The translations under genes and the position numbers were made by a program. Positions 1-64,000 of a stretch of DNA of 64,000 bases are shown here, one piece after another. Each line of letters opens with the position of its first letter. Positions within the stretch are counted from its first letter, which is position 1. This stretch comes from Isoetes taiwanensis (Eukaryota > Streptophyta > Lycopodiopsida > Isoetales > Isoetaceae). The stretch is from NCBI GenBank assembly GCA_021234155.1, contig JAJEKV010000001.1, forward strand, positions 38,424,826 through 38,488,825, written 5' to 3'. Under the pieces are notes generated by a model, which did no database searches, was not told where the DNA came from, and saw nothing but the letters and a program-made list of their open reading frames with translations.

Positions 1-7
1 TCCACCA

Positions 8-832
8 TTAGATGATCCCTCTAGCTCTTCCACGTCCCAAATCTCTGGGACTAGAACAATTAGTGGCCAAATGTCCATATCCGCCATAATTATAATATCT
101 TATTTCCGTGTTCCTTGGACAATTCGCTTTCAAATGTCCAAATTTTTTGCATATGAAACACGGACCTAGTTTCCCAGAATTTGTCTTACCTTTTCCAACA
201 TACATTACCTCTGTATGATCATCCTCATCTCCTTCATTAACTAACTTCCTTTGCTCCAATTCAGTTCTGATCAGAGCTTCTGCCTTTTCTCTGTTTCTTC
301 CTACTATTCTAATAAGCGTACTTAATTGTCCAAAGCTAGAAAAAGCTCTGGCTAGATTAAGTACCTGGAACTCTCTCGTTATTGGTACCTTGGCAGCCTC
401 TAAGTCTGCAATAATATCATCAAACCTCTGGAAGAACTGTGTCAGATTATCACTTTCCTTGAATTTGTATTTTCTTAGTTCCCCGTCAAGCATCTCAAGT
501 TGAGAAGTATTTTTAATTTCATATGTTCTAACAAGATAGTCCCACATTTCTTTAGGTGTTTTATCCCTGAGCTTATGCATGATACTTGAACTTAATTTAC
601 TTGCAATGATTACTCTCGCTTCTTGCAATTTCCCTCTCAAGGCTGCAGAAGAACCAGAACCTTCTCCCAAAGGTGTATTAGTGGAACTACTCTCTCCTTC
701 TGCCTGCTCACCATCAGTAACTAGGTCCCACAGTCCTTCTGCCTCTAGGACATCTTTCATCCTTCCTTTCCATGCATCACATTCAAACACATTTATACCA
801 CTCAACAAGCTTGCTCCAAGTCTGGTTGCCAT
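8..832 (-). CDS. Ty1/Copia-type retrotransposon gag
   Basis: Open frame of about 274 codons starting at ATG 832, eleven bases past the primer-binding site, as in Copia elements; an earlier in-frame ATG at 868 lies upstream of that site and is less likely. The N-terminus (MATRLGASLLSGINVFECDAW...) and the middle (DKTPKEMWDYL, LRKYKFKESDNLTQFFQRF) read like the copia-type gag/UBN2 domain. A CCHC zinc knuckle is intact near the C-terminus (CFICKKFGHLKANC, CX2CX4HX4C). A second knuckle follows but its first two cysteines are Tyr and Gly (YYNYGGYGHLATNC). The protein would form the particle and bind RNA. A TAA ends the frame at 8-10, so pol is either beyond the window edge or separated by this stop. 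Confidence 0.78.
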   Translation of the reverse strand: MATRLGASLLSGINVFECDAWKGRMKDVLEAEGLWDLVTDGEQAEGESSSTNTPLGEGSGSSAALRGKLQEARVIIASKLSSSIMHKLRDKTPKEMWDYLVRTYEIKNTSQLEMLDGELRKYKFKESDNLTQFFQRFDDIIADLEAAKVPITREFQVLNLARAFSSFGQLSTLIRIVGRNREKAEALIRTELEQRKLVNEGDEDDHTEVMYVGKGKTNSGKLGPCFICKKFGHLKANCPRNTEIRYYNYGGYGHLATNCSSPRDLGRGRARGII

Positions 833-842
833 CACAAACCCT

Positions 843-854
843 GCTCTGATACCA
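843..854 (-). other. Primer-binding site for tRNA-iMet (Copia)
   Basis: On the minus strand this reads TGGTATCAGAGC, the standard primer-binding site of plant Copia elements, complementary to the 3' end of initiator tRNA-Met. It sits just upstream of the gag start and fixes the orientation of the element. Confidence 0.8.
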
Positions 855-855
855 A

Positions 856-2090
856 TGATGATTTTCAAGGCAAATTTAGTTGCATATTTCCCAAGCTATA
901 AGAATGCTACATCATTATTAGATATTAAAACTATGGAAACGTCATTTACAACTACAAAATAAAATATGGATGAGACCTTTGAGCTACTGTAGCAATGGGA
1001 AATTCAGAGCAATGCACCAGAGAAATCCTACTTAGTCATACATATTCATTGCTAGAAAGAATGGTCCCCCCTAGGGACCAATCCGACTCCTCCTCTCCTG
1101 CTCGTTTCCAATTGTGTCACCTCCGGATTTATCCTTCTGTAACCCATTCCGTTCGGGACAGTCTGATTTTGTTTCTATCCCAAGTTGGTAAACCCGTCAA
1201 CTTTTCATAGGACCGTTTACTCTATTTCCATTTAAAGTCATTAACCGACCACATAATCTGCTGGCCAATGGTCATGACTAAAATTCAAACATGAAACTTA
1301 GTGAATAGTGTCACTATGATTTACTCCCGAAATTAAACTAGGTTAAACCTAGTGTTCTTTATCTTTTTTGTTGTTTGTCAGGTTCCTTCTTCTATTCTTC
1401 TTTTCTTGAATATAATTCCATGACCACAATAGTCTTCACCCACCGGGGTGTCTGCAAGGTAAAGCTTCATCCATAGCGCAGCAGTTAATCACTGTAACTC
1501 GAACATACTTATCCCCGAGTGGAATTCCATGACAGTTTGCAGTCGGATCGATGGAGTCGATCTTGCATAATCCTACTTTCTTTTTCTGATTTGTAGTTAA
1601 CATGAAACATTCATCTTCGACACTGCAGACAATTGCCTATTCAGACGCCTACTATTAGAAATTATTATACAAGCTATAGGAATGAGATGCGTACCAGAAT
1701 TCTGTAGCCATTCTTGAGAAGCTGATTCGAGTTCTCGAAATCACAAGCGCTATGGAAACGCAGACGGTCGGGAAAAATTCGAATTAGAAGAAAGATTAGG
1801 TTAACTACATTTAGGCGGAATAAAAGTAATCAGTGAAAGAACATGGTAGATTGGCTTTTAAAAACTCAACGAAAGAAGTCGGCGGATGGGTTCTTTTTTT
1901 TTTTGAAAGTGAATCTTCGTCATTATTATTTTTTTGTGTCAAGAATATTTTGAAACTGCGTATTGAGTTTTCTTGAAATTCAATTTTTTTGTACAGGTAG
2001 AAAAAGCTATTTCTTAGCAGCTCATTATCTTCGAGCAGCTCGAGCACTTATCCAGACGACCTTCCGACACTGTTACTAGGCTATCCGGAG
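856..2090 (-). other. Probable 5' LTR of the left Copia element plus flanking DNA
   Basis: By position the 5' LTR must begin on the plus strand just after the primer-binding site, near TGATGATTTTC at about 857. I cannot place its outer end because the partner LTR is outside the window, so no TG...CA pair or target duplication can be checked. No gene is recognisable between 870 and 2090. Confidence 0.35.
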
Positions 2091-2570
2091 ATGTCTTCTA
2101 AAACGAGAGGTGGTCGAGACGGACAGGGCCAAGGAAGCAGTGGCAGAGGAAACTCAAAATCTGGCTCTTCTCAAGTTTCAGAGGAAGTTGATCAGACCCC
2201 TATTCAAGGTATTTAATCTGCCTTTTCGCCACAAAATACACACTGTGTAGAGAATATTATGCTTCGCATGAGTTTGAGTTATTTCCTTGCAACATACAAG
2301 GTATATTACCTCCAGTCAACGCTCTGATTCTCTATTTTTTAGAATATAATTTTGCTTTGTTTTTTAGAATATAGTTCTTAGTAATTTTTAACAAAGGAGT
2401 ACACACCCATTTAGAATATAATTTTTAGTAGTTTTAAATAGAGGGGACACGCTCAGCATGAACTGGAGGTTTGACAATTAGAGATAGCAGTCTTCAATGA
2501 GGGTATGTAGTGTAAAATATGGATGCATAAAGGGTAGTTTAAAATATGGATGCATACTAATTTAGCTTCA

Positions 2571-2662
2571 AATTCACGCCAAGCGTGGTCCACAATAGGA
2601 GCTACCAATATGCCAAGCATGAATTATACTAATTTAGCTTTAAATTCACGCCAAGTGTGATC
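2571..2662. repeat. Palindrome cluster A1, inside intron 1
   Basis: Three copies of a short palindrome (arms CACGC and GCGTG around CAA or similar) at 2575, 2611 and 2647, exactly 36 bases apart, each preceded by AT-rich DNA such as AATTTAGCTT. The cluster ends 46 bases before the exon 2 acceptor. Confidence 0.75.
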
Positions 2663-3773
2663 TCCTGTTCAGAAAAGTATTCAAAATCATGTTCATCTTC
2701 TTTTGCAGTGCCTAAGAGGAAGAAAACCCCTAATAATTCGGGGTCTATTCCTGGTAAGAAGCCAAGGGTAGATGACCAAGATGCAATACCATATGATCTC
2801 ACCCTAGATGATGAAGGGCCTATTCTTATAGCAACCACTGACCCTGCATGCCCTGAAGAGGAAATGGACGAGGGTGCCGAGTAGTACGTTGACCTCGCCA
2901 AGACAAATGGCAAGCTCGCCTTAACGCTCTTCTCGAGAAAAAAGGAAGCAGATAAGATAACCAAACAAGGGATCCTAATCTCTTGTGAGGAAGAGGACGA
3001 TACCAACTGCAAATTGCTCTTGGAGATGGCACATAAGCAGTAGAAAGATTTGCTCAAACTTACTCATTGTAGAGCTACTGCATACAAAGATACTTTCATG
3101 AAGACAGATGTGAACGGTGAGACATGTTTTAAGTATGGCTGGCCCATTAATGTAGCAGTTATACCAATATCTATTTGCCACGGGGTTACAGCTGTGCGTA
3201 GTGAATTCTGGGACGCTTATGCACAAAAAAGCTGCCAGATACTATGGGTAGGGTGCCTCCTATTGATGTAAGCATCTTTGACTTGAATGTGACAGAGATG
3301 AGAAAGACTCAGGGGCTAGACGACACTGAGACCATTTGGGTTTTAGACCAGTGCCTGAAGAAGGGAGTCTTATACAAGAAGAGTGCTTTCACTAAGGATA
3401 GGATGTCCTTCCTTGAGTGCTGCAGCCATGTGAAGGATATACATATAATGAAGTCAGCTGTAGGAGCTGAGTTACAAAGGCTTTCGGGGGATGTGGCATT
3501 ATCTGAAATTGGATTGCTGGACAAATACAAGGTCAGTAATGATGACATCAAGAAGTTTATATTCTGGTCAAATGACTTCCTAAAGAATTGAAAGGCTAAA
3601 AATGCAAAACATAAAGAGACTCTATCCCCTAAGATACTGGTCGAGTTGAGAAGAAAAGTGGCCCTTGTGAGAAGATTACTGGAGAAGAAGACACTGTCCA
3701 GTATTCAGTCTCCATTGGGTATAAAGGTCTCTTGCCAGAATCAACTACTTGACTTAGAAATATATTACTTTTT

Positions 3774-4493
3774 GTGTTGGACAGTAGGGGTGGGAGAGGA
3801 GATATGGGCATGAACCAAAAGGACTACAACATCTTCTTTACCAGCTGTATAGGATTAACAACTGAGAGTTCCTTTACTATTGTCATCGTTTGTCCTTTAG
3901 GTGACTCACATCTGCATGCATTATCTGCTGCTCATGATCTGGAGTGCCTCAAAGTTATTAGGGAGGGATGCCTAATATATGATGTTAGGGATAATGAGCT
4001 GTTAACAGGATGGAAGATGGCACATGTGATCTTCATTATGATATCTATGCTGTCAGACGAGGAATATGATAATGCTAAGGCCAAGGGTGACAACAACAGT
4101 GCATTGGAATGTTTTCTTCTAGATGATCCAGACTTAAGAACAATATTCTTTCATACAGAACAGGATTTGGATCATGAAGATGAGTCAGAAGAGGATGAGG
4201 ATCGGGACCCTCTCCTACGTGGTGAAATCAAGTACAAGCCACTAACTAAGGAGAAGGGCCCCTTAAATAAAAATAGATTTTCCCCGTCTTTGGCTGCTTA
4301 CCTCGTCGAGGCATTTGTTTCAATTAACACAACGTGCTTGGAGCTTCATGTTGGAGGTTATATTGCCCGAGAAGCTCTTATGGGTGTTAGAAGATGTCAC
4401 TGCTTTGTGAGTGATGAGCAGGCCAAAGACTTTCTTGAGCCATTCCTCATGCATGTACTTGCCAAATCTCCTATAAGCCCTTATGCAACCTAA
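3774..4493 (+). pseudogene. Possible degenerate DNA N-methyltransferase-like segment of the 2091-5765 gene
   Basis: Part of exon 2, 239 codons from a CTG-type position, with the first ATG inside. Near residue 20-32 it reads DYNIFFTSCIGL, in the place and style of the DPPY-type motif (xxIIFTDPPYGL) of N4/N6 DNA methyltransferases but without the DPPY residues. Near the end, RFSPSLAAYLVEAF then CLELHVGGYIAREALMGVRR followed by CFVSDEQA resembles their SAM-binding block (VLDPFAGSGTT...AAL..GRR.. E.D), again with the key residues changed. Between them lies a very acidic stretch (HEDESEEDEDRD). If the reading is right, the fold would be a methyltransferase with a dead active site. This is family knowledge applied by eye and could be wrong. 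Confidence 0.33.
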
Positions 4494-4954
4494 AATCTTC
4501 AGCAATCAAAAGCCTCGTGGACTTGTCCAATTCAAAAATGGACGATGGTTCTAGTGAGGGAACTAGTAATCCGCAGCCTGATAAGGAAAGTAATGAGCAA
4601 GTGGCTGCTAAATTGGCTTCTCAAAGTAATGTGATGAAGGCGAACATAGGGAATATCCTTGCCTCTCTTGCGGGTGATGCAAGCAACAATAAAATAGATT
4701 CACAAGTTAACAAGGATCTAATTAATAAGGCGACCGAGAGTGAAGGGACCATTGATAACCCAAGCGACTCTAATGATTCACAGGTTTGCCAAACCAATAC
4801 TAAAATAATGTCAGTTGTGAAGGACGTAGAGGAACTAATAGAAAATAACAATTCTAACAGTCAGAAGAGCACGAAGATTAAGGGTGGCGAAGGGGAGAAT
4901 GACGCCGATGACGGCAGTGAAACTGAAGATGATAGGTATGGCCTTGCAGATGAA

Positions 4955-5092
4955 ATCGCGCCACGCGTGATTTAATTTACCTTTGCTTTTAAGTCACGCC
5001 AAGCGTGCTTTGATTATATTTCATTGTCACACTAAATCACGCCGAGCGCGATTTGATTACGCCTAACTCAAATCACGCCTGGCGCGTTTGTA
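4955..5092. repeat. Palindrome cluster A2, inside intron 2
   Basis: Four further copies of the same palindrome family (AATCACGCCAAGCGTGATT-like) at about 4957, 4995, 5038 and 5074, spacing 36-43 bases, within the 207-base intron 2. The two introns of this gene share this motif and I did not see it elsewhere in the window. Confidence 0.75.
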
Positions 5093-5142
5093 TTGTTTGT
5101 GTGATCATATCTTGCTGACCAAATACATGTTTGATGTTTCAG

Positions 5143-5765
5143 CTTGCCTTGCATTTCTAAGAAGATTGTGGTGTTCGACCTAAACAGAGTCCTTTGTAAG
5201 ACTTTTCCGAAAAATAAAGTGGCTAGAGATCAGTTTCATCAGTCACCAGTAGAATCAAATTCCAAGTTGATCTATCCGTGGCCGCACTTGAAGGAGATGC
5301 TAGATGAGGTATTTAGGTTATTTCAAGTTGGTATTTGGTCATCCATGAAACTAAGGAACATCAAGGATACTTTGGAGGCACTGGGGGAAATGTGTAGACA
5401 TTGGTTGACCTTTTGGGATCAGCACAAATGTGTGAAGTTCACTAATCCCAAGGATCCAACAGGTAAGCCTATCTTCATCAAACACTTGAGTAACATGATG
5501 GACGAACTTGGTATCAAGAATAAGAACAATATAATTATAGTGGATAATGATGCAGGCCCTGAATCCACCATCTTACGATCCAAAATTTTTTGTGACAGAT
5601 GATTTTCTGGTGAAGTTTATGTCTATTATGAATAATTTGGCTATGGGGATGATAGTGCGTGAAGTGTTAGATTCACACCCAAACCTAGATAGAACGGCTA
5701 ACATGGAACCACACCTTGTTAAATACGTGGAAAAAACATGGATTGATCTCTTAAAGTTTTATTAG
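5143..5765 (+). pseudogene. FCP1/NLI-interacting-factor-like (HAD) phosphatase domain, exon 3
   Basis: The exon follows a clear acceptor (GATGTTTCAG) and joins in phase to exon 2 (AG + C makes Ser). The frame reads KIVVFDLNRVLCKTF, which matches HAD motif 1 of FCP1/NIF phosphatases but with the second Asp of DxDx(T/V) replaced by Asn, as in some plant family members. It continues with VGIWSSMKLRNIKDTLEAL (motif 2 region, typical WSS) and NIIIVDNDAGP (motif 3 region with Asp-Asn/Asp). A +1 frame change at about 5560 leads to NPPSYDPKFFVTDDFL..., and the frame ends at TAG 5763. FCP1-like enzymes remove phosphate from Ser/Thr, classically on the RNA polymerase II tail; the missing acid makes activity doubtful. 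Confidence 0.6.
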
Positions 5766-5814
5766 AATATATGATATTTTTGTATGATATTTGTGTCATG
5801 TATCCATAATTTCG

Positions 5815-6284
5815 GGTCTGCAATTGTCTCGCAACACTGATGACGTGGACCTCTTAGCCTAAACTCCATGTGACATGCTCCATTTTGATGCTCTTGATAC
5901 CTTCTGCCAGTTCACTAGCATGCAGGTTAACTTAATCAAAACCGAAGTGCTGGTAGTTTCATCCTCGCACTAGCCACTGAGTCTCTCCTTCACCTATCAG
6001 AGTCAAAATATGGAGGTGGCTCCCAGTTACAAGTATTTAGGAGTGGAGTTTCCTACAACCATACACATCCAGTTGCATGTCACAACAGGCTAGAAAGCAC
6101 TATATCCCATGTAGAAAAATAGTCACAAAGCAGAGTTATATGCCTGGGGCCTTCAGTCGCACTTGTTTCGGTCTTGATAGAGCATGTTCTCTTATATGGG
6201 GTTGAGGTTTGGGGCCCGGTGATATCTCTCGCTACCTGGAATGATATGGAGCAAGGGCAAAAGAGTGTTTTATGGGAAGAAAAA
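5815..6284 (+). pseudogene. LINE reverse-transcriptase relic, part 1
   Basis: Reads TDDVDLLA (from a YADDV-type catalytic motif), then FTSMQVNLIKTEVLVVSS, SYKYLGVEF and LLYGVEVWGP, the standard order downstream of the catalytic box in plant LINE reverse transcriptases. It compares well in pattern with YADDVVLLA...LLYGVPIWGPEL of the minus-strand LINE at 16.4-18.2 kb. Stops and frame changes are frequent. The sequence resumes at 7479 after an insertion. Confidence 0.7.
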
Positions 6285-7478
6285 TGCCGTTAGCGCCTAA
6301 GGCGCCGTTCTTGGCCGGCTAGAGGGCAGCGGCCGCCCTCCCTCCCGCAAGCCATCACAGCGGATCTATGCAGCAAAATCAGTGCTTCTGGATGCTAGCA
6401 AGGCAGATGGACAGATTTTTTCTGGGACTGAACAACATATGCATGTATTTCTTCCTTTTTCCGGCGGCAATTCTACAGCAGGTCCACTAACGTGGTTTCC
6501 TTCTTTTTACATCTATTCCTCTGGAGTAGACAAGCTGAAAGGGTAAATCCAGCAGAGCAGTTGGAGGTCGGCCTATAAGGTGAAGAAGGAAAGAAGCTGT
6601 AAGATTTGAAAAAGGTTTTGATTTATATCATATAGAAAGTAAAATCCAGTTTCTTGGAAAAATCCATTCATGGTCTTTCTCTTCCACCATTTCTTTCTAG
6701 CAGAAATGTCTTATAGATGAATTGGATGATCAGAAAGATGTTTTTCAGATAGGGGAACCCTTTTGAACAGTACATAATTTCTGAGATTTGAATTGGAAAT
6801 GCAAAGACAACAGGTTCTATGACTAATTTGCGGTGCGTAAAGATTATCTTTGAGCACTTTCGGTTCTTGGTAATTGCAATGCCAAGAACCTCATGACCAG
6901 AAGATGCTTCACTGGCTGTGCTCAAATATATGTTTGAGTGAAAGATTATTCTAAGCACTCGGTTCTTGGTACTGCTATGCCAAGAATCTCATGACCAGAA
7001 TAAGTACTGACGCTTAACTGGTTATGCTAAAATATATATTTGAGGAAGTGCTCGCTCAGGTACTGATGCTTGAGCTTCTTTCTAGTCTGTTGTTGTGTCA
7101 TTCAGATATTCAGCTATGCCTTGCACTGAGTAAGGTTAGATATTCCTATTCCTCTCCTAAGAAATTTTGGAGTATTCAATTGCTTCCTCTAAGAGGATTA
7201 CATCATTCAGGAGCCTGCATGGTTAGCCTTTGTATTGTCATACATCTTCTAGTTACCAGGTGGGAAGAGTAATCCGAGGACGTCAAGCATATCAGCTATA
7301 AGAGCAATTCATGTGCTTTATGTATATCTGCTGTAGAGCATCTAATAAGTTTCTGCAAAATAGAGAATGAAGAAGTTGAGATTACTCCTGTAGTAATTCT
7401 CTATGAGCATGATACATTGTACTATTTTATCTATATAATACAAAAAAAAATTCGTTCCCTCAAAAAAAAAAAAAAAAG
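6285..7478 (+). mobile_element. Poly(A)-tailed non-autonomous retroelement, copy 1
   Basis: This 1.2 kb block interrupts the LINE relic. It starts GC-rich (about 6290-6360) and ends in a run of about 16 A at 7463-7478. The bases before it (GATATGGAGCAAGGGCAAAAG, from about 6245) recur right after the A-run (GATATGGAGCAGGTGCAAAAG), which is the expected target-site duplication of a LINE-mobilised insert. It carries no long open frame. A second diverged copy lies near 10640-11850; shared landmarks include CTTTCTAGCAGAAA, AAGCACTCGGTTC and TGCCAAGAAC. Confidence 0.68.
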
Positions 7479-7604
7479 ATATGGAGCAGGTGCAAAAGGC
7501 ATTTTGGCTCGGGCGCTTAAGGTCAAGTCCAACAGTCCCATATCAAATTCTGCTACAAGAGAAAGATTTCCTACCCCTTCAAAGGGTCGCACTAGGCTGC
7601 CATA
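7479..7604 (+). pseudogene. LINE relic, part 2
   Basis: Continues the LINE frame after the insertion: DMEQVQKAFWLGRLRSSPTVPYQILLQE, the equivalent of the KELEAVQKMFLKEELG region of LINE reverse transcriptases (short quotes: MEQVQKAFWLGRL). It stops at the left end of the inverted-repeat element at 7605. Confidence 0.6.
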
Positions 7605-7680
7605 GGGCAAAAGTATGCTGGTGGGGTACAAATAAACGCGACGCAGCACCCAGCATCCAGCACACTTTTTTTTTGTTTTT

Positions 7681-8180
7681 CATAATCGGCCATGCAATTC
7701 GATCATACATGCAAAATTTCAGGGCCTAATTTGGGATATTGAGTGAGCAATTAGAGAAAACCCATTTCTGCAGCAATTTTGGTAAAACAGAACAAATTTT
7801 TTTAATTCAGCCCAAATTAAGCTAAATCAGAGGGGCTTTTCAGATTTTCATAATCGGCCATGCACCCATATCATACGTGCAAAATTTCAGAACCTAATTT
7901 GGGATATTGTGTGAGCAATTAGAGAAAAACCATTTCTGCAACAGTTTTGGTACAGTGAAGAATTTTTTAATTCAGTCCAAATTAAGCTAAATCCGCGGGG
8001 GCTTTTCAGATTTTCATAATCGGCCATGCACCCATATCCTACGTGCAAAATTTCAGAACCTAATTTGGGATATTGAGTGAAAAATTAAAGAAAAACCATT
8101 CTTGCAACAGGTTTTTTGTAAAACAATGAGAAATCTCTTAAGTCAGCCCAATTTAAGCAAAATTAGATGGGGCTTTTAGG
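7681..8180. repeat. Three tandem ~167-bp units
   Basis: CATAATCGGCCATGCA begins each unit at 7681, 7849 and 8015, spacing 168 and 166. Each unit continues with ACGTGCAAAATTTCAGAACC-like sequence, GGGATATTGTGTGAG-like sequence and AGCCCAAATTAAGC-like sequence, with about 10 percent divergence. Confidence 0.85.
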
Positions 8181-8446
8181 CTGAATATGGTCGAAATAAC
8201 AATCCTACCTTGGTGGATAAGTTTTATGAAAAGATATGATGGATTGAGCAACTAATTGGAGATTCACATGCCAATTTGGAGTTTGGGTCATTTCTGCGCA
8301 CTAGTCAGACTCCAATCTAATGAAATCGATGCTAATCTGATGGAAAATTCGAGCAATGTGGAACGATTCTTGGCTGAAGAATCCTCTTAACAAATGAAGG
8401 GTGTAAAAAAACGAACCCACCAGCACCCAAAAAAAAGCAGGAAGCA

Positions 8447-8489
8447 GGGGTGCTAAAAGCATGCGTCCGGACGCGTGCTTTTGCACCCC
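8447..8489. repeat. 43-base palindrome at the right end of the 911-bp element
   Basis: Arms GGGGTGCTAAAAGCATGCGT and its near complement, centred on TCCGGA, ending in GCACCCC. Only a few positions are unpaired. It could extrude as a hairpin or cruciform. Confidence 0.8.
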
Positions 8490-8515
8490 ACCAGCATCCA
8501 GCATACTTTTGCCCC

Positions 8516-9030
8516 ATATCATCTAATTTCAGAAGGTGGTTGGTATGGGTGATGCTCAACTCCCCAATCTTGCTGACATAGTGGAGGCCCACAATGCCAT
8601 GAAGCCTTTTAGAAGGAAGAGCAAGCTTAGTGGTTCTCCCAATGGAATGTCCAGTCACATAGGTGCATCCATGTCCAAACTGAGGAGGATGACAATCACT
8701 TGCGGCAGTACCTTGATGTATGCTTCCTTAGCAAACTATGGGATGCAGGTGCACTGGCACAAGTTAAGACATCACATTACTAGCAACAGATTAATCCCAT
8801 GCTCACACGAGGCCCACAACACTACCTACATATACCTTTGCCCATGAAGAGACGTAAAGTGATAGCCTCTATTTACACGGATGTGCATTGCCTCTGCATT
8901 GTGATAGTCAGATGGACTCAGGAGGCACGTGAGGGCAGGTTTTGTCAGTGTTGCCAACTCGAAGCCATTTAGGATGAATATCATGCCCTTCAGATCTGTC
9001 CAACGTTCGATTAAATCTGGGCATAGTATG
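8516..9030 (+). pseudogene. LINE relic, part 3 (C-terminal Cys/His region)
   Basis: In one frame it reads PLPMKRRKVIASIYTDVHCL, then VRWTQEAREGRFCQCC, then DEYHALQICPTF. This is the C-terminal pattern of many plant LINEs (fixed RxxGSHxLxIxxxRW, CxxC, DExH, C). In-frame stops are present. Together with 5815-6284 and 7479-7604 it forms one LINE copy split by two insertions. Confidence 0.62.
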
Positions 9031-9039
9031 CATGAATAA

Positions 9040-9612
9040 TTTAAGGGCTATGTTTAATAATCTGGCGATTTTTTAGCACATTTTCAAAAGAATATTGGCT
9101 AGAGTAGATGGAAAAAAGTGGAGTAAAAGATAATAATTTTGGCTTGACTTTTTTCGCACCTGCACAAGCCTTTGCACTCTTTAGCCAACCATAGAAAGTA
9201 AGAGTGCGAAAATTTGTAATGTTTAGCTAACCATAGAAAATTTTAGAATGAGTTTTGGGCTATTTTAGCTAAAGTAATTCTAGATAATAAGAAAATATGA
9301 GATGATTATTTATTTCCTAGCATCATGGAATAATTTGAGGACTAGATTCAGCGAGTTGGCATTTTTTTAGCATGTTTCCACATAAGAAATGATCAAAATA
9401 AATGGAAACAATTAGAAAAAGGGTATAATACTTTTAGCTTGAATTTTTTTTTGTGCCGACACCTCAGAATTTTTTGGGATAAATTTTGAATTAGTTTAGC
9501 TAAATATTAGAAAGTATGAGAGGGAAAAGTTGAAGAGTTTAGCTAAATCATAGAAAATTTTGGGATTAGTTTCGGGCAAGTTTACCTAAATCCATGGTTA
9601 AATAGAAATATG
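9040..9612. repeat. Tandem duplication of a ~290-bp AT-rich unit
   Basis: Copy 1 (about 9050-9330) and copy 2 (about 9345-9610) share in the same order GATTTTTTAGCAC/TTTTTTAGCATG, GGAAA...AAGTGG/AGGGTATAA, TTTTGGCTTGA/TTTTAGCTTGA, TTTGCACTCTTTAGC-like text, CATAGAAAATTTT and GTTTCGGGCAAG/GTTTTGGGCTAT. No coding potential was seen. Confidence 0.6.
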
Positions 9613-9710
9613 TGATTAGCAATTTATCCCTTGACTGTATGTTCAGTTGGCCTCGCGCAGCCAGCCGTTGCGTGTGTTATTAGCCCGGGGGATTCAGTAT
9701 TGTTTGTAGT

Positions 9711-10010
9711 ATGGGACATGTACATGCAATAAAGGGAGATTTTTTCTACCATTTCACATTTGTATACTTACCATTAGGGGGTTTTTTCACCATTATCTGG
9801 GGCAAAATATATACTTTAGGGGTTAAATTAGCTTTCAAAGATCAGTATACTAGGGATGTTTTTGGCCACCCTACGAACGCAGATGTCCATACCCCGTTAT
9901 TACTAAGTGCATTCCCTGGGGTTATTAGGCATGCCCTCGATGGACTTATTGAGATCATGTCTTTAGAGGTCTTGGATACACGCACTCCGATATGTCCTCT
10001 AGGGCGATAA
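9711..10010 (+). CDS. Hypothetical 99-codon open frame
   Basis: Begins MGHVHAIKGDFFYHFTF and has a hydrophobic stretch (VYLPLGGFFTIIWG) near residues 20-33. No family is recognised, no neighbours support it and the length is within what chance allows, so it may not be a gene. Confidence 0.15.
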   Translation: MGHVHAIKGDFFYHFTFVYLPLGGFFTIIWGKIYTLGVKLAFKDQYTRDVFGHPTNADVHTPLLLSAFPGVIRHALDGLIEIMSLEVLDTRTPICPLGR

Positions 10011-10142
10011 TGAATTGTACCCTGGTTTCTCATTCTACAGTTTCGCAATGTACCTATTGCTGCAAAAGTTACTAACAATAATATATTTATCATTCTCTTT
10101 GTTTAGCTCCCATAGGCCAATTAGTCAGTGTGGATGAAAAAT

Positions 10143-10198
10143 CCATTCTATTCCATTCCATTCCATTCCATTCCATTCCATTCCATTCCATTCCATTC
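10143..10198. repeat. (ATTCC)n microsatellite
   Basis: About eleven nearly perfect pentamers of ATTCC in a row. Confidence 0.95.
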
Positions 10199-10639
10199 TT
10201 CTTTCATACTTTGCATGTTGTTGAAATGCCCCCAGACTTACAGTTTTTTTAGACCAGCACAGTCGGAGCTTGAAGCTTTTGATGCAGAATTAGAATTGAT
10301 AAAGACTGGAGTAAAAATACTGAGCAACTTACATAGATCTAGCCGGAGTGTGTAGCAACTAGCACATGGTTTATAGAGTTGTGAAGGAAAAAAAAAGGGA
10401 GCTGGAACCTGAATCGAAAAGGGGCCCTAAAGGAAAAATATGTGAATGATTTTTTGTTTTTGCTCTTGTTGTGGCATTCTTCCTTTCAGACTTTGGTCAT
10501 ATTCAATTCATAGCCAAGTGGCTAGAACACAAAATAAGGATGCAATGTAGCGCAATTGTTTTAGGGTTAAGATCATTGAATCTGCCATATTCTCATGATT
10601 TGATTTTAGCCCAAGTATAAAATGAACAATTTTGTCACA

Positions 10640-11855
10640 GCTACCGAACTAAGTAATGTTTAATCCGACCTGGATGTCGTTCTTGACGCTGACGTTGGCG
10701 GCCAGGGCGGTGGCGTGAGGCAGGGGGTGCCCCATTCTTTCCATCGGAACTGCTGCCGATCTCTTGCTTCTCACTTGCTTTTTGCTGCTAGAAGGGAAGT
10801 TCTGTTATTAGATCTGAGTTTTTTGGAAGGAAGGTTTCTATGGCAGCTTCAGGGCGGTTTGCTAGACATTCCAGGTAATCCACTAACATGGTAGTTTTTG
10901 CTCTTTTGCTTTGCAAGAAGCATTATGCCTGAGTTCCAAAAGATAGAGGCAGAAAATTTGCTTTTTCTTCTGGGCAAGGCACACCGAAAAGACGCAGATA
11001 TCTATAAAGTGGAGCAAGATCATGAAATGCTAGCATATGAGGCAGTTTCAGATTTCAGTAGTGCTATCTGTTTTCCAGATCTTCTTTACAGCTGAGCATT
11101 TCCCTTTCTTTCCACTCTTTCTTTCTAGCAGAAAGGTCTGGATTGTGCGCTTGGATGATAGTAAAGATTCTTACTAGTTATGGTTAGTATAACTATGTGG
11201 ATTAATACAGATTTATTGGTAATTGGCTAGAAGCTGCAGAGATAACAGGTAGTATGGCATTTTGGCAAGATGGCTTGCTTTTATTAAGCACTCGGTTCCG
11301 CTCAGGTACTGCTATACTTGAGCAGTCTTTCAAGTACTGATGCTTAATTGACTCTGATACTATTATGCCAAGAACCTCATGTCTTCAAGTATTGGTATGC
11401 TTGGATGGCATGCTTTGACATTATTTGATGGCGTGAGAGCTTACTCATGTTCATGCTTGAGATTCATTTCATACTGCTTATGCTACACAAATATTCAAAT
11501 TTGCTCTGACCTCTTCCTAGTATTTCAAGAAGATTTCGAGAAGATCTATATGGTTTTCCTCATCATTATCTAGTTTGAAACTTTAGGGGGCCTGAATGGC
11601 TTTTCTCAGGTACCATCTGGCATCGACTGGTTACTAGGCGGTAAGATTATGGTGCTTCATACATATCAAGCTTTGAGAGCTCTCAATAAGTTTCTATGCC
11701 TAAAAGATAAAGATGTTGAGTTCTCTCCTGTAGCAGTTTTTCTTGTGAATGAAACATTTCTGTGCTTAATTTTTATCTGATCCAAGTGGGATCATTCCTG
11801 ATTTAATTCTTCCTACATTATGAATACAAAATCTTCGTTCCTTAAAAAAAAAGTA
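10640..11855 (+). mobile_element. Poly(A)-tailed non-autonomous retroelement, copy 2
   Basis: Diverged second copy of the 6285-7478 element. Shared in order are a GC-rich head (GGCGGCCAGGGCGG), CCACTAACATGG, CTTTCTTTCTAGCAGAAA, AAGCACTCGGTTC, ATGCCAAGAACCTCATG, CTCAATAAGTTTCT, GATGTTGAG and CTCCTGTAG, and a 3' end ATACAAAATCTTCGTTCC followed by an A-run near 11845. The left boundary is approximate; no clear target duplication was found. Confidence 0.58.
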
Positions 11856-11869
11856 CTGCTTAATCTATT

Positions 11870-13400
11870 TTCAATTTGAATGGGAAACAATGCCAATACC
11901 ACATGGCACATCATAATTAGCTTCATCATCAAACTCATCAAATTGTTAATTCTAACACCTTAGTGAATGGCCTTAGCGAATGGCCATGTTTCATCGCGAT
12001 TGTGATCATGGCCATAATCAACACAATATAATCTACATGGCTACTATCGTGACCACTTTCATCATAACCACACCCAACTGAACAAAAATCACTACGCTCA
12101 AAATGCCCAAAATAAATAAATAAATAAAGAAGAGAAAAAGTCTACCCCTTGGGAAAAAAAATCTTGTATGTCAAAAAAACTATAATAATATTTCCCAAAT
12201 CATCTCTCAACAGTGCAAGCATTTCTTTAATGCCAGCAACATTCGCTCTAAAGTAACATACGAATCATCTTCAATTTGAAATAAAATGTTAGAGAAAAAA
12301 ACCAACACTGCTGATTAAATGGGGGCCCAAGAAAATCCAAAGTTAGTGACCATATAAAAGCAGTTGTGCTTGTCACTGGAAAAGAGATTATCTGTGTATC
12401 TTCAGACAAAATGCTGCGTCCACTAGTATTCTTGCCTCATCTAAGATGCTAGACTTCAATTCCATCCATCTTTACACTAAATAACTTTCATTTCCAGGGC
12501 TACTTTTTAAATCCAGCTAAAACGTCTGGAACCTAAATGAAATTAAAAGACCTTGACTGGTTAAACACAGCCAAATTTAACATTTCTCGCTATTCTAAAT
12601 TAATACATCTGGCAAGATGGTTCAGCCAGTGTATTTTTTTACCAGGAATTTACCTTGGTCTTCAAACATATTAAGCATAAGGAAAGCAGACTTCAAATTA
12701 AGAAGAAAGATGTCTGAGTATGTACAGCAAAAAGAAAAAAAAAAGATCAGAGAATCATACACGAAGTGTTTCTGTTCGGTAAAACAACATGATCAAGACT
12801 CTCAACCTGCAAGGTGATAAGCTTTATTATATACTAAAATGACATAAAATTGAAGTATTTATAAAATCCTCCAATATGTACCATGACGATATCATTTGCT
12901 GCAGATGTTTGTGCACTACCATCACTACATAATCTCGACTGTGCAAGCAACTTGAACCCTTTGTAATGTGGATTTGGATGTGGGAGCAAGTCGCCTGATT
13001 CCAATCTATATTTCACCTGTGGCATGTGAAGCTTCATACTCCGATCCTGCTGCTATAACTTAAGAAGGTCAATGTGTAAAGATATCTTATAACTTAAAAA
13101 TCAAATCATCTTAAACAGGAGCACCAAAGAATGTGATCCCTAGGGTAAAAGGACACGGCTCGTCAATGTTGTGAATGAATAAAAAAGAGCAATTTTGAGT
13201 TTTCAGGTCTAGATAGCAGGATTAATTGTTACCACAGCAACGAGCAGATTATGCATGGAATAGAATAACATACCACAACTTGATCTTCATCTTGATGTTC
13301 CATCGCCGCCCAAAGCCCAGCGAGCACTCTCCAACACTCTTTATTTATGCCACGTTAGGTATAAATATGTGCCACTTGGCGCCCTTTGCTAATAGACCCT
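11870..13400 (-). pseudogene. Diverged copy A of a duplicated gene segment (partner at 34080-36110)
   Basis: Long stretches match 34080-36110 in the same orientation: GCTTGTCACTGGAAAA, GGGCTACTTTTTAAA, ACACCTTAGTGAATGG versus ACACCTTATTGAATGG, and CGCCACTTGGCGGCC-like text at the end. On the minus strand the best-kept piece (13037-12834) reads MPQVKYRLESGDLLPHPNP then HYKGFKLLAQSRLCSDGSA, nearly the same protein as in copy B. The 3' Gly/His/Tyr-rich exon of copy B is degenerate here. I do not recognise the protein family. Confidence 0.5.
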
Positions 13401-15180
13401 AAACCTCATCTATAACTTATTCTAGCCTACCTAAACAATATTTTGCCCACATTTTTTTTCTATCATTTTTTGCTTCGAGCTTTGGCGATGGTGGACTGAG
13501 AGGGTTGCTTTTCTTTCTTCTTAACTTACTCTACGCCTTGCTCAGAAAGCTCCGTGTTCATGTATCATTGGTCAAGTAGGAAGAGAAGGGACCCTTTTAT
13601 ATTTCAAGACCAACAAGAATTTGAGCAATTAGGATAATGCAGATGTCTGGTCCTCTATAGATGATGAAGATTGCTATTTGGGCTCATTTCCAAATCCGTA
13701 CCTATTTGTACAATCAGGTTTTTCATGCACACGGGTGGTTTTGTCAAATGAACATTCTCCACTAGGGTGTTTAGTCCTTGGATACGCTTTTAGTCCTTGG
13801 ATACGCTTTTTATTTATACAAGAAATTTATCGTGGCGGTGCCGCGAACATTCTTTGGTTCCAAACTTGTGGGGTTGGACCTCCTATTCACGTCCAAACTG
13901 TTATCCGCAATGGTGTAAGACACATTTGGTGTTAAAAATAACCCTTTCATCTCCTCTGAAAGTGGACTATAGGGGATTGCATGTAATCATAATGTAAGAG
14001 AAGATGTGCACTTCCACGTGTATGAAGTAAAAATCTCTCCCCCGCCGATCTTGTGAGATCGTGGGCCCCCCCCTTTTTTTTTGCGTGTCACAGTATCAAA
14101 AGGAACAAGATCCGCTGGTGTGAAGACGTCATGTGGAGAGTCTCTGAAAGATCTCAACGTAGTATCTTTGTGATGATACTACCTTTTATACTGCTCCAGT
14201 TTCAATGTTGTTTTTCTTGCCAACTTTTTTCCCTTGGCTAGGTTCAATTTCAGCTCCTGTGGCAGAGAATATGACATTGGGGTAGGAGTTGGAGCAATAT
14301 ACGAATTTGCAATGAATGTTCGAGGGCCTTCTACTCTGCTTTTTTTGGCCTCATAAATTTGAATGTCACATTGCACATGACGATAGGCGTCGCATCTTGG
14401 AGCGAATACGTAAAAGAGGAAGTGGAGTCATCATTCCTTCTTTTTTTAGACATCTTGTGTCCTCACTTTCTTCCGTGCAGTTTGCTCGAATTAGGCAATT
14501 TGTCTTTTCGAGATTGAGTCAATTTTGGTAAAGAATGCACTTGTGGACTGCAAATAACCTCTGATTTCTTTGCAAGTTTTCTCTTTACGTCCTTGCACCT
14601 AGCTGCTATCCATGAGCTGTCCATTCTTGTAGGTATTTTGTCATTGAAAGCCTTTAGGGCAATCTCGGTGGTTTCTTGTCGCTAGCAAGAAATTTTCTGC
14701 ATGTGTTAAATCTGAGCAGTATATTCACGTTGCACTTAAGTCTAGCATCTTCCAAGGATTCATAAGAGGGTAGTGGTTGACCATATCCTCTAGCACTGAG
14801 ATCTTTATGGCCTGGTTTCGCTTTTTGAGTACTTGCTATTATCATAAAAGGACGTACTGTAATATGTACTTAATGAACTAGAGTTGGGCGATGTCTCCCA
14901 TGGAGCATATAATAGTGTCATCAACCTTACTCGTGCTGCCTTCCCCCATGGCTACTGTTATCCCATTTGCTCACCGACCTTATCCTTTTCACTTGTCGCG
15001 ATAAAGAGATAGAAATCCTTATGTTTGTCCCTGTCTTTATGTGGCATAGCTTGGGCTCTTTCCGTACACTACCTTTTACCAGGGCCTAGTGTGACAGTCC
15101 TCTGCACTACAATGGGCTGAGCTCCTTGGAATATTCAGGCTCTGCAAAGTTTAAAAGTCCAATTAGTGGTAAAATATAAA
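13401..15180. other. No firm gene
   Basis: Contains two back-to-back copies of TTAGTCCTTGGATACGCTT at 13770-13808. Minus-strand stretches at 14376-14179 (TFIANSYIAPTPTPMSYSLP) and 14845-14654 (GYGQPLPSYESLEDARLKC) look a little protein-like and may be exon remnants, but no family is recognised. Confidence 0.3.
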
Positions 15181-15529
15181 ATGCTTCGAAGGATTGTAAG
15201 CGCTATCCTTTCAAGCAATATAACAAGAATTAATAGTATGAGTATCAACATTACAATTACAAAAGCATAGCAGACAGAATCCATATCTAACATGAATACA
15301 AACTCAGCTTCCAAGGTTTGCAATTGCGATCCTTGGAAGCGTCACAACGAGAATATTGCAAAAATATTTTACTGTTAGGAAAATGTTACATCGCATGATC
15401 CAGCCTAGTAGGTTGGCAAGACTAGCACACATGCCCATAGAAACTAACTAATAAGTTTAATTAAGTCCAGATACCATTTATACATGGTTCTTTATAAAAG
15501 TACATAAGATGTCAAGGCTTTTAGCTGAT

Positions 15530-15870
15530 AGTGAACGTGACCACATCCTGGTGATTCTTCACAGGACAGGCCAGTAAGATGTTGAAAATGAGACGCATTT
15601 CATCGTGCGGTCTCCATGCCTAATCATTAAAAAGTGCCATGCACTGGAACCTTGTAGTCGACCTATGAGCTAAATCATTCCGTTCGTCGAAAATGAGTTG
15701 GATATTGGCTATTACATGTCAATGGACTAGATTGAGCACTTTCTTTTTATCTATTGAATCTTGTTCTTCTGCATTATAACTCGAGGCTAATGCTGCTGGA
15801 AGACTTGATGAAGCTAACTCTGTTGGTCTTCCTATACAAGGTATCACAAAGCAATATGATTAAAATATAC
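15530..15870. repeat. Direct repeat block, left copy (partner 19570-19880)
   Basis: Shares AACGTGACCA, TCTCACGGGACA/TTCACAGGACAGG, AGTAAGATGTT and CTATACAAGGTAT/CTATGCAAGGCAT with the block on the other side of the LINE at 16.1-19.4 kb. On the minus strand both read (N)ILL(A/V)CPV(K/R)(N/D)H and PCIG.., so they may be copies of one decayed exon. Confidence 0.5.
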
Positions 15871-15924
15871 ATGCGAGCTTACTGACATAAGACAGTAAAG
15901 ATGAACAAAATGGCATAGAGGATC

Positions 15925-16075
15925 ATAATCGCGATCCTTCTGAGCTCGATCTCTATGCCAATAAAAAGCAACACCAAGCTCAAACTGCGATCCTTCCGAG
16001 CTTAGCCTCTATGACAATAAAAAGCAATGCCAAGCTCAGATAGATCGCAACTGTGATCCTTTTGAGCTAGGCATG
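15925..16075. repeat. GCGATCCTT motif cluster
   Basis: Three units of about 56-66 bases (motif at 15931, 15987 and 16053), each with GCGATCCTTC or GTGATCCTTT followed by GAGCT and CTCTATGCCAATAAAAAGCAA-like sequence. Related GCGATCCTTGG-type or GATTGC-type motifs recur at 15190, 15330, 20160-20180, 20690-20745 and 20865. Confidence 0.55.
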
Positions 16076-16359
16076 CAAAGAAAAGGACAAACAAACCAAT
16101 GCACAGAACCACAAAATTGATCACAAAAGTCACAAAATTGACATTATTTTTAATTTAATTTAATTTATATCTAATGCTCGCTTGGGCCTCGAGAGGCCAT
16201 GGAGCACATGAACATCTTGTTTACAATTTGAGTAAAAAGGATCGGTGTGCATCCACCGTCCTTATGAAAAGCCCTAAACATGATGGTGGCATCAACCATA
16301 ATGAATATAAATCTGTTGTCTAAACACCAAAACTGCTCCTAATGTGCCCATATTCTGAA

Positions 16360-18192
16360 TTACAGGAATACATGTTGTTCATCCTCAACGTCCCCTGAAT
16401 TACATATCTTACAAAGTCTGTCTTCTGGTGGTGTTCTTGCCCATCTCCCTATTTCTACGAGCTTATGGGATCCTGTTCGGTATCTCGCAATCAACTGCCT
16501 ATATCCTTTTGGTATAGATGCATTTAAATAGTTTTGACATGTATATACATCCATATGGTTAATGCTGGCCCGATACTGCAGCATCCTTTTTCCTGGTTCA
16601 GCCCATAATTTGTCCATTGCCAGCTTTTCTAGCAAAAACCGTGCTTCCTCTTTATCTGCAGGCCAATTTGAATTATTCAAGCCCCATTTGTTTGCCCATT
16701 GCATCAAATTTTTCTTCCAACCCTGATCTGATGCCATCATAGCGCGATGTGACAGACGATTTGAATTCTGTGCCATAACTCGATTGTAGAAATTAACAGA
16801 TTGGTATAGGCCTTCAAGTTCTAGAGAAAACATACCTACTTCCGCCAGCATGATGGCATAGGGGATTTGGGATCTGATACCAAGCTCCTCTTTTAAAAAC
16901 ATTTTCTGAACTGCTTCTAGCTCTTTCCATAGTCTGTTGGAAAGTTCGGGTCCCCAGATAGGTACACCATATAACAGAACCGTTTGAACTAGAGTCTTAA
17001 ATAAGATTCTTTTCAGCCCCCAATCTGTGAGTGATGCCCTGCAGCATCTCGCCAGCATGCTGTACAGGGCAGCCTTGCCTCCCGATGATCTCCGTTTCAC
17101 ACAGTTTTTCCAGCTGTAATTTGATGCTATATCAATTCCTAGGTATTTGTAACTATCAACAGTCTCCAGTATTTGGCCTTTGTATGTGAACTCGGGTCTG
17201 TCCCTTGTGCCGAATACCATGATCTTGGATTTGGATAATTTTGCACTCATTCTCTTTGATTCACAAAACTGCTCCAAACTGCATAAATGGTCTTGTAGCA
17301 CTTTCTTGTGATTTGCTAGCAGTACCACATCATCGGCATAAAGAAGTAATTGAATCACATATGTACCTAATTTTGTGCCTGCAAGAGATCTGACTTTCAA
17401 CCAATCTCCTAGTTCATCTATGAAAATTCCAAATAGCGTTGGAGATAACGGGCAGCCTTGGCGTACCCCGATTGTGCTTTTTATATCTGCTTCCAGGTCC
17501 CACGAGACTTTGATCAATACTTCTGCATACAACTGTGAAACCGCCTCTCTGATGTTCTGTGGGGCGCCAATTTGAATCATTCTTTCACTAAGCTCCTTAC
17601 GTGGTACGGTATCAAAAGCTTTCGTGAAGTTTATGAATGCTACAAACAGCGATGCATTAGGGGCTTTAGCCTTTTCTATCAGAGTTCGAAGTGTCAGGAC
17701 ATGATCCAGAGTGTTGTGATCATTTCTGAAACCGGCTTGACATTTAGAGCGCACAGCAGCTTGCTCTGCCCAGGAACTCAATCTTCTTTCCAACAGGCTG
17801 CTTAAAACTTTAGCAAACACACTGCCAATCAAAATCATTCTGTAATTGTTGGCTGCCTTTTTGTCTCCTCCCTTGTGGATTGGATGGGCACGGTTAATGC
17901 TCCAGTTAGTTGGCAACCCTTGTATCAGTCCCTTGTTCAACAGGTCTGTCAATATGGATAAGGTACCATCTCCCCCCCATTTGAGGAGTTCTACGCACAG
18001 GCCATCTGCATCATGGGCCTTGTTATTGGATAACCTAGACAGGCAATCCTTAACCTCTCCTTCAGAAAAGATATTTTCATTTAGAGCTAATTTTGGCATG
18101 CCATCAGCGCCCTCTTGTTCATAAATAGTCTTGACTAAATTTGAAAGGTCACGGATGCTCAAATTACTTTGGTCTGTTTTTGTCTTCAACAT
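16360..18192 (-). CDS. LINE ORF2 reverse transcriptase, 610 codons open
   Basis: Clear non-LTR reverse transcriptase. Landmarks from N to C: KAHDADGLCVELLKW (near residue 60), INFTKAFDTVPRKEL (about 190; the usual first catalytic Asp position is AFINFTKAFD), GVRQGCPLSPTLFGIFIDEL (about 245), the catalytic YADDVVLLA (about 290), SYKYLGIDI (about 350) and LLYGVPIWGPEL (about 410). The C-terminus has RYRTGSHKL, GRWARTPPEDRLCKIC and DEQHVF, the start of the Cys/His motif. The frame then meets TAA at 16360 and the rest of the motif is lost to decay. It would copy element RNA at a nicked chromosomal site. Confidence 0.9.
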   Translation of the reverse strand: MLKTKTDQSNLSIRDLSNLVKTIYEQEGADGMPKLALNENIFSEGEVKDCLSRLSNNKAHDADGLCVELLKWGGDGTLSILTDLLNKGLIQGLPTNWSINRAHPIHKGGDKKAANNYRMILIGSVFAKVLSSLLERRLSSWAEQAAVRSKCQAGFRNDHNTLDHVLTLRTLIEKAKAPNASLFVAFINFTKAFDTVPRKELSERMIQIGAPQNIREAVSQLYAEVLIKVSWDLEADIKSTIGVRQGCPLSPTLFGIFIDELGDWLKVRSLAGTKLGTYVIQLLLYADDVVLLANHKKVLQDHLCSLEQFCESKRMSAKLSKSKIMVFGTRDRPEFTYKGQILETVDSYKYLGIDIASNYSWKNCVKRRSSGGKAALYSMLARCCRASLTDWGLKRILFKTLVQTVLLYGVPIWGPELSNRLWKELEAVQKMFLKEELGIRSQIPYAIMLAEVGMFSLELEGLYQSVNFYNRVMAQNSNRLSHRAMMASDQGWKKNLMQWANKWGLNNSNWPADKEEARFLLEKLAMDKLWAEPGKRMLQYRASINHMDVYTCQNYLNASIPKGYRQLIARYRTGSHKLVEIGRWARTPPEDRLCKICNSGDVEDEQHVFL

Positions 18193-18750
18193 GTCCCAAA
18201 AGCTTTTGGGATGCCTTCTAAATTGTTCAGATAATTCCGCTTGCTTTTTCTCAAAGTATTCTCTCTTTTTCTGTCTGATCGTTTTCTTATACCATTGTGG
18301 CTTACAAATACAGTTCTAAGGCAGTCTGCTCCTCGCCTCTTGGCATTCAGAATCCCACCATGAATTGCATGGTCTCCTTTGCATGCGCATTTTTGATAGA
18401 CCAAAGACCTGCTTGGCTGCATCAAATATGATGTGCTGGAATTTATGTGCATCTTCTTGGAACTCTCCTGTCCATGAAGTCTTTGCCAGATGCTCCTCTA
18501 CCAGTGTATTATATACAAGACTATGCTCATAATTGACCCGGAGTTTTGGATGAAAGCATGGCTTCTGCATTTCAGCAGTTGCTCGCATCTTAATCACCAA
18601 GTGCAGCGGTGTATGGACTGACTCAGGAAGCTTTTCTCCCACATAAAAGTCCTCAATTTTCTCCTTGTTTCTCACAAGACAGTAATCTATGGTGCTGGCT
18701 CCAGCATGGTTATGGTATATGAGTCCTCCTGACTGTTTAAATGGTGCCAC
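18186..18750 (-). pseudogene. LINE ORF2 linker between endonuclease and RT, frameshifted
   Basis: Two overlapping frames (18750-18316, then 18452-18186) continue the same protein. The first reads GGLIYHNHAGASTIDYCLV, the end of the endonuclease domain (the S/T-x-IDY pattern), then PLHLVIKM where SDH-x-P is normal. The second ends KAFGTC, after which the RT frame takes over. At least two indels are needed to explain this. Confidence 0.7.
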
Positions 18751-18769
18751 GCCATTTAAAATTTTAAGT

Positions 18770-19432
18770 TCACATAGTGCATAGATCTAGCAACTTTTCG
18801 CCCATTGTATTTGAGACCGTATCAAATGATGTTCTGATATATGCAATATCTTCTATTTCATCAACACAAGGATTTGCCAGGTTTTCAAAAACTCTAGCTT
18901 GTTGGCAGCCCGTACGACCGTTAAAGTCTCCTGCAATGAGGATCTCACCCTGTGACGAATACTCTAGAATATCTGAACATAGATTCTCAAATGGGTTTTC
19001 CTTATCCATATCATGCCTGTTATAAATTTTCGAGTTTTCTGGAGCAAAATAGCAGGCTGCTATAAACAACTGCTGCTCATTCTCTTTTACTCTTAACCAT
19101 ACGAATTGGTTATTCGGGTCCTGTTTCAGAAAGTGAATGTCATGTAATGAGTCCGCTCTTTGGTAGACTGCAACTCCACCAAAGCCATGCCCTGCACCCA
19201 AAACTTTCTCATTCCATACTTGCCCAAGCAACTTAAAATCCATCACCTCAGGTGGAAGACGGAATTGGTGAGTCCAGGTTTCAGTAAATAGTAGCAGGTC
19301 TTGTCTTTCCCATATTTCACAGGTAGCATTTACCTTTGCTTGAGTTAGTCCATGTGCATTCCATAGACTGACTCTCAAAGCCCTCGCTTTGAGAGTCAGT
19401 CTATACTCTGTACAAAATGTTACAATCTGCAT
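18770..19432 (-). pseudogene. LINE ORF2 endonuclease (EEP fold), 5' truncated
   Basis: Reads RVSLWNAHGL (the N of motif 1), LLLFTETWTH (catalytic Glu), GFGGVAVYQR and EILIAGDFNGRTG (the DxN motif), the AP-endonuclease-like signature of LINE ORF2. It ends in a frame change at 18770. The first ~16 codons come from the foldback copy, not from the element's real N-terminus. The enzyme nicks target DNA to prime reverse transcription. Confidence 0.8.
19363..19404. repeat. 18-bp perfect inverted repeat at the LINE 5' end
   Basis: Arms ATAGACTGACTCTCAAAG (19363-19380) and CTTTGAGAGTCAGTCTAT (19387-19404), spacer CCCTCG. Confidence 0.95.
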
Positions 19433-19569
19433 AGGCCATGTTAAGCTTATAAAATTGTATCCATAATGTTAAGGCGTCGAGACTCATATTTAAGAACTGG
19501 TATACCTGGTCAAATCTGAATAGTGTTTCTCATTCATCATTACATATGATGGATATCTAACAATGAATT

Positions 19570-19880
19570 AAACAGAACGTGACCATGCACCACCATTTCC
19601 TAATGATCTCTCACGGGACATACTAGTAAGATGTTAAAAAGCAGATTCATCTCCACAGTGTGCTTGCGCCTTCAGCATAAATAGACAAGAGGTTAAACCT
19701 CGATGCTAACACGTGCAAAGGGTCTGTAGGAGCATCTAATATCCGCTCCATATTATGTATAACATGCTATCGCACAAAGAACTTCCCAACCCTTGTCTCT
19801 GCCACCTTCTTCTGTGTTTCTTGAAGATGCGACATATGGCTGGTTGCCTATGCAAGGCATTGACAAATTATGTGGTTTGG
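19570..19880. repeat. Direct repeat block, right copy
   Basis: Diverged partner of 15530-15870, see that entry for the shared words. Confidence 0.5.
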
Positions 19881-20219
19881 TTTTGGAGCTTACAACAATT
19901 GCACCTGCAATCTCTTTGACTAACAACAAAGTCAGAACAAGCTAAGAAGAATCGCGCTGGTGATTCTACTAACCTAAGACAAGTAAAGTAGATTTCACGT
20001 AGGCATTCCTCTAAGCTTATTGAAGCCATAATGCTTCTTCAATCATCCATTTTGTAACTTTAGTAGGAAGAATTGGGGTCCAACTATGCGTAATGGAGTT
20101 ACACCCTCCTACGTACGGAATGAATGGCAGAAGATTAAGCAATACAATGAAATTGCTAGGGAGGATTGCCATGGCAATCCTCCCAAGCTCAAATAGAGAG
20201 CAGCACTTCATAAATTAAG

Positions 20220-22950
20220 TTTCACACTGAGCTAAAGCCAAAAAAATTCAAGAAAACACACCTTTTCTAGAACTTCTTTGTGGCGCCATAAGAATCGAGA
20301 CCTCTCAAATTCATCCTCATTTAAACTTAGATCTGCCAGAAAGCTCCGTTAGATGACTAATGCTATGTTAATATTGTTGTCTACCTTCTTTGGAACTTGT
20401 TTAGGGCATGTTCATTTGATTTAGAGAGTTCTTTGGCTGTGTTTCATTGTGTTTTTAGCTAGTCTTTGTTACTATTATGCTTAATTTGACATGAAGGGAG
20501 ATTAATCATCCAGTAAATCCAAAACCCTAATTACATGGTGTATCGATCTGATAGAACCTATGCAAGAAGATAGTAGTGGTGATCGCCTTGTGCTGGAACA
20601 AATTGCATCCGCGATTTTCCAGACCATTTGGAGCTTAAATGAGCAGCTAGTGGGGTATCATACTAATAGAAAGTTGTCCATGAAGATCGCAGCGACGATT
20701 CTCTTGAGTTAGAACAAATCACAGCTACGATCTTCCAGACCATTTGGAGCATAAATGAGCAGCTAGTATTTTTTATTTCTAGCTTAGCTTGAAAAACAAG
20801 AAATAGCTCCAGCTGATTGCCTAAGCGATCTGCTGGAGAAAATTGCCTATTTAGTTCTGGAAAATCACGACCATGATTGCTCAGATCTGATGTTCACATA
20901 TTGTTATACTCTTGTAGATGTCCTTAGAGCTTCCTCTTCTAGTGAAGAATATGGTTCTTTAGAATATTTTGTGTCCACTGAGCTAACTTCTTTAGTTCTT
21001 AGCTACTTACTTACTTACTTACTTCCAAAACCCTAACTACTTAACGTACTCTAACCATGGGCAAATGTTCCCCTGCTACTCAAGGTCACTGTTTGGGGCC
21101 TTACTCCCAAACTCCAAATGCTAGATTGATTAGTCTACTATCAGGGTATATGACCAGTGCTTGATCTTGGTCTACCAAGATCATTGCTCTTGACACCATT
21201 GTGTGTGACGTCCCCCTCATCTATACGACACTCAGGTCATATACATGCTGGAGATCCCATCCTGCCAACTACCATAGTTGACATGAGGTCGTCCACCATA
21301 TGTCATCTCCTTGGTGGTACTTAAGGGATGACATGGAAGCAATGAACATGTCTTGACACCGTCTTTCCCGGGGTCATCCTAGTTGCGGAAGCATGTAAAC
21401 ATAAGCACATAGCAAAACATCCACGAACGATGAGACACCATAATCCAACATGTCGGTAAAAAATATATCAACGACATAGCCTAAAATAACAGTTTTAACT
21501 CTACCACCCAACCTGACCCCTGACTGGCACCCACACCTTGAGATCCTTCCATCTTGACGAGGCATTGGAGTAGCACCTTAACGACTTGAGCTGGGCGCTT
21601 CTGTGAGCCTCTCCTTCACCTAGTCCTGCCCTGTTCTAACACCTTGAGCTCTTCCTCCCAAGAAAAGCTGACAGAACCCAAAAAGGATAACTTTAGGTTT
21701 CTCCCCTTTATATAGCCTCGAAATTAGGGCTAGGCTCTAGATTGGGCCACTTGATCCAATGACACATGATCACATGGCAATGTGGGTTCTAGTAGTTGCA
21801 ATCAAAACATATATAACTCTCCTACAAGTGTACTTTTAGGATATTCTTCATTGATGCTTTCTTTTAAAACTGACACGTACCTTTCTGAGGAAAAAATAGA
21901 GCTTTAAAAAAATAAATATGGGAAAAGGGGAGGGGGAGGGCGGAATTTGGCCAGGCGCACCCTGTTCTCGCCATTCCGCTGGATTAGAACAGACGCTTGC
22001 TTTGGAGCTCCGGCACAGTAAACAGCGGAGTAACAGGGTTAGAGCTGCTTGAAAATGGAAACCTGGTGCTTAAATCCGGTTAAGCTGTGATTCTTCATCG
22101 CCATATTTGAGGCAGTCTTCAATGTCCACAGGCGAATCCTTCTGTTGCAGATTTTGCAGTTTTGAAGTGCTTACCTAAATATCTGTAGCTCTTTCGGTCT
22201 ATCTAAAGGTAAGCGGTTCTTCTGATATGCTTTTCTATTATATTAGAACTCAAAGGCCGGATTTGTAAAAATGCTTCGCCAAACTTGCTCCACTTTCTAC
22301 AATTATTTAATTGCACTCTTGATTCAGGCGCAGCTTCCTTGAGTTTCAACCATAAGAGTATGAAATGTGAAGTGCTAAAATCGATTTGTCTAAGCTCTGC
22401 TAATCTCTCTGCACCTATCTATTGTTAAACCAATTCTTTTTCCTTTATCATGCAGAAATTCGTTATGGGCAATGGCGAAGACCATGTCTAGGAGCATTAG
22501 CAAGCTCCATAATCTTTGTTGCTGCATTCAGGTAGCCTCCAAGCTGGATTACTTGCCTTGCATCAAAATAGGTAGATAAAAAAAGCATTGAAACGGTGAC
22601 GATGGATATTAAAATGATGCCAATTGGGTAATGACAGAGTCACAAGGTATGAATCAATTGCAATTGGTTTCTAAAATGTTGCAGATAGTACCCTTGCATA
22701 TGGGTTTAATGGCATCCACAACTTGAGAGCACAGAAATGAAATCCAGGTAAATTTGCTGACAATTTTTTGTGCAATCAAACGGCTCTTGTGATCGAATCT
22801 CAGGCCCTTTTTCCAGGGCAGGCATAAAATATGACTGTCGCAATGCAATAAGACAGCATATAAGACTCCATGTCATCTCCACATCATGTCTCAAATCAAA
22901 ACCTTTCCCACTGACTTTTATGCGACATGTCCTTAATATATAAGACACCT
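20220..22950. other. No coding gene seen; possible promoter/5' UTR at its right part
   Basis: 20570-20900 carries more GATCGC/GATTGC-type motifs. A (CTTA)n run lies at 21005-21027. From about 21930 to 22220 the DNA is richer in G+C, and a strong splice donor (CTAAAG|GTAAGC) sits near 22208. This could be a promoter and a non-coding first exon for the APE2 gene at 23175, but I found no proof. Confidence 0.3.
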
Positions 22951-23021
22951 CTTATATTTTTTTGCTTTTCCACTGCCCTGCATAGAACACGAATCTCTGT
23001 GAAAAACTAAGAACAACACAA

Positions 23022-23085
23022 CAAGAACACGAATCTCTGTGAAGAAATTAGAGGGAATCTCTGTGAAGAAATCAGAGGGACATGG
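23022..23085 (+). repeat. Short tandem repeats upstream of the APE2 exon
   Basis: GAATCTCTGTGAAGAAAT occurs in close succession near 23031 and 23054, with a related CACGAATCTCTGTGAAAA copy near 22988. Confidence 0.7.
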
Positions 23086-23174
23086 AAGCAGAGCAGAGCT
23101 GGGATTGGTTGCACCTTTATGGGGATGGACCTTTATGGTGATCAGCTCCAGCTGTAGATGTCAGATTTATACCA

Positions 23175-23393
23175 ATGAAGCGCTTCTTCCAGCCCGTGAA
23201 GCGAGACGAACTTCCTTCAAAGAAGCAAGCACAGCCAGATACGGTCTTACAACCCGACGACGGGAAACCCGTCCAAGAGCCCACCAAATTTATGTCGTGG
23301 AATGCCAATAGCTTTCTATTGCGTCTCAAGAACAGTTGCGAAGAGTTTTTCAATCTCATCAAACGTCTTGATCCCGATGTCATTGCTATTCAG
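23175..23393 (+). CDS. APE2: DNA-(apurinic/apyrimidinic site) endonuclease 2, first coding exon
   Basis: Seventy-three codons from ATG 23175. The start MKRFFQPVKRDELPSKKQ and then KFMSWNANSFLLRLKN...LDPDVIAIQ match the N-terminus of plant APE2-type EEP nucleases, in which WNANSF is motif 1 (the metal/phosphate-binding Asn) and IAIQE carries the catalytic Glu. Here the exon ends exactly after the Gln codon at a CAG|GCGAGT donor, so the Glu should open the next exon. APE2 acts in base-excision repair in the nucleus. I did not find exon 2 in the window. Either the intron is very long, which would put the 24.9-30 kb LINE and perhaps more inside it, or the gene is cut off. Tandem GAATCTCTGTGAAGAAAT repeats lie just upstream. 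Confidence 0.68.
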
Positions 23394-23584
23394 GCGAGTT
23401 TCTAGGCCGCCATCTAGCTCAAATTTTGCGGGCTTTAAGAAATGTTGCTCCGGTGACCTGCAGCTCTCTTCAGATTCCAGGGAGTTCCGGCGATCCTTCC
23501 TGCCCAACGATTCCTTCCTGTCCAATCTTTTTTTGCGACATCAGAAGTTTCCGGTAAAGAATGTTTCTGATTGGATAGGTCTTA

Positions 23585-24175
23585 GTGTCTTATTTTCTGG
23601 CGGGGGGTTCCCCCGAAGAAAATAAGACTTCAAAGTTGTACGGTCCTCATAAGTCATATGTGACATATCTTAAAAGTTCCAATGGAAAAGCTAGCTTGAC
23701 TTATATGCTTAGATGGCCCAATAGTATCTTGATAAATATAAGACAGGAGTGTCATGGAAAAAGGGCCTCAAACAGGGGAAAATACCAGGGAAATGTGTAT
23801 ATGCAGATTTAGAAAATGGAACATCTCTTGCACAATGCACTCCCCACTTCTCATGCTGCCGCTGCAATAAAATACTACCAGAATGCTGATATGAAGGTGC
23901 TCACTTCTCTGGGGCATGGGACAAGAAGCACAATCCATTGTAAACTTCCGTCTATTCTAGCCTCTGATCCATTGTCCAAAACAGCCACGACCCAATATTT
24001 TCGAACTCATAAACACCAGCTCCACTTTATACCCCAAATTCTAGCAAATCTGGGACTAATAATCTCTGGAATAGACTCATGGACCATACTGCAACATAAT
24101 ATCATTAGGAAAGTTGCAGAAATGGCATGTATTCAAGCGCTAAAGGTGGCATGGGAAGGAAAGGTCACAGATTAG
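23585..24175 (+). pseudogene. Unrecognised open frame with one stop
   Basis: One frame runs from about 23585 to the TAG at 24173 with a single internal TAG at about 23810. The second half begins MEHLLHNALPTSHAAAAIKY and ends ACIQALKVAWEGKVTD. I see no known motif. It begins inside a GC-rich hairpin. It may be a fragment of a transposon protein; real coding status is uncertain. Confidence 0.25.
23589..23626. repeat. GC-rich hairpin
   Basis: Arms CTTATTTTCTGGCGGGGG and CCCCCGAAGAAAATAAG pair over about 17 bases with one or two mismatches and a very short loop. Confidence 0.75.
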
Positions 24176-24579
24176 AAGGGAAAAATACTGAGCAGTAAAC
24201 GGCAACCATTCTCCCCAAAATGAAGAGTTAAATCCAAAATAAGGAAAAAAGAAGAAGAAATAGGTATTGTGGGCCACTATAATCGTCATGATTGTCAACC
24301 CTTTTTTCCTATATCAAGCTTAGTTTGCCACGTTGTATAGGTGCATTTAATATGTATTGCCAACTTATATGTGGCAATAATAATTATATAGAATTTTTTA
24401 TGTGCATTGCCACCTCACTGCAACAACACCACTATGGATTCCAAGGATTTAGTTCCTTACGACAATTAGTAGTATTGCCACAGTTCCTCCATATATATAC
24501 ATCTTTTTCTCGATTTTGTGCCTCTGTTTCTCAATTCTATACACCTATTTTTTGTTTCTTCTGCCTGTTCCTAATCTAA

Positions 24580-24682
24580 TCTATTCTATTCTATTCTATT
24601 CTATTCTATTCTATTCTATTCTATTCTATTCTATTCTATTCTATTCTATTCTATTCTATTCTATTCTATTCTATTCTATTCT
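24580..24682. repeat. (CTATT)n microsatellite
   Basis: About twenty perfect CTATT pentamers. Confidence 0.95.
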
Positions 24683-24953
24683 TAAAGACCACTGACTTTT
24701 CCTTTTTTGTTCAAATTCCCATCCCACAGTGGCATGGTTACTCCACATAACAAATCGGCTATCCATTCATGACTTCCTTTCGTGCTACAATGCTCACCTT
24801 TGAAAAAGGACCGCTATCCACGCCCCTGTATTTGGGGTGCTCACATTTGCCTTTCTTCTTTTGTATACTTCCATTTATATATGGCTTTTAAACCGTTATA
24901 AATCACTAAATTGTTTCGAAGAATTTTGAGTATACCAATGGTTGAGGGAGGAG

Positions 24954-27473
24954 ATGGCTGACGTGGCGGATGTAGAAGCGGCAGGTCGGGCGGCTGCCCA
25001 GGAGGCAGCAGCAAGAGCTTCTGTTCTTGATCGTGGGAGGCCCTTCGGTGGCCCCAGACCAGCAAAAAACTTGCAGGAAGGTCTGAATCCGGCATCCTGG
25101 GCAAAAGCCCCAAATCTGGGAGAGGTTTGTTGCAACCTCAAAAATGGCAGTGAAGGATCAGTCGATGGAGCTATGGCAGGCAAGACCCGTGCACTGGGGA
25201 CTCCGGAAGATAGGAGCAAAGTGGCAGTTGTGATGCACCATGTAACAGGCCCGTTGGAAGAAAATAGTTGCAGCCGTGGAGCTACAAACACAACAGGTCC
25301 GTCCATAGCAGAAAGGGCATTTTTGGATGCTGAGAAATCAGCAGGGGCATATGTGGGTGTTGAGAATTTAGCATCTGTAGAAGGAGCCAGGGCTTCTGAT
25401 CTTTGTATAAATGCCATTGGGGCAGTGCGTAGGCTTAAAGCAGGACTATCCGGGGTAGGCATTGCCGATTATGAGCATAACATAGCCACACAGCAGGGGT
25501 TGCTACTCGGTGATTGTCTAGATTCTATGATGGAAGAGGCAACAGAGATAACAAAGGGGCGGGAGCGGGAAGAGAAGAAAAAGATAGTTGGTGATAAACT
25601 GGCAGAGCTAAGGAAGAATTCAGCTGCGCTGGTAGAATCTATACTAGCAAAGAACACCACGGAGCATACAAATTTAGCGAGGAAAATACAAGGCAATACA
25701 GCAATTGGGCATTAAACAAGCGTTGCTAGTCAAAATTAAACGCAAAATCGTGACAGGACAAATATGGATGTTGAAAACCATAACAACACATGCACACATA
25801 AAGGTGCAACTGTATTTGGTATGACTCAAACACCTACACCAAATGTGATAACAACTGTAGAGAAAGGAGCAGGCCATATAATTAAGGGGAAGGGCACAGG
25901 TGCAGGTGCGGTGCATCAAACTGATGAGAGGGTAGATGCTTATCAGGCAGAAAAGGCAGCAGAAAGCATAGGTGGTCATCCAAAAGCTTCAGCGTGGAAA
26001 GGACATGATTCAGTGAGAGTAGTAAATAAGCCGAGATTTTCAGAGTGGATTCAGAACCACATTCAAGATAAGAATAGAAGCACAAGAGTCACAGAGGCGT
26101 TCCAAATGGTTGAGATGGGCCTCATTCAGAACCTTGGGACAGAAATTAGAATCACTAAACCAGGAATGGCCATTGGCACCAACAGAGTTGTGGAGGTAGA
26201 AGATAATTTTCCAATGGCAGAAATTAATGCATAAAAAGTATTTAGAAAGCTTGATCTCGCGCTCAGTTGTAGGTTTTTTTACAGGGGGCTTCTTGGACCT
26301 GCACAGATTAAGCACGTGGCTATCAACACACTTGAAAGAGGTTAGGTTTGCCCCAACACCAATCGCTTAAGGCACTGGGCAACAACTTCTTTCTTATAAT
26401 GTTTGATTGTGAAGCAGCGGTAGATAGGCTAGTTGCCCGAGCAGCAGACCCTTTTGCAGGAGACTTTATTCTCAGATCGGGTTCTATCGTCGGGCTTCTC
26501 TCCTAAACAAACCTCTGCTATCAAAATCCCATGTTGATTTGAAATAGAAGATCTACCACCAGACTTGCTAGTTCCAGAGTTCTTAAAGTCTATTGCTAAT
26601 ACACTAGGCTCATACGTGTCACATTCAATTGCGAAGGGGCCTAGAATCTGTGTTGCTATCCCAGCGAACGCACATATCCCCAAAGGAGTGACAGTCAAAA
26701 GCGGAATGTGTTGCTTTAAATTTTTACTTAAGCTTATAAATGGATGGGAAATAAAGAGGATGTTCCCCAACTTAGAGCTAGAAGGCGTAATCAAGTCAGA
26801 CCACACAAGTGCCAAAGATAACATTGCCTCCAGGGCCAAAGATAGAGAGCAGGAACCTGTTGCTACGGCTGGTGTTACACATAAAGAAATTAGTCAAGTG
26901 ACACTTGAACCCCCTCCATTTACACCCACTCTAGAAACAACTGTTGCCATCTCCTCATTCTCACCCATTCCTGAAAATATGTTTGAAAATACGCCTCATA
27001 ATAGACCAAAATCCAAAGAGGACATCCCAATCAGGGAGGTTCAGTGGCAAGTGGTAGCCTCCAAACACAGTACAAGAGCTAGAAATATTGCCAGGAAGTT
27101 CAGAGGCTCCCAAAACATAGTGGCCTTAAAAACTACAGAGGTTCCACAGACATTGTCGTCGTTGTCTAAATATATCACGGAGGCAACTTCTGTAGAGAAG
27201 GGGGAGCTTGCAGGTACAACAGGCAAAGATACACGTGATGTGTGGCACCCAAAAATGGCTTTGGTGATACACAAGGATAACTTCGAAGGGTCAGAAATAG
27301 ATACAGCAGATGACGTGGAAATGTTAGATAATCAATTCGCTCTAATAGGCAAGAAGAATAAGATGGATGCAAATGTGTATGTAGACAGCATGGGTGAGAT
27401 GAAAAGAAAAAAAGCCTCAGCCCCCTCTTTTAGCAACCCCGCTGGTGGTGAGTTGCTATTGAAGGGAAACTAG
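24954..27473 (+). pseudogene. LINE ORF1 (RNA-binding protein), broken
   Basis: Three open stretches, 24954-25715, 25764-26234 and 26565-27473, follow one another and together fill the ORF1 place of a plant L1. The start MADVADVEAAGRAAAQEAAA sits right after the target duplication. The second half contains PRICVAIPANAHIPKGVTVK and GVIKSDHTSAKDNIASRAKD. I see no CCHC knuckle. ORF1 would coat the element RNA. Stops and frame changes break it, so it is not functional as read, unless some breaks are introns. Confidence 0.6.
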
Positions 27474-27515
27474 ATGTGGAAAATAGAGGTGTTGGCCATA
27501 CTCTTAAAACTCATA

Positions 27516-29126
27516 ATGAATTTCAAAATCGTGAGCTGGAATATCAGAGGAGTAAAGTCTTCGGAGTTTAAAAGCAACAGGCTTTCACTAGCACTAAAGA
27601 GAGTGAACGCGGATATCATATGTTTTCAAGAACACAAGTGTAAGAAGGAGGAAGCTGATGTCCTGTTTAAAATAATAGGGAATGAGTATGTTGGAATTGT
27701 CTCGGCAAAGGAAAAATCTAGTGCAGGTACCTTAATCGCATGGAAAAACACGGTTAAGGTGACAACATCTATGTCGGATAGATTTGGAAGGTGGTCCATC
27801 ATTGTGTGGCAACAGAACAACCAATCATGGGGAATTTTAAATATTTACGCGCATAACAATCCTAGGGGAAGAGGTGCACTATGGGCCTCCCTCAGACATA
27901 AAATCAAAAGTCTTGGTAATCACATAGCATGGTTAATGCTGGGCGATTTTAATATGGTGGAGACATCAGAAGACAGACGTGGTGCAACATCTGACATTGT
28001 TAATGGTTTTGAAAAAGAGCAGTGGGGTAAATTGATAGACGCCAGTGGATTTATTGAGCTGGAGAGGGATAAAGGTTTCACATGGTGCAATGGTTGGGTG
28101 GGACAGGGTAGAGCTTACGCTAGACATGACAGGTGTTACGTGAATTACAATACACTCGGCACTTCCCCAACTCTTCGTAGAGTAAACTGCACCGACAATG
28201 CGATATCTGATCATAATCCTCATGTAATTTCATGCCAGGAATGTAGGAAAAAAGTCTCAAGAACAGTGTTTAAAATGAGTGTCAAGTATCTGAAAGAGCC
28301 TGCTTTTACTGCAAAATGCAAAGAAATTTGGCAAGCGGCATTTATGAAAGACTCAGGCATGAAGGCCTTAACGGCAGCACTAGCAAATATTAAGCAATTT
28401 GCTAAACTGTGGGGGAGAGAAAAAGTACAGGAGGACAGAGCATCTTTGGACAAACTATACAGTCAATTGACAACCCTCAGAGCAGCGGGTCCCAATGATG
28501 GTACAGAAGAGAAAAAATTAATGGATGAGATTAAAAAGTCAGAGGAGATTAAGACTGTCGAGAACAGAAGCAAGGCAGGTTTAACTTGGTTTAGGCAAGC
28601 AGATAAATGCTCTAAGTTTTTCTTTAAGGCTGCCAAGCAGAAGAGATGGTCAACAGCATTATCTAGCATTACACTTGATGATGGGTCGATACTAAAAAGT
28701 TGTGATGGGCTTCATAAGTTTCTTCACGATCACTTTCAAAGCTTCTTCGGTGAGAAGCGTATGCCGTTCCAGGACGAGTTTGAAGAGTTAGTGGTTTCCA
28801 AGGTGTCTCCAGTCATAACAAATGAGCAACACCAAATGTTGAGCCGCCCACTATCTATAGATGATTTGCATCAGGCAGTCATCGCCCTCGACAAAGAGAA
28901 GTGTCCGGGGATGGATGGGATTCCAATAGAGTTTTTTCAGGTTTATTGGGAATGGATTAAAACTGATGTATTCTCAGCTTATACAGACTTCCAACAAGCA
29001 GACCACCTGGATCCCAAGCTAAATACAGGTTGTATCGTTTTGATTCCAAAGGGCCAGCGAGTACTACTCCACCATGGTGGATTCCAGTCAACTACCGCAA
29101 TAAGAATGGTCCTTTGGCCCTTTTAG
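27516..29126 (+). CDS. LINE ORF2 N-terminal part: EEP endonuclease and start of RT
   Basis: The natural start is probably MNFKIVSWNIRGVKS at 27516; the frame is open a little further upstream. Endonuclease motifs are all present: SWNIRG (Asn), CFQEHKC (Glu), LMLGDFNMVE (Asp, Asn), RHDRCYVN and ISDHNPH (Asp, His). Then comes the helical region and the first RT motif CPGMDGIPIEFFQ (near residue 475), then LNTGCIVLIPKGQ. The normal RT catalytic box (YADD) is absent because the frame jumps from the IPKGQ motif to unrelated or C-terminal sequence. The nuclease may be intact but the copy cannot reverse transcribe. Confidence 0.85.
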   Translation: MNFKIVSWNIRGVKSSEFKSNRLSLALKRVNADIICFQEHKCKKEEADVLFKIIGNEYVGIVSAKEKSSAGTLIAWKNTVKVTTSMSDRFGRWSIIVWQQNNQSWGILNIYAHNNPRGRGALWASLRHKIKSLGNHIAWLMLGDFNMVETSEDRRGATSDIVNGFEKEQWGKLIDASGFIELERDKGFTWCNGWVGQGRAYARHDRCYVNYNTLGTSPTLRRVNCTDNAISDHNPHVISCQECRKKVSRTVFKMSVKYLKEPAFTAKCKEIWQAAFMKDSGMKALTAALANIKQFAKLWGREKVQEDRASLDKLYSQLTTLRAAGPNDGTEEKKLMDEIKKSEEIKTVENRSKAGLTWFRQADKCSKFFFKAAKQKRWSTALSSITLDDGSILKSCDGLHKFLHDHFQSFFGEKRMPFQDEFEELVVSKVSPVITNEQHQMLSRPLSIDDLHQAVIALDKEKCPGMDGIPIEFFQVYWEWIKTDVFSAYTDFQQADHLDPKLNTGCIVLIPKGQRVLLHHGGFQSTTAIRMVLWPF

Positions 29127-29252
29127 CTGACATCAGAGTGGTGAGAAGATGGATCAGCTGTGGCATTGGTTCGTGTGCAATGTGGTATGAAGGTGGTCAG
29201 TTAACAGAATGGATGGAATTCAAGCAGAAATTCGGCCTCCAGAATAACGACA

Positions 29253-29920
29253 ATGCGGGAATGTATTGCAGTAAGTCTTCCAAACCACATAAATAGCACG
29301 AGTAAGAAACCTTGGGTTCTCGATCAATCTTTGCAGGCGGGGTCATTTGTGAAATCAACATATAAGCGTCTGAAGACAAAAGGTATTTTATCGCTACCAG
29401 CTCAATGGAATGTGCAAGTCACTGACACACAGTTGAAGGAAATTTGGAGGGGTGTATGGATAAAACTTCTCCCTCCCCGAGTGAATTCTTTTTTATGGCA
29501 AGTAATTCATAGGGTTCCTATGGTAAACAGAAGGGTATCCAAATTCAAAGTTGACGTGAGCCCTCTATGTCCATTGTGCAAGATGGATGAAGAGTCTCTG
29601 GAACATTGCTTAGTAGAGTGCACTGACCTGCAAGTTGTGTGGTCGTGGTGCATGGATATGTTCAACAATACACTGGGGACCAACGATCTCCTTCTAGGTA
29701 GAATGGCCAGTCTCAAAACGCAAAGCTTTTCATATTGTCAGATCATGGGCATTATGGGTCATATGGAAAAGGCGTAATTCTTTCACTCTAGGCAAAGATG
29801 CATATACTACAGCCACACAAATACTGCACATGCTCATAGAGAAGCTTAGAAAGTTCAAGTGTGTGGTCGAAGGTGATGTTTCCCTTGTTTGGGAGACCTT
29901 CATCAAGCTACCACCTTAAG
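29253..29920 (+). pseudogene. LINE ORF2 C-terminal region
   Basis: Reads LKEIWRGVWIKLLPPRVNSF then WQVIHRVPMVNRR, PLCPLCKMDEESLEHCLVEC (the zinc-knuckle CxxC...H...C of plant L1 elements) and WSWCMDMF. A frame change near 29750 leads to TLGKDAYTTATQILHMLIEK and a stop near 29920. It follows the deleted RT core. Confidence 0.75.
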
Positions 29921-30499
29921 AAGAAGGCATCTACATTCATTCTAAAAGGGCTTTGTAGCTATCCCCTCTTCAAACTTGTTCAGGAGGGTGTCTATCTGCT
30001 ATAAGGCTGTGTAATAGTTTACCTATAAATGGAAAATTCTTTATCCTTCAAAAAAAATTTTTTTTTTGAGTATACCAAATATGCCACTTGCAAAGATGAT
30101 TTCATATGATAGGTAGATAGTCAGACCAACATAATAAAGTAGGGCTTGCCACAATTTGCTTATTAATTTATGATTTGTTACATATCCCATGTGTTAATGG
30201 GCATGTGTAATATCCATATTTAATTGTTCCATAGTTCTTGATTATTGAAATATTACCATGAGGGCCAACCATGGTAATGTACTTACAATATTCCTTAGTG
30301 TACCTTTTATCGACTCCTGAATACATGACTACTTTATGGGCCCAAAAACATGAGGTAGAAAGACGTGTTCAAGCCCTGTACTTTCTTAAATTCATAGCCA
30401 CACAATAGAACATGCATAAATAAACAAGAAATTTAATGCGTCCTATGGTGCATGTTCGAGTTTTAGCATGTTTCTACGGTGCAAGTTCTTGTCATGCCC

Positions 30500-31630
30500 T
30501 ACATTCTAAAAGAATCTCTTGAGAATACTCTAAATTCATATATTCTCTAAGATTCTACCAAGGTTCTCTTAGAGGTTTCGTGGAGATTCCTCTAAATTTT
30601 ATAAGATTCCCTCTAGATTCTATTAGATTCCCTATAGATTTTCCAAGATTCTATGAAGATCCCCTTAGATCCCCTTAGATCCCCTTAGATTCCCTTAGAT
30701 TTTATGAGATTGCCCTAGGTTCCCTTACATTATATGAGATTCAAAGAGATTCTATAAAGATTCCCCTAGATACTCTAAGATTTAATCAACATTTGCTTAG
30801 ACTCCCTTAGATTTATGAAGATTCCCTTAGATCCCCCAGATTTTATGAGATTCCCTTAGGGTGCATCCCCATTAGTCTGTTACCTAGCCTTGCCTTTGAT
30901 TCGTTGCAAGTAGCGACAGAAACAAATTGGCCGCACTATCTCTTCTCCAGCCTTATTTCGTCCTTCGTGGCAAAGGCAACTTCAAAAAACTCGGAAGTGT
31001 GAGAGGACTTCTGAATTGCTGAATTTAGAGCTGGGTTTGTCTTCTTGCTAGATTTGATTTGTCTTTTAGTGAAGAGATCGATTATAATTTGTTTCTTGTT
31101 CTGATTTCAGATTTAGGAGCACTGAACTGCAATGGGAATGGTCTCCATGTAAATGCCTTTGCTTTGCTTACATGGCAAAGCTCCCAGAACTGGGTTCTGC
31201 GGTAATGGGGATGCACCCTTAGGCTTGTAAATATTTTCCTAGATTCTCTTACATTTTATGAGATTTTCTTAGATTCCATTACATTCTCCTGGATTCCTTT
31301 ACATTCTAGAACTTTTTTGAACATTCTAAGACTTTCTGGAACATTCTCAGACTTTCAAAACATCCTAGAACTTTCTGGAAGTATTTCCCTAGATTCTCTT
31401 ACATTCCCATAGATTCCCCTACATTCTAGAACATTCTAGAACTTATTAGAACAATTTGGAACTTTCTGGAAGAATTTTCTTAGATTCCCCCCCAGATTCT
31501 CTTATGTTCTAGAACTTTCTAGATATTTTGGAACTTTCTAGAAGATTCTAGAACTTTCTAGAGCCTTCCCGAACATTCTAGAACTCTTTTGAACTAGCTA
31601 GAATGTTATACTCTATTTTATCTTAATTAG
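30500..31630. repeat. Degenerate low-complexity tract of GATTCCCTTA and TTCTAGAAC words
   Basis: The left half (30520-30855) is built from variants of AGATTCCCTTAGATT. The right half (31230-31610) is built from GAACATTCTAGAACTTTCTA-type words, a succession of GAA/TTC blocks. A MITE at 30859-31218 splits the tract. No coding potential. Confidence 0.8.
30859..31218. mobile_element. 360-bp Harbinger/Tourist-type MITE
   Basis: The ends GGGTGCATCCCCATTA and TAATGGGGATGCACCC are exact 16-bp inverted repeats, and TTA stands at both sides (30856-30858 and 31219-31221). A 3-bp TTA target duplication with G-rich ends is the mark of PIF/Harbinger-type elements. The inside is not repetitive and encodes nothing, in contrast with the repeat tract around it. 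Confidence 0.85.
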
Positions 31631-31681
31631 AATATTACCCTTAAGTATATTTGAAATATAAATAATTTATGGAATTAATGC

Positions 31682-31740
31682 TTGTTCTAGTGGTTAGAAT
31701 GGGGGGCTGGGGGGTTAATGACCAGGGTTCAAATCCCCCA
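31682..31740 (+). other. tRNA-like sequence (SINE head or tRNA pseudogene)
   Basis: CTAGTGGTTAGAATGG resembles a pol III A box/D arm and AGGGTTCAAATCCCC a B box/T arm, at roughly tRNA spacing. No convincing acceptor stem forms, so a SINE head or a tRNA relic fits better than a working tRNA gene. Confidence 0.5.
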
Positions 31741-32530
31741 CACAACATAAAATTTTTAAAAGCTTTTTCTTAAGGGATGAGCATTCAACGTGGGCCGTAG
31801 GATCTTGGACCTGATCAAGGGTTGAGATCTCATTACGTGACAATAATTAAAGCAACATGAGCCATATGATCTATTACATATAATTCCCAAAGTCATGTGC
31901 ACCGTAGGATATGTGTCAAGCCACGTGAGCCGTAAGATCCTGGATCGACGATCAGGATCAAGAACAATCTGGACCGCAGGATCTATTACATATAATTCCC
32001 AAAACTATGTGCACCGTAGGATGTGTCCCAAAGCAACGTGAGCCGTAGGATCTCAGACCGACGATCGGGATCAAATCAACCTGGACCATAGGATCGCTTA
32101 CATATAATCGACAAACAAACTCCCAAGCCATACAAACAAATCCCCCACACAACATAAAATTTTTAAAAGCTTTTTCTTAAGGGATGAGCATTCAACGTGG
32201 GCCGTAGGATCTTGGACCCGATCAAGGGTTGAGATCTCATTACGTGACAATAATTAAAGCCTGGATTGACGATCAGGATCAAGAACAATCTGGACCGCAG
32301 GATCTATTACATATAATTCCCAAAACTATGTGCACCGTAGGATGTGTCCCAAAGCAACGTGAGCCGTAGGATCTCGGGGCCAAACGATCGGGGATCAAAT
32401 CAACACGGACCATAGGATAAACACATATAATCGACAAACAAACTCCCAAGCCATCTGGGCCGTACGATACCTCCCAAAGCCACGTGAGCCGTAAGATCTC
32501 GGATCAATGGTCGGATTGAGCGCGACAAAC
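31739..32530 (+). repeat. Tandem duplication (~405 bp) of an array built on GCCGTAGGATCT
   Basis: CCCCACACAACATAAAATTT starts copy 1 at about 31738 and copy 2 at about 32144. Inside each copy a degenerate unit of about 50-60 bp repeats (GGGCCGTAGGATCT, GCACCGTAGGAT, GAGCCGTAAGATC, GGACCGCAGGATCT). Copy 2 lacks one internal stretch after TAATTAAAGC. Confidence 0.82.
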
Positions 32531-33970
32531 ATAAGAACATATATATGTTATGATATGATATGATATAAAAAAGAAAGTCCTCACACAAATTCACCACTGT
32601 CAAGTCCACATTTCAAGAACATCTTTCGCACTATTCTAAAGATATCCAAATCCCCCCTTGCGAATAAGTCGGAGAAGAGAAATGTTTGAGGCAGCCTTGG
32701 CCACCGCGATAAATTTCTTGTAGTCATAAATACCATGCTAATATATTTATGGGGGGCATGTGTAACTTACATGATATATTAACATGTTGGAACAGCATGT
32801 GTAATATATTGGATACCCGACATAATATATTGGTAGCTTGTATTATACTATCAAGTATAATATATTAGCTTTCCACGGTTGCGTGTGCTTTAATGTATTC
32901 GCATGGCTATAAAGTGACCCTCTATTGTCTCCCGACATACAAGCTACACATGTAGCATGCATGTGTCACACGTTTTTTACCCTTGTACATGTCATTTGTC
33001 TAGCATTTATTGTGATGTGACAATATAATATACATATTCATAACTGTATAATATATTGGAACATTACATATGGGAAAAGCAAATGTGCTTGAAATATTAT
33101 TGTTTCATTCCATCTCGGACTGGTTCCATCCAAGTTCGAATTGGAGACCTTTAGTATGTAAGATTGTCGTGATAATTAACTACGCCACGAAACCAATATC
33201 AAAAATATGTGAGAAGAACAAAGTATGCAAGTTCTATACTTTGCTTTACCTTCATTTTGATTAGCTAGAAAAGTGATATAGCTTATAACCCTTCACTTTA
33301 ACTCTATAAATATAGCTTCTAACTCTAATTTTGACAAGCTTAGTCATTAAAATCCTCTTCCTCCTCCTAAGACCATTGCCAAGTGCATGTCTAACCTCCC
33401 ATTTGGATGGCACATCACAAGGGAAACTGTCCTAAAATAACCTAAGAACTATTCATTATATTGAACCAAATACATCTACTAACGCTCATGCACTCATGGC
33501 GAATATAGAATATATACAACATTACAACTTTAATGTAACATTTATTTAGGGATAGATTCATCAGAAAATGCACATAGTTTGCCATTTAAATTCTAAGGAG
33601 GCAGCTTCATTATAACCATACCGTCTTCTGCCTTTAGATCATGGGCAAGGGGTAAACTAACATTTCAAAAAGGCAAGCCCTCGATGCTCAGCATCTTGTT
33701 TTTACGACACTCGTTTTCTTGGGGCACTTATATGGCACTATCACGTATAGGGTCAGACGAACCAATCCTTTAGACTGTTCTGATGGTTATAAATTTGAAT
33801 TTCTATGAGCCATTAGGTATTTCGTGTATCACCAGCACTTAAAGCACACTTTGAGTTTACCATCAAAATGACAATAAGAAAAAACAAGAAAAACTTGAAC
33901 TTTATATTAACAAAACTAAAATTACATATCTGATACCAACACTTAGCAGGATGATGCACACTTGAATTTA
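32531..33970. other. AT-rich DNA, no gene seen
   Basis: Several ATATATTA/AATATATTGG words at 32725-33060. No frame of interest and no terminal repeats were found. Confidence 0.4.
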
Positions 33971-33975
33971 TCATG

Positions 33976-34047
33976 TATGTTCTGCACCATCATACTCATA
34001 CAGTTCTGCACCATCATACTCAGAATGTCCTGCACCATTATACTCAT
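33976..34047 (-). repeat. Three ~25-bp units, tail of the minus-strand gene copy B
   Basis: TTCTGCACCATCATACTCAT repeats three times. On the minus strand it encodes EYNGAGH, EYDGAELY and EYDGAEHT, so it may extend the low-complexity protein at 34086-34583, from which it is separated by a stop. Confidence 0.7.
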
Positions 34048-34085
34048 CCTATCGTATACCCCGTGATACAAAAACATAATTAGCT

Positions 34086-34583
34086 TCAACACTTCGCCTC
34101 CCTCTCATCAAACTCATCAAACTGTCTATCAGAACACCTTATTGAATGGTCACCTTGACTACAATATTGTAAGTGAGATCGTCGATGGGCATGTAGACGA
34201 GAGTGAGATCGTCGATCTTGATCTCCATGCACATAAGCACGAGATCCTCGATCTCCATAATTCCCACAACCATAATAACCACCATAACTATGTGTTTCAT
34301 AACGATTGTAACCGCGGCCATAATCACCTCCATGTACACGAGCATGAGATTCCCGATCTCCATAATTACCATGATTGTAATAACTGCCATGATTGCAATC
34401 GTGGCCATCATAATCACTACGATCTGCATAGGCACCATCATGACCACTTTCATCATAACCACAACCACCTGAAGAAAAGTCAACTAGACCAGAATGCCCA
34501 AAACTCCAAGATCTTTTTCTTTCCTTAGAAGATTCTGAAGAAATCTTCTTCCTCTTTCGAGAATCTGCGCACACAATACACAT
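34086..34583 (-). CDS. Hypothetical Gly/His/Tyr/Asp-rich low-complexity protein, last exon of gene copy B
   Basis: The N-terminal part is basic (SRKRKKISSESSKERKRSW). The rest repeats blocks such as GHDGAYADRSDYDGHDCNHG and YYNHGNYGDRESHARVHGGD, then an Arg/His/Ser-rich part (DRRSHSRLHAHRRSHLQY). Such composition is common in RNA-binding or condensate-forming tails. The likely upstream exon is at 35700-35505, and the same two pieces occur in diverged copy A at 11.9-13.4 kb. No family is recognised. The two other frames here are also open because of the triplet-like repeat structure, so this strand is chosen for its better residue pattern and for the exon pairing. Confidence 0.45.
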   Translation of the reverse strand: MCIVCADSRKRKKISSESSKERKRSWSFGHSGLVDFSSGGCGYDESGHDGAYADRSDYDGHDCNHGSYYNHGNYGDRESHARVHGGDYGRGYNRYETHSYGGYYGCGNYGDRGSRAYVHGDQDRRSHSRLHAHRRSHLQYCSQGDHSIRCSDRQFDEFDEREAKC

Positions 34584-35504
34584 GATCTTCAGAAGAGAGA
34601 ATTTTCTGATATAAAAACAATAGTAAGTGTTTCCAATAATCGCATCACCAATTCAAGTTCTCAAATCATGAATAGAAAGTCTTTAACGCCATGCTTGTAA
34701 AACATATGAAGATTTGTCAAATTTCATTTCAAATAAAGAGCTGCTTGTTTTGTCTTTTCAACAACAGCTTGTTCTAAATAGTACCCCACATCTCAGAGAC
34801 AAACAGTTTTGAGCCCACATGCCTGCTTTCCACTTATTTTCAGACTAAAAGGGGAACTTTTTTTGCATGGCCCTGTGGAACTATCATGCCAAATAAACAC
34901 CAATAACCACATACAACCAGAAAAATAGTTGCATGTTGTCAATAGTCCAAAGTATGTCAGAGGCATTTACAAATATTGACATGGTCAAGATGTTAATCAG
35001 TGGATTTCTTGAAGGTAAAAGTTATATGCCAGAGAAAAAGTTCAGCACAGCAGAATAGACATTCAGAATTACTGATCATATGACCATCTAGATGCTGCTG
35101 TGCTTGTCACTGGAAAAAAGATTATCTGCGCATCTTTAGACAAAATGACTCATCTGATATTCTAGACTTCAATTCCATCAATTTTAACACTATATATCTT
35201 CCATTTCCAGGGCTACTTTTTAAACCCAGCTAAAGTACCTGGAATCTACTTGAAATTAAAAGATCTTGACTTGTTAGGGCTAATCAAAACAATAATGGCA
35301 AGATGATTCAGCCAATGGATTCTTTCTCCAGGAATTTAACCTTGGCCTTCAAACATATCAAGCACAAGGAAGGTAAAGAAGAAGAAAAATGCCTTGAGTA
35401 CGTATAGCCAAAAACAAAAAGATCAGAATCATACAAGAAGTGCTGCTGGTTGGTGCAACAACATGATCAAAACTCTCAACCTGCAAGATGATGAGCTTTA
35501 TTGT

Positions 35505-35700
35505 TTACACTAAAATGACATACCAATAAAATCCTCCAATATTTACCATGACGTTATCATTTGCTGCAAATGTTTGTGCACTACCATCATTACATATTCT
35601 CGACATTGCAAACTTGAATCCCTTGTAATACGGATTTGGATGTGGACGCAAGTTGGCTGGTTCCAACCTATATTTCACCTGTGGCATTTGAAGCTTCGTA
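35505..35700 (-). CDS. Exon-like segment of gene copy B
   Basis: Reads MPQVKYRLEPANLRPHPNP then YYKGFKFAMSRICNDGSAQT and NDNVMVNIGGFY. Copy A (13037-12834) encodes nearly the same residues, and conservation of the protein more than of flanking DNA suggests it was once coding. Its family is unknown to me. Confidence 0.45.
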
Positions 35701-36487
35701 CTCCAATCCTGCTGCTATAACTTATAAGTCAATATGTAAGGATATCTTATAACTTAAAGATCGAAACAGGACCACCAAGGAATGTGTTCCGTTTCAAGGA
35801 TCACTCTATCAAAAAGCCCTTTCAAGGTTCATGCATAGAAGGATAGAAGCCCTTTCAATTAAAGCAATTTCAAGCCATTTCAGTCTATCAAAAAGCCTGG
35901 TTTTTCAGGTATTTCAAGCCCGTTCACTCTATCAGAAAGCCTACGTTTTTCAGAAGGATTTGATTACTCAGAAACAAGCAGAATACATTAACATACCACT
36001 ACTTCATGATGTTCCATCGCCATCAAAAGCCCAGTGCGCCGGCAAGCAATCCTCCTTGTTTCTTTGTGCCACGATAGTTAAATTTTGCGCCACTTGGCGG
36101 CCTTTCCTAAACCGCTAAAAACCTCAATGGCATATTGTAGCCGCTTTTTATGCACACAAGGGTTTCAGTATGGGAATCACAATATCGCAACATCGAAGGT
36201 AAAAGTATCTCCAACCTTATTCCATGTTTCTTTGGCTTGCTCGAATTCCATGATATAACGCTTTGATTTAATGGAACTAGAGAAGGGTTGCCTGCCACTT
36301 GCGGCCCGGTCCTATTCGAGGATGCAAAATTTCGTTTCGCATACCTGGCACAATTTGTTCAAGGGTTCCAAAGCGGCAGACGAACATTTGTAGGGTTTCT
36401 ATTGAAGGCTCCAGCAAGTGCTCCCAGAGGGCTCTGCCATAGCCGATAAGGCTTTAAAAATTCTGCTATAGCCAGTAAGGAGTTGTA

Positions 36488-36578
36488 TAAGGGTAGCATA
36501 ATTGGGATTTGGAGTCGGTTTAAAATGCGGCGGCGTGGGAGTGCAAACCGGAATCCAGGACCAATTGTGCTACCCTTA
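36488..36578. mobile_element. 91-bp foldback element
   Basis: Ends TAAGGGTAGCATAATTGG and, reverse complemented, TAAGGGTAGCACAATTGG (17 of 18). The inner bases also pair, so the whole unit is one imperfect hairpin. TTGTA lies on the left and CAATATCACAGTTGGGG on the right, the same flanks as the sister unit at 37367-37482. The word CCCAACTGTGATATTG returns inverted at 36807-36823. Confidence 0.7.
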
Positions 36579-36662
36579 CAATATCACAGTTGGGGAGCGC
36601 AAGATCCGGTTACTATGATCAAAATTTGCTATGATTTCTTACCTGTGCAGCCGGTGCTGAAG

Positions 36663-36778
36663 AATGAAGAATGGAAATAGGATTCCTTGAAATCGGAAGG
36701 GGCGACGTGGGTGCCTGAGGAATGAAGAATGGAAATAGGATTCCTTGAAATCGGAAGGGGCGACGTGGGTGCCTGAGA
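36663..36778. repeat. Exact 58-bp tandem duplication
   Basis: The unit AATGAAGAATGGAAATAGG...GTGCCTGAGG is present twice in a row (36663-36720, 36721-36778), nearly without differences, hence recent. Confidence 0.93.
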
Positions 36779-37366
36779 ATGCACCACCGGAAATAGCAGC
36801 GACCCAACTGTGATATTGTCCAAGGTATAGTCTGTTTTGAGAGACAGAGGTAGGCATATATTTGTTGATATGCGGGACCTTAATGCTTGTAAAACTTTCG
36901 AGTCTGGGATGTTTGGGGTCCTTTAATACAGTTTTTGAATATGCACTCCTAAATATGCAGTATATGAAATGTACACAATAGAGATTTGATGTTATTGTTG
37001 TGATATGTTTACTCTTCAATCTTTATCCATCTGGCTTTAAATACTTCATATCGAGATTTCACTCGGAACCGGTTCCAACTACTTCAACGGCAGCCGTGCA
37101 ACCACCATCTAGTCCAACATCTACCACACTAGTATTAGCTTCTCCTATAACTGGATCCCCAAATGTAGCACCGGTTGTTTTTGCGCAACTACCTGTTGTC
37201 CTAGCTCCTGTGGTGCTGATTCCTAACGGCTTTTTACGCACCCGGCCACGACTACTCCCATTTAGGTCCCCGACGGGCCGTGGTTTTAGCGCTTTGTTTC
37301 TTCCCCACGGCTCCAGTTCACGCTCTCGTATCCACTCCAACAACCGGTAGTTTGCCTTTGGTTGTA

Positions 37367-37482
37367 TAAGGGTAAGGTATTTGGGAAGGGATTCCCTGTT
37401 TGTCCGGTGGCTGCTGCAATTGGCGACAGCCGGGAGCAGCCCACCGGCAAACAGGAATCTCGGACCAAGTACCTTAGCCTTA
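37367..37482. mobile_element. 116-bp foldback element with miRNA-precursor-like hairpin
   Basis: Ends TAAGGGTAAGGTATTTGG and (reverse complement) TAAGGCTAAGGTACTTGG. The inside pairs as well: GATTCCCTGTTTGTCCGG on the left against CCGGCAAACAGGAATC on the right. Flanks match those of the 36488 unit. Confidence 0.68.
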
Positions 37483-37821
37483 CAATATCATAGTTGGGGA
37501 GGTTTTTTGGTTCTGTTGACCGTCACGGCTATGGTCAAGCATGAAGCATGAATTCACGACTATGGCTTTTCCTGAAGTAATCGCTTCTGAAAACAACTCT
37601 TGCTATAATCCGACACAGCTTCTAAACTTCTTTAGCCTACTCAGTGTCACGCCTCTAAAGGTAAAGATTGTTTCTTCATTCGATCTTCACCAGTTGGACA
37701 GGTAACCAAGAATCTGTTGTGCCGATTAGCATTCTAGGATTTTGGCGAATGCGATGTGGCGGACCATGTAAGGGAATGTTCAGGCTGGGTTCACATGCAA
37801 CCATGGCACCATCACTGTCGT

Positions 37822-37888
37822 GTAAAAAGGCTCGCCCTTTTACATAAACCATTGCATCACCGTCATGTAAAAAGGCTCGCCCTTTTAC
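37822..37888. repeat. 45-bp tandem duplication of a small palindrome
   Basis: GTAAAAAGGCTCGCCCTTTT plus AC occurs at 37822 and 37867. Each copy is itself nearly palindromic (GTAAAAGG ... CCTTTTAC). Confidence 0.85.
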
Positions 37889-37984
37889 ACAAATCATTGC
37901 AGGCCATCGTCAATTAGTACAGGGTAAAACACGCTCCCCTCTTTGGCGATGGTTGCATGTGAATCCACTCTTATAGCATTGTAC

Positions 37985-38560
37985 TATTTTGCGCCACTTG
38001 GCGGCCTTTCCTAAACCCCTAAACCTCAGTGGCATATTCTAACTGCTTTTTATGCACACAAGGGTTTCAGTCTCGGAATCACAACATCACACATTAAAGG
38101 TAAGTACTATCTCCAACCTTATTCCATGTTCTGGGAGGGTCGCCACTTATGCCACCAGTCCTATTTGCGGACACAAGAAGCCTATTGGTGCACCTGGCAC
38201 AATTCATACAAGAGTTCCAAAATGGCAGGAAAATTTGTAGGGTTCTATTGAACGCTCCACCAAGTGATCACAGAGGACTCCGCCATAGCCGATAAGGCTT
38301 CAAAAGTGGGCTCCGCCATAGCCGATAAGGCTTCAAAAGTCTGCTATAGCCAGTAAGGAGTTGTGGTGATATCATTATGTTCAGAAGGACAGAGGTAGGC
38401 ATATATTTGTTGATATGCTAGCAATTAATGCTTATAAATCCTTTGGGTCTGAGTTTGGAGTCATTTAATATACTTTTTATGCAGTATCTGAAATCTACAT
38501 AACAGAGATTGATATTCCTGTTGTGATAAATTTAGTCTTTAATCTTTATCTATATGTTCT
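37985..38560. repeat. Direct repeat block, copy 2
   Basis: Partner of 36020-37035. The phrase TCCGCCATAGCCGATAAGGC is itself doubled here (near 38278 and 38311). Confidence 0.8.
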
Positions 38561-38795
38561 AATCCTTTCTATCTATATATCTACCTATCTGTTGTATTTT
38601 CAAAAAAAAAATAAAAAAAGCATTGACAACTTCAAAAATAACCACAACCACAACCACAACCCATAAGCCCATAAACAACCACAACTAAAAAGTTTGATTA
38701 TTTTTCTTGCCAATTTGCTCCCATTATCTGTAGATGCTCTTGCCCAAGCTTACCAAATCCTTTAAGGTCTCGCACCAACAGGGCTCTCACCATTA

Positions 38796-38822
38796 GAGTT
38801 TTTTTGAGGTCAATTAAGGGCC
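38796..38822 (+). repeat. Left terminal inverted repeat of the 11.8 kb element
   Basis: Twenty-seven bases, starting GAGTTTTTTTGAGGTC; preceded by TA. Confidence 0.8.
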
Positions 38823-39138
38823 TTGTAAGAGTATTTTGGGGGGGCTGCCACGTAGGATCCCGAACCTACCTTTCCCCTCTCTATACCTAACTTTCACTCT
38901 CCCCTAACCTAACTTCCTCCCCCCCTCCAAACCTAACCTCGTATCTAACTTTGCAATCATTATTTCCTAACAACCACAAAATTTGATGATTACATCTAAG
39001 ATTTTCCTTTTCCCACCATCGAGCTTTAGCGCCATCGAGCTTGCTATCGAGCTTGCCATCACGCCATCGAGCTTGCCATCGCGCCATCGAGCGCCAACAA
39101 CCTTGCCATCGCTCCCAAGCATTGTTTGAATTCGAATT

Positions 39139-39204
39139 ATGGCGGATTCTTGCCAGCAAATAGAGCGAAATTTTTCAATTTCGCTCTTGTTGGCAAGAAT
39201 CTTC
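39139..39204. repeat. Hairpin upstream of the transposase-like gene
   Basis: GATTCTTGCCAGCAAATAGA and following bases to GCGAAATT pair with AATTTCGCTCTTGTTGGCAA and following GAATC, an imperfect stem of about 24 bp around a short T/A loop. Confidence 0.75.
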
Positions 39205-39242
39205 CTAATTCTAAGCTCCGCTCTGGTTCTCGGTCTTTTGCA

Positions 39243-41880
39243 ATGTCAATGGCAAAGGTATTTGGTTTCCAAGTTGTCATTGCATTCCTTTGAGTGTTCT
39301 TGATTCTAATACTTCTGTTCCAGGATCAAACTAATTCCGATGGTCAATTTAGAGTGCAAGTGCCAAAAGGATGCCTGCCTTACAGGAATAAGTTCACTTG
39401 GAAGCAACCAATAGATGAAGATGCATTGCGAGCTTCTGGAGCCATGAATATAGACCTCTGGGCTAAAGGGCAACTATATCCTTGTGATCCTTTCACTCGA
39501 GCCCATCCAAACTTCCACTCTGCATCCGGTCTTATTGAATTTGCTTGTAAGGGACAGCAAGGGTTACTAGGTTACTGTAATAATTTGGTTAATGGTAATA
39601 CTGATCTACATTTGCGTGCCATGTATAACCACTTGTATGGATTCAATTGCAAAGTTTTATCAGATGTTAATCAGCTCCAATAGGCGAACTATTTGCTGTC
39701 TCAACAATGCCGCAAGCTCAATGGATTGGAGGTAGAAAATAAAAAATTGGTGACGGAGATGAAATCACTGCAGCAAGGAATGAAGAGGGTTGCGCAAGAA
39801 AATGATTCCCTTCACAAGTGAGTCAAACGAATGAAAACAACTCCACTGGGGATCAGGGAAAGGGCAAGAAACCTGAAGCCCATAAATATATTAGCCCCTG
39901 GGGGTGGAGGCTCAAACAAAAGGGTCATGGCTATTAAAAAGCTTCTTGATCCAAATCTTGCAGCAGAAAATAAGAGAAAACCTGCTAATATTGCCCGTTT
40001 ATTAAAGAAATTAGTTACTAAAGATGATGTATTGAGAATGTTAAAGCTTCCTGGCAGCATTCAACTTAGGAAAGTTGTAGTACAGCAACTGCTGCAGGAG
40101 TTGGGGAACAGTCAAACCTCAGAATCAGTGCAAGAACTGTGTGACAATGTCGGAATAAGTAGACAAGCTTATATTGCTTTGTTCAGATGCTTGCAGGATG
40201 GCCTTAAACAACAAGGCATTACCAAAACTGTTCTACTACCAAGGATAACTAGTGTGAGGACTTGTAGGTCATCGAGAAACAGACAAGTGCAAGAGCTTCT
40301 TGGTGATATGTATCAGCTGACCAGCAGTGTCAATTTGGATACATTGCCATCTTATACCAAAGGTAAGAAGAAGTTGAAGTTTGGTGATACTTTCAACCTT
40401 AATGAAAATAACAATTGCTGGATAGACTTAAGTAGAATGCTTCAGCTTTTGGTTCGATTTTATAATATGAAGGTAGAAGAGTGCGCTGGCAAACTAAGAA
40501 TTGTTTTGAAGCTGGATGAAATGGAATTGGTGAAAGGCGAGAAGTACGAGAGGGTTTCACTGAGTCTAATGAACAGAGCTTTGAATACAGGGAATGAAGA
40601 GTCAAATCTAGAGGGTAAGTTTTCCGTCCAGTCTGAAGATCATATTTGGTGGGTTGGTTTATTTCAGGTACCAGAGGAAAATCACAGCATACTAAAATGG
40701 GTTTTTGATCAAACACACATCACCACAATGATTGCCTCTCACGGAATCGGAGAAAAACTTGCAGTTCCTGGATATCGTGAGTACGAGGTTGAATAGCATC
40801 TTGCTGCAGATTTGAAGATAATAAAATGCATGTACAGAATGAAGCATGGTGCTGGTAAGACTACTCATGCTTGTCCTTACTGTCTCTATGTGAGAAGAAA
40901 TTCAGCTAGGTTGGATAAGAGTACATTAGACTATGTCCAGGATGAGCCACCAAATAGAGAAAAGAAGGACACAACCTTGATGCCAATTCTGCCAATTCCG
41001 TTAAAAAGAGTACACATATGCACCCACCCTTCATGCTTTCTTGAGAATCATAGACAAGATGGTTTACATGAGTATCCTGTTTGCTTGGAATAAATCGCCC
41101 CAAAGCTCTAGGGAAACTGCCATGCATGAAGTTGAAATGGTGCTATCTAATGTGGGACTTCATGGCGGGCACTACAAAACACTTCAAGATCCAAAGGTAT
41201 CCGGCAAGGTTCCCCCGAAACCCAGTATGGGTGGTCCAAAGGCTAAGAGGTTTTTGCCTCCCACGAAAGAGAACTTATCTGGTGTTTGGGAAGCTTACAA
41301 GGATCTTATTGCAGCTGAGAATGATCGAAATGATCGTGGTAGATCACGCCTGAAGAAAATCAAGGCATGGCAGGATTTCTCACTGGTGAAGGAAATGCAG
41401 AAAAAGGTAGTGCAGGAAAATGATGTTGCCAAATTCCAGGAGGCCGTCACAAACTTCACTAAGTCTTTCCTGACGGCATGGGGTGAGGCCAATTTGACCC
41501 ACTATGTCCATATTCTGTTTGCACATGGCGTGTAGTTTGTCAGGGAATATGGAAGCCTGGGAATTTGGAATATACAGGGAATGGAGAAGTCCCATAAGCA
41601 AGCAAAGAATGCATTCTTCCGTTTCACTCAACACAGAGGTTCAGTTGGGAATTCCTTACAGCAGATGTGTCAATGGTTTTAAAGGAGGATTGTGTCCAAA
41701 TGGGTCAAGAAATCACGGAACCAGAGTGAGTCAACACTTGCTAAGTTGTTTAGACAAAAAACCCAGCGGAAAAAAAAGAGAGGGAAGCTTGGTATAAGTC
41801 CGCAGCTGTTGAGCGATCAAGGGAGCGGAGATCAATGAGATGTAGGCAAGGCAAAGATTATGTCTGTATTGAGAGCTCAT
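39243..41880 (+). pseudogene. Transposase-like gene of unfamiliar family
   Basis: Exon 1 (39243-39257, MSMAK) splices in phase 0 over a 66-base intron (GTATTTGG...GTTCCAG) to 39324. The frame then stays readable for about 2.4 kb, interrupted by TAG 39681, TGA about 39819, TAG 40794 (probably once TGG), an indel near 41030 and a later stop near 41533. Landmarks: coiled-coil-like LEVENKKLVTEMKSLQQGMK, KLDEMELVKGEKYERVSLSL, IWWVGLFQVPEENHSILKWV, then HLAADLKIIKCMYRMKHGAG and CPYCLYVRR (a CxxC pair), LRIIDKMVYMSILFAWNK, and in the last part HYVHILFAHG followed by EYGSLGIWN, QGMEKSHKQAKNAFF and TQHRGS. The order D/E-rich box, CPYC, LHAF-type helix, HxxHILF, YGSL, QGxEKxH resembles large repeat-derived proteins in plant, algal and animal genomes that I take to be transposases. 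Catalytic residues are not assigned. Confidence 0.55.
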
Positions 41881-41939
41881 GATAATGTCTCTACTGTAAA
41901 AAAGGTGGTTTATTTATCAGTTTGATAGTGGTCACTGTG

Positions 41940-42115
41940 CGAAATGCTATATTGTAAGTAAACTGGATGCATGTATTGCACACCATGGCCACGGTGCGAA
42001 ATATGGGCTTGTAACTAAACTGGATCCACGTATTTCGCACCGTAGCCACTGTGCGAAATAGGCTTCAATAATTTGTAACTGAGGTGATTTCGCACCGTGG
42101 CTACGGTGCCAAATA
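41940..42115. repeat. 57-bp palindromic unit array B1
   Basis: Copies of the palindrome with arms TTTCGCACCGT and ACGGTGCGAAA around a GGCT-like loop at 41975, 42034 and 42089, plus a partial at 41935. Spacing is 59 and 55. It lies just past the end of the plus-strand gene. Confidence 0.85.
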
Positions 42116-42349
42116 TGACCACAAATAGAACAATCACATGAGAAAATACATGGAAAATGGTAGAAGAAATCATTCACTTACACGAAAAGTTAAAAGGAAA
42201 ATTATTCGCCAAGATAATAATACATGATAATATATAGAAGTTACTTAATTACATGAAAATCACATGCTTATATACTTAATTTCTATGAAAATCGTAGGTT
42301 TATACCAGTTTATACACTAATTCCAATGGAGTATCTTTACCTGTGATAT

Positions 42350-42930
42350 GTACGTATTACGTGTTGTGTGCTATGTAGCCATAGCTCACGTGTATCCCAA
42401 GGAATTGTATTTCATATGGGGCCACAAGACAGTAGCCACAAGATGTTGAAGTCAAGGGATCGGAATAGGAGCTGACCAATATCCACAAAAGATTTGTAAT
42501 GGAAGTTGTAAAGTTCAATGAAGATATAAATCCTATTCTTTTCACAAGTAGGAATGACCAGAGGTACATAGTGATCCAGAGAGTAGGCCATGAAACCATG
42601 GAAAAGCATGTCCTTCAACTGTTCTAGCCTATCTTTCAAATCTGAGGGGGATTCAAGAAGTCACAAAGCACTTAAAGTGATCCTTGCATGATTCGGACTG
42701 ATCTCCTGCAGTGGAGGGAGATGACAAGTATAGCGATCGATAATGAAGTTGATCAGCTGCGCCACCGATGCTCCCAAAAGTTGCTAACAAATTCATCAAA
42801 AGTGCACATATTTATTCTGCCGCATGCTTGCATTTTGTGGGATATCAGAGCTACCTCCTTCCATAGATATGAGCGGATTTTAGCAAAGAGAAGAAATTCA
42901 AATAAGCAATATTGCCTCTCCTGATCCCAT
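42350..42930 (-). pseudogene. Possible Ulp1/C48-like cysteine protease fragment
   Basis: Minus-strand frame reads LPPLQEISPNHARITLSAL, then after a stop LKDRLEQLKDMLFHGFMAYS, LDHYVPLVIPTCEKNRIYIF and ELYNFHYKSFVDIGQLLF. The sequence DHYVPLVI...RIYIF..LYN resembles the His region of Ulp1-type proteases (HW.L.VI....R.Y..DSL), but the expected Asp after it is not there (IELYN) and no Cys box was identified. Ulp1-like genes are frequent passengers of plant DNA transposons. The assignment is weak. Confidence 0.28.
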
Positions 42931-42944
42931 AAACCCCTAGACTA

Positions 42945-43085
42945 AAAAATGTTCATAGTAGCCACAGTGCAAAATGGTGTCATGCGCACGCCGTGGAATA
43001 GCTGTTTTCGCATCGTAGCCACAGTGCGAAATAGGGCAGTCCAAAAACTGCCGACATCTTGTTTTCGCACCGTGGCTACGCTTCT
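42945..43085. repeat. 57-bp palindromic unit array B2
   Basis: Units near 42950, at 43007 and at 43064, exactly 57 apart, same palindrome as B1 and B3. It lies 200 bases past the stop codon of the minus-strand gene. Confidence 0.85.
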
Positions 43086-45499
43086 GATGTACATACATGG
43101 AAATGATTGAATTCACTAATTAAAAAAGACCTAACATATACATGTAACAAGGATTTATTGCTGACATTCAATTCTAACAATTAATGAATTTCATAGATGA
43201 ACACTCATACAAAAGCAATTTTCTCATATAAAAACAATTCATGCATTTTATAGAAAAGATATTATATTAATACGAAAGTCTTTCAAGTACATTTTCTTTT
43301 CTTGGCATCAGGGCCTGGAATACCCGAATCAAATTCTTTTAAGTCCTCTTCCTTTACTCCAGCCCCAATTGCATCTAACAGATACAATATATCAGGGTCC
43401 TTCTGTGCACAGGACAAGCGCAGTGCTTCCTTGTCCGCTCCACTCAAGCCTAGAGCTGCTTTATTTGCAAGGATAGGGTACATTTTGAAGCCTTCGAAGA
43501 CATACATAGCGATAGCCCTATCTACTGCTATAACTCGATCATAGTTTGCGGCTAGGGGCACGTGGTTGTCAGCTAAGGACAGAGCTTTAAGCTTGAGGAC
43601 CTCTTCTACTCCAGATGGACTATATTTATCGTGAAACACAATAATTTTCCCCTTGTGAAGGTAGCTCATATAGTGTGCAATACTGGCGTCCCGACCTAGG
43701 GTGACTCTCTCACGCCTTGCACAGAAGTCATCAATAAATAACACCTGCATAAAAGAAACATCAGATTCAAGAAGAAATAAAAAATGAAACCAGATAAATA
43801 CCTCTCTCTTGTCCCGTTCGACAACTGCTGGGTTTGTTATTTTGAAAGAGGACTTCGACAGGTCACGTTCTATGAACATAGAAGCAGTGTTTGAAGAGAT
43901 AGCAGCTTCAAAATTGACATCTTTCACTGCTTCATACCCTGCTTCAGCTTGCTGCATGACAATTTCAAATGCATCCTCTGGAGGTATTGAGGATCCATCA
44001 TAAGTCACAGCCTCCATCATTTGTCTGGGAACATCGAGTGTCAAAGTCTATAAGTCCTCCCAGGCCTACAACATGCACATATATCTGGCCCAATATCTCG
44101 TCTTCTCTCAACCCTGTCACTTCAGATATGTCAGGCAGCAACAAGTATGGTTTCCCACCTACATGGATGGGACATGCTTCTGATAACCCCCAAGTAGATA
44201 ATTTTTTCTCGGAGACCTCCTCTTCTAGAACCTCGTTCTCTTCATTTTTCAGTATGAGCTTCTCTTCCTCAGGATCTATCGACTCCTCTACTGGTGAGGC
44301 AGGGCGTTTTATTTGAGCGACCTTTGCACTTGAAGAAGAACTGGCATCTTTGTTTGGCTTAGTGTAAGTCATATGTATGTGCTGAACATGATATCTAGGC
44401 TGTAAAAACATTCTTTGCCGTCTTGCCTGCACAGTTCTGCAGGTAGTCTCTTCAAGAACCTTCTAATTCGGTCTTGATCAGGTTTCGAAAACATCTTAAT
44501 TAAAGCTTGCATGCTTAGTGAAGGCAAACCAGTCACAGGACATGGTTTCACGTTAAGTCCAGCTGTATCCATGAAGCTATGAAGGATGCCGCCATATGCA
44601 TCAGTAGACCTGTTACACTCTGCCATAATGTCTACTGTCAGGCAAAAATTATTATATACAGTGGTTGCATCCACTGGTTCCTCTAGCTCCTCCTTGAACT
44701 CTTCTGGATGCTTCTGACGAAAATCCCGTTCTTTCTCCACTATTTTTTCATACCATGCGCTAAACAGCTCCCATGCCTTATTTGACCCGCTATTTACCAT
44801 TCTCGTGGAGCAGCGTCTCGATTTATGACAGCTTGAATGTGAGCGCCTTTGTAGCGGCTTGATTTGCAAGAGAGACTAACACCATGGCAACGATGCGAAA
44901 ATAACACTTCCTTAATTTATGCTATACACAAATTCGCACCGTGGCTACGGTGCGAAAACAAAACTCCGATAATTTATTCTATGTACAATTTCGCACCGTG
45001 CCTACGATGCGAAAATACCCCTTTAATTTTTTATGCTATACACTACAAGAGAATAAGCAATCTACATCAATAGTTCCGTCATTTATGGGTTTAAAAATCA
45101 CAATTTCAAAATTTTCAACTTTGACACAATAAATGACGGTACCTGTTGATGAAACTACATTAGGTATATCGTCATGCATAACATCATGAATAGCAACAGT
45201 TATAATATCATATTTTATGTCATTGTGGTGTGATACAACATCATCATTTTTAGCATCACCTATATTGCTACATTTGATATCATTTATAATGTCAACATGA
45301 ACATCATTCTTTGTAACATGGTTGATATCATATGTAACGTCAATGAGAATGCCCAGATATTATCACGTATTCTTATGAGTGAATACCACAATAGTATCAA
45401 ATATAATCACACATTTTTGGCCACTTATAATGCCAAATGGTTCATCAGTTTTCAAATCCCCAGTCACACATTTTTGGCCACTTATAATGCCAAATAGTT

Positions 45500-45560
45500 C
45501 ACCAGTTTTGCAAATCCTGGGGATTTGAACCCCCTGCCAAATTGGCAGCACCAGCGGACA
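45500..45560 (-). other. tRNA-like sequence (minus strand)
   Basis: On the minus strand GTCCGCTGGTGCTGCCAATT is followed by GGGGGTTCAAATCCCC, an A-box/B-box-like pair. Next to it are two copies of CAGCGGACAAAAAAAACTC. Likely a SINE head or tRNA relic. Confidence 0.4.
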
Positions 45561-47485
45561 AAAAAAAACTCAGCAGCGGACAAAAAAAACTCAGCAGCCC
45601 TGCATAACAATGTATATAAGAGAATGGGGATTTTTGTCAAAAAAAATCGTCAGATTATTGGCTAACAGTTTACCTGACAAATATTACAGTGTCAAAAAAA
45701 TCGTCTGTTTTTCTGACAATTAAGGTCAACAAAATCATACTTCACCATGACTTTAGAGCTGTTGCATACGAATTTAACCTGTGCATGGCCTTGTACATAA
45801 ATATCTGTCCTAGATTAGCATTTCTAATATTATTAGACTCTAACCTAAGATTCAGATTAGCATGACCATTTTCATCAGTACATAAGCTGGCCAACAGGAG
45901 CATATAAGCAGGCATCAGTTGTAAACTTTACATGTCTACCACAAATTCATATCTGGTAATTATCAGTTAAAAGTACACAAGACAAACCTGGTTTATGTGC
46001 ACTTCCAGCATGATAATTTGCTCCTTGATCTATTGAACGTACCATAGATGCACCATCTTTATTTTGGCATGCTACACAGGTGCCCAAGAATCAGTCAGGA
46101 ACATACGCACAAAGGCATAAATCATATCAATATTTTTGAATTTTTACCAGAGCAATATTTTAGCTGAATCTGGAGCCTGCTAAAGTGTTTTTAGGCCATA
46201 AACACTGACCGCAAGAGCCTGTACAATAGACGCATCCCCGTGTATAGTAGCCACAGACCAATGCTGCAGCTATCTATAAGAGCCGCATATTCGTAAAACT
46301 AAGCATAAGGAACATGCAACAGATTCAACCCACTATCTCACAGCAGGCCCAACACGCAGCAGCACCTGTTCAGCATCAAATCATTACATGCAAAAGATAT
46401 TCTATCAGCCAGTAAAAGCTAGAAATGACAAAAGGTCACTTTGGCCTATGCCCAAATAACCTGTAAAAGTGGATGCATTCATAACAGTCGATTCTAAAGG
46501 CATCTCAGTTACCAATTTCAAGGTATATATATCTCTTTACAGCATATAACAAATTTCATGAGCAGATTCACAATAAAAATCACTTTCAAACCTTAATCAT
46601 GCTGCTTCAAATCTGCATATTTCTTTTGTTGGGTTGCTTATAAATCCATTTCAACTACAACCATATCTGCATTCCTTAAGACACTGATGGGTATAATGAA
46701 GGACCACACTGTCAGCACAGAGTCAAACAACAGATCTTGTATCTATCTGCTTCAATTTTACTAAGCCAAAAGCGGCCTACCTAGCATAATCGCTCTTCTA
46801 CCTTCGCAATCAGACAGAGCATTGGAGCATCTATTTGCGGCTGGACATCAATTCTACAAATGCCATAGATGCAGGAAGCATTAACTGCTATCTTCGTGCA
46901 AGGGTTGCATGCCCAAAAAAACTAACTTTCCGGCGGAGATTTAAGCAAAAGGTGTAGTACAAAAGGAACATACCTTTTTGCATGCATGCGCTAATCCATT
47001 AGAGATATTTCTGGCAAATAGACAGCGGGATCATCTGTGTCACAGGATTAACATCATGAGACAGCGGGATCATGACGTTAGGATCTGCATCTGTGCTATC
47101 CGGTAGAGCTATGAGCATCAAACATTCTCTTGCAAAAGCGGAACCCTAAAACAGTTGTAAATTTTTTGCTAAAAAAGACACGACAAGCTAATATTGCCAT
47201 GTTAAATTCCAATTGCCCAATTTTGCGATACCAAGAAAAGGTATTATAGTCCACCATTAAATCCAAATGAAAGACCAAGTTCCAAACGCGAGTCAAGTCA
47301 TCGAATTATTTTCCAAAAGTGCATGAGAAAAAACCACCCAAGGATGGATACTGGATGATACCAAGTCCCAAACGTGAGTTAAGTAAGCCATTGAATTATT
47401 TTTCAAAAGTGCATGAGAAAAACCCACCAAGGATAGATACTAGAAGCAAATGCAATTATTGTGCCTAGGCCAAGTAGGATGCCTT

Positions 47486-47607
47486 ACAACATGGCAACTG
47501 GGGAGCTCATTCCGTCTCCGGAATGGAAAACGACGCTCCAATTCCGCTCAGCAGGTTATGAATAGGTAATCAGCCTCTAAATCCTTTCTCCCCAGTTGCC
47601 ATGTTGT
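47486..47607. repeat. 20-bp perfect inverted repeat
   Basis: ACAACATGGCAACTGGGGAG (47486-47505) and its exact complement at 47588-47607, with an 82-base loop containing CCGTCTCCGGAATGG. Confidence 0.93.
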
Positions 47608-47609
47608 GG

Positions 47610-47940
47610 GGGGATGAAGCTGGGTCGCTGATTCCAGGACCCGCTCCCGGCTCCCACCGGTCGCAGGACCCCCTGGAATCGACTTCCCAACTCCCACCCC
47701 GTACATCTTGGCAGACACGTTCAAGGGTCAAAACTTATGCAATAATTTTTGCTTGGTTTGTGTTTTGTGTGTTATTTTATATTTTATTGTTTGTCTTGTG
47801 ATGGGGCTTCGACCCCAGGTTTGCGTTTGGGCCTTGGCCCCTTGTTTAGTTTGGGCTTCTGCCCTTTTGTATTGTTCTGTCCCGTAAGCCTTTGAGCTTC
47901 TCGTGGACGTTAAAATTCTATCTTATCTTATCTTATCCAG
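47610..47940 (+). mobile_element. Possible SINE or LINE 3' end with (TTATC)n tail
   Basis: GC-richer text with GGCTTCGACCCC (a B-box-like word), GGGCCTTGGCCCC and CCCGTAAGCCTTTGAGC, ending in TCTATCTTATCTTATCTTAT. Short repeat tails of this kind are common at LINE and SINE 3' ends in plants. No target duplication was found. Confidence 0.35.
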
Positions 47941-49416
47941 GTTTCATCAACACGTCTTGGTCTTTCACAAGTTAAAACTATAACGCCATGCTTGGTTCAA
48001 TGCGGCTCATTTTTACACCCTAGAATTAACATATGACATATGTGGCATTACCCACAAGGATTTCGAATGGTAAAATGCATGGTCAAATGGTTAAAAGTCC
48101 CATCCATCCATGGTATTCACCATTAAGAAATCTTACCCATTATACAATTTCACATCCATTACTAATGTTCACACTTAGAATCTTTCAAACACATTATAGT
48201 ATTGGCTTAAATCCATAAGTATTAATTGGATTTATTTGCACCATTATTGCTTTTCAATTATTTGCACAATTATTCCTTGTATTATTATTATCATCAAATT
48301 TATAACAATTATTGATATTAAGAGTGACATGAGTCGTGATATTGTCCATGATGCTATTAGCAATACATATAATGTCATTTGTTAGCAGTGATATTATCCA
48401 TGATGCTATTAGCAACACATATAACATCATTTGTTAGCACTGATATAATATTGTCAATATGTGATACTACAGATGAAGCTATGTGTGATACTATAACTGG
48501 CATAAGCTATAACACTTGTATTGTCATTAGCACCATTGGAATAATTAATGATGGTAAAGTTGATGCAATAGGTGATATTATTCATGATGGTAGTAATAAC
48601 ACATATATTGTCATTAATTAGTACTGATATAATTGTTGACCATATTTATGACGATGTTGATGATGCTATAGATGATATACTTTGTATCATAGGTTGCATC
48701 ACTAGACCTTGAATATCATTATTTATATCACTTAGTGCTTTTTGAGATTTTAAGTGATATTAAAGTGATGATAAAGGGCTCTCTTGTAGTGTATGCATAT
48801 TTTCGCACCGTGGCTACGGTGCGAAAATAGCCCTTCCATATTTTATGATATCCACAATTTCGCACCGTAAGTACGGTGTGAAAATACAATATCCATATTT
48901 TATGTTGTACACAATTTCGCACCGTAGCTACTTTAAGTCTTATGTTACAATGAAAGCAAATGTTTGCAATTAATATACAATAGATCTCCAATTAACTATC
49001 ACTTATATTTATATTGCATGGATTCATATACAGATATGACTTTTGGTGGCATGCATGACCCCAATTTATAGCATTCTTCTCTGCGCTTTCCCACCTTCTA
49101 GCCGTCTATCATAAAATGGAAGAAATGTAAGTCTGTCTCAAATTCTAATTGCCGCCGAACATCGAATAAAGACCACTCGCCCTCTGCTCTCAGACTTTTG
49201 AACAGCTAATTATCCTTATGAATGTTCAAGTCTATGACAACGGAATGAGTGCCATCATTGTCATCTTGTTCTACAGGAATCCAGACGTACTTTCTTCCTT
49301 CACGGACATTTTGCCATCTCTTATACTTAAAAGTGACATACAGTGTTTGCTTTCGAATGCAATATCTGAACCGAACCGTGTCTCGACTTATCCTGCATTC
49401 AGTAGATTCAGCTCCA

Positions 49417-50201
49417 TCATGAAGTCGAGCACTCCAACCTTCTATCTAAAAAACTATCCACCGACTGTTGAACTGTAAACATCTTCAAGGTCTTCTTAAC
49501 ATTGTCGGCGCTCTTGAATAAGGCAATGAACAGATCAATTCCTAAATTTATCTTCACATGCCCGCAGACTCCTCCCTTCTCCTTCAATGCCGTGAACATT
49601 TCCTGCGACAACTTACTCCGTGCTAATAAGATAGAAGTGGCATCCAGAGGCCTGCAGTATAGATCGGACAGGCTGGGCAATGGAAGCTCAATTAGCTTGG
49701 ATCTTCGTGGAGAGTATTCATACCTCCAGAACCATATACCCCTTTCTCTGAGCTGCACTGGTGTGCTACCTTCGAACAACAAGGAGCCCATATCTTGGAA
49801 TACACTACTTATCGAGTGTGAAGAGACTGTGTTCTCCACATCAGATATACATAAACCTGAGAGAATAGGAATGAAGTGGATAAGTAACTGAACTAATTTA
49901 GATATGGATTGCATAGAAGTACATACTCACAATTTGCTTCTAACCATGGGAAAGTTCGTCGCTTGCTTATTTTTTCTTTTGCCATATCTCTTGGAGTGTA
50001 TACATGCCTTACTTGTACAAATATCTCTTTGCCTGATCGAAAACCGACCACCAAAGCCTTCCAATGTGCAGAAACATCATTTCTCCTACACCTTTTGACT
50101 TGCCATTCACCTCGCATTGCAGGTTGGAGTGTAACAAAGTTCCCGGTCGACACCACGAAGCTTTCAAAGTCATTTCTGACTGTGATAGAGCTTATAGCCA
50201 T
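49417..50201 (-). pseudogene. Possibly BAH-like N-terminal region of the minus-strand gene
   Basis: Spliced exons 1 and 2 contain GKEIFVQVRHVYTPRDMAKE and later GIWFWRYEYSPRRSKLIELP plus LPSLSDLYCRPL. The VRHVYTPRDM piece recalls the W-F/Y-R-P-E/D core of BAH domains in plant chromatin proteins. The rest is not diagnostic, so this is a hint only. Confidence 0.25.
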
Positions 50202-50580
50202 CTAGTCACAGAATTCAAATCAGAATGTGGAGGGGAATCGAAATACTAGGAAAGGCTCTGCGATTTTACCTTGATCGAAGCTTTTCTGTGGTCGAAACTC
50301 TCTTTGGCGCAGGTCGAAGCAGAATCGAAGTTCCCTTGGCGCGGGCAATCGATCTTCGCGCAAACTCTGTTGAGGAAAACACCTGAGCGGGAATTGAGGG
50401 CGGGAGCTAACGGTCATAATTGCCACGTGTGTAATCTGACACCCGAAGCTAGAGGCACGGATATTACCAAAGCTACGTGCAGTTGACACCTGGAATGGCG
50501 AAACCAAGGCTCGGTAAAAAAACTCTGTACAAGCTCGGCTCCCCATTGGCCGCGAGCTTTTTGACGTGGCATCGAGTAAG

Positions 50581-50607
50581 GGCCCTTAATTGACCTAAAA
50601 AAAACTC
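50581..50607 (-). repeat. Right terminal inverted repeat of the 11.8 kb element
   Basis: Ends ...GACCTAAAAAAAACTC followed by TA; one mismatch to the left repeat. Confidence 0.8.
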
Positions 50608-50612
50608 TATAA

Positions 50613-53405
50613 ACTGATTGGTGTAAATAGAGGCGTGTGTGAATTCGAGATAAAAATCAAAGACGGAATGAAGCCTGTCATGCAAAAACTTAGAAGAATT
50701 AATGTAGCCTTGCTTGATCTCATTAAGGATGAATTGCATAGGATGAAAGATGTTAGTGTAATAACAGAAATTGTAAACCCTGAATGGTTGTCATGCATTG
50801 TGCCTGTTGAAAAAAAGAACAAACCCATTAGAATTTGTATTGACTACAGAGACGTGAACAAGGCAACTATTAAGGATTGTTATCCCTTGCCCTTCTTGGA
50901 AGATGTTCTACATGCTGTGGCAGGTAAGGAAATATACTCTTTCTTGGATGGTTTCTCAGGTTTTAATTAGATTAGTATCAAGGAAGAGGATCAGCCCAAA
51001 ACAGCCTTCATCACACCTTGGGGAATCTTTGCCATGAAAAGAATGCCTTTTAGTTTGATGAATGCTTCATCAACTTTTCAAAGGGCAATGGATAGAATAT
51101 TTAAGGACATGCCTTCACATTTGTTCAGAGTATTTCTAGATGATTTATGTTTGAGCTCTTCAAAAAAGGATCACTTTGATTACCTCACAAAGGTGTGTTC
51201 TATGTGCAAAAAAGGAGGAGTAAGCTTAAATAAAAAAAAAATGCATTTTCCTGTGCTCCAAAGGAGATCTATTAAGACATGAAGTGTCAAACAAAGGCAT
51301 ACAAATTGCTGAAAGTAATGTGGAGGCTTTAAAGAGACTTGATCCACTAAACACCCTCAAGCAAGTCAAGAGCTTCTTGGGAATGGTGAGCTTTCTGAGA
51401 ATGTATGTACCACACTTTAGTCCTATCTTTGAACTGACCAAGGTTGGAAAATTCTCAAAAAATAAAAGTAAGCACATATTGGTGAAATGGAATGAAACTT
51501 GTCAGGAAGCTTATGAGACGATCATAGAATCAATACCTGGCTCTACTTTACTAAAACCCCCGATCCTAAGAAGCCTTTTCAAGCCTACTTGAGTGTAACC
51601 AAGAGAGCTATAGGATTACATTACTCCAGGAAGACAAAGTAGTTACATTTGCACGCAAAATCTGGTATGACACTGAAATGAGATATCCCAGGCTCGAGAA
51701 AAGTGCAGCTGCTCTTATGTTCTTGATTGATAGGCAGGAGCGTCTCATTGAAAACAGCCACACTCAAGTTTTCGTGAAACAAAATCTCATGTCCCTTTTA
51801 TTTGCCAAAAACCAACCCAAGGCTAAAATATGCAGGTGGGCATGCAAAGTGCAAGCATATGATATCAATGTCAAAGTGGTTAACTTAATCAACAATCCAA
51901 GTGCCTACCTGCCATATATGCTTTTTGAGCATGAAGACCAGGAAGGATTAAATGAGACTGATCATGTTACTAACTTGGTTGCTTTACATGAAAAAGCTTT
52001 GGATTGGCAGTTTGATATCAGGAATTATTTGGAGAACAATGAGGTACCCAAAGAAATGAGTAGCAGTCAAGAAAGAAGATTCAAGGAAAAATGCAAGAAG
52101 TTCAGATTGGTAGGAGAGGTCTTGTGCAAAGTTGACAAGGAAGGTGTGTTGCTGAGATGTATAGACCCAGAGGAAGCCAAAATGATAATTGAAGCATTCC
52201 ATGAAGGCATTTGTGGAGGACATTTTGCTGCTGATACAACTGCAAAGAAAACTTTGAGGTCAGGGTATTTCTGGCCTACTCTTTTTAAGGATTGTTATAA
52301 CACCATTAAATGTTGTCACAAGTGCCAATTTTTTGGCAAAAGAGTGTTGCAACCATCTCCACTTACTGCCATAACATCTCCACGGCCATTTCAGACATGG
52401 GGACTTGACTTTATACGTCCAATAGATCCTCCCTCATCAGCTCAGCATCAATTCATTCTTGTGGGTACAGATTATATTTACAAAGTGGGCTGAAGCAGTC
52501 CCACTTAGAGAGACAAATGCTTTGACTACCTCTAGATTCCTCCATGAAAACATTTGTTCCAGATTTGGGATTCCTTTCAAAATTGTTTCTGATAGGAAAA
52601 CTCAATTCATAAATCAGACCATTGCTTTGTTGCTAGCTTCTCTCAAGGTCAAGCATACCAGAAGCTCATCTTAACTACCCTCAAGAAAATGGTCAAGCTG
52701 AGTCAACAAACAAGGTTCTGAAGTTAATTCTGAAGAAAACCATTAGCATCTCTAAAAAGGATTACCCTCAAGGAAATGGTCAAGCTAAGTCAACAAACAA
52801 GGTTCTGAAGTCAATTCTGAAGAAAACCATTAGCATCTCTAAAAAGGATCGGCATTTGAAATTGCATGATGCTTTATGGGCATATAGGACTATTTAAAGC
52901 ATCCACAAAGCATACTCCCTTCAGCCTGGTTTATGGCATAAATCCATTGTTCCAATCAAGTGAGGTGCCATCTCTTAGGTTGGCCTATCAGATAAACTTA
53001 GAAATGGAGGATACACTAAAGGAAAGATGTGTGAGTTAGATATAGTTGGAAGAACACAGGTTTGAAGCTGAAAATGCAATTCTGATCAAAAAAGCCAAAG
53101 ACATAGCAGCATTCAAAGCTGCTCATAAGCTTCAAGGTACCCTCAAAACAGGTGAATTGTTTCTTAAATGGAATAAAGCAAGGGAAGATGTAGCAGCAAA
53201 ATTTGAAAATCTTTGGGAAGGGCCTTTTGAAGTGATTGGAACAGTAGGCAAGAACTCCTATTGGTTAAGGGATATTCTTGATGGTAGAGAATTACTGAAT
53301 CCTATCAACATTTTGCATTTAAAAAGGTACTGGCAACAACATGTTGTCTTAAGCTTATTTTTTTTTTTGAAGAACTGTGTCAGCAATATATTAAAAGAAT
53401 GGTAA
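50613..53405 (+). pseudogene. Ty3/Gypsy pol relic: RT, RNase H, integrase
   Basis: RT: KPVMQKLRRINVALLDLIKD, PIRICIDYRDVNKATIKDCY, FSFLDGFSGFN then a stop, FSLMNASSTFQRAMDRIF and VFLDDL in place of YVDD. RNase H: RKSWYD.. then the connection region. Integrase: HHCC zinc finger with GGHFAADTTAKKTL and CCHKCQFFGK, core GLDFI (first Asp), SDRKTQFINQ (second Asp; SDNGTQF normally), NGQAEST (catalytic Glu), and the C-terminal PFEVIGTVGKNSYWLRD with NPINILHLKRYW. Stops and frame changes occur near 50968, 51282, 51592, 52493 and 52674. The relic starts directly at the right end of the 11.8 kb element, so its 5' part may have been displaced or lost. Confidence 0.85.
52668..52852 (+). repeat. 92-bp tandem duplication over the integrase catalytic Glu
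   Basis: TACCCTCAAGAAAATGGTCA...CTCTAAAAAGGA is followed directly by a second copy. Copy 1 encodes NGQAEST, copy 2 NGQAKST, so the second has lost the catalytic Glu. Confidence 0.9.
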
Positions 53406-54131
53406 TGTTACAAAGCAAGTGAGGAGGAAGGAGAACTGCCCCAAAGAGACAGTGATACCTCGACACTAGCTAAAATCTATTAAGAATTTGTAGGTAGTCT
53501 AGTGTAGTTTGTTTTTGAATTGATCATAATTGCAAAATATGAAAAAACAGAAAAAGAAAAGACAAAAAATAAGTGTAGAAATACTTGGAGAATTAGTTTG
53601 AGTTCTTTGTGCAATTAGATTAAAGAAGTAATTTAGTTAGAGTTATTTATGCGTAAGAGTTCTACTACTGAGACTAATGCAAAACAGGGAGATTTATGCA
53701 GGTGCCAGCTTATGCAAGGCCAAGATTCTATGCTTTTATTGCTAAAGCTCTTGATTTCCATGCAGGAGCATCTGAAATGTTCACTCATACATATCATCTT
53801 CACACATTTTTCCATATTCTTCTAGAGTTTTCCATATTTGATGCTGCTGCCATTCCTACCATAACAGCAGCTCATTGTACTAACAAGCAAATTGTCACAT
53901 GCAGGATCATCCTTCATACATCCATTATATAATAATATGCTCAAGAGTTGCCCTTGATCCACATAAACCACTTCTGTTTCAAGGTTCCCCATCAAATTCA
54001 ATGAACTGCTATCATATCCTCATCCAGCAGTTCTATTTGTTCTAACTGCAATCATATTTGCCATACAGGTTCACCTGTTCTATACATTCATAATCATATA
54101 CACCTCATCTGGCTCACCTATCAGCACTCTT
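53406..54131. other. No gene seen
   Basis: A purine-rich run (AAGTGAGGAGGAAGGAGAAC, near 53418) could be the Gypsy polypurine tract, but no LTR start was confirmed after it. Confidence 0.3.
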
Positions 54132-54894
54132 CACTACTACAGAATAGGCAGTTTGCGACGTCATTTGCGACGTCTTTGCGACGTAACGAGAACATCAAAC
54201 GTCGCATGCACATGCTTTAATAACGAGAACATGCTTTAGTAACGAGAACATCAAACGTCGTCGCAAATGACGTCGCCGTGGATTCGTCGCAGCGCGACGT
54301 CACGTCCCATGTGCGACGTCACGTCCCATGTGCGACGTATTAGCGACGTCATGGACGTCCCAAATACGTACAAAATATGTCCTTATGACGTTTTACAGAC
54401 GTCCGCTCATATGTTGCTAAGACGTACATATATGTGCGTCCAAAATGTTTTTTCGTGGACTTGAACCCCTAACCTTTAGCTAACAAACCTGAGGCCTTAC
54501 CAACACCTCAATAACTTATATTTGTATTTATTTTGTATTTATTCTTAAAGTCGCAATGAGACGTTGCAGTTGCAACGTTTCACGTTGTAATGACGTTGCA
54601 CTTGCGACGTGGCACGTACAATATGCAACGTAACACGTTTCACATGCGACGTCACACGTTGCACCTGCGACGTGACACGTCGCTTAACTTTTAACGGCCA
54701 CATTGCCATGTCAGCTGCCACATAGGATACCTTTGCGACGTCTGACCAAACGTTTCAATAGCGACGTGGGACGTTGCACATGCGACGTCGTTTGAATTTT
54801 GCGCGACGTCTTTAGAACGCGCGCGAATTTTGCGACGTGGACGTTTCAAATACGCCGCAAACTGACGTCGCAAACAACCCATTCTCTAGTAGTG
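54132..54894. mobile_element. 763-bp CACTA-type MITE with CTT target duplication
   Basis: Left end CACTACTACAGAATAGGC, right end (reverse complement) CACTACTAGAGAATGGGT, both followed inward by TTTGCGACGTCA. CTT stands on both sides (54129-54131 and 54895-54897), the 3-bp duplication expected for CACTA. More than fifteen TGCGACGT-type words crowd both subterminal regions, as do transposase-binding repeats in this superfamily. The middle (54440-54530) holds a tRNA-like sequence. No transposase. Confidence 0.9.
54462..54522 (-). other. tRNA-like sequence inside the CACTA MITE
   Basis: The minus strand reads GGTGTTGGTAAGGCCTCAGG, then GCTAAAGGTTAGGGGTTCAA and GTCC: D-arm-like and T-arm-like (GGTTCAAGTCC) boxes at about tRNA spacing. 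Confidence 0.5.
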
Positions 54895-54897
54895 CTT

Positions 54898-56146
54898 TTC
54901 TCTCATCCATTGCGGGATCACAAGTTGCCAACAATATCTCCATATTGGCAACTAACAAGAACTTTAGTTGACTCATTTGCAAAATGTAGAGGCCAACCTG
55001 TCCTTTTTATTTGGCATGATGCTGCCATGCTATGACAGCATAGAAGAGCATGGCACATATTGATATATTTATGCCTGCATATTGATTTAAGCATTTGAAT
55101 ACAAGCACTACAGATTTGAAGATTCTCATCCCTAAAGATCACAAGTAGACACTTGCTTGAAGAGCCAAGGAGAGGATATTCATTGAGGATCACACAAGCA
55201 AAGCAAGGAAATAAGATTCATGCAAAAGCAATTTGAAGATTGGAAGACCCCTCAAGTTGACTTGGTATGTGGTTCATTTTGAGTTCTTGGCATGAGCATA
55301 TGGTTCATCTCTAGAGTTCATCACTTTATTCCCATTCAAAACATCCTACTTGCCTCATATTCCATGTCTCACCTTCATATCCCATAACAAACTTGGCAAA
55401 TAGCCTTTTCTCTAGTCAAAACATATCATTCATGCACCATTCACACCTTACACACTCATCATGCCACCACCATCTTGAGGAAGCAAAAAAATTCGGCTCA
55501 ATTTGGCCTCTCACATGATCTAAGGTCATATTCTCTCTCTAAAATTCAAAGTAGAGAGAGAAAATGAACAAATGCAAAAGGGAAGCATGAAAATTTCAAA
55601 CAATCAAGTATATTACACAAAAATTGCAAGTCTATGTGCACTAGTGCCAAATTGATCCATGTCACCACCCAAAATTGCCAAATCACCATCCACATCACCA
55701 CCATTTGCCATGTCATCACACACATGTCACCCTTCATAAAAAAAATTTCTTTCAAAATGTTGACCTAAGTAAATTCATTTTGACACTTAAGGGGACATGT
55801 CATCATTATATTATGCCACATCATCATTAATGCCTCCACATCATCACACACGTGTCACACACTCTTCAAAAGTTTTGACTAGAAAAAAGACATTTTGCCA
55901 ACTTGTTTGACACATCATCATCCCATATTGCCATGTCATCCTCCACTTGCCAACTCACCATGCCAACTTGCCACACCATCACATTTTGTTCCATCTTGAG
56001 TTAAATAAACCAAATATTCCTTTTGCAAAAAAAAGATTCCTCCATGTCATGGGGCATCAAAAAATATTCTATGTGAAAAAAAAGAATTTTCAAAAAAGAC
56101 CTTATATTGACCTTCATTTTTAAGTTCTTGGGAACCGTGCCAAAGG

Positions 56147-56181
<35 letters not shown>

Positions 56182-57700
56182 TATCTACCCCCCCCCCCCC
56201 GCCCCAAGTCACTCATCCCATCTAGTCTGCCTCCACCACGTGGTGTCTCCAGGCATTGAGCTGGCAACGGGCCAGACATCACGTGGAGACAGCACGCAAT
56301 ATTAGAAATACACATCAGATCAGGCATTTTATACACGAGCTGCCACTCTAAACTCGATTCATGCCAAGATTTGGCCTTATCTTTGAAATCAACCATCTAA
56401 TCATGCCAAAACACTCCCGGATCTACTCATTCCAGGCCAAGAACTTCAGAATGAAACTAAAAGACAAACATATGAGCCGAATTTGCCAAGAATGTGCCGG
56501 AAACAGGGGATTAAGAAGAGGAAATTATGCTTAGACAATTTTCGAGGGCTTTGGACACATGAATTGACCGAGATCTCTCTCTCTGAGACCGGTTTGAATT
56601 ACTTATCTTGAATCTTGCCTTCCTTGCCTCAGGATCGATGGATTACCTGATGCAACATGATTATTTGTTCTTTTGAAGACGAATTTTGATCCTGTGCCCA
56701 AGACCATAGAGCTTGGAAATCTGTTTAATGACTGTGTGATATTGATGTGAATAAAAATCCGATCCTTGGTGTAACAACTGAGTATCAACTTTCCAAACAA
56801 GGTAACAACAAAGAGGTGAAATTATCTTTGAAGGTAATTTGTTTATAAGGAACATACCACGGATTTATATTTACATCCTATTTTGTGCTGTAGATTCAAT
56901 CCCAAAACATATCTAGATTAAGATGCATTTTATATCAATTAGTTTGAGCATAAAAGAGGTTCTGTGGTTGCAAATAGAACAAGTGCATTTACAGAGAATA
57001 GTTCATCTAGGAGAAAGCACAAAAGCTGGAAAAATACATAAAAAGAGCATTCTAAACTTGCTGTTTACATAAATCTTGCTTGTCTTTGCATTTCTCAAGT
57101 TGAAAAGTTGCATTCTCAAGTTTTTACCTGCATTTCTGATCGAACAAGCACTCCTCCCTTGATTGCAGACCCTTATAAGTTGCAAAGTACATTTAGAATT
57201 CAGAAAAGATCGCCAAGAAATCAATTTGCCAAACTCTGCTTTCTGTTTTAGCACTGTAACAGTCAGTCTGGCCAAATCTCAAATTTCAAGGTTTTCTGCA
57301 TCTGTTTTCGCAAAAACAGAGTTTGATCCTTGTGTATAGACACATCAGAGAGAGAATCAAGCATCAGAACACAAAAAGAACTCATATCATTCGATCTGCA
57401 AGAAATTGCTCTCTGCCAGGGATATTGGCTTATTTTTAACCCAGACAGAAGTGCGTGTTTGAGTGATCTGTGCTATTCTTTTGGCATCTGACTTTTGGCC
57501 TAGCATTTCTCAAGACTTTAAGTGGCTGTAACATCTGAAATCATGATTAGATCTTTCTTTGCTTGCAAATGGCATCATTTTTTCTGGGGCAGTCTTTTTT
57601 CTGATTCGGGAAAGCAGTTCTAAACTTGTGTTCAAGCTATATTTTTGGGATTTTCTCACATAGAGTGTGGTCATGTTCCTTTTATGGATCATCCCCCTAG
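54898..57700. other. AT-rich DNA, no recognised gene
   Basis: 55600-56000 repeats words such as TTGCCATGTCATC and CCACATCATCACACA in a loose way. A run of 30 A (56149-56178) is followed by a C-run (56188-56200), perhaps a retroposon tail. 56400-57600 shows minus-strand exon-like pieces without a recognised family. Confidence 0.4.
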
Positions 57701-59371
57701 AGCATGATACACACTCTGTAACACATAATGATTGCTTACGTTGAAACCCCCACAGCAATGTCAATACTTTACTCTAATTTATCTAGAGCACAAGCTTTAG
57801 TATTATTTTATGCCAAACTTCACCGCCCATATGGCAGTGATTATTTGTCTGCACCACACGCCTGTCAAATTGACAGCCATAACGGTCCAATGGCATCAAA
57901 CCATTGTTGACTAGTCATCTCCTTCTAAGGTATCTAGATATGGTTCTCCTTTAATATGTTTTCAACGTTCATGATCGATTTTCGTTACTCCGACCCTTGA
58001 AGTGTGTTGATTATTAATTTCAACATTGCTCATCGACTATACACGTGATACAACGCACACAATTCACCCTTTGGTTGTGAGCCTTATTTCGTAGGGTCAC
58101 CAACCATTTACTCCTTCAGATACTCTTTAACCCTTTTGTTGGCTTCTAGGCTACTATTATATGTCGTATTATATACATGTCTATGTTATAAGGCTACAGC
58201 TATCCGTTAGATTTTCCCTTATGTCTTTTAACCCACAAAGTTGGGGGCTATGATCCAACGTTGTCATACACCCCAGAAATATTAGTCATTGGGTTCTTCT
58301 GTCATGACGTCATGCCGTTGTTGTAGTATTACAAATGACTTGGCATCCTCGTCTAAGCCATAGTCATGCTCTACGTTAGCAAGTGAGCCTTCGTAACAAT
58401 CGTAAGTTACATAGAGTCATCAGGGCGCCTGCCTTGCATTTTGTAAGCCTTCCCAAAATACCTGCGTCTGATATAACCGAGGCAATTATTTTCCTGTTAC
58501 CCCCGCTTGTATCAATGCTCGAGCCCTATATGTTCTAACTTACACCTCCATGTAACCCATGGGGTTCATCTCTGTCTGATCCGGGTATGGATCATGTGGG
58601 AGATCTAGTCTTTGGTGTTTATGCAAGACACGTTCGAGCTTCTAGCAGGTAATGCTATTCGCTACCCATCCTGGAATTGTACTATTGTACTATTCAACCC
58701 CATCATCTTGGGCTTTATTCTATTGTCCGTTCCGTTGACATTTATTTCAAGTCCCAACTACAACATCCTACCTTAACATGCAACCGATTCACTGTTGTTT
58801 GCACATTCTAGACATACTCCAGACCCTTCGTTGGTCAGTTTGGGATGCACTCATCTTTCTCTCCTCATGTCACTGCATATAGATTACCTTTCCAAGATGT
58901 TCATCGTATGTGAATATAGTACATGCATAGTAAATATATGTTCTCATTCCACACTACTAGAGCTCTACTCTAACTTAGCTAAAGTGTAACCTTGGTAGTT
59001 CCTTGAAACAAAACCCATTGCCTATATACCTTTATATGTGGCTGAGCCACCGACTTCTATAGACTCATATCTGCAATCCATATTGGATTTATTCTAATAT
59101 CTTTTGAGCTTCCCATGCATCACAACGTTAAATTTCATATCAACTCTGCATTGAATTTTCCACCACTTTTTAGCAATTTGTTAAGTATTTGCTAATTCCT
59201 TCCAAGTTGTTTGAATTCTCAGACTATCTCGTACCCTTCGGTCCTATGCTGCCTTCCTTAAGGAGGGGAGACTTCTCCTTGTAATATGTGATGTGTAGCC
59301 ACAGTGTAACCCGTAATTCTCCTAGACTTTTCTAGATGCTGAGGACAACATCATTTTTAAGGAGGGGAGAA
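57701..59371 (+). other. Probable internal region of a decayed Gypsy-type LTR element
   Basis: No protein motif is readable. Its only support is that it runs into a polypurine tract and LTR start. A partial copy of the tract (TTAAGGAGGGGAGACTTC) also occurs at about 59259. Confidence 0.3.
59356..59371 (+). other. Polypurine tract
   Basis: TTAAGGAGGGGAGAA directly before TGTGACATTCC, the usual plant Ty3/Gypsy junction for second-strand priming. Confidence 0.7.
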
Positions 59372-60730
59372 TGTGACATTCCATATATTTATACGTCTTT
59401 TTAGGTATAAATACATGACACATCACTATAAATAATTAATGGTGCATTAATTATTCATAAGCTAAAGTTAGCTATGTTAACATTAATATTAAGGTGAAAA
59501 CCTAACCCTAAATCCTAATTCGAATTTAGGGCTTAACCTAATGAAAAGGATAAAATACTAAATTACTTATTGATAACTAATTAAGGATGGATACTTGGCC
59601 CAAATCGATTGGGCAAGGGATACTTATTCCACCCCAATTTGCCCTAATTCGATTTGGGGGCAATTGGAGAAGGAGGAGGAGCTTATTCAACCAGCAGGGC
59701 ATGGAGAACCTGAGAGATGGGAGATCTAGCTCAGATACCAGTTAGAAGACTTAGTTAGCTTGAGATTCTAGTTAAGAACTAACCCTTGCTTGTTAGATGG
59801 ATGATTAATTTCTCTATTTATGAGATTATGATGGATATATCAGATACGAATGCTCGCATTCTGTTCCTGGGTAAAAGGGGGAGTATAGAACTAAAGGCCA
59901 TCTAGGATTAGATATGCTTCTAACTAGAACCCCTTAAATCCCATTAGGTGCGGCCCGCGCACAAGAACCCACCTGGCTGTGGATGTTATGTTGTGATTCA
60001 GCATGAAACGGGGGTGGGATCTTGCCTAGCATGGCTACAAGATTCCTATAGTATGCTAGGCTTATAGAGGGTCACTGAAACGGCTGGGTATGAATCTGAC
60101 ACTCCCTGGGTCCCAAGATATGTGCCTATAGGGACGTCCTGGGCTCGAACGGGCTCGATGAGCCGGCCTTTAGATTTAGGGGAGTAAGTCGGGTATGCAG
60201 GGGCTGCTGATGTGGCACGTGTCCTCTAGCATACCCAGGGATCCGTTGTGCTCGGGGAGGGAACACCTCCCTAACCTGCCTCATCGGACTGGGGAGATGT
60301 AACTCAGAGTAGTCTCATCGGGTGATTCCATGGGATTGCATCTCCGGAAGGCTACAGTCACGCCATAGCATTTCAGCCTATCTGCAAAGTCTGCACAGGA
60401 GGGGCGGATGGAATGGACTACTCTAGCCATTGTTCTATGCCAGCCAACGCCATTGTCATGATTTTGTCTGTTGTTAGCTAGAGGCTCTGGCTATCAGTTG
60501 ACCCCCATGAGTTTGAGCCCGGGGTAGAAGCCTCATTTAGGGTGCATTTTCTTTGATATGATGGTATTCTGTTATTATAAGTATTGATGATGATGGGCCA
60601 CCCTTCGTGGTGGCATATTATTTATTTGTATTGTTGCCAGGTGCTAACATGTATATACGCTTCCCATAGAAGGCGTGACGAATGACACCTCCGTGTCCTT
60701 CACCCGGACACTTGGCCATCACAAGTGGTC
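59372..60730 (+). other. 3' LTR of a Gypsy-type element (end uncertain)
   Basis: Starts TGTGACATTCCATATA. A TATA box (TATAAATA, 59406-59413) lies 35 bases in, unusually early. The end is unclear; a CA near 60724 (GGCCATCACA) is one option. No gene is seen in this stretch. Confidence 0.45.
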
Positions 60731-60879
60731 CGAGTCAGACGGAGGGCCTTTTTATGGTGATGGAGTCGCCATGGGAGGGGAATTTCCCGTATTTGTACGA
60801 TGGGAGCATCGTATGGATTCGGGGAGCATCACAATTTTGTAAGAAAATTCTTTGTTTATCTTCTGAAGAGTAAATCTCA

Positions 60880-62340
60880 GTGTTTCGAACACTTTCACTT
60901 GTTTAAAAATACCGTTGAGAAGCATACATGCCAACAGATTTTGACCATTCAATAAGACAATGGAGGAGAGTTTTGTTCTAACGCTTTTGAAGCATTCTTG
61001 CTTACACATGCTATTGAGCACCAGCTTACAACTCCATATATCCCGGAGCACACACTTCTGGGGCGAAGCAATCGTGACCTCTGCTATTTGATGGATCGAG
61101 TCCCACATGCAAGTCTTTTGTTCAAGGTCCCAGAAGCATTGTGGCGAAGTAAAACTCCATCTCTTGTTCATGCTAAGTGTTTGGATGTAGAGATTTTGTG
61201 AAGTTACGATTATCTGCATCAAAGATAGATACACAAACTCGAAATTGCATGTTTTTAGGCTATTGCAACAATAGGAAAGCATTCAAATTTCTGGAGTTGG
61301 AGACCGACAAGCTAATATTGAGTTGCCATGCTCAATTTAATAAATTCGAGCCTTGTTTCCCCAAATCTACCATTGTTACTTCCACTTTCATCATTTTACC
61401 TGATGAATAGTGTCCCCAGCTAATTCTGTCATGCTCCCTGCATTGCCAAATTTGCCTTTGTCCCATGTGTTTCCACAAAGTGATATTGATCCCACAGATC
61501 CAGATGTATCGAAAGATGATCTTCTGCATGAACTGCTTGAGTTTCCTTGTAAGAAAACACTTATGTCTCTCATCCTATACGAGCTAGAAAACCTCCATCA
61601 TGGCTAAATGACTATGGTCAGAGGATTTCATTGTTGAACCACACAGTTTTAAAGTGTCCACAAAAAGTGCACAACATGCACGATGGTTGAAGGTCATGGA
61701 TCAAGAACTGAGCTCCATAACATAGGCAGAAACATGGACTCTTGTTCTCTGACCTGCAGATAAAACCATTGTTGGTTCTAGATGGGTGTATAAAATCAAA
61801 TACAAATGTGATGGAAGTATTGACAGGTTTAAGACACGCTTTGTAACTAAAGTTTTCACTCAGATACCTGGAGTTGACTTTGATAGGACATTTGTTCTTG
61901 TGATCAAAATTACCACCATTCGACACTGGCACCAATTATATGTTACTAATGCCTTTCTTCATGGAGTTACAGGAGGAAGTTTACATTGAGCAACCTGAAG
62001 GATTTGAGAGAGGACTTGTTTGCAAACTTCATAGGGCGTCATATCGATTGAGACAATCTTTAAGGACCTGGTACTTTAAACTTTACAACACCCTCCTGAG
62101 TCTACAATTTCAATTAAGCAGCAGATCCTAGTCTCTATTTTTTGCCTTCAACCCAATCCTATCTTTATCATATACTATATTGATGATTAGTCGTCATTGC
62201 CTCACATGGATCAGATTTGCTATCTAAAATGACAGTTACATGACCATTTTAGGATGCGTGATCTTGGCTCCATCCATCATTTTCTTGGCCTCCAGATTCA
62301 TTATGATAGAGACCTTGGACTCCCGGGAGTATCGCCAAAG
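60880..62340 (+). pseudogene. Ty1/Copia pol relic: integrase end and reverse transcriptase
   Basis: Integrase: DNGGEFCSN (second catalytic Asp), LTHAIEHQLTTPYIPEH, CMFLGYCNNRKAFKFLEL. Reverse transcriptase: GSRWVYKIKYKCDGSIDRFK, TQIPGVDFDRTF, YVTNAFLHG (DVTNAFLHG normally), YIEQPEGFE, LVCKLHRASYRLRQS, and MRDLGSIHHFLGLQIH. The order is Copia (integrase before RT). Many stops and frame changes make it inactive. Confidence 0.85.
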
Positions 62341-63070
62341 TAAGTCATATGTACCATGTGCGTGGATGATAAGGGTTTTCTTTTTTTTGTCCAATATATC
62401 ATATACGTACGAGTAAAATAAGGTTATTTGGTTTTGAATCCATATTCGTACGACTAGGAGTCGTTGTTGGTGAGATAGAACTTCTCGTATAGCACAAGAT
62501 GGGGTTAATCTTCTAATTTCTAGCTAGGAAGGAGTAGGTCTTGGAACATGATAGATTCATAGTTTAACTACAAAAGTCTTTGAGTTATATATTAACTTAG
62601 GATCATGAAAACCTTTTCAATACATACTCATACTCAACAAATCATTCTTTAACTCTTTAGTTCACCTTAATCTATTATCCATAATTCGTTTGCAATATTT
62701 ATACGATACGGGGTATGTAATATGTTAAGATGCGTTTTGTATTTATACGAGAAGGATCATTGGTACTACAAAAAAATATCATATAAATACGATATGGGGT
62801 AGACAAAAGTTGGAAACAATACGTATCATATGGGGTTTGCTTAGAGAATTATATGAAGGGATTTTTTTGGACCCTAATAACGCACATGGCGTATCCATAT
62901 ATAGAGAGCTAACACCCGCGGGGGATCACTCTTTATTTACCAAGAAAAATACATGTCTGATTTGTTACACAGACTTTGCCTTTCAAATTGCAATACTATT
63001 GTTATAATTTGCCCTTTGTCTATCTACATGATCATTAAAGAAATATTATTATAACTCTAAATTTTGCTGC
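62341..63070. other. Insert within the Copia RT relic
   Basis: The Copia frame stops after FLGLQIH near 62300-62340 and resumes at TRPDLSLTIFKLSQF near 63080. The ~730 bp between do not read as Copia and have ATACGATA/GATACGGGG and CGTACGA words. I could not find terminal repeats. Confidence 0.45.
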
Positions 63071-63074
63071 AATC

Positions 63075-63625
63075 TCTACTCGACCGGATCTTTCCCTAAC
63101 TATTTTCAAGCTTAGCCAATTTTTCATTGATCCCAGAAATGCCCATTGCGATTCACTGAAATGTTGTTTACATTATATCGCCGGGTTCCCTGAAGTTGGA
63201 AATTCACTACAATGCTAAAGGAAATTCAGAAATCGTTGGCTATTCAGATTCTCATTTTGGAGGGATGGAGGGGATGCATACAGGAAGTCCACCACATGTT
63301 ATTCATTCATGTTGGCAGATGGAACAATAAGTTGGAACAGTAAGAAGTAGTATTGTGTGGTTCAATCCACCACATAAGTCGAATACTATGCAATTGTCAG
63401 TGCATTCAATGAGGGATTATGGTTACAAAGGGTTGATAACCAAAGTGCTATCCGGATATCTTATGACCCAGTTCTCCACAAAAGAAGGCATATCCAAAGT
63501 TTTCTAAGTTTGTGAAGATGCTAGATCTGCAAGAAGATCTTTCAACTTGATGGTGGTCGCAAATGCAAGACTTTTTTTTTTCCCCAATTTTCATGTTTTC
63601 AGTTGTTTTAAACTTTTAAATTCAT
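63075..63625 (+). pseudogene. Copia RT end and RNase H relic
   Basis: Reads TRPDLSLTIFKLSQFFIDP, YIAGFPE, then KSTTCYSFMLADGTISWNSK, VEYYAIVSAFNEGLWLQ and NQSAIRIS, the RNase H end of Copia pol (DRKSTTGY..., EAEY, NQSAI normally). Several stops. Confidence 0.82.
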
Positions 63626-63868
63626 GGGGGGATGTTGGAACAATTAAATTAAGCAATTGTAAGTTTTAAGGCATGTTTTATGGAAATGGTCAAGGTTTTG
63701 AATTGTGCCTAAACTTGTGACACAAATTATGTGAACATCTGTACTTAAACCAAGTGAGGGGATCGATCTAATATAAGTTTCAGGAGCTTGATCATATCAA
63801 TATTCTTTCTGTTAAGTTCATTGTTTGATCTTTTGTTCGATTTTTCTATAATCTACTTGAATAGTTCA
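63626..63868 (+). other. Polypurine tract and 3' LTR of the Copia element
   Basis: GGGGGGA at 63626-63632 is followed by TGTTGGAACA, a very common Copia LTR start. A plausible end is TAGTTCA at about 63868, giving about 236 bp. The 5' LTR was not found in the window. Confidence 0.6.
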
Positions 63869-63871
63869 AAC

Positions 63872-64000
63872 ATGGAAAAGAGAAGAAAGCGGTATTGGGA
63901 TGATGCTGATATCTTTGCGGACAGAGAAGAGAGTTTCGAGAGGGAAAGCAGCGCAGATGAGTTCGTCTATGCAGCTAGTGGAGTTCGATCATCGCCTCCA
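63872..64000 (+). CDS. Open frame running off the right edge
   Basis: Forty-three codons from ATG without a stop: MEKRRKRYWDDADIFADREE then SFERESSADEFVYAASGV. Highly charged, with a basic N-terminus and acidic stretch. It begins just after the probable LTR end. It could be a host exon, or the first ORF of a neighbouring element. No family recognised. Confidence 0.35.
   Translation, partial: MEKRRKRYWDDADIFADREESFERESSADEFVYAASGVRSSPP

Follow-up and report, generated by a model that had tools for sequence, protein, structure and literature searches.

A decayed transposon in Isoetes taiwanensis that probably belongs to a RAG1/CACTA-like family with blunt integration

The window analysed here is a stretch of 64,000 nucleotides from the lycophyte Isoetes taiwanensis (contig JAJEKV010000001.1, positions 38,424,826 to 38,488,825). 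Full-length RuBisCO large subunits are encoded in the genome, and their sequence reads as plant-like. Two inverted repeats lie in it 11.8 kb apart (38794-38822 and 50581-50609, identity 28/29), enclosing the features collected in Table 1. A first-pass annotation had described 27-bp terminal repeats with one mismatch, each flanked by TA, around a long transposase-like gene on the plus strand and a single spliced gene on the minus strand. The repeats are real, as are the plus-strand transposase-like gene and the minus-strand coding sequence opposite it. However, the full terminal inverted repeat is 32 bp long (5'-CATTAGAGTTTTTTTGAGGTCAAWTAAGGGCC), and family ends read 5'-CATTAGAG...CTCTAATG-3', 32 bp each. 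The left repeat of the window begins with CAT, TA being its bases 4-5, while the right repeat is without the terminal ATG and has TAAACTG there instead. On the minus strand two separate genes, B and C, flank a nested insert and are accompanied by a remnant of gene D; homology and block comparison with other copies rule out the single spliced gene.

Table 1. Features of the element copy in the window, numbered from the first base of the window.
Feature	Position	Strand	Basis
Left terminal inverted repeat (32 bp; first bases CATTAGAG)	38791..38822	+	End alignment, unoccupied-site comparison
Transposase, main open pieces	39294-39683, 39822-40796, 40797-41093, 41005-41535	+	ORFs
Transposase homology, in-frame stops, frame break near 41025	39348..41712	+	ORF and homology comparison
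First proposed catalytic D codon (LDEMEL)	40515..40517	+	Alignment; position counted by hand
Second proposed catalytic D codon (AADLK)	40809..40811	+	Alignment
C(2)C motif CPYC	40872..40883	+	Alignment
H(4)H motif HILFAH	41509..41526	+	Alignment
Proposed catalytic E codon (GMEKSH), within the RAG1-matching stretch	41584..41586	+	Alignment, PDB searches
Palindrome array, 57-bp spacing, after transposase	41973..42117	.	Repeat scan
Gene D remnant, 37% identity over 131 residues	42379..42765	-	Homology to other copies
Second palindrome array	42949..43080	.	Repeat scan
Gene B, three frame pieces	43283..44875	-	ORFs, homology to other copies
Third palindrome array, left part, split by nested insert	44880..45040	.	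Repeat scan, copy comparison
Putative nested CACTA-type insertion, ends CACTACAAGAGA / TCTCTTGTAGTG, foreign to the family	45041..48791	.	Absent from six other full copies
Third palindrome array, right part	48798..48944	.	Repeat scan
Gene C (putative upstream exon 49893-50201)	49029..50201	-	ORFs, homology
Right terminal inverted repeat (29 bp left of 32, without the final ATG)	50581..50609	-	End alignment

To judge from its reading frames and ends, the window copy is dead and not autonomous, given the stops and frame break in the transposase, the broken gene B, the lost genes, the nested insert and the damaged right end. Element positions of about 6250-9990 (45041-48791 in the window) are unmatched in copies C930, C1018, C1045, C243, C132 and C907b, and this 3.75-kb stretch is read as a nested CACTA-type element within a 57-bp repeat array; no clear 3-bp duplication was seen at its ends. 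Beside the right end of the copy, at 50599-52493, lie open frames that by eye resemble Ty3/gypsy reverse transcriptase, RNase H and integrase.

A search of the 1.66-Gb assembly with the 29-base end uncovered a large family, with 212 copies on the plus strand and 228 on the minus strand at up to 3 mismatches. The reversed pattern, run as a control on the same assembly, was found on neither strand (0 and 0), so these ends are not due to chance. Thirty five distinct ends were compared (inner 29 bases with no more than 5 substitutions, flank of at least 25 bases). CAT precedes the inner repeat at 34 of them, the sole exception being the right end of the window, and the TA that had been taken for a flank lies inside the repeat, preceded by CAT. 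Likewise, CAT before TAGAG, or ATG after CTCTA, is found at every measured end except that one. The annotation had treated similarity running past the repeats as evidence against its element; the copies do agree beyond the reported repeat, by 3 bp only (CAT/ATG). In C930, C243, C132 and C907b the two ends are identical at 32/32 bases and divergent beyond. Element length ranges from 3.8 to 18.4 kb across the facing-end stretches measured: 12 from the window's subfamily, counting the window itself, and two from divergent lineages.

The flanks of 12 loci of the window's subfamily (11 pairs of ends and the window) were joined and the genome was searched for unoccupied sites. All 12 loci entered the first search and 7, again with the window, the second; the best 40 matches were listed per search and 19 of these 80 were compared at the sequence level. 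Among the matches listed, the empty sites that the first-pass annotation had recommended seeking were present as junction-spanning sequences for 9 of the 12 loci. None was found for C132, C907b or the window copy among the best 40 per search. No base was lost or gained at seven of the nine (C679, C1045, L016, L009, L011, C243 and L010) and one extra C was present in the occupied copy at two (C930 and C1018); comparator L061 is noisy, and the comparators for C243, L010, L011 and C1018 carry substitutions near the junction. A duplication of 2 bp or more was seen at none of the nine loci with an unoccupied site, and the TA target duplication assumed earlier is thereby excluded. Moreover, the unoccupied sites lack both TA and CAT/ATG, so CAT..ATG is part of the element. 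Also rejected, since these sites contain neither CAT nor ATG, were CATG with AT duplicated and CATATG or CATTAATG as a palindromic target. The base preceding CAT is C at 16, G at 10, T at 5 and A at 3 of 34 ends, and A stands three bases outside the end in 19 of 34, which indicates a weak target preference.

Gene content was compared between copies. The window shares with C930, C1018, C1045, C243, C132 and C907b a left block (transposase), gene B and a right block (gene C). Gene B is one 444-aa open frame in C1045. Gene D occurs as two diverged copies in C930, C1045 and others, with only a remnant in the window; another open region lies past gene D in C930 and C1045. Of the 19 stretches examined, 16 showed gene C and 15 showed gene B, self-matches counted; the three in which gene C was not found (C1026, C1044, C919) may stop short of it. 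Copies that were read as far as their right part have the transposase facing the minus-strand gene C, and the same two genes face each other in the divergent elements C1084 (8.6 kb) and C1039 (8.1 kb), where a search at E 1e-5 found neither gene B nor gene D. Copies with the transposase and minus-strand genes between the ends thus exist, as the first-pass annotation required of its element, and its view that this is a mobile family is borne out by precise ends, full and internally deleted copies, and open transposase frames in related lineages. Deletion breakpoints at element 682/5413 and about 10240/10562 are common to C679, L009, L010, L011 and L016, which therefore represent one derivative lineage that multiplied. 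The non-autonomous derivative (L009, L010, L011, L016, L012-L013) retains parts of genes B and C.

In C930, palindromic arrays with a spacing of 57 bp lie between ORF units. Such repeats (TTTCGCACCGTRGCYACGGTGCGAAA-like, 57-bp spacing) between genes are perhaps terminators or insulators. They are not a trait of the whole family: in L029 and L031, which span nearly all of both two-gene elements, tandem-repeat scans showed none. The accessory genes matched no Pfam model at its cut-off. Gene B had no match in PDB, and gene C had a single one at E 0.14, with nothing above noise in Pfam or PDB. Outside the elements, a 428-aa open frame, judged Helitron-like by eye, lies 3-4 kb past the right end of C1084 (L030), and a 301-aa repeat-like open frame lies just outside the right end of C930 (L026).

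The 324-aa transposase piece of the window has at least 132 matches listed (123 of 2722 candidates scored), and the 902-aa frame at C1039 at least 74 (50 of 4273 candidates scored). Stop-free frames over nearly the whole protein are present at C1039, C931, C1036 and C1033, and lineages with about 40% identical transposases retain CATTAGRG ends. C931, C1036 and C1033 encode open transposases of ~850 aa that are 89-90% identical, with dN of 0.05, dS of 0.33-0.43 and dN/dS of 0.12-0.16; the open transposase frames of this related lineage are under purifying selection. A domesticated host gene was rejected as the source of these three frames, each having a CATTAGAG end in its 1.3-kb upstream stretch and flanks that are not visibly alignable. 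Among 61 pattern-matching stretches of viral contigs, no relatives were found. The transposase and the other element ORFs tested matched no Pfam model at its cut-off, and alignment A1 (12 rows), searched against Pfam without cut-offs, gave a best E of 0.0012 and mostly coiled-coil models (25 of 31 families listed).

A resemblance to RAG1 emerges from the motifs of the transposase, which follow the order D-D-C(2)C-H(4)H-E. The candidate residues in alignment A4, in L047 numbering, are D11, D116, C137, C140, H352, H357 and E377, the last counted along the L047 row; C137/C140 and H352/H357 are invariant in A4 and the E is invariant in A2. The mouse RAG1 residues are D600, D708, C727, C730, H937, H942 and E962, and by these numbers (PMC4914335, excerpt) the motif steps of 105-21-3-212-5-20 here are nearly those of RAG1 (108-19-3-207-5-20). 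RAG1 made up 14/15 (E from 0.031), 11/16 (E from 0.05) and 3/3 (E from 0.76) of the matches in three PDB searches, and for all three queries its matches fall on the same C-terminal stretch, at the proposed catalytic E. The long profiles A1 and A3 matched RAG1 in 0/6 and 0/16 cases in PDB; few of their rows extend to the C terminus, and coiled coils draw matches. We regard the relation to RAG1 as a weak lead, strengthened by the spacing, and not as proof of homology (best E 0.031).

The window contains a dead copy of a terminal inverted repeat family that is probably a RAG1/CACTA-like (CMCT) branch of cut-and-paste elements with blunt integration. A more tentative proposal is a plant superfamily of RAG1-type DDE elements not described before, with CATTAGRG ends, zero-stagger transfer, a partner gene and, in one subfamily, added accessory genes between palindromic arrays. 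The transposase would belong to the RAG1/Transib/CACTA kind of DDE enzyme and carry a zinc-binding C(2)C...H(4)H insertion. It would cleave the element at its CA..TG termini and attach the two ends to target positions directly opposite each other, with a stagger of 0 and occasionally 1. Repair after such opposed joining would leave no duplication, and RAG1-like cut-and-paste with opposed joining would account for the CA..TG ends as well as for the exact boundaries and the lack of a duplication. Spy offers a precedent for a terminal inverted repeat element able to insert without duplication, with another transposase and target (PMC11304231, excerpt). Gene C may help in excision, repair or escape from silencing, and genes B and D, set apart by the palindromic arrays, may serve the window's subfamily as accessory modules.

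Other readings differ in how they explain the boundaries. The first-pass annotation is taken to mean a TA-inserting, Tc1/mariner-like element, and at either end the 27 inner bases do adjoin TA; with unoccupied sites at nine loci that lack TA and CAT/ATG, and no mariner domain matched, this is now scarcely credible. The missing duplication could instead stem from recombination (of a circular form, for example) or from later loss rather than blunt strand transfer. Integration is deduced from sequences, and the extra base at 2/9 loci leaves some room for this; however, later loss must have been exact at 7/9 loci, and recombination sits poorly with the weak site preference in the flanks and with the lack of a recombinase domain in the ORFs tested, making either very improbable.

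The remaining two alternatives concern the enzyme and its name. If the transposase were an unrelated cut-and-paste enzyme, its likeness to RAG1 would be convergence or chance, as PDB E values of 0.03-1.3 (no proof of homology) and long profiles without RAG1 would allow; yet six conserved steps agree with RAG1 in order and spacing, and RAG1 is the top match for three different queries, so we consider this unlikely. The family could also be a member of Lanisha, a lineage already named, in which case only the host and the detail would be new. Lanisha was reportedly proposed by Maumus, McDaniel and Carey in Repbase Reports in 2020; its proposers work on mosses, and its host is a moss. Its placement in the CMCT clade and the common C(2)C and H(3-4)H (PMC12730594, excerpt) also speak for membership, and nothing found speaks against it; we nevertheless hold it to be rather doubtful.

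The reading we prefer, RAG1-like cut-and-paste with opposed joining, bears on how such elements are recognised. The length of a target duplication reflects the spacing of the two strand transfers made by a DDE enzyme, and it is used to define superfamilies. Were this reading true, a RAG1-like lineage too could reach a strand-transfer spacing of zero, the sole other such terminal inverted repeat element encountered being Spy of invertebrates, and land plants would join the hosts of RAG1-like transposases that have a partner gene convergent to them. An annotator guided by target duplications may place the ends of such an element wrongly, and the first reading did so.

Among the papers listed in literature searches, none described these ends. 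Tc1/mariner elements duplicate TA, whereas 0 or 1 bp is gained at 9/9 loci here and no mariner domain is present. Helitrons carry Rep/helicase and are without terminal inverted repeats; this family has a 32-bp repeat and no such Pfam model in the element ORFs tested. Spy, a PHIS-superfamily element with a transposase of that type, is described from three phyla of invertebrates and has its insertion point between AAA and TTT (PMC11304231, excerpt). It shares with this family cut-and-paste between terminal inverted repeats without target duplication (here 0 bp at 7/9 loci and one base at 2/9), but the base counts at 34 ends show no AAA/TTT target, and no PHIS-type model is among the Pfam results.

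The CMCT clade comprises EnSpm/CACTA, Mirage, Chapaev, Transib, Plavaka, ESTA and Lanisha, together with RAG1, and is defined by C(2)C and H(3-4)H, mostly CA..TG ends and 2-5 bp duplications; Lanisha was placed in it as a superfamily with C(2)C and H(3-4)H, and ESTA was recognised through its similarity to RAG1 (PMC12730594, excerpt). The present family has the same C(2)C and H(3-4)H between the second D and the E, the same CA..TG termini (with CAT..ATG borne by the element) and, as for ESTA (PMC12730594, excerpt), a weak similarity to RAG1. In contrast, its duplication is 0 or 1 bp rather than 2-5 bp, its ends read CATTAGRG and it has no Pfam match. Because two of the three CMCT features are present and the 2-5 bp duplication is absent, we assign it to no named family. 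Lanisha, by its description, would share the CMCT lineage with it and is the main candidate among the named families. CACTA/EnSpm has CAC(TA) ends and a 3-bp duplication, against CATTAG ends and 0 bp here, and no CACTA model appeared in the Pfam results for the element ORFs. ESTA, from fungi, is likewise a terminal inverted repeat element with RAG1 similarity; however, it duplicates TA, whereas here TA belongs to the element and nothing is duplicated. Transib and RAG1 make 5-bp duplications, against 0 or 1 bp here; the candidate DDE and zinc-ligand residues agree in order and spacing, with weak sequence matches. ProtoRAG, which also makes 5-bp duplications, combines a RAG1-like transposase with a second, convergent gene; the two-gene layout here would be similar, with a gene C that is unmatched in Pfam or PDB above noise.
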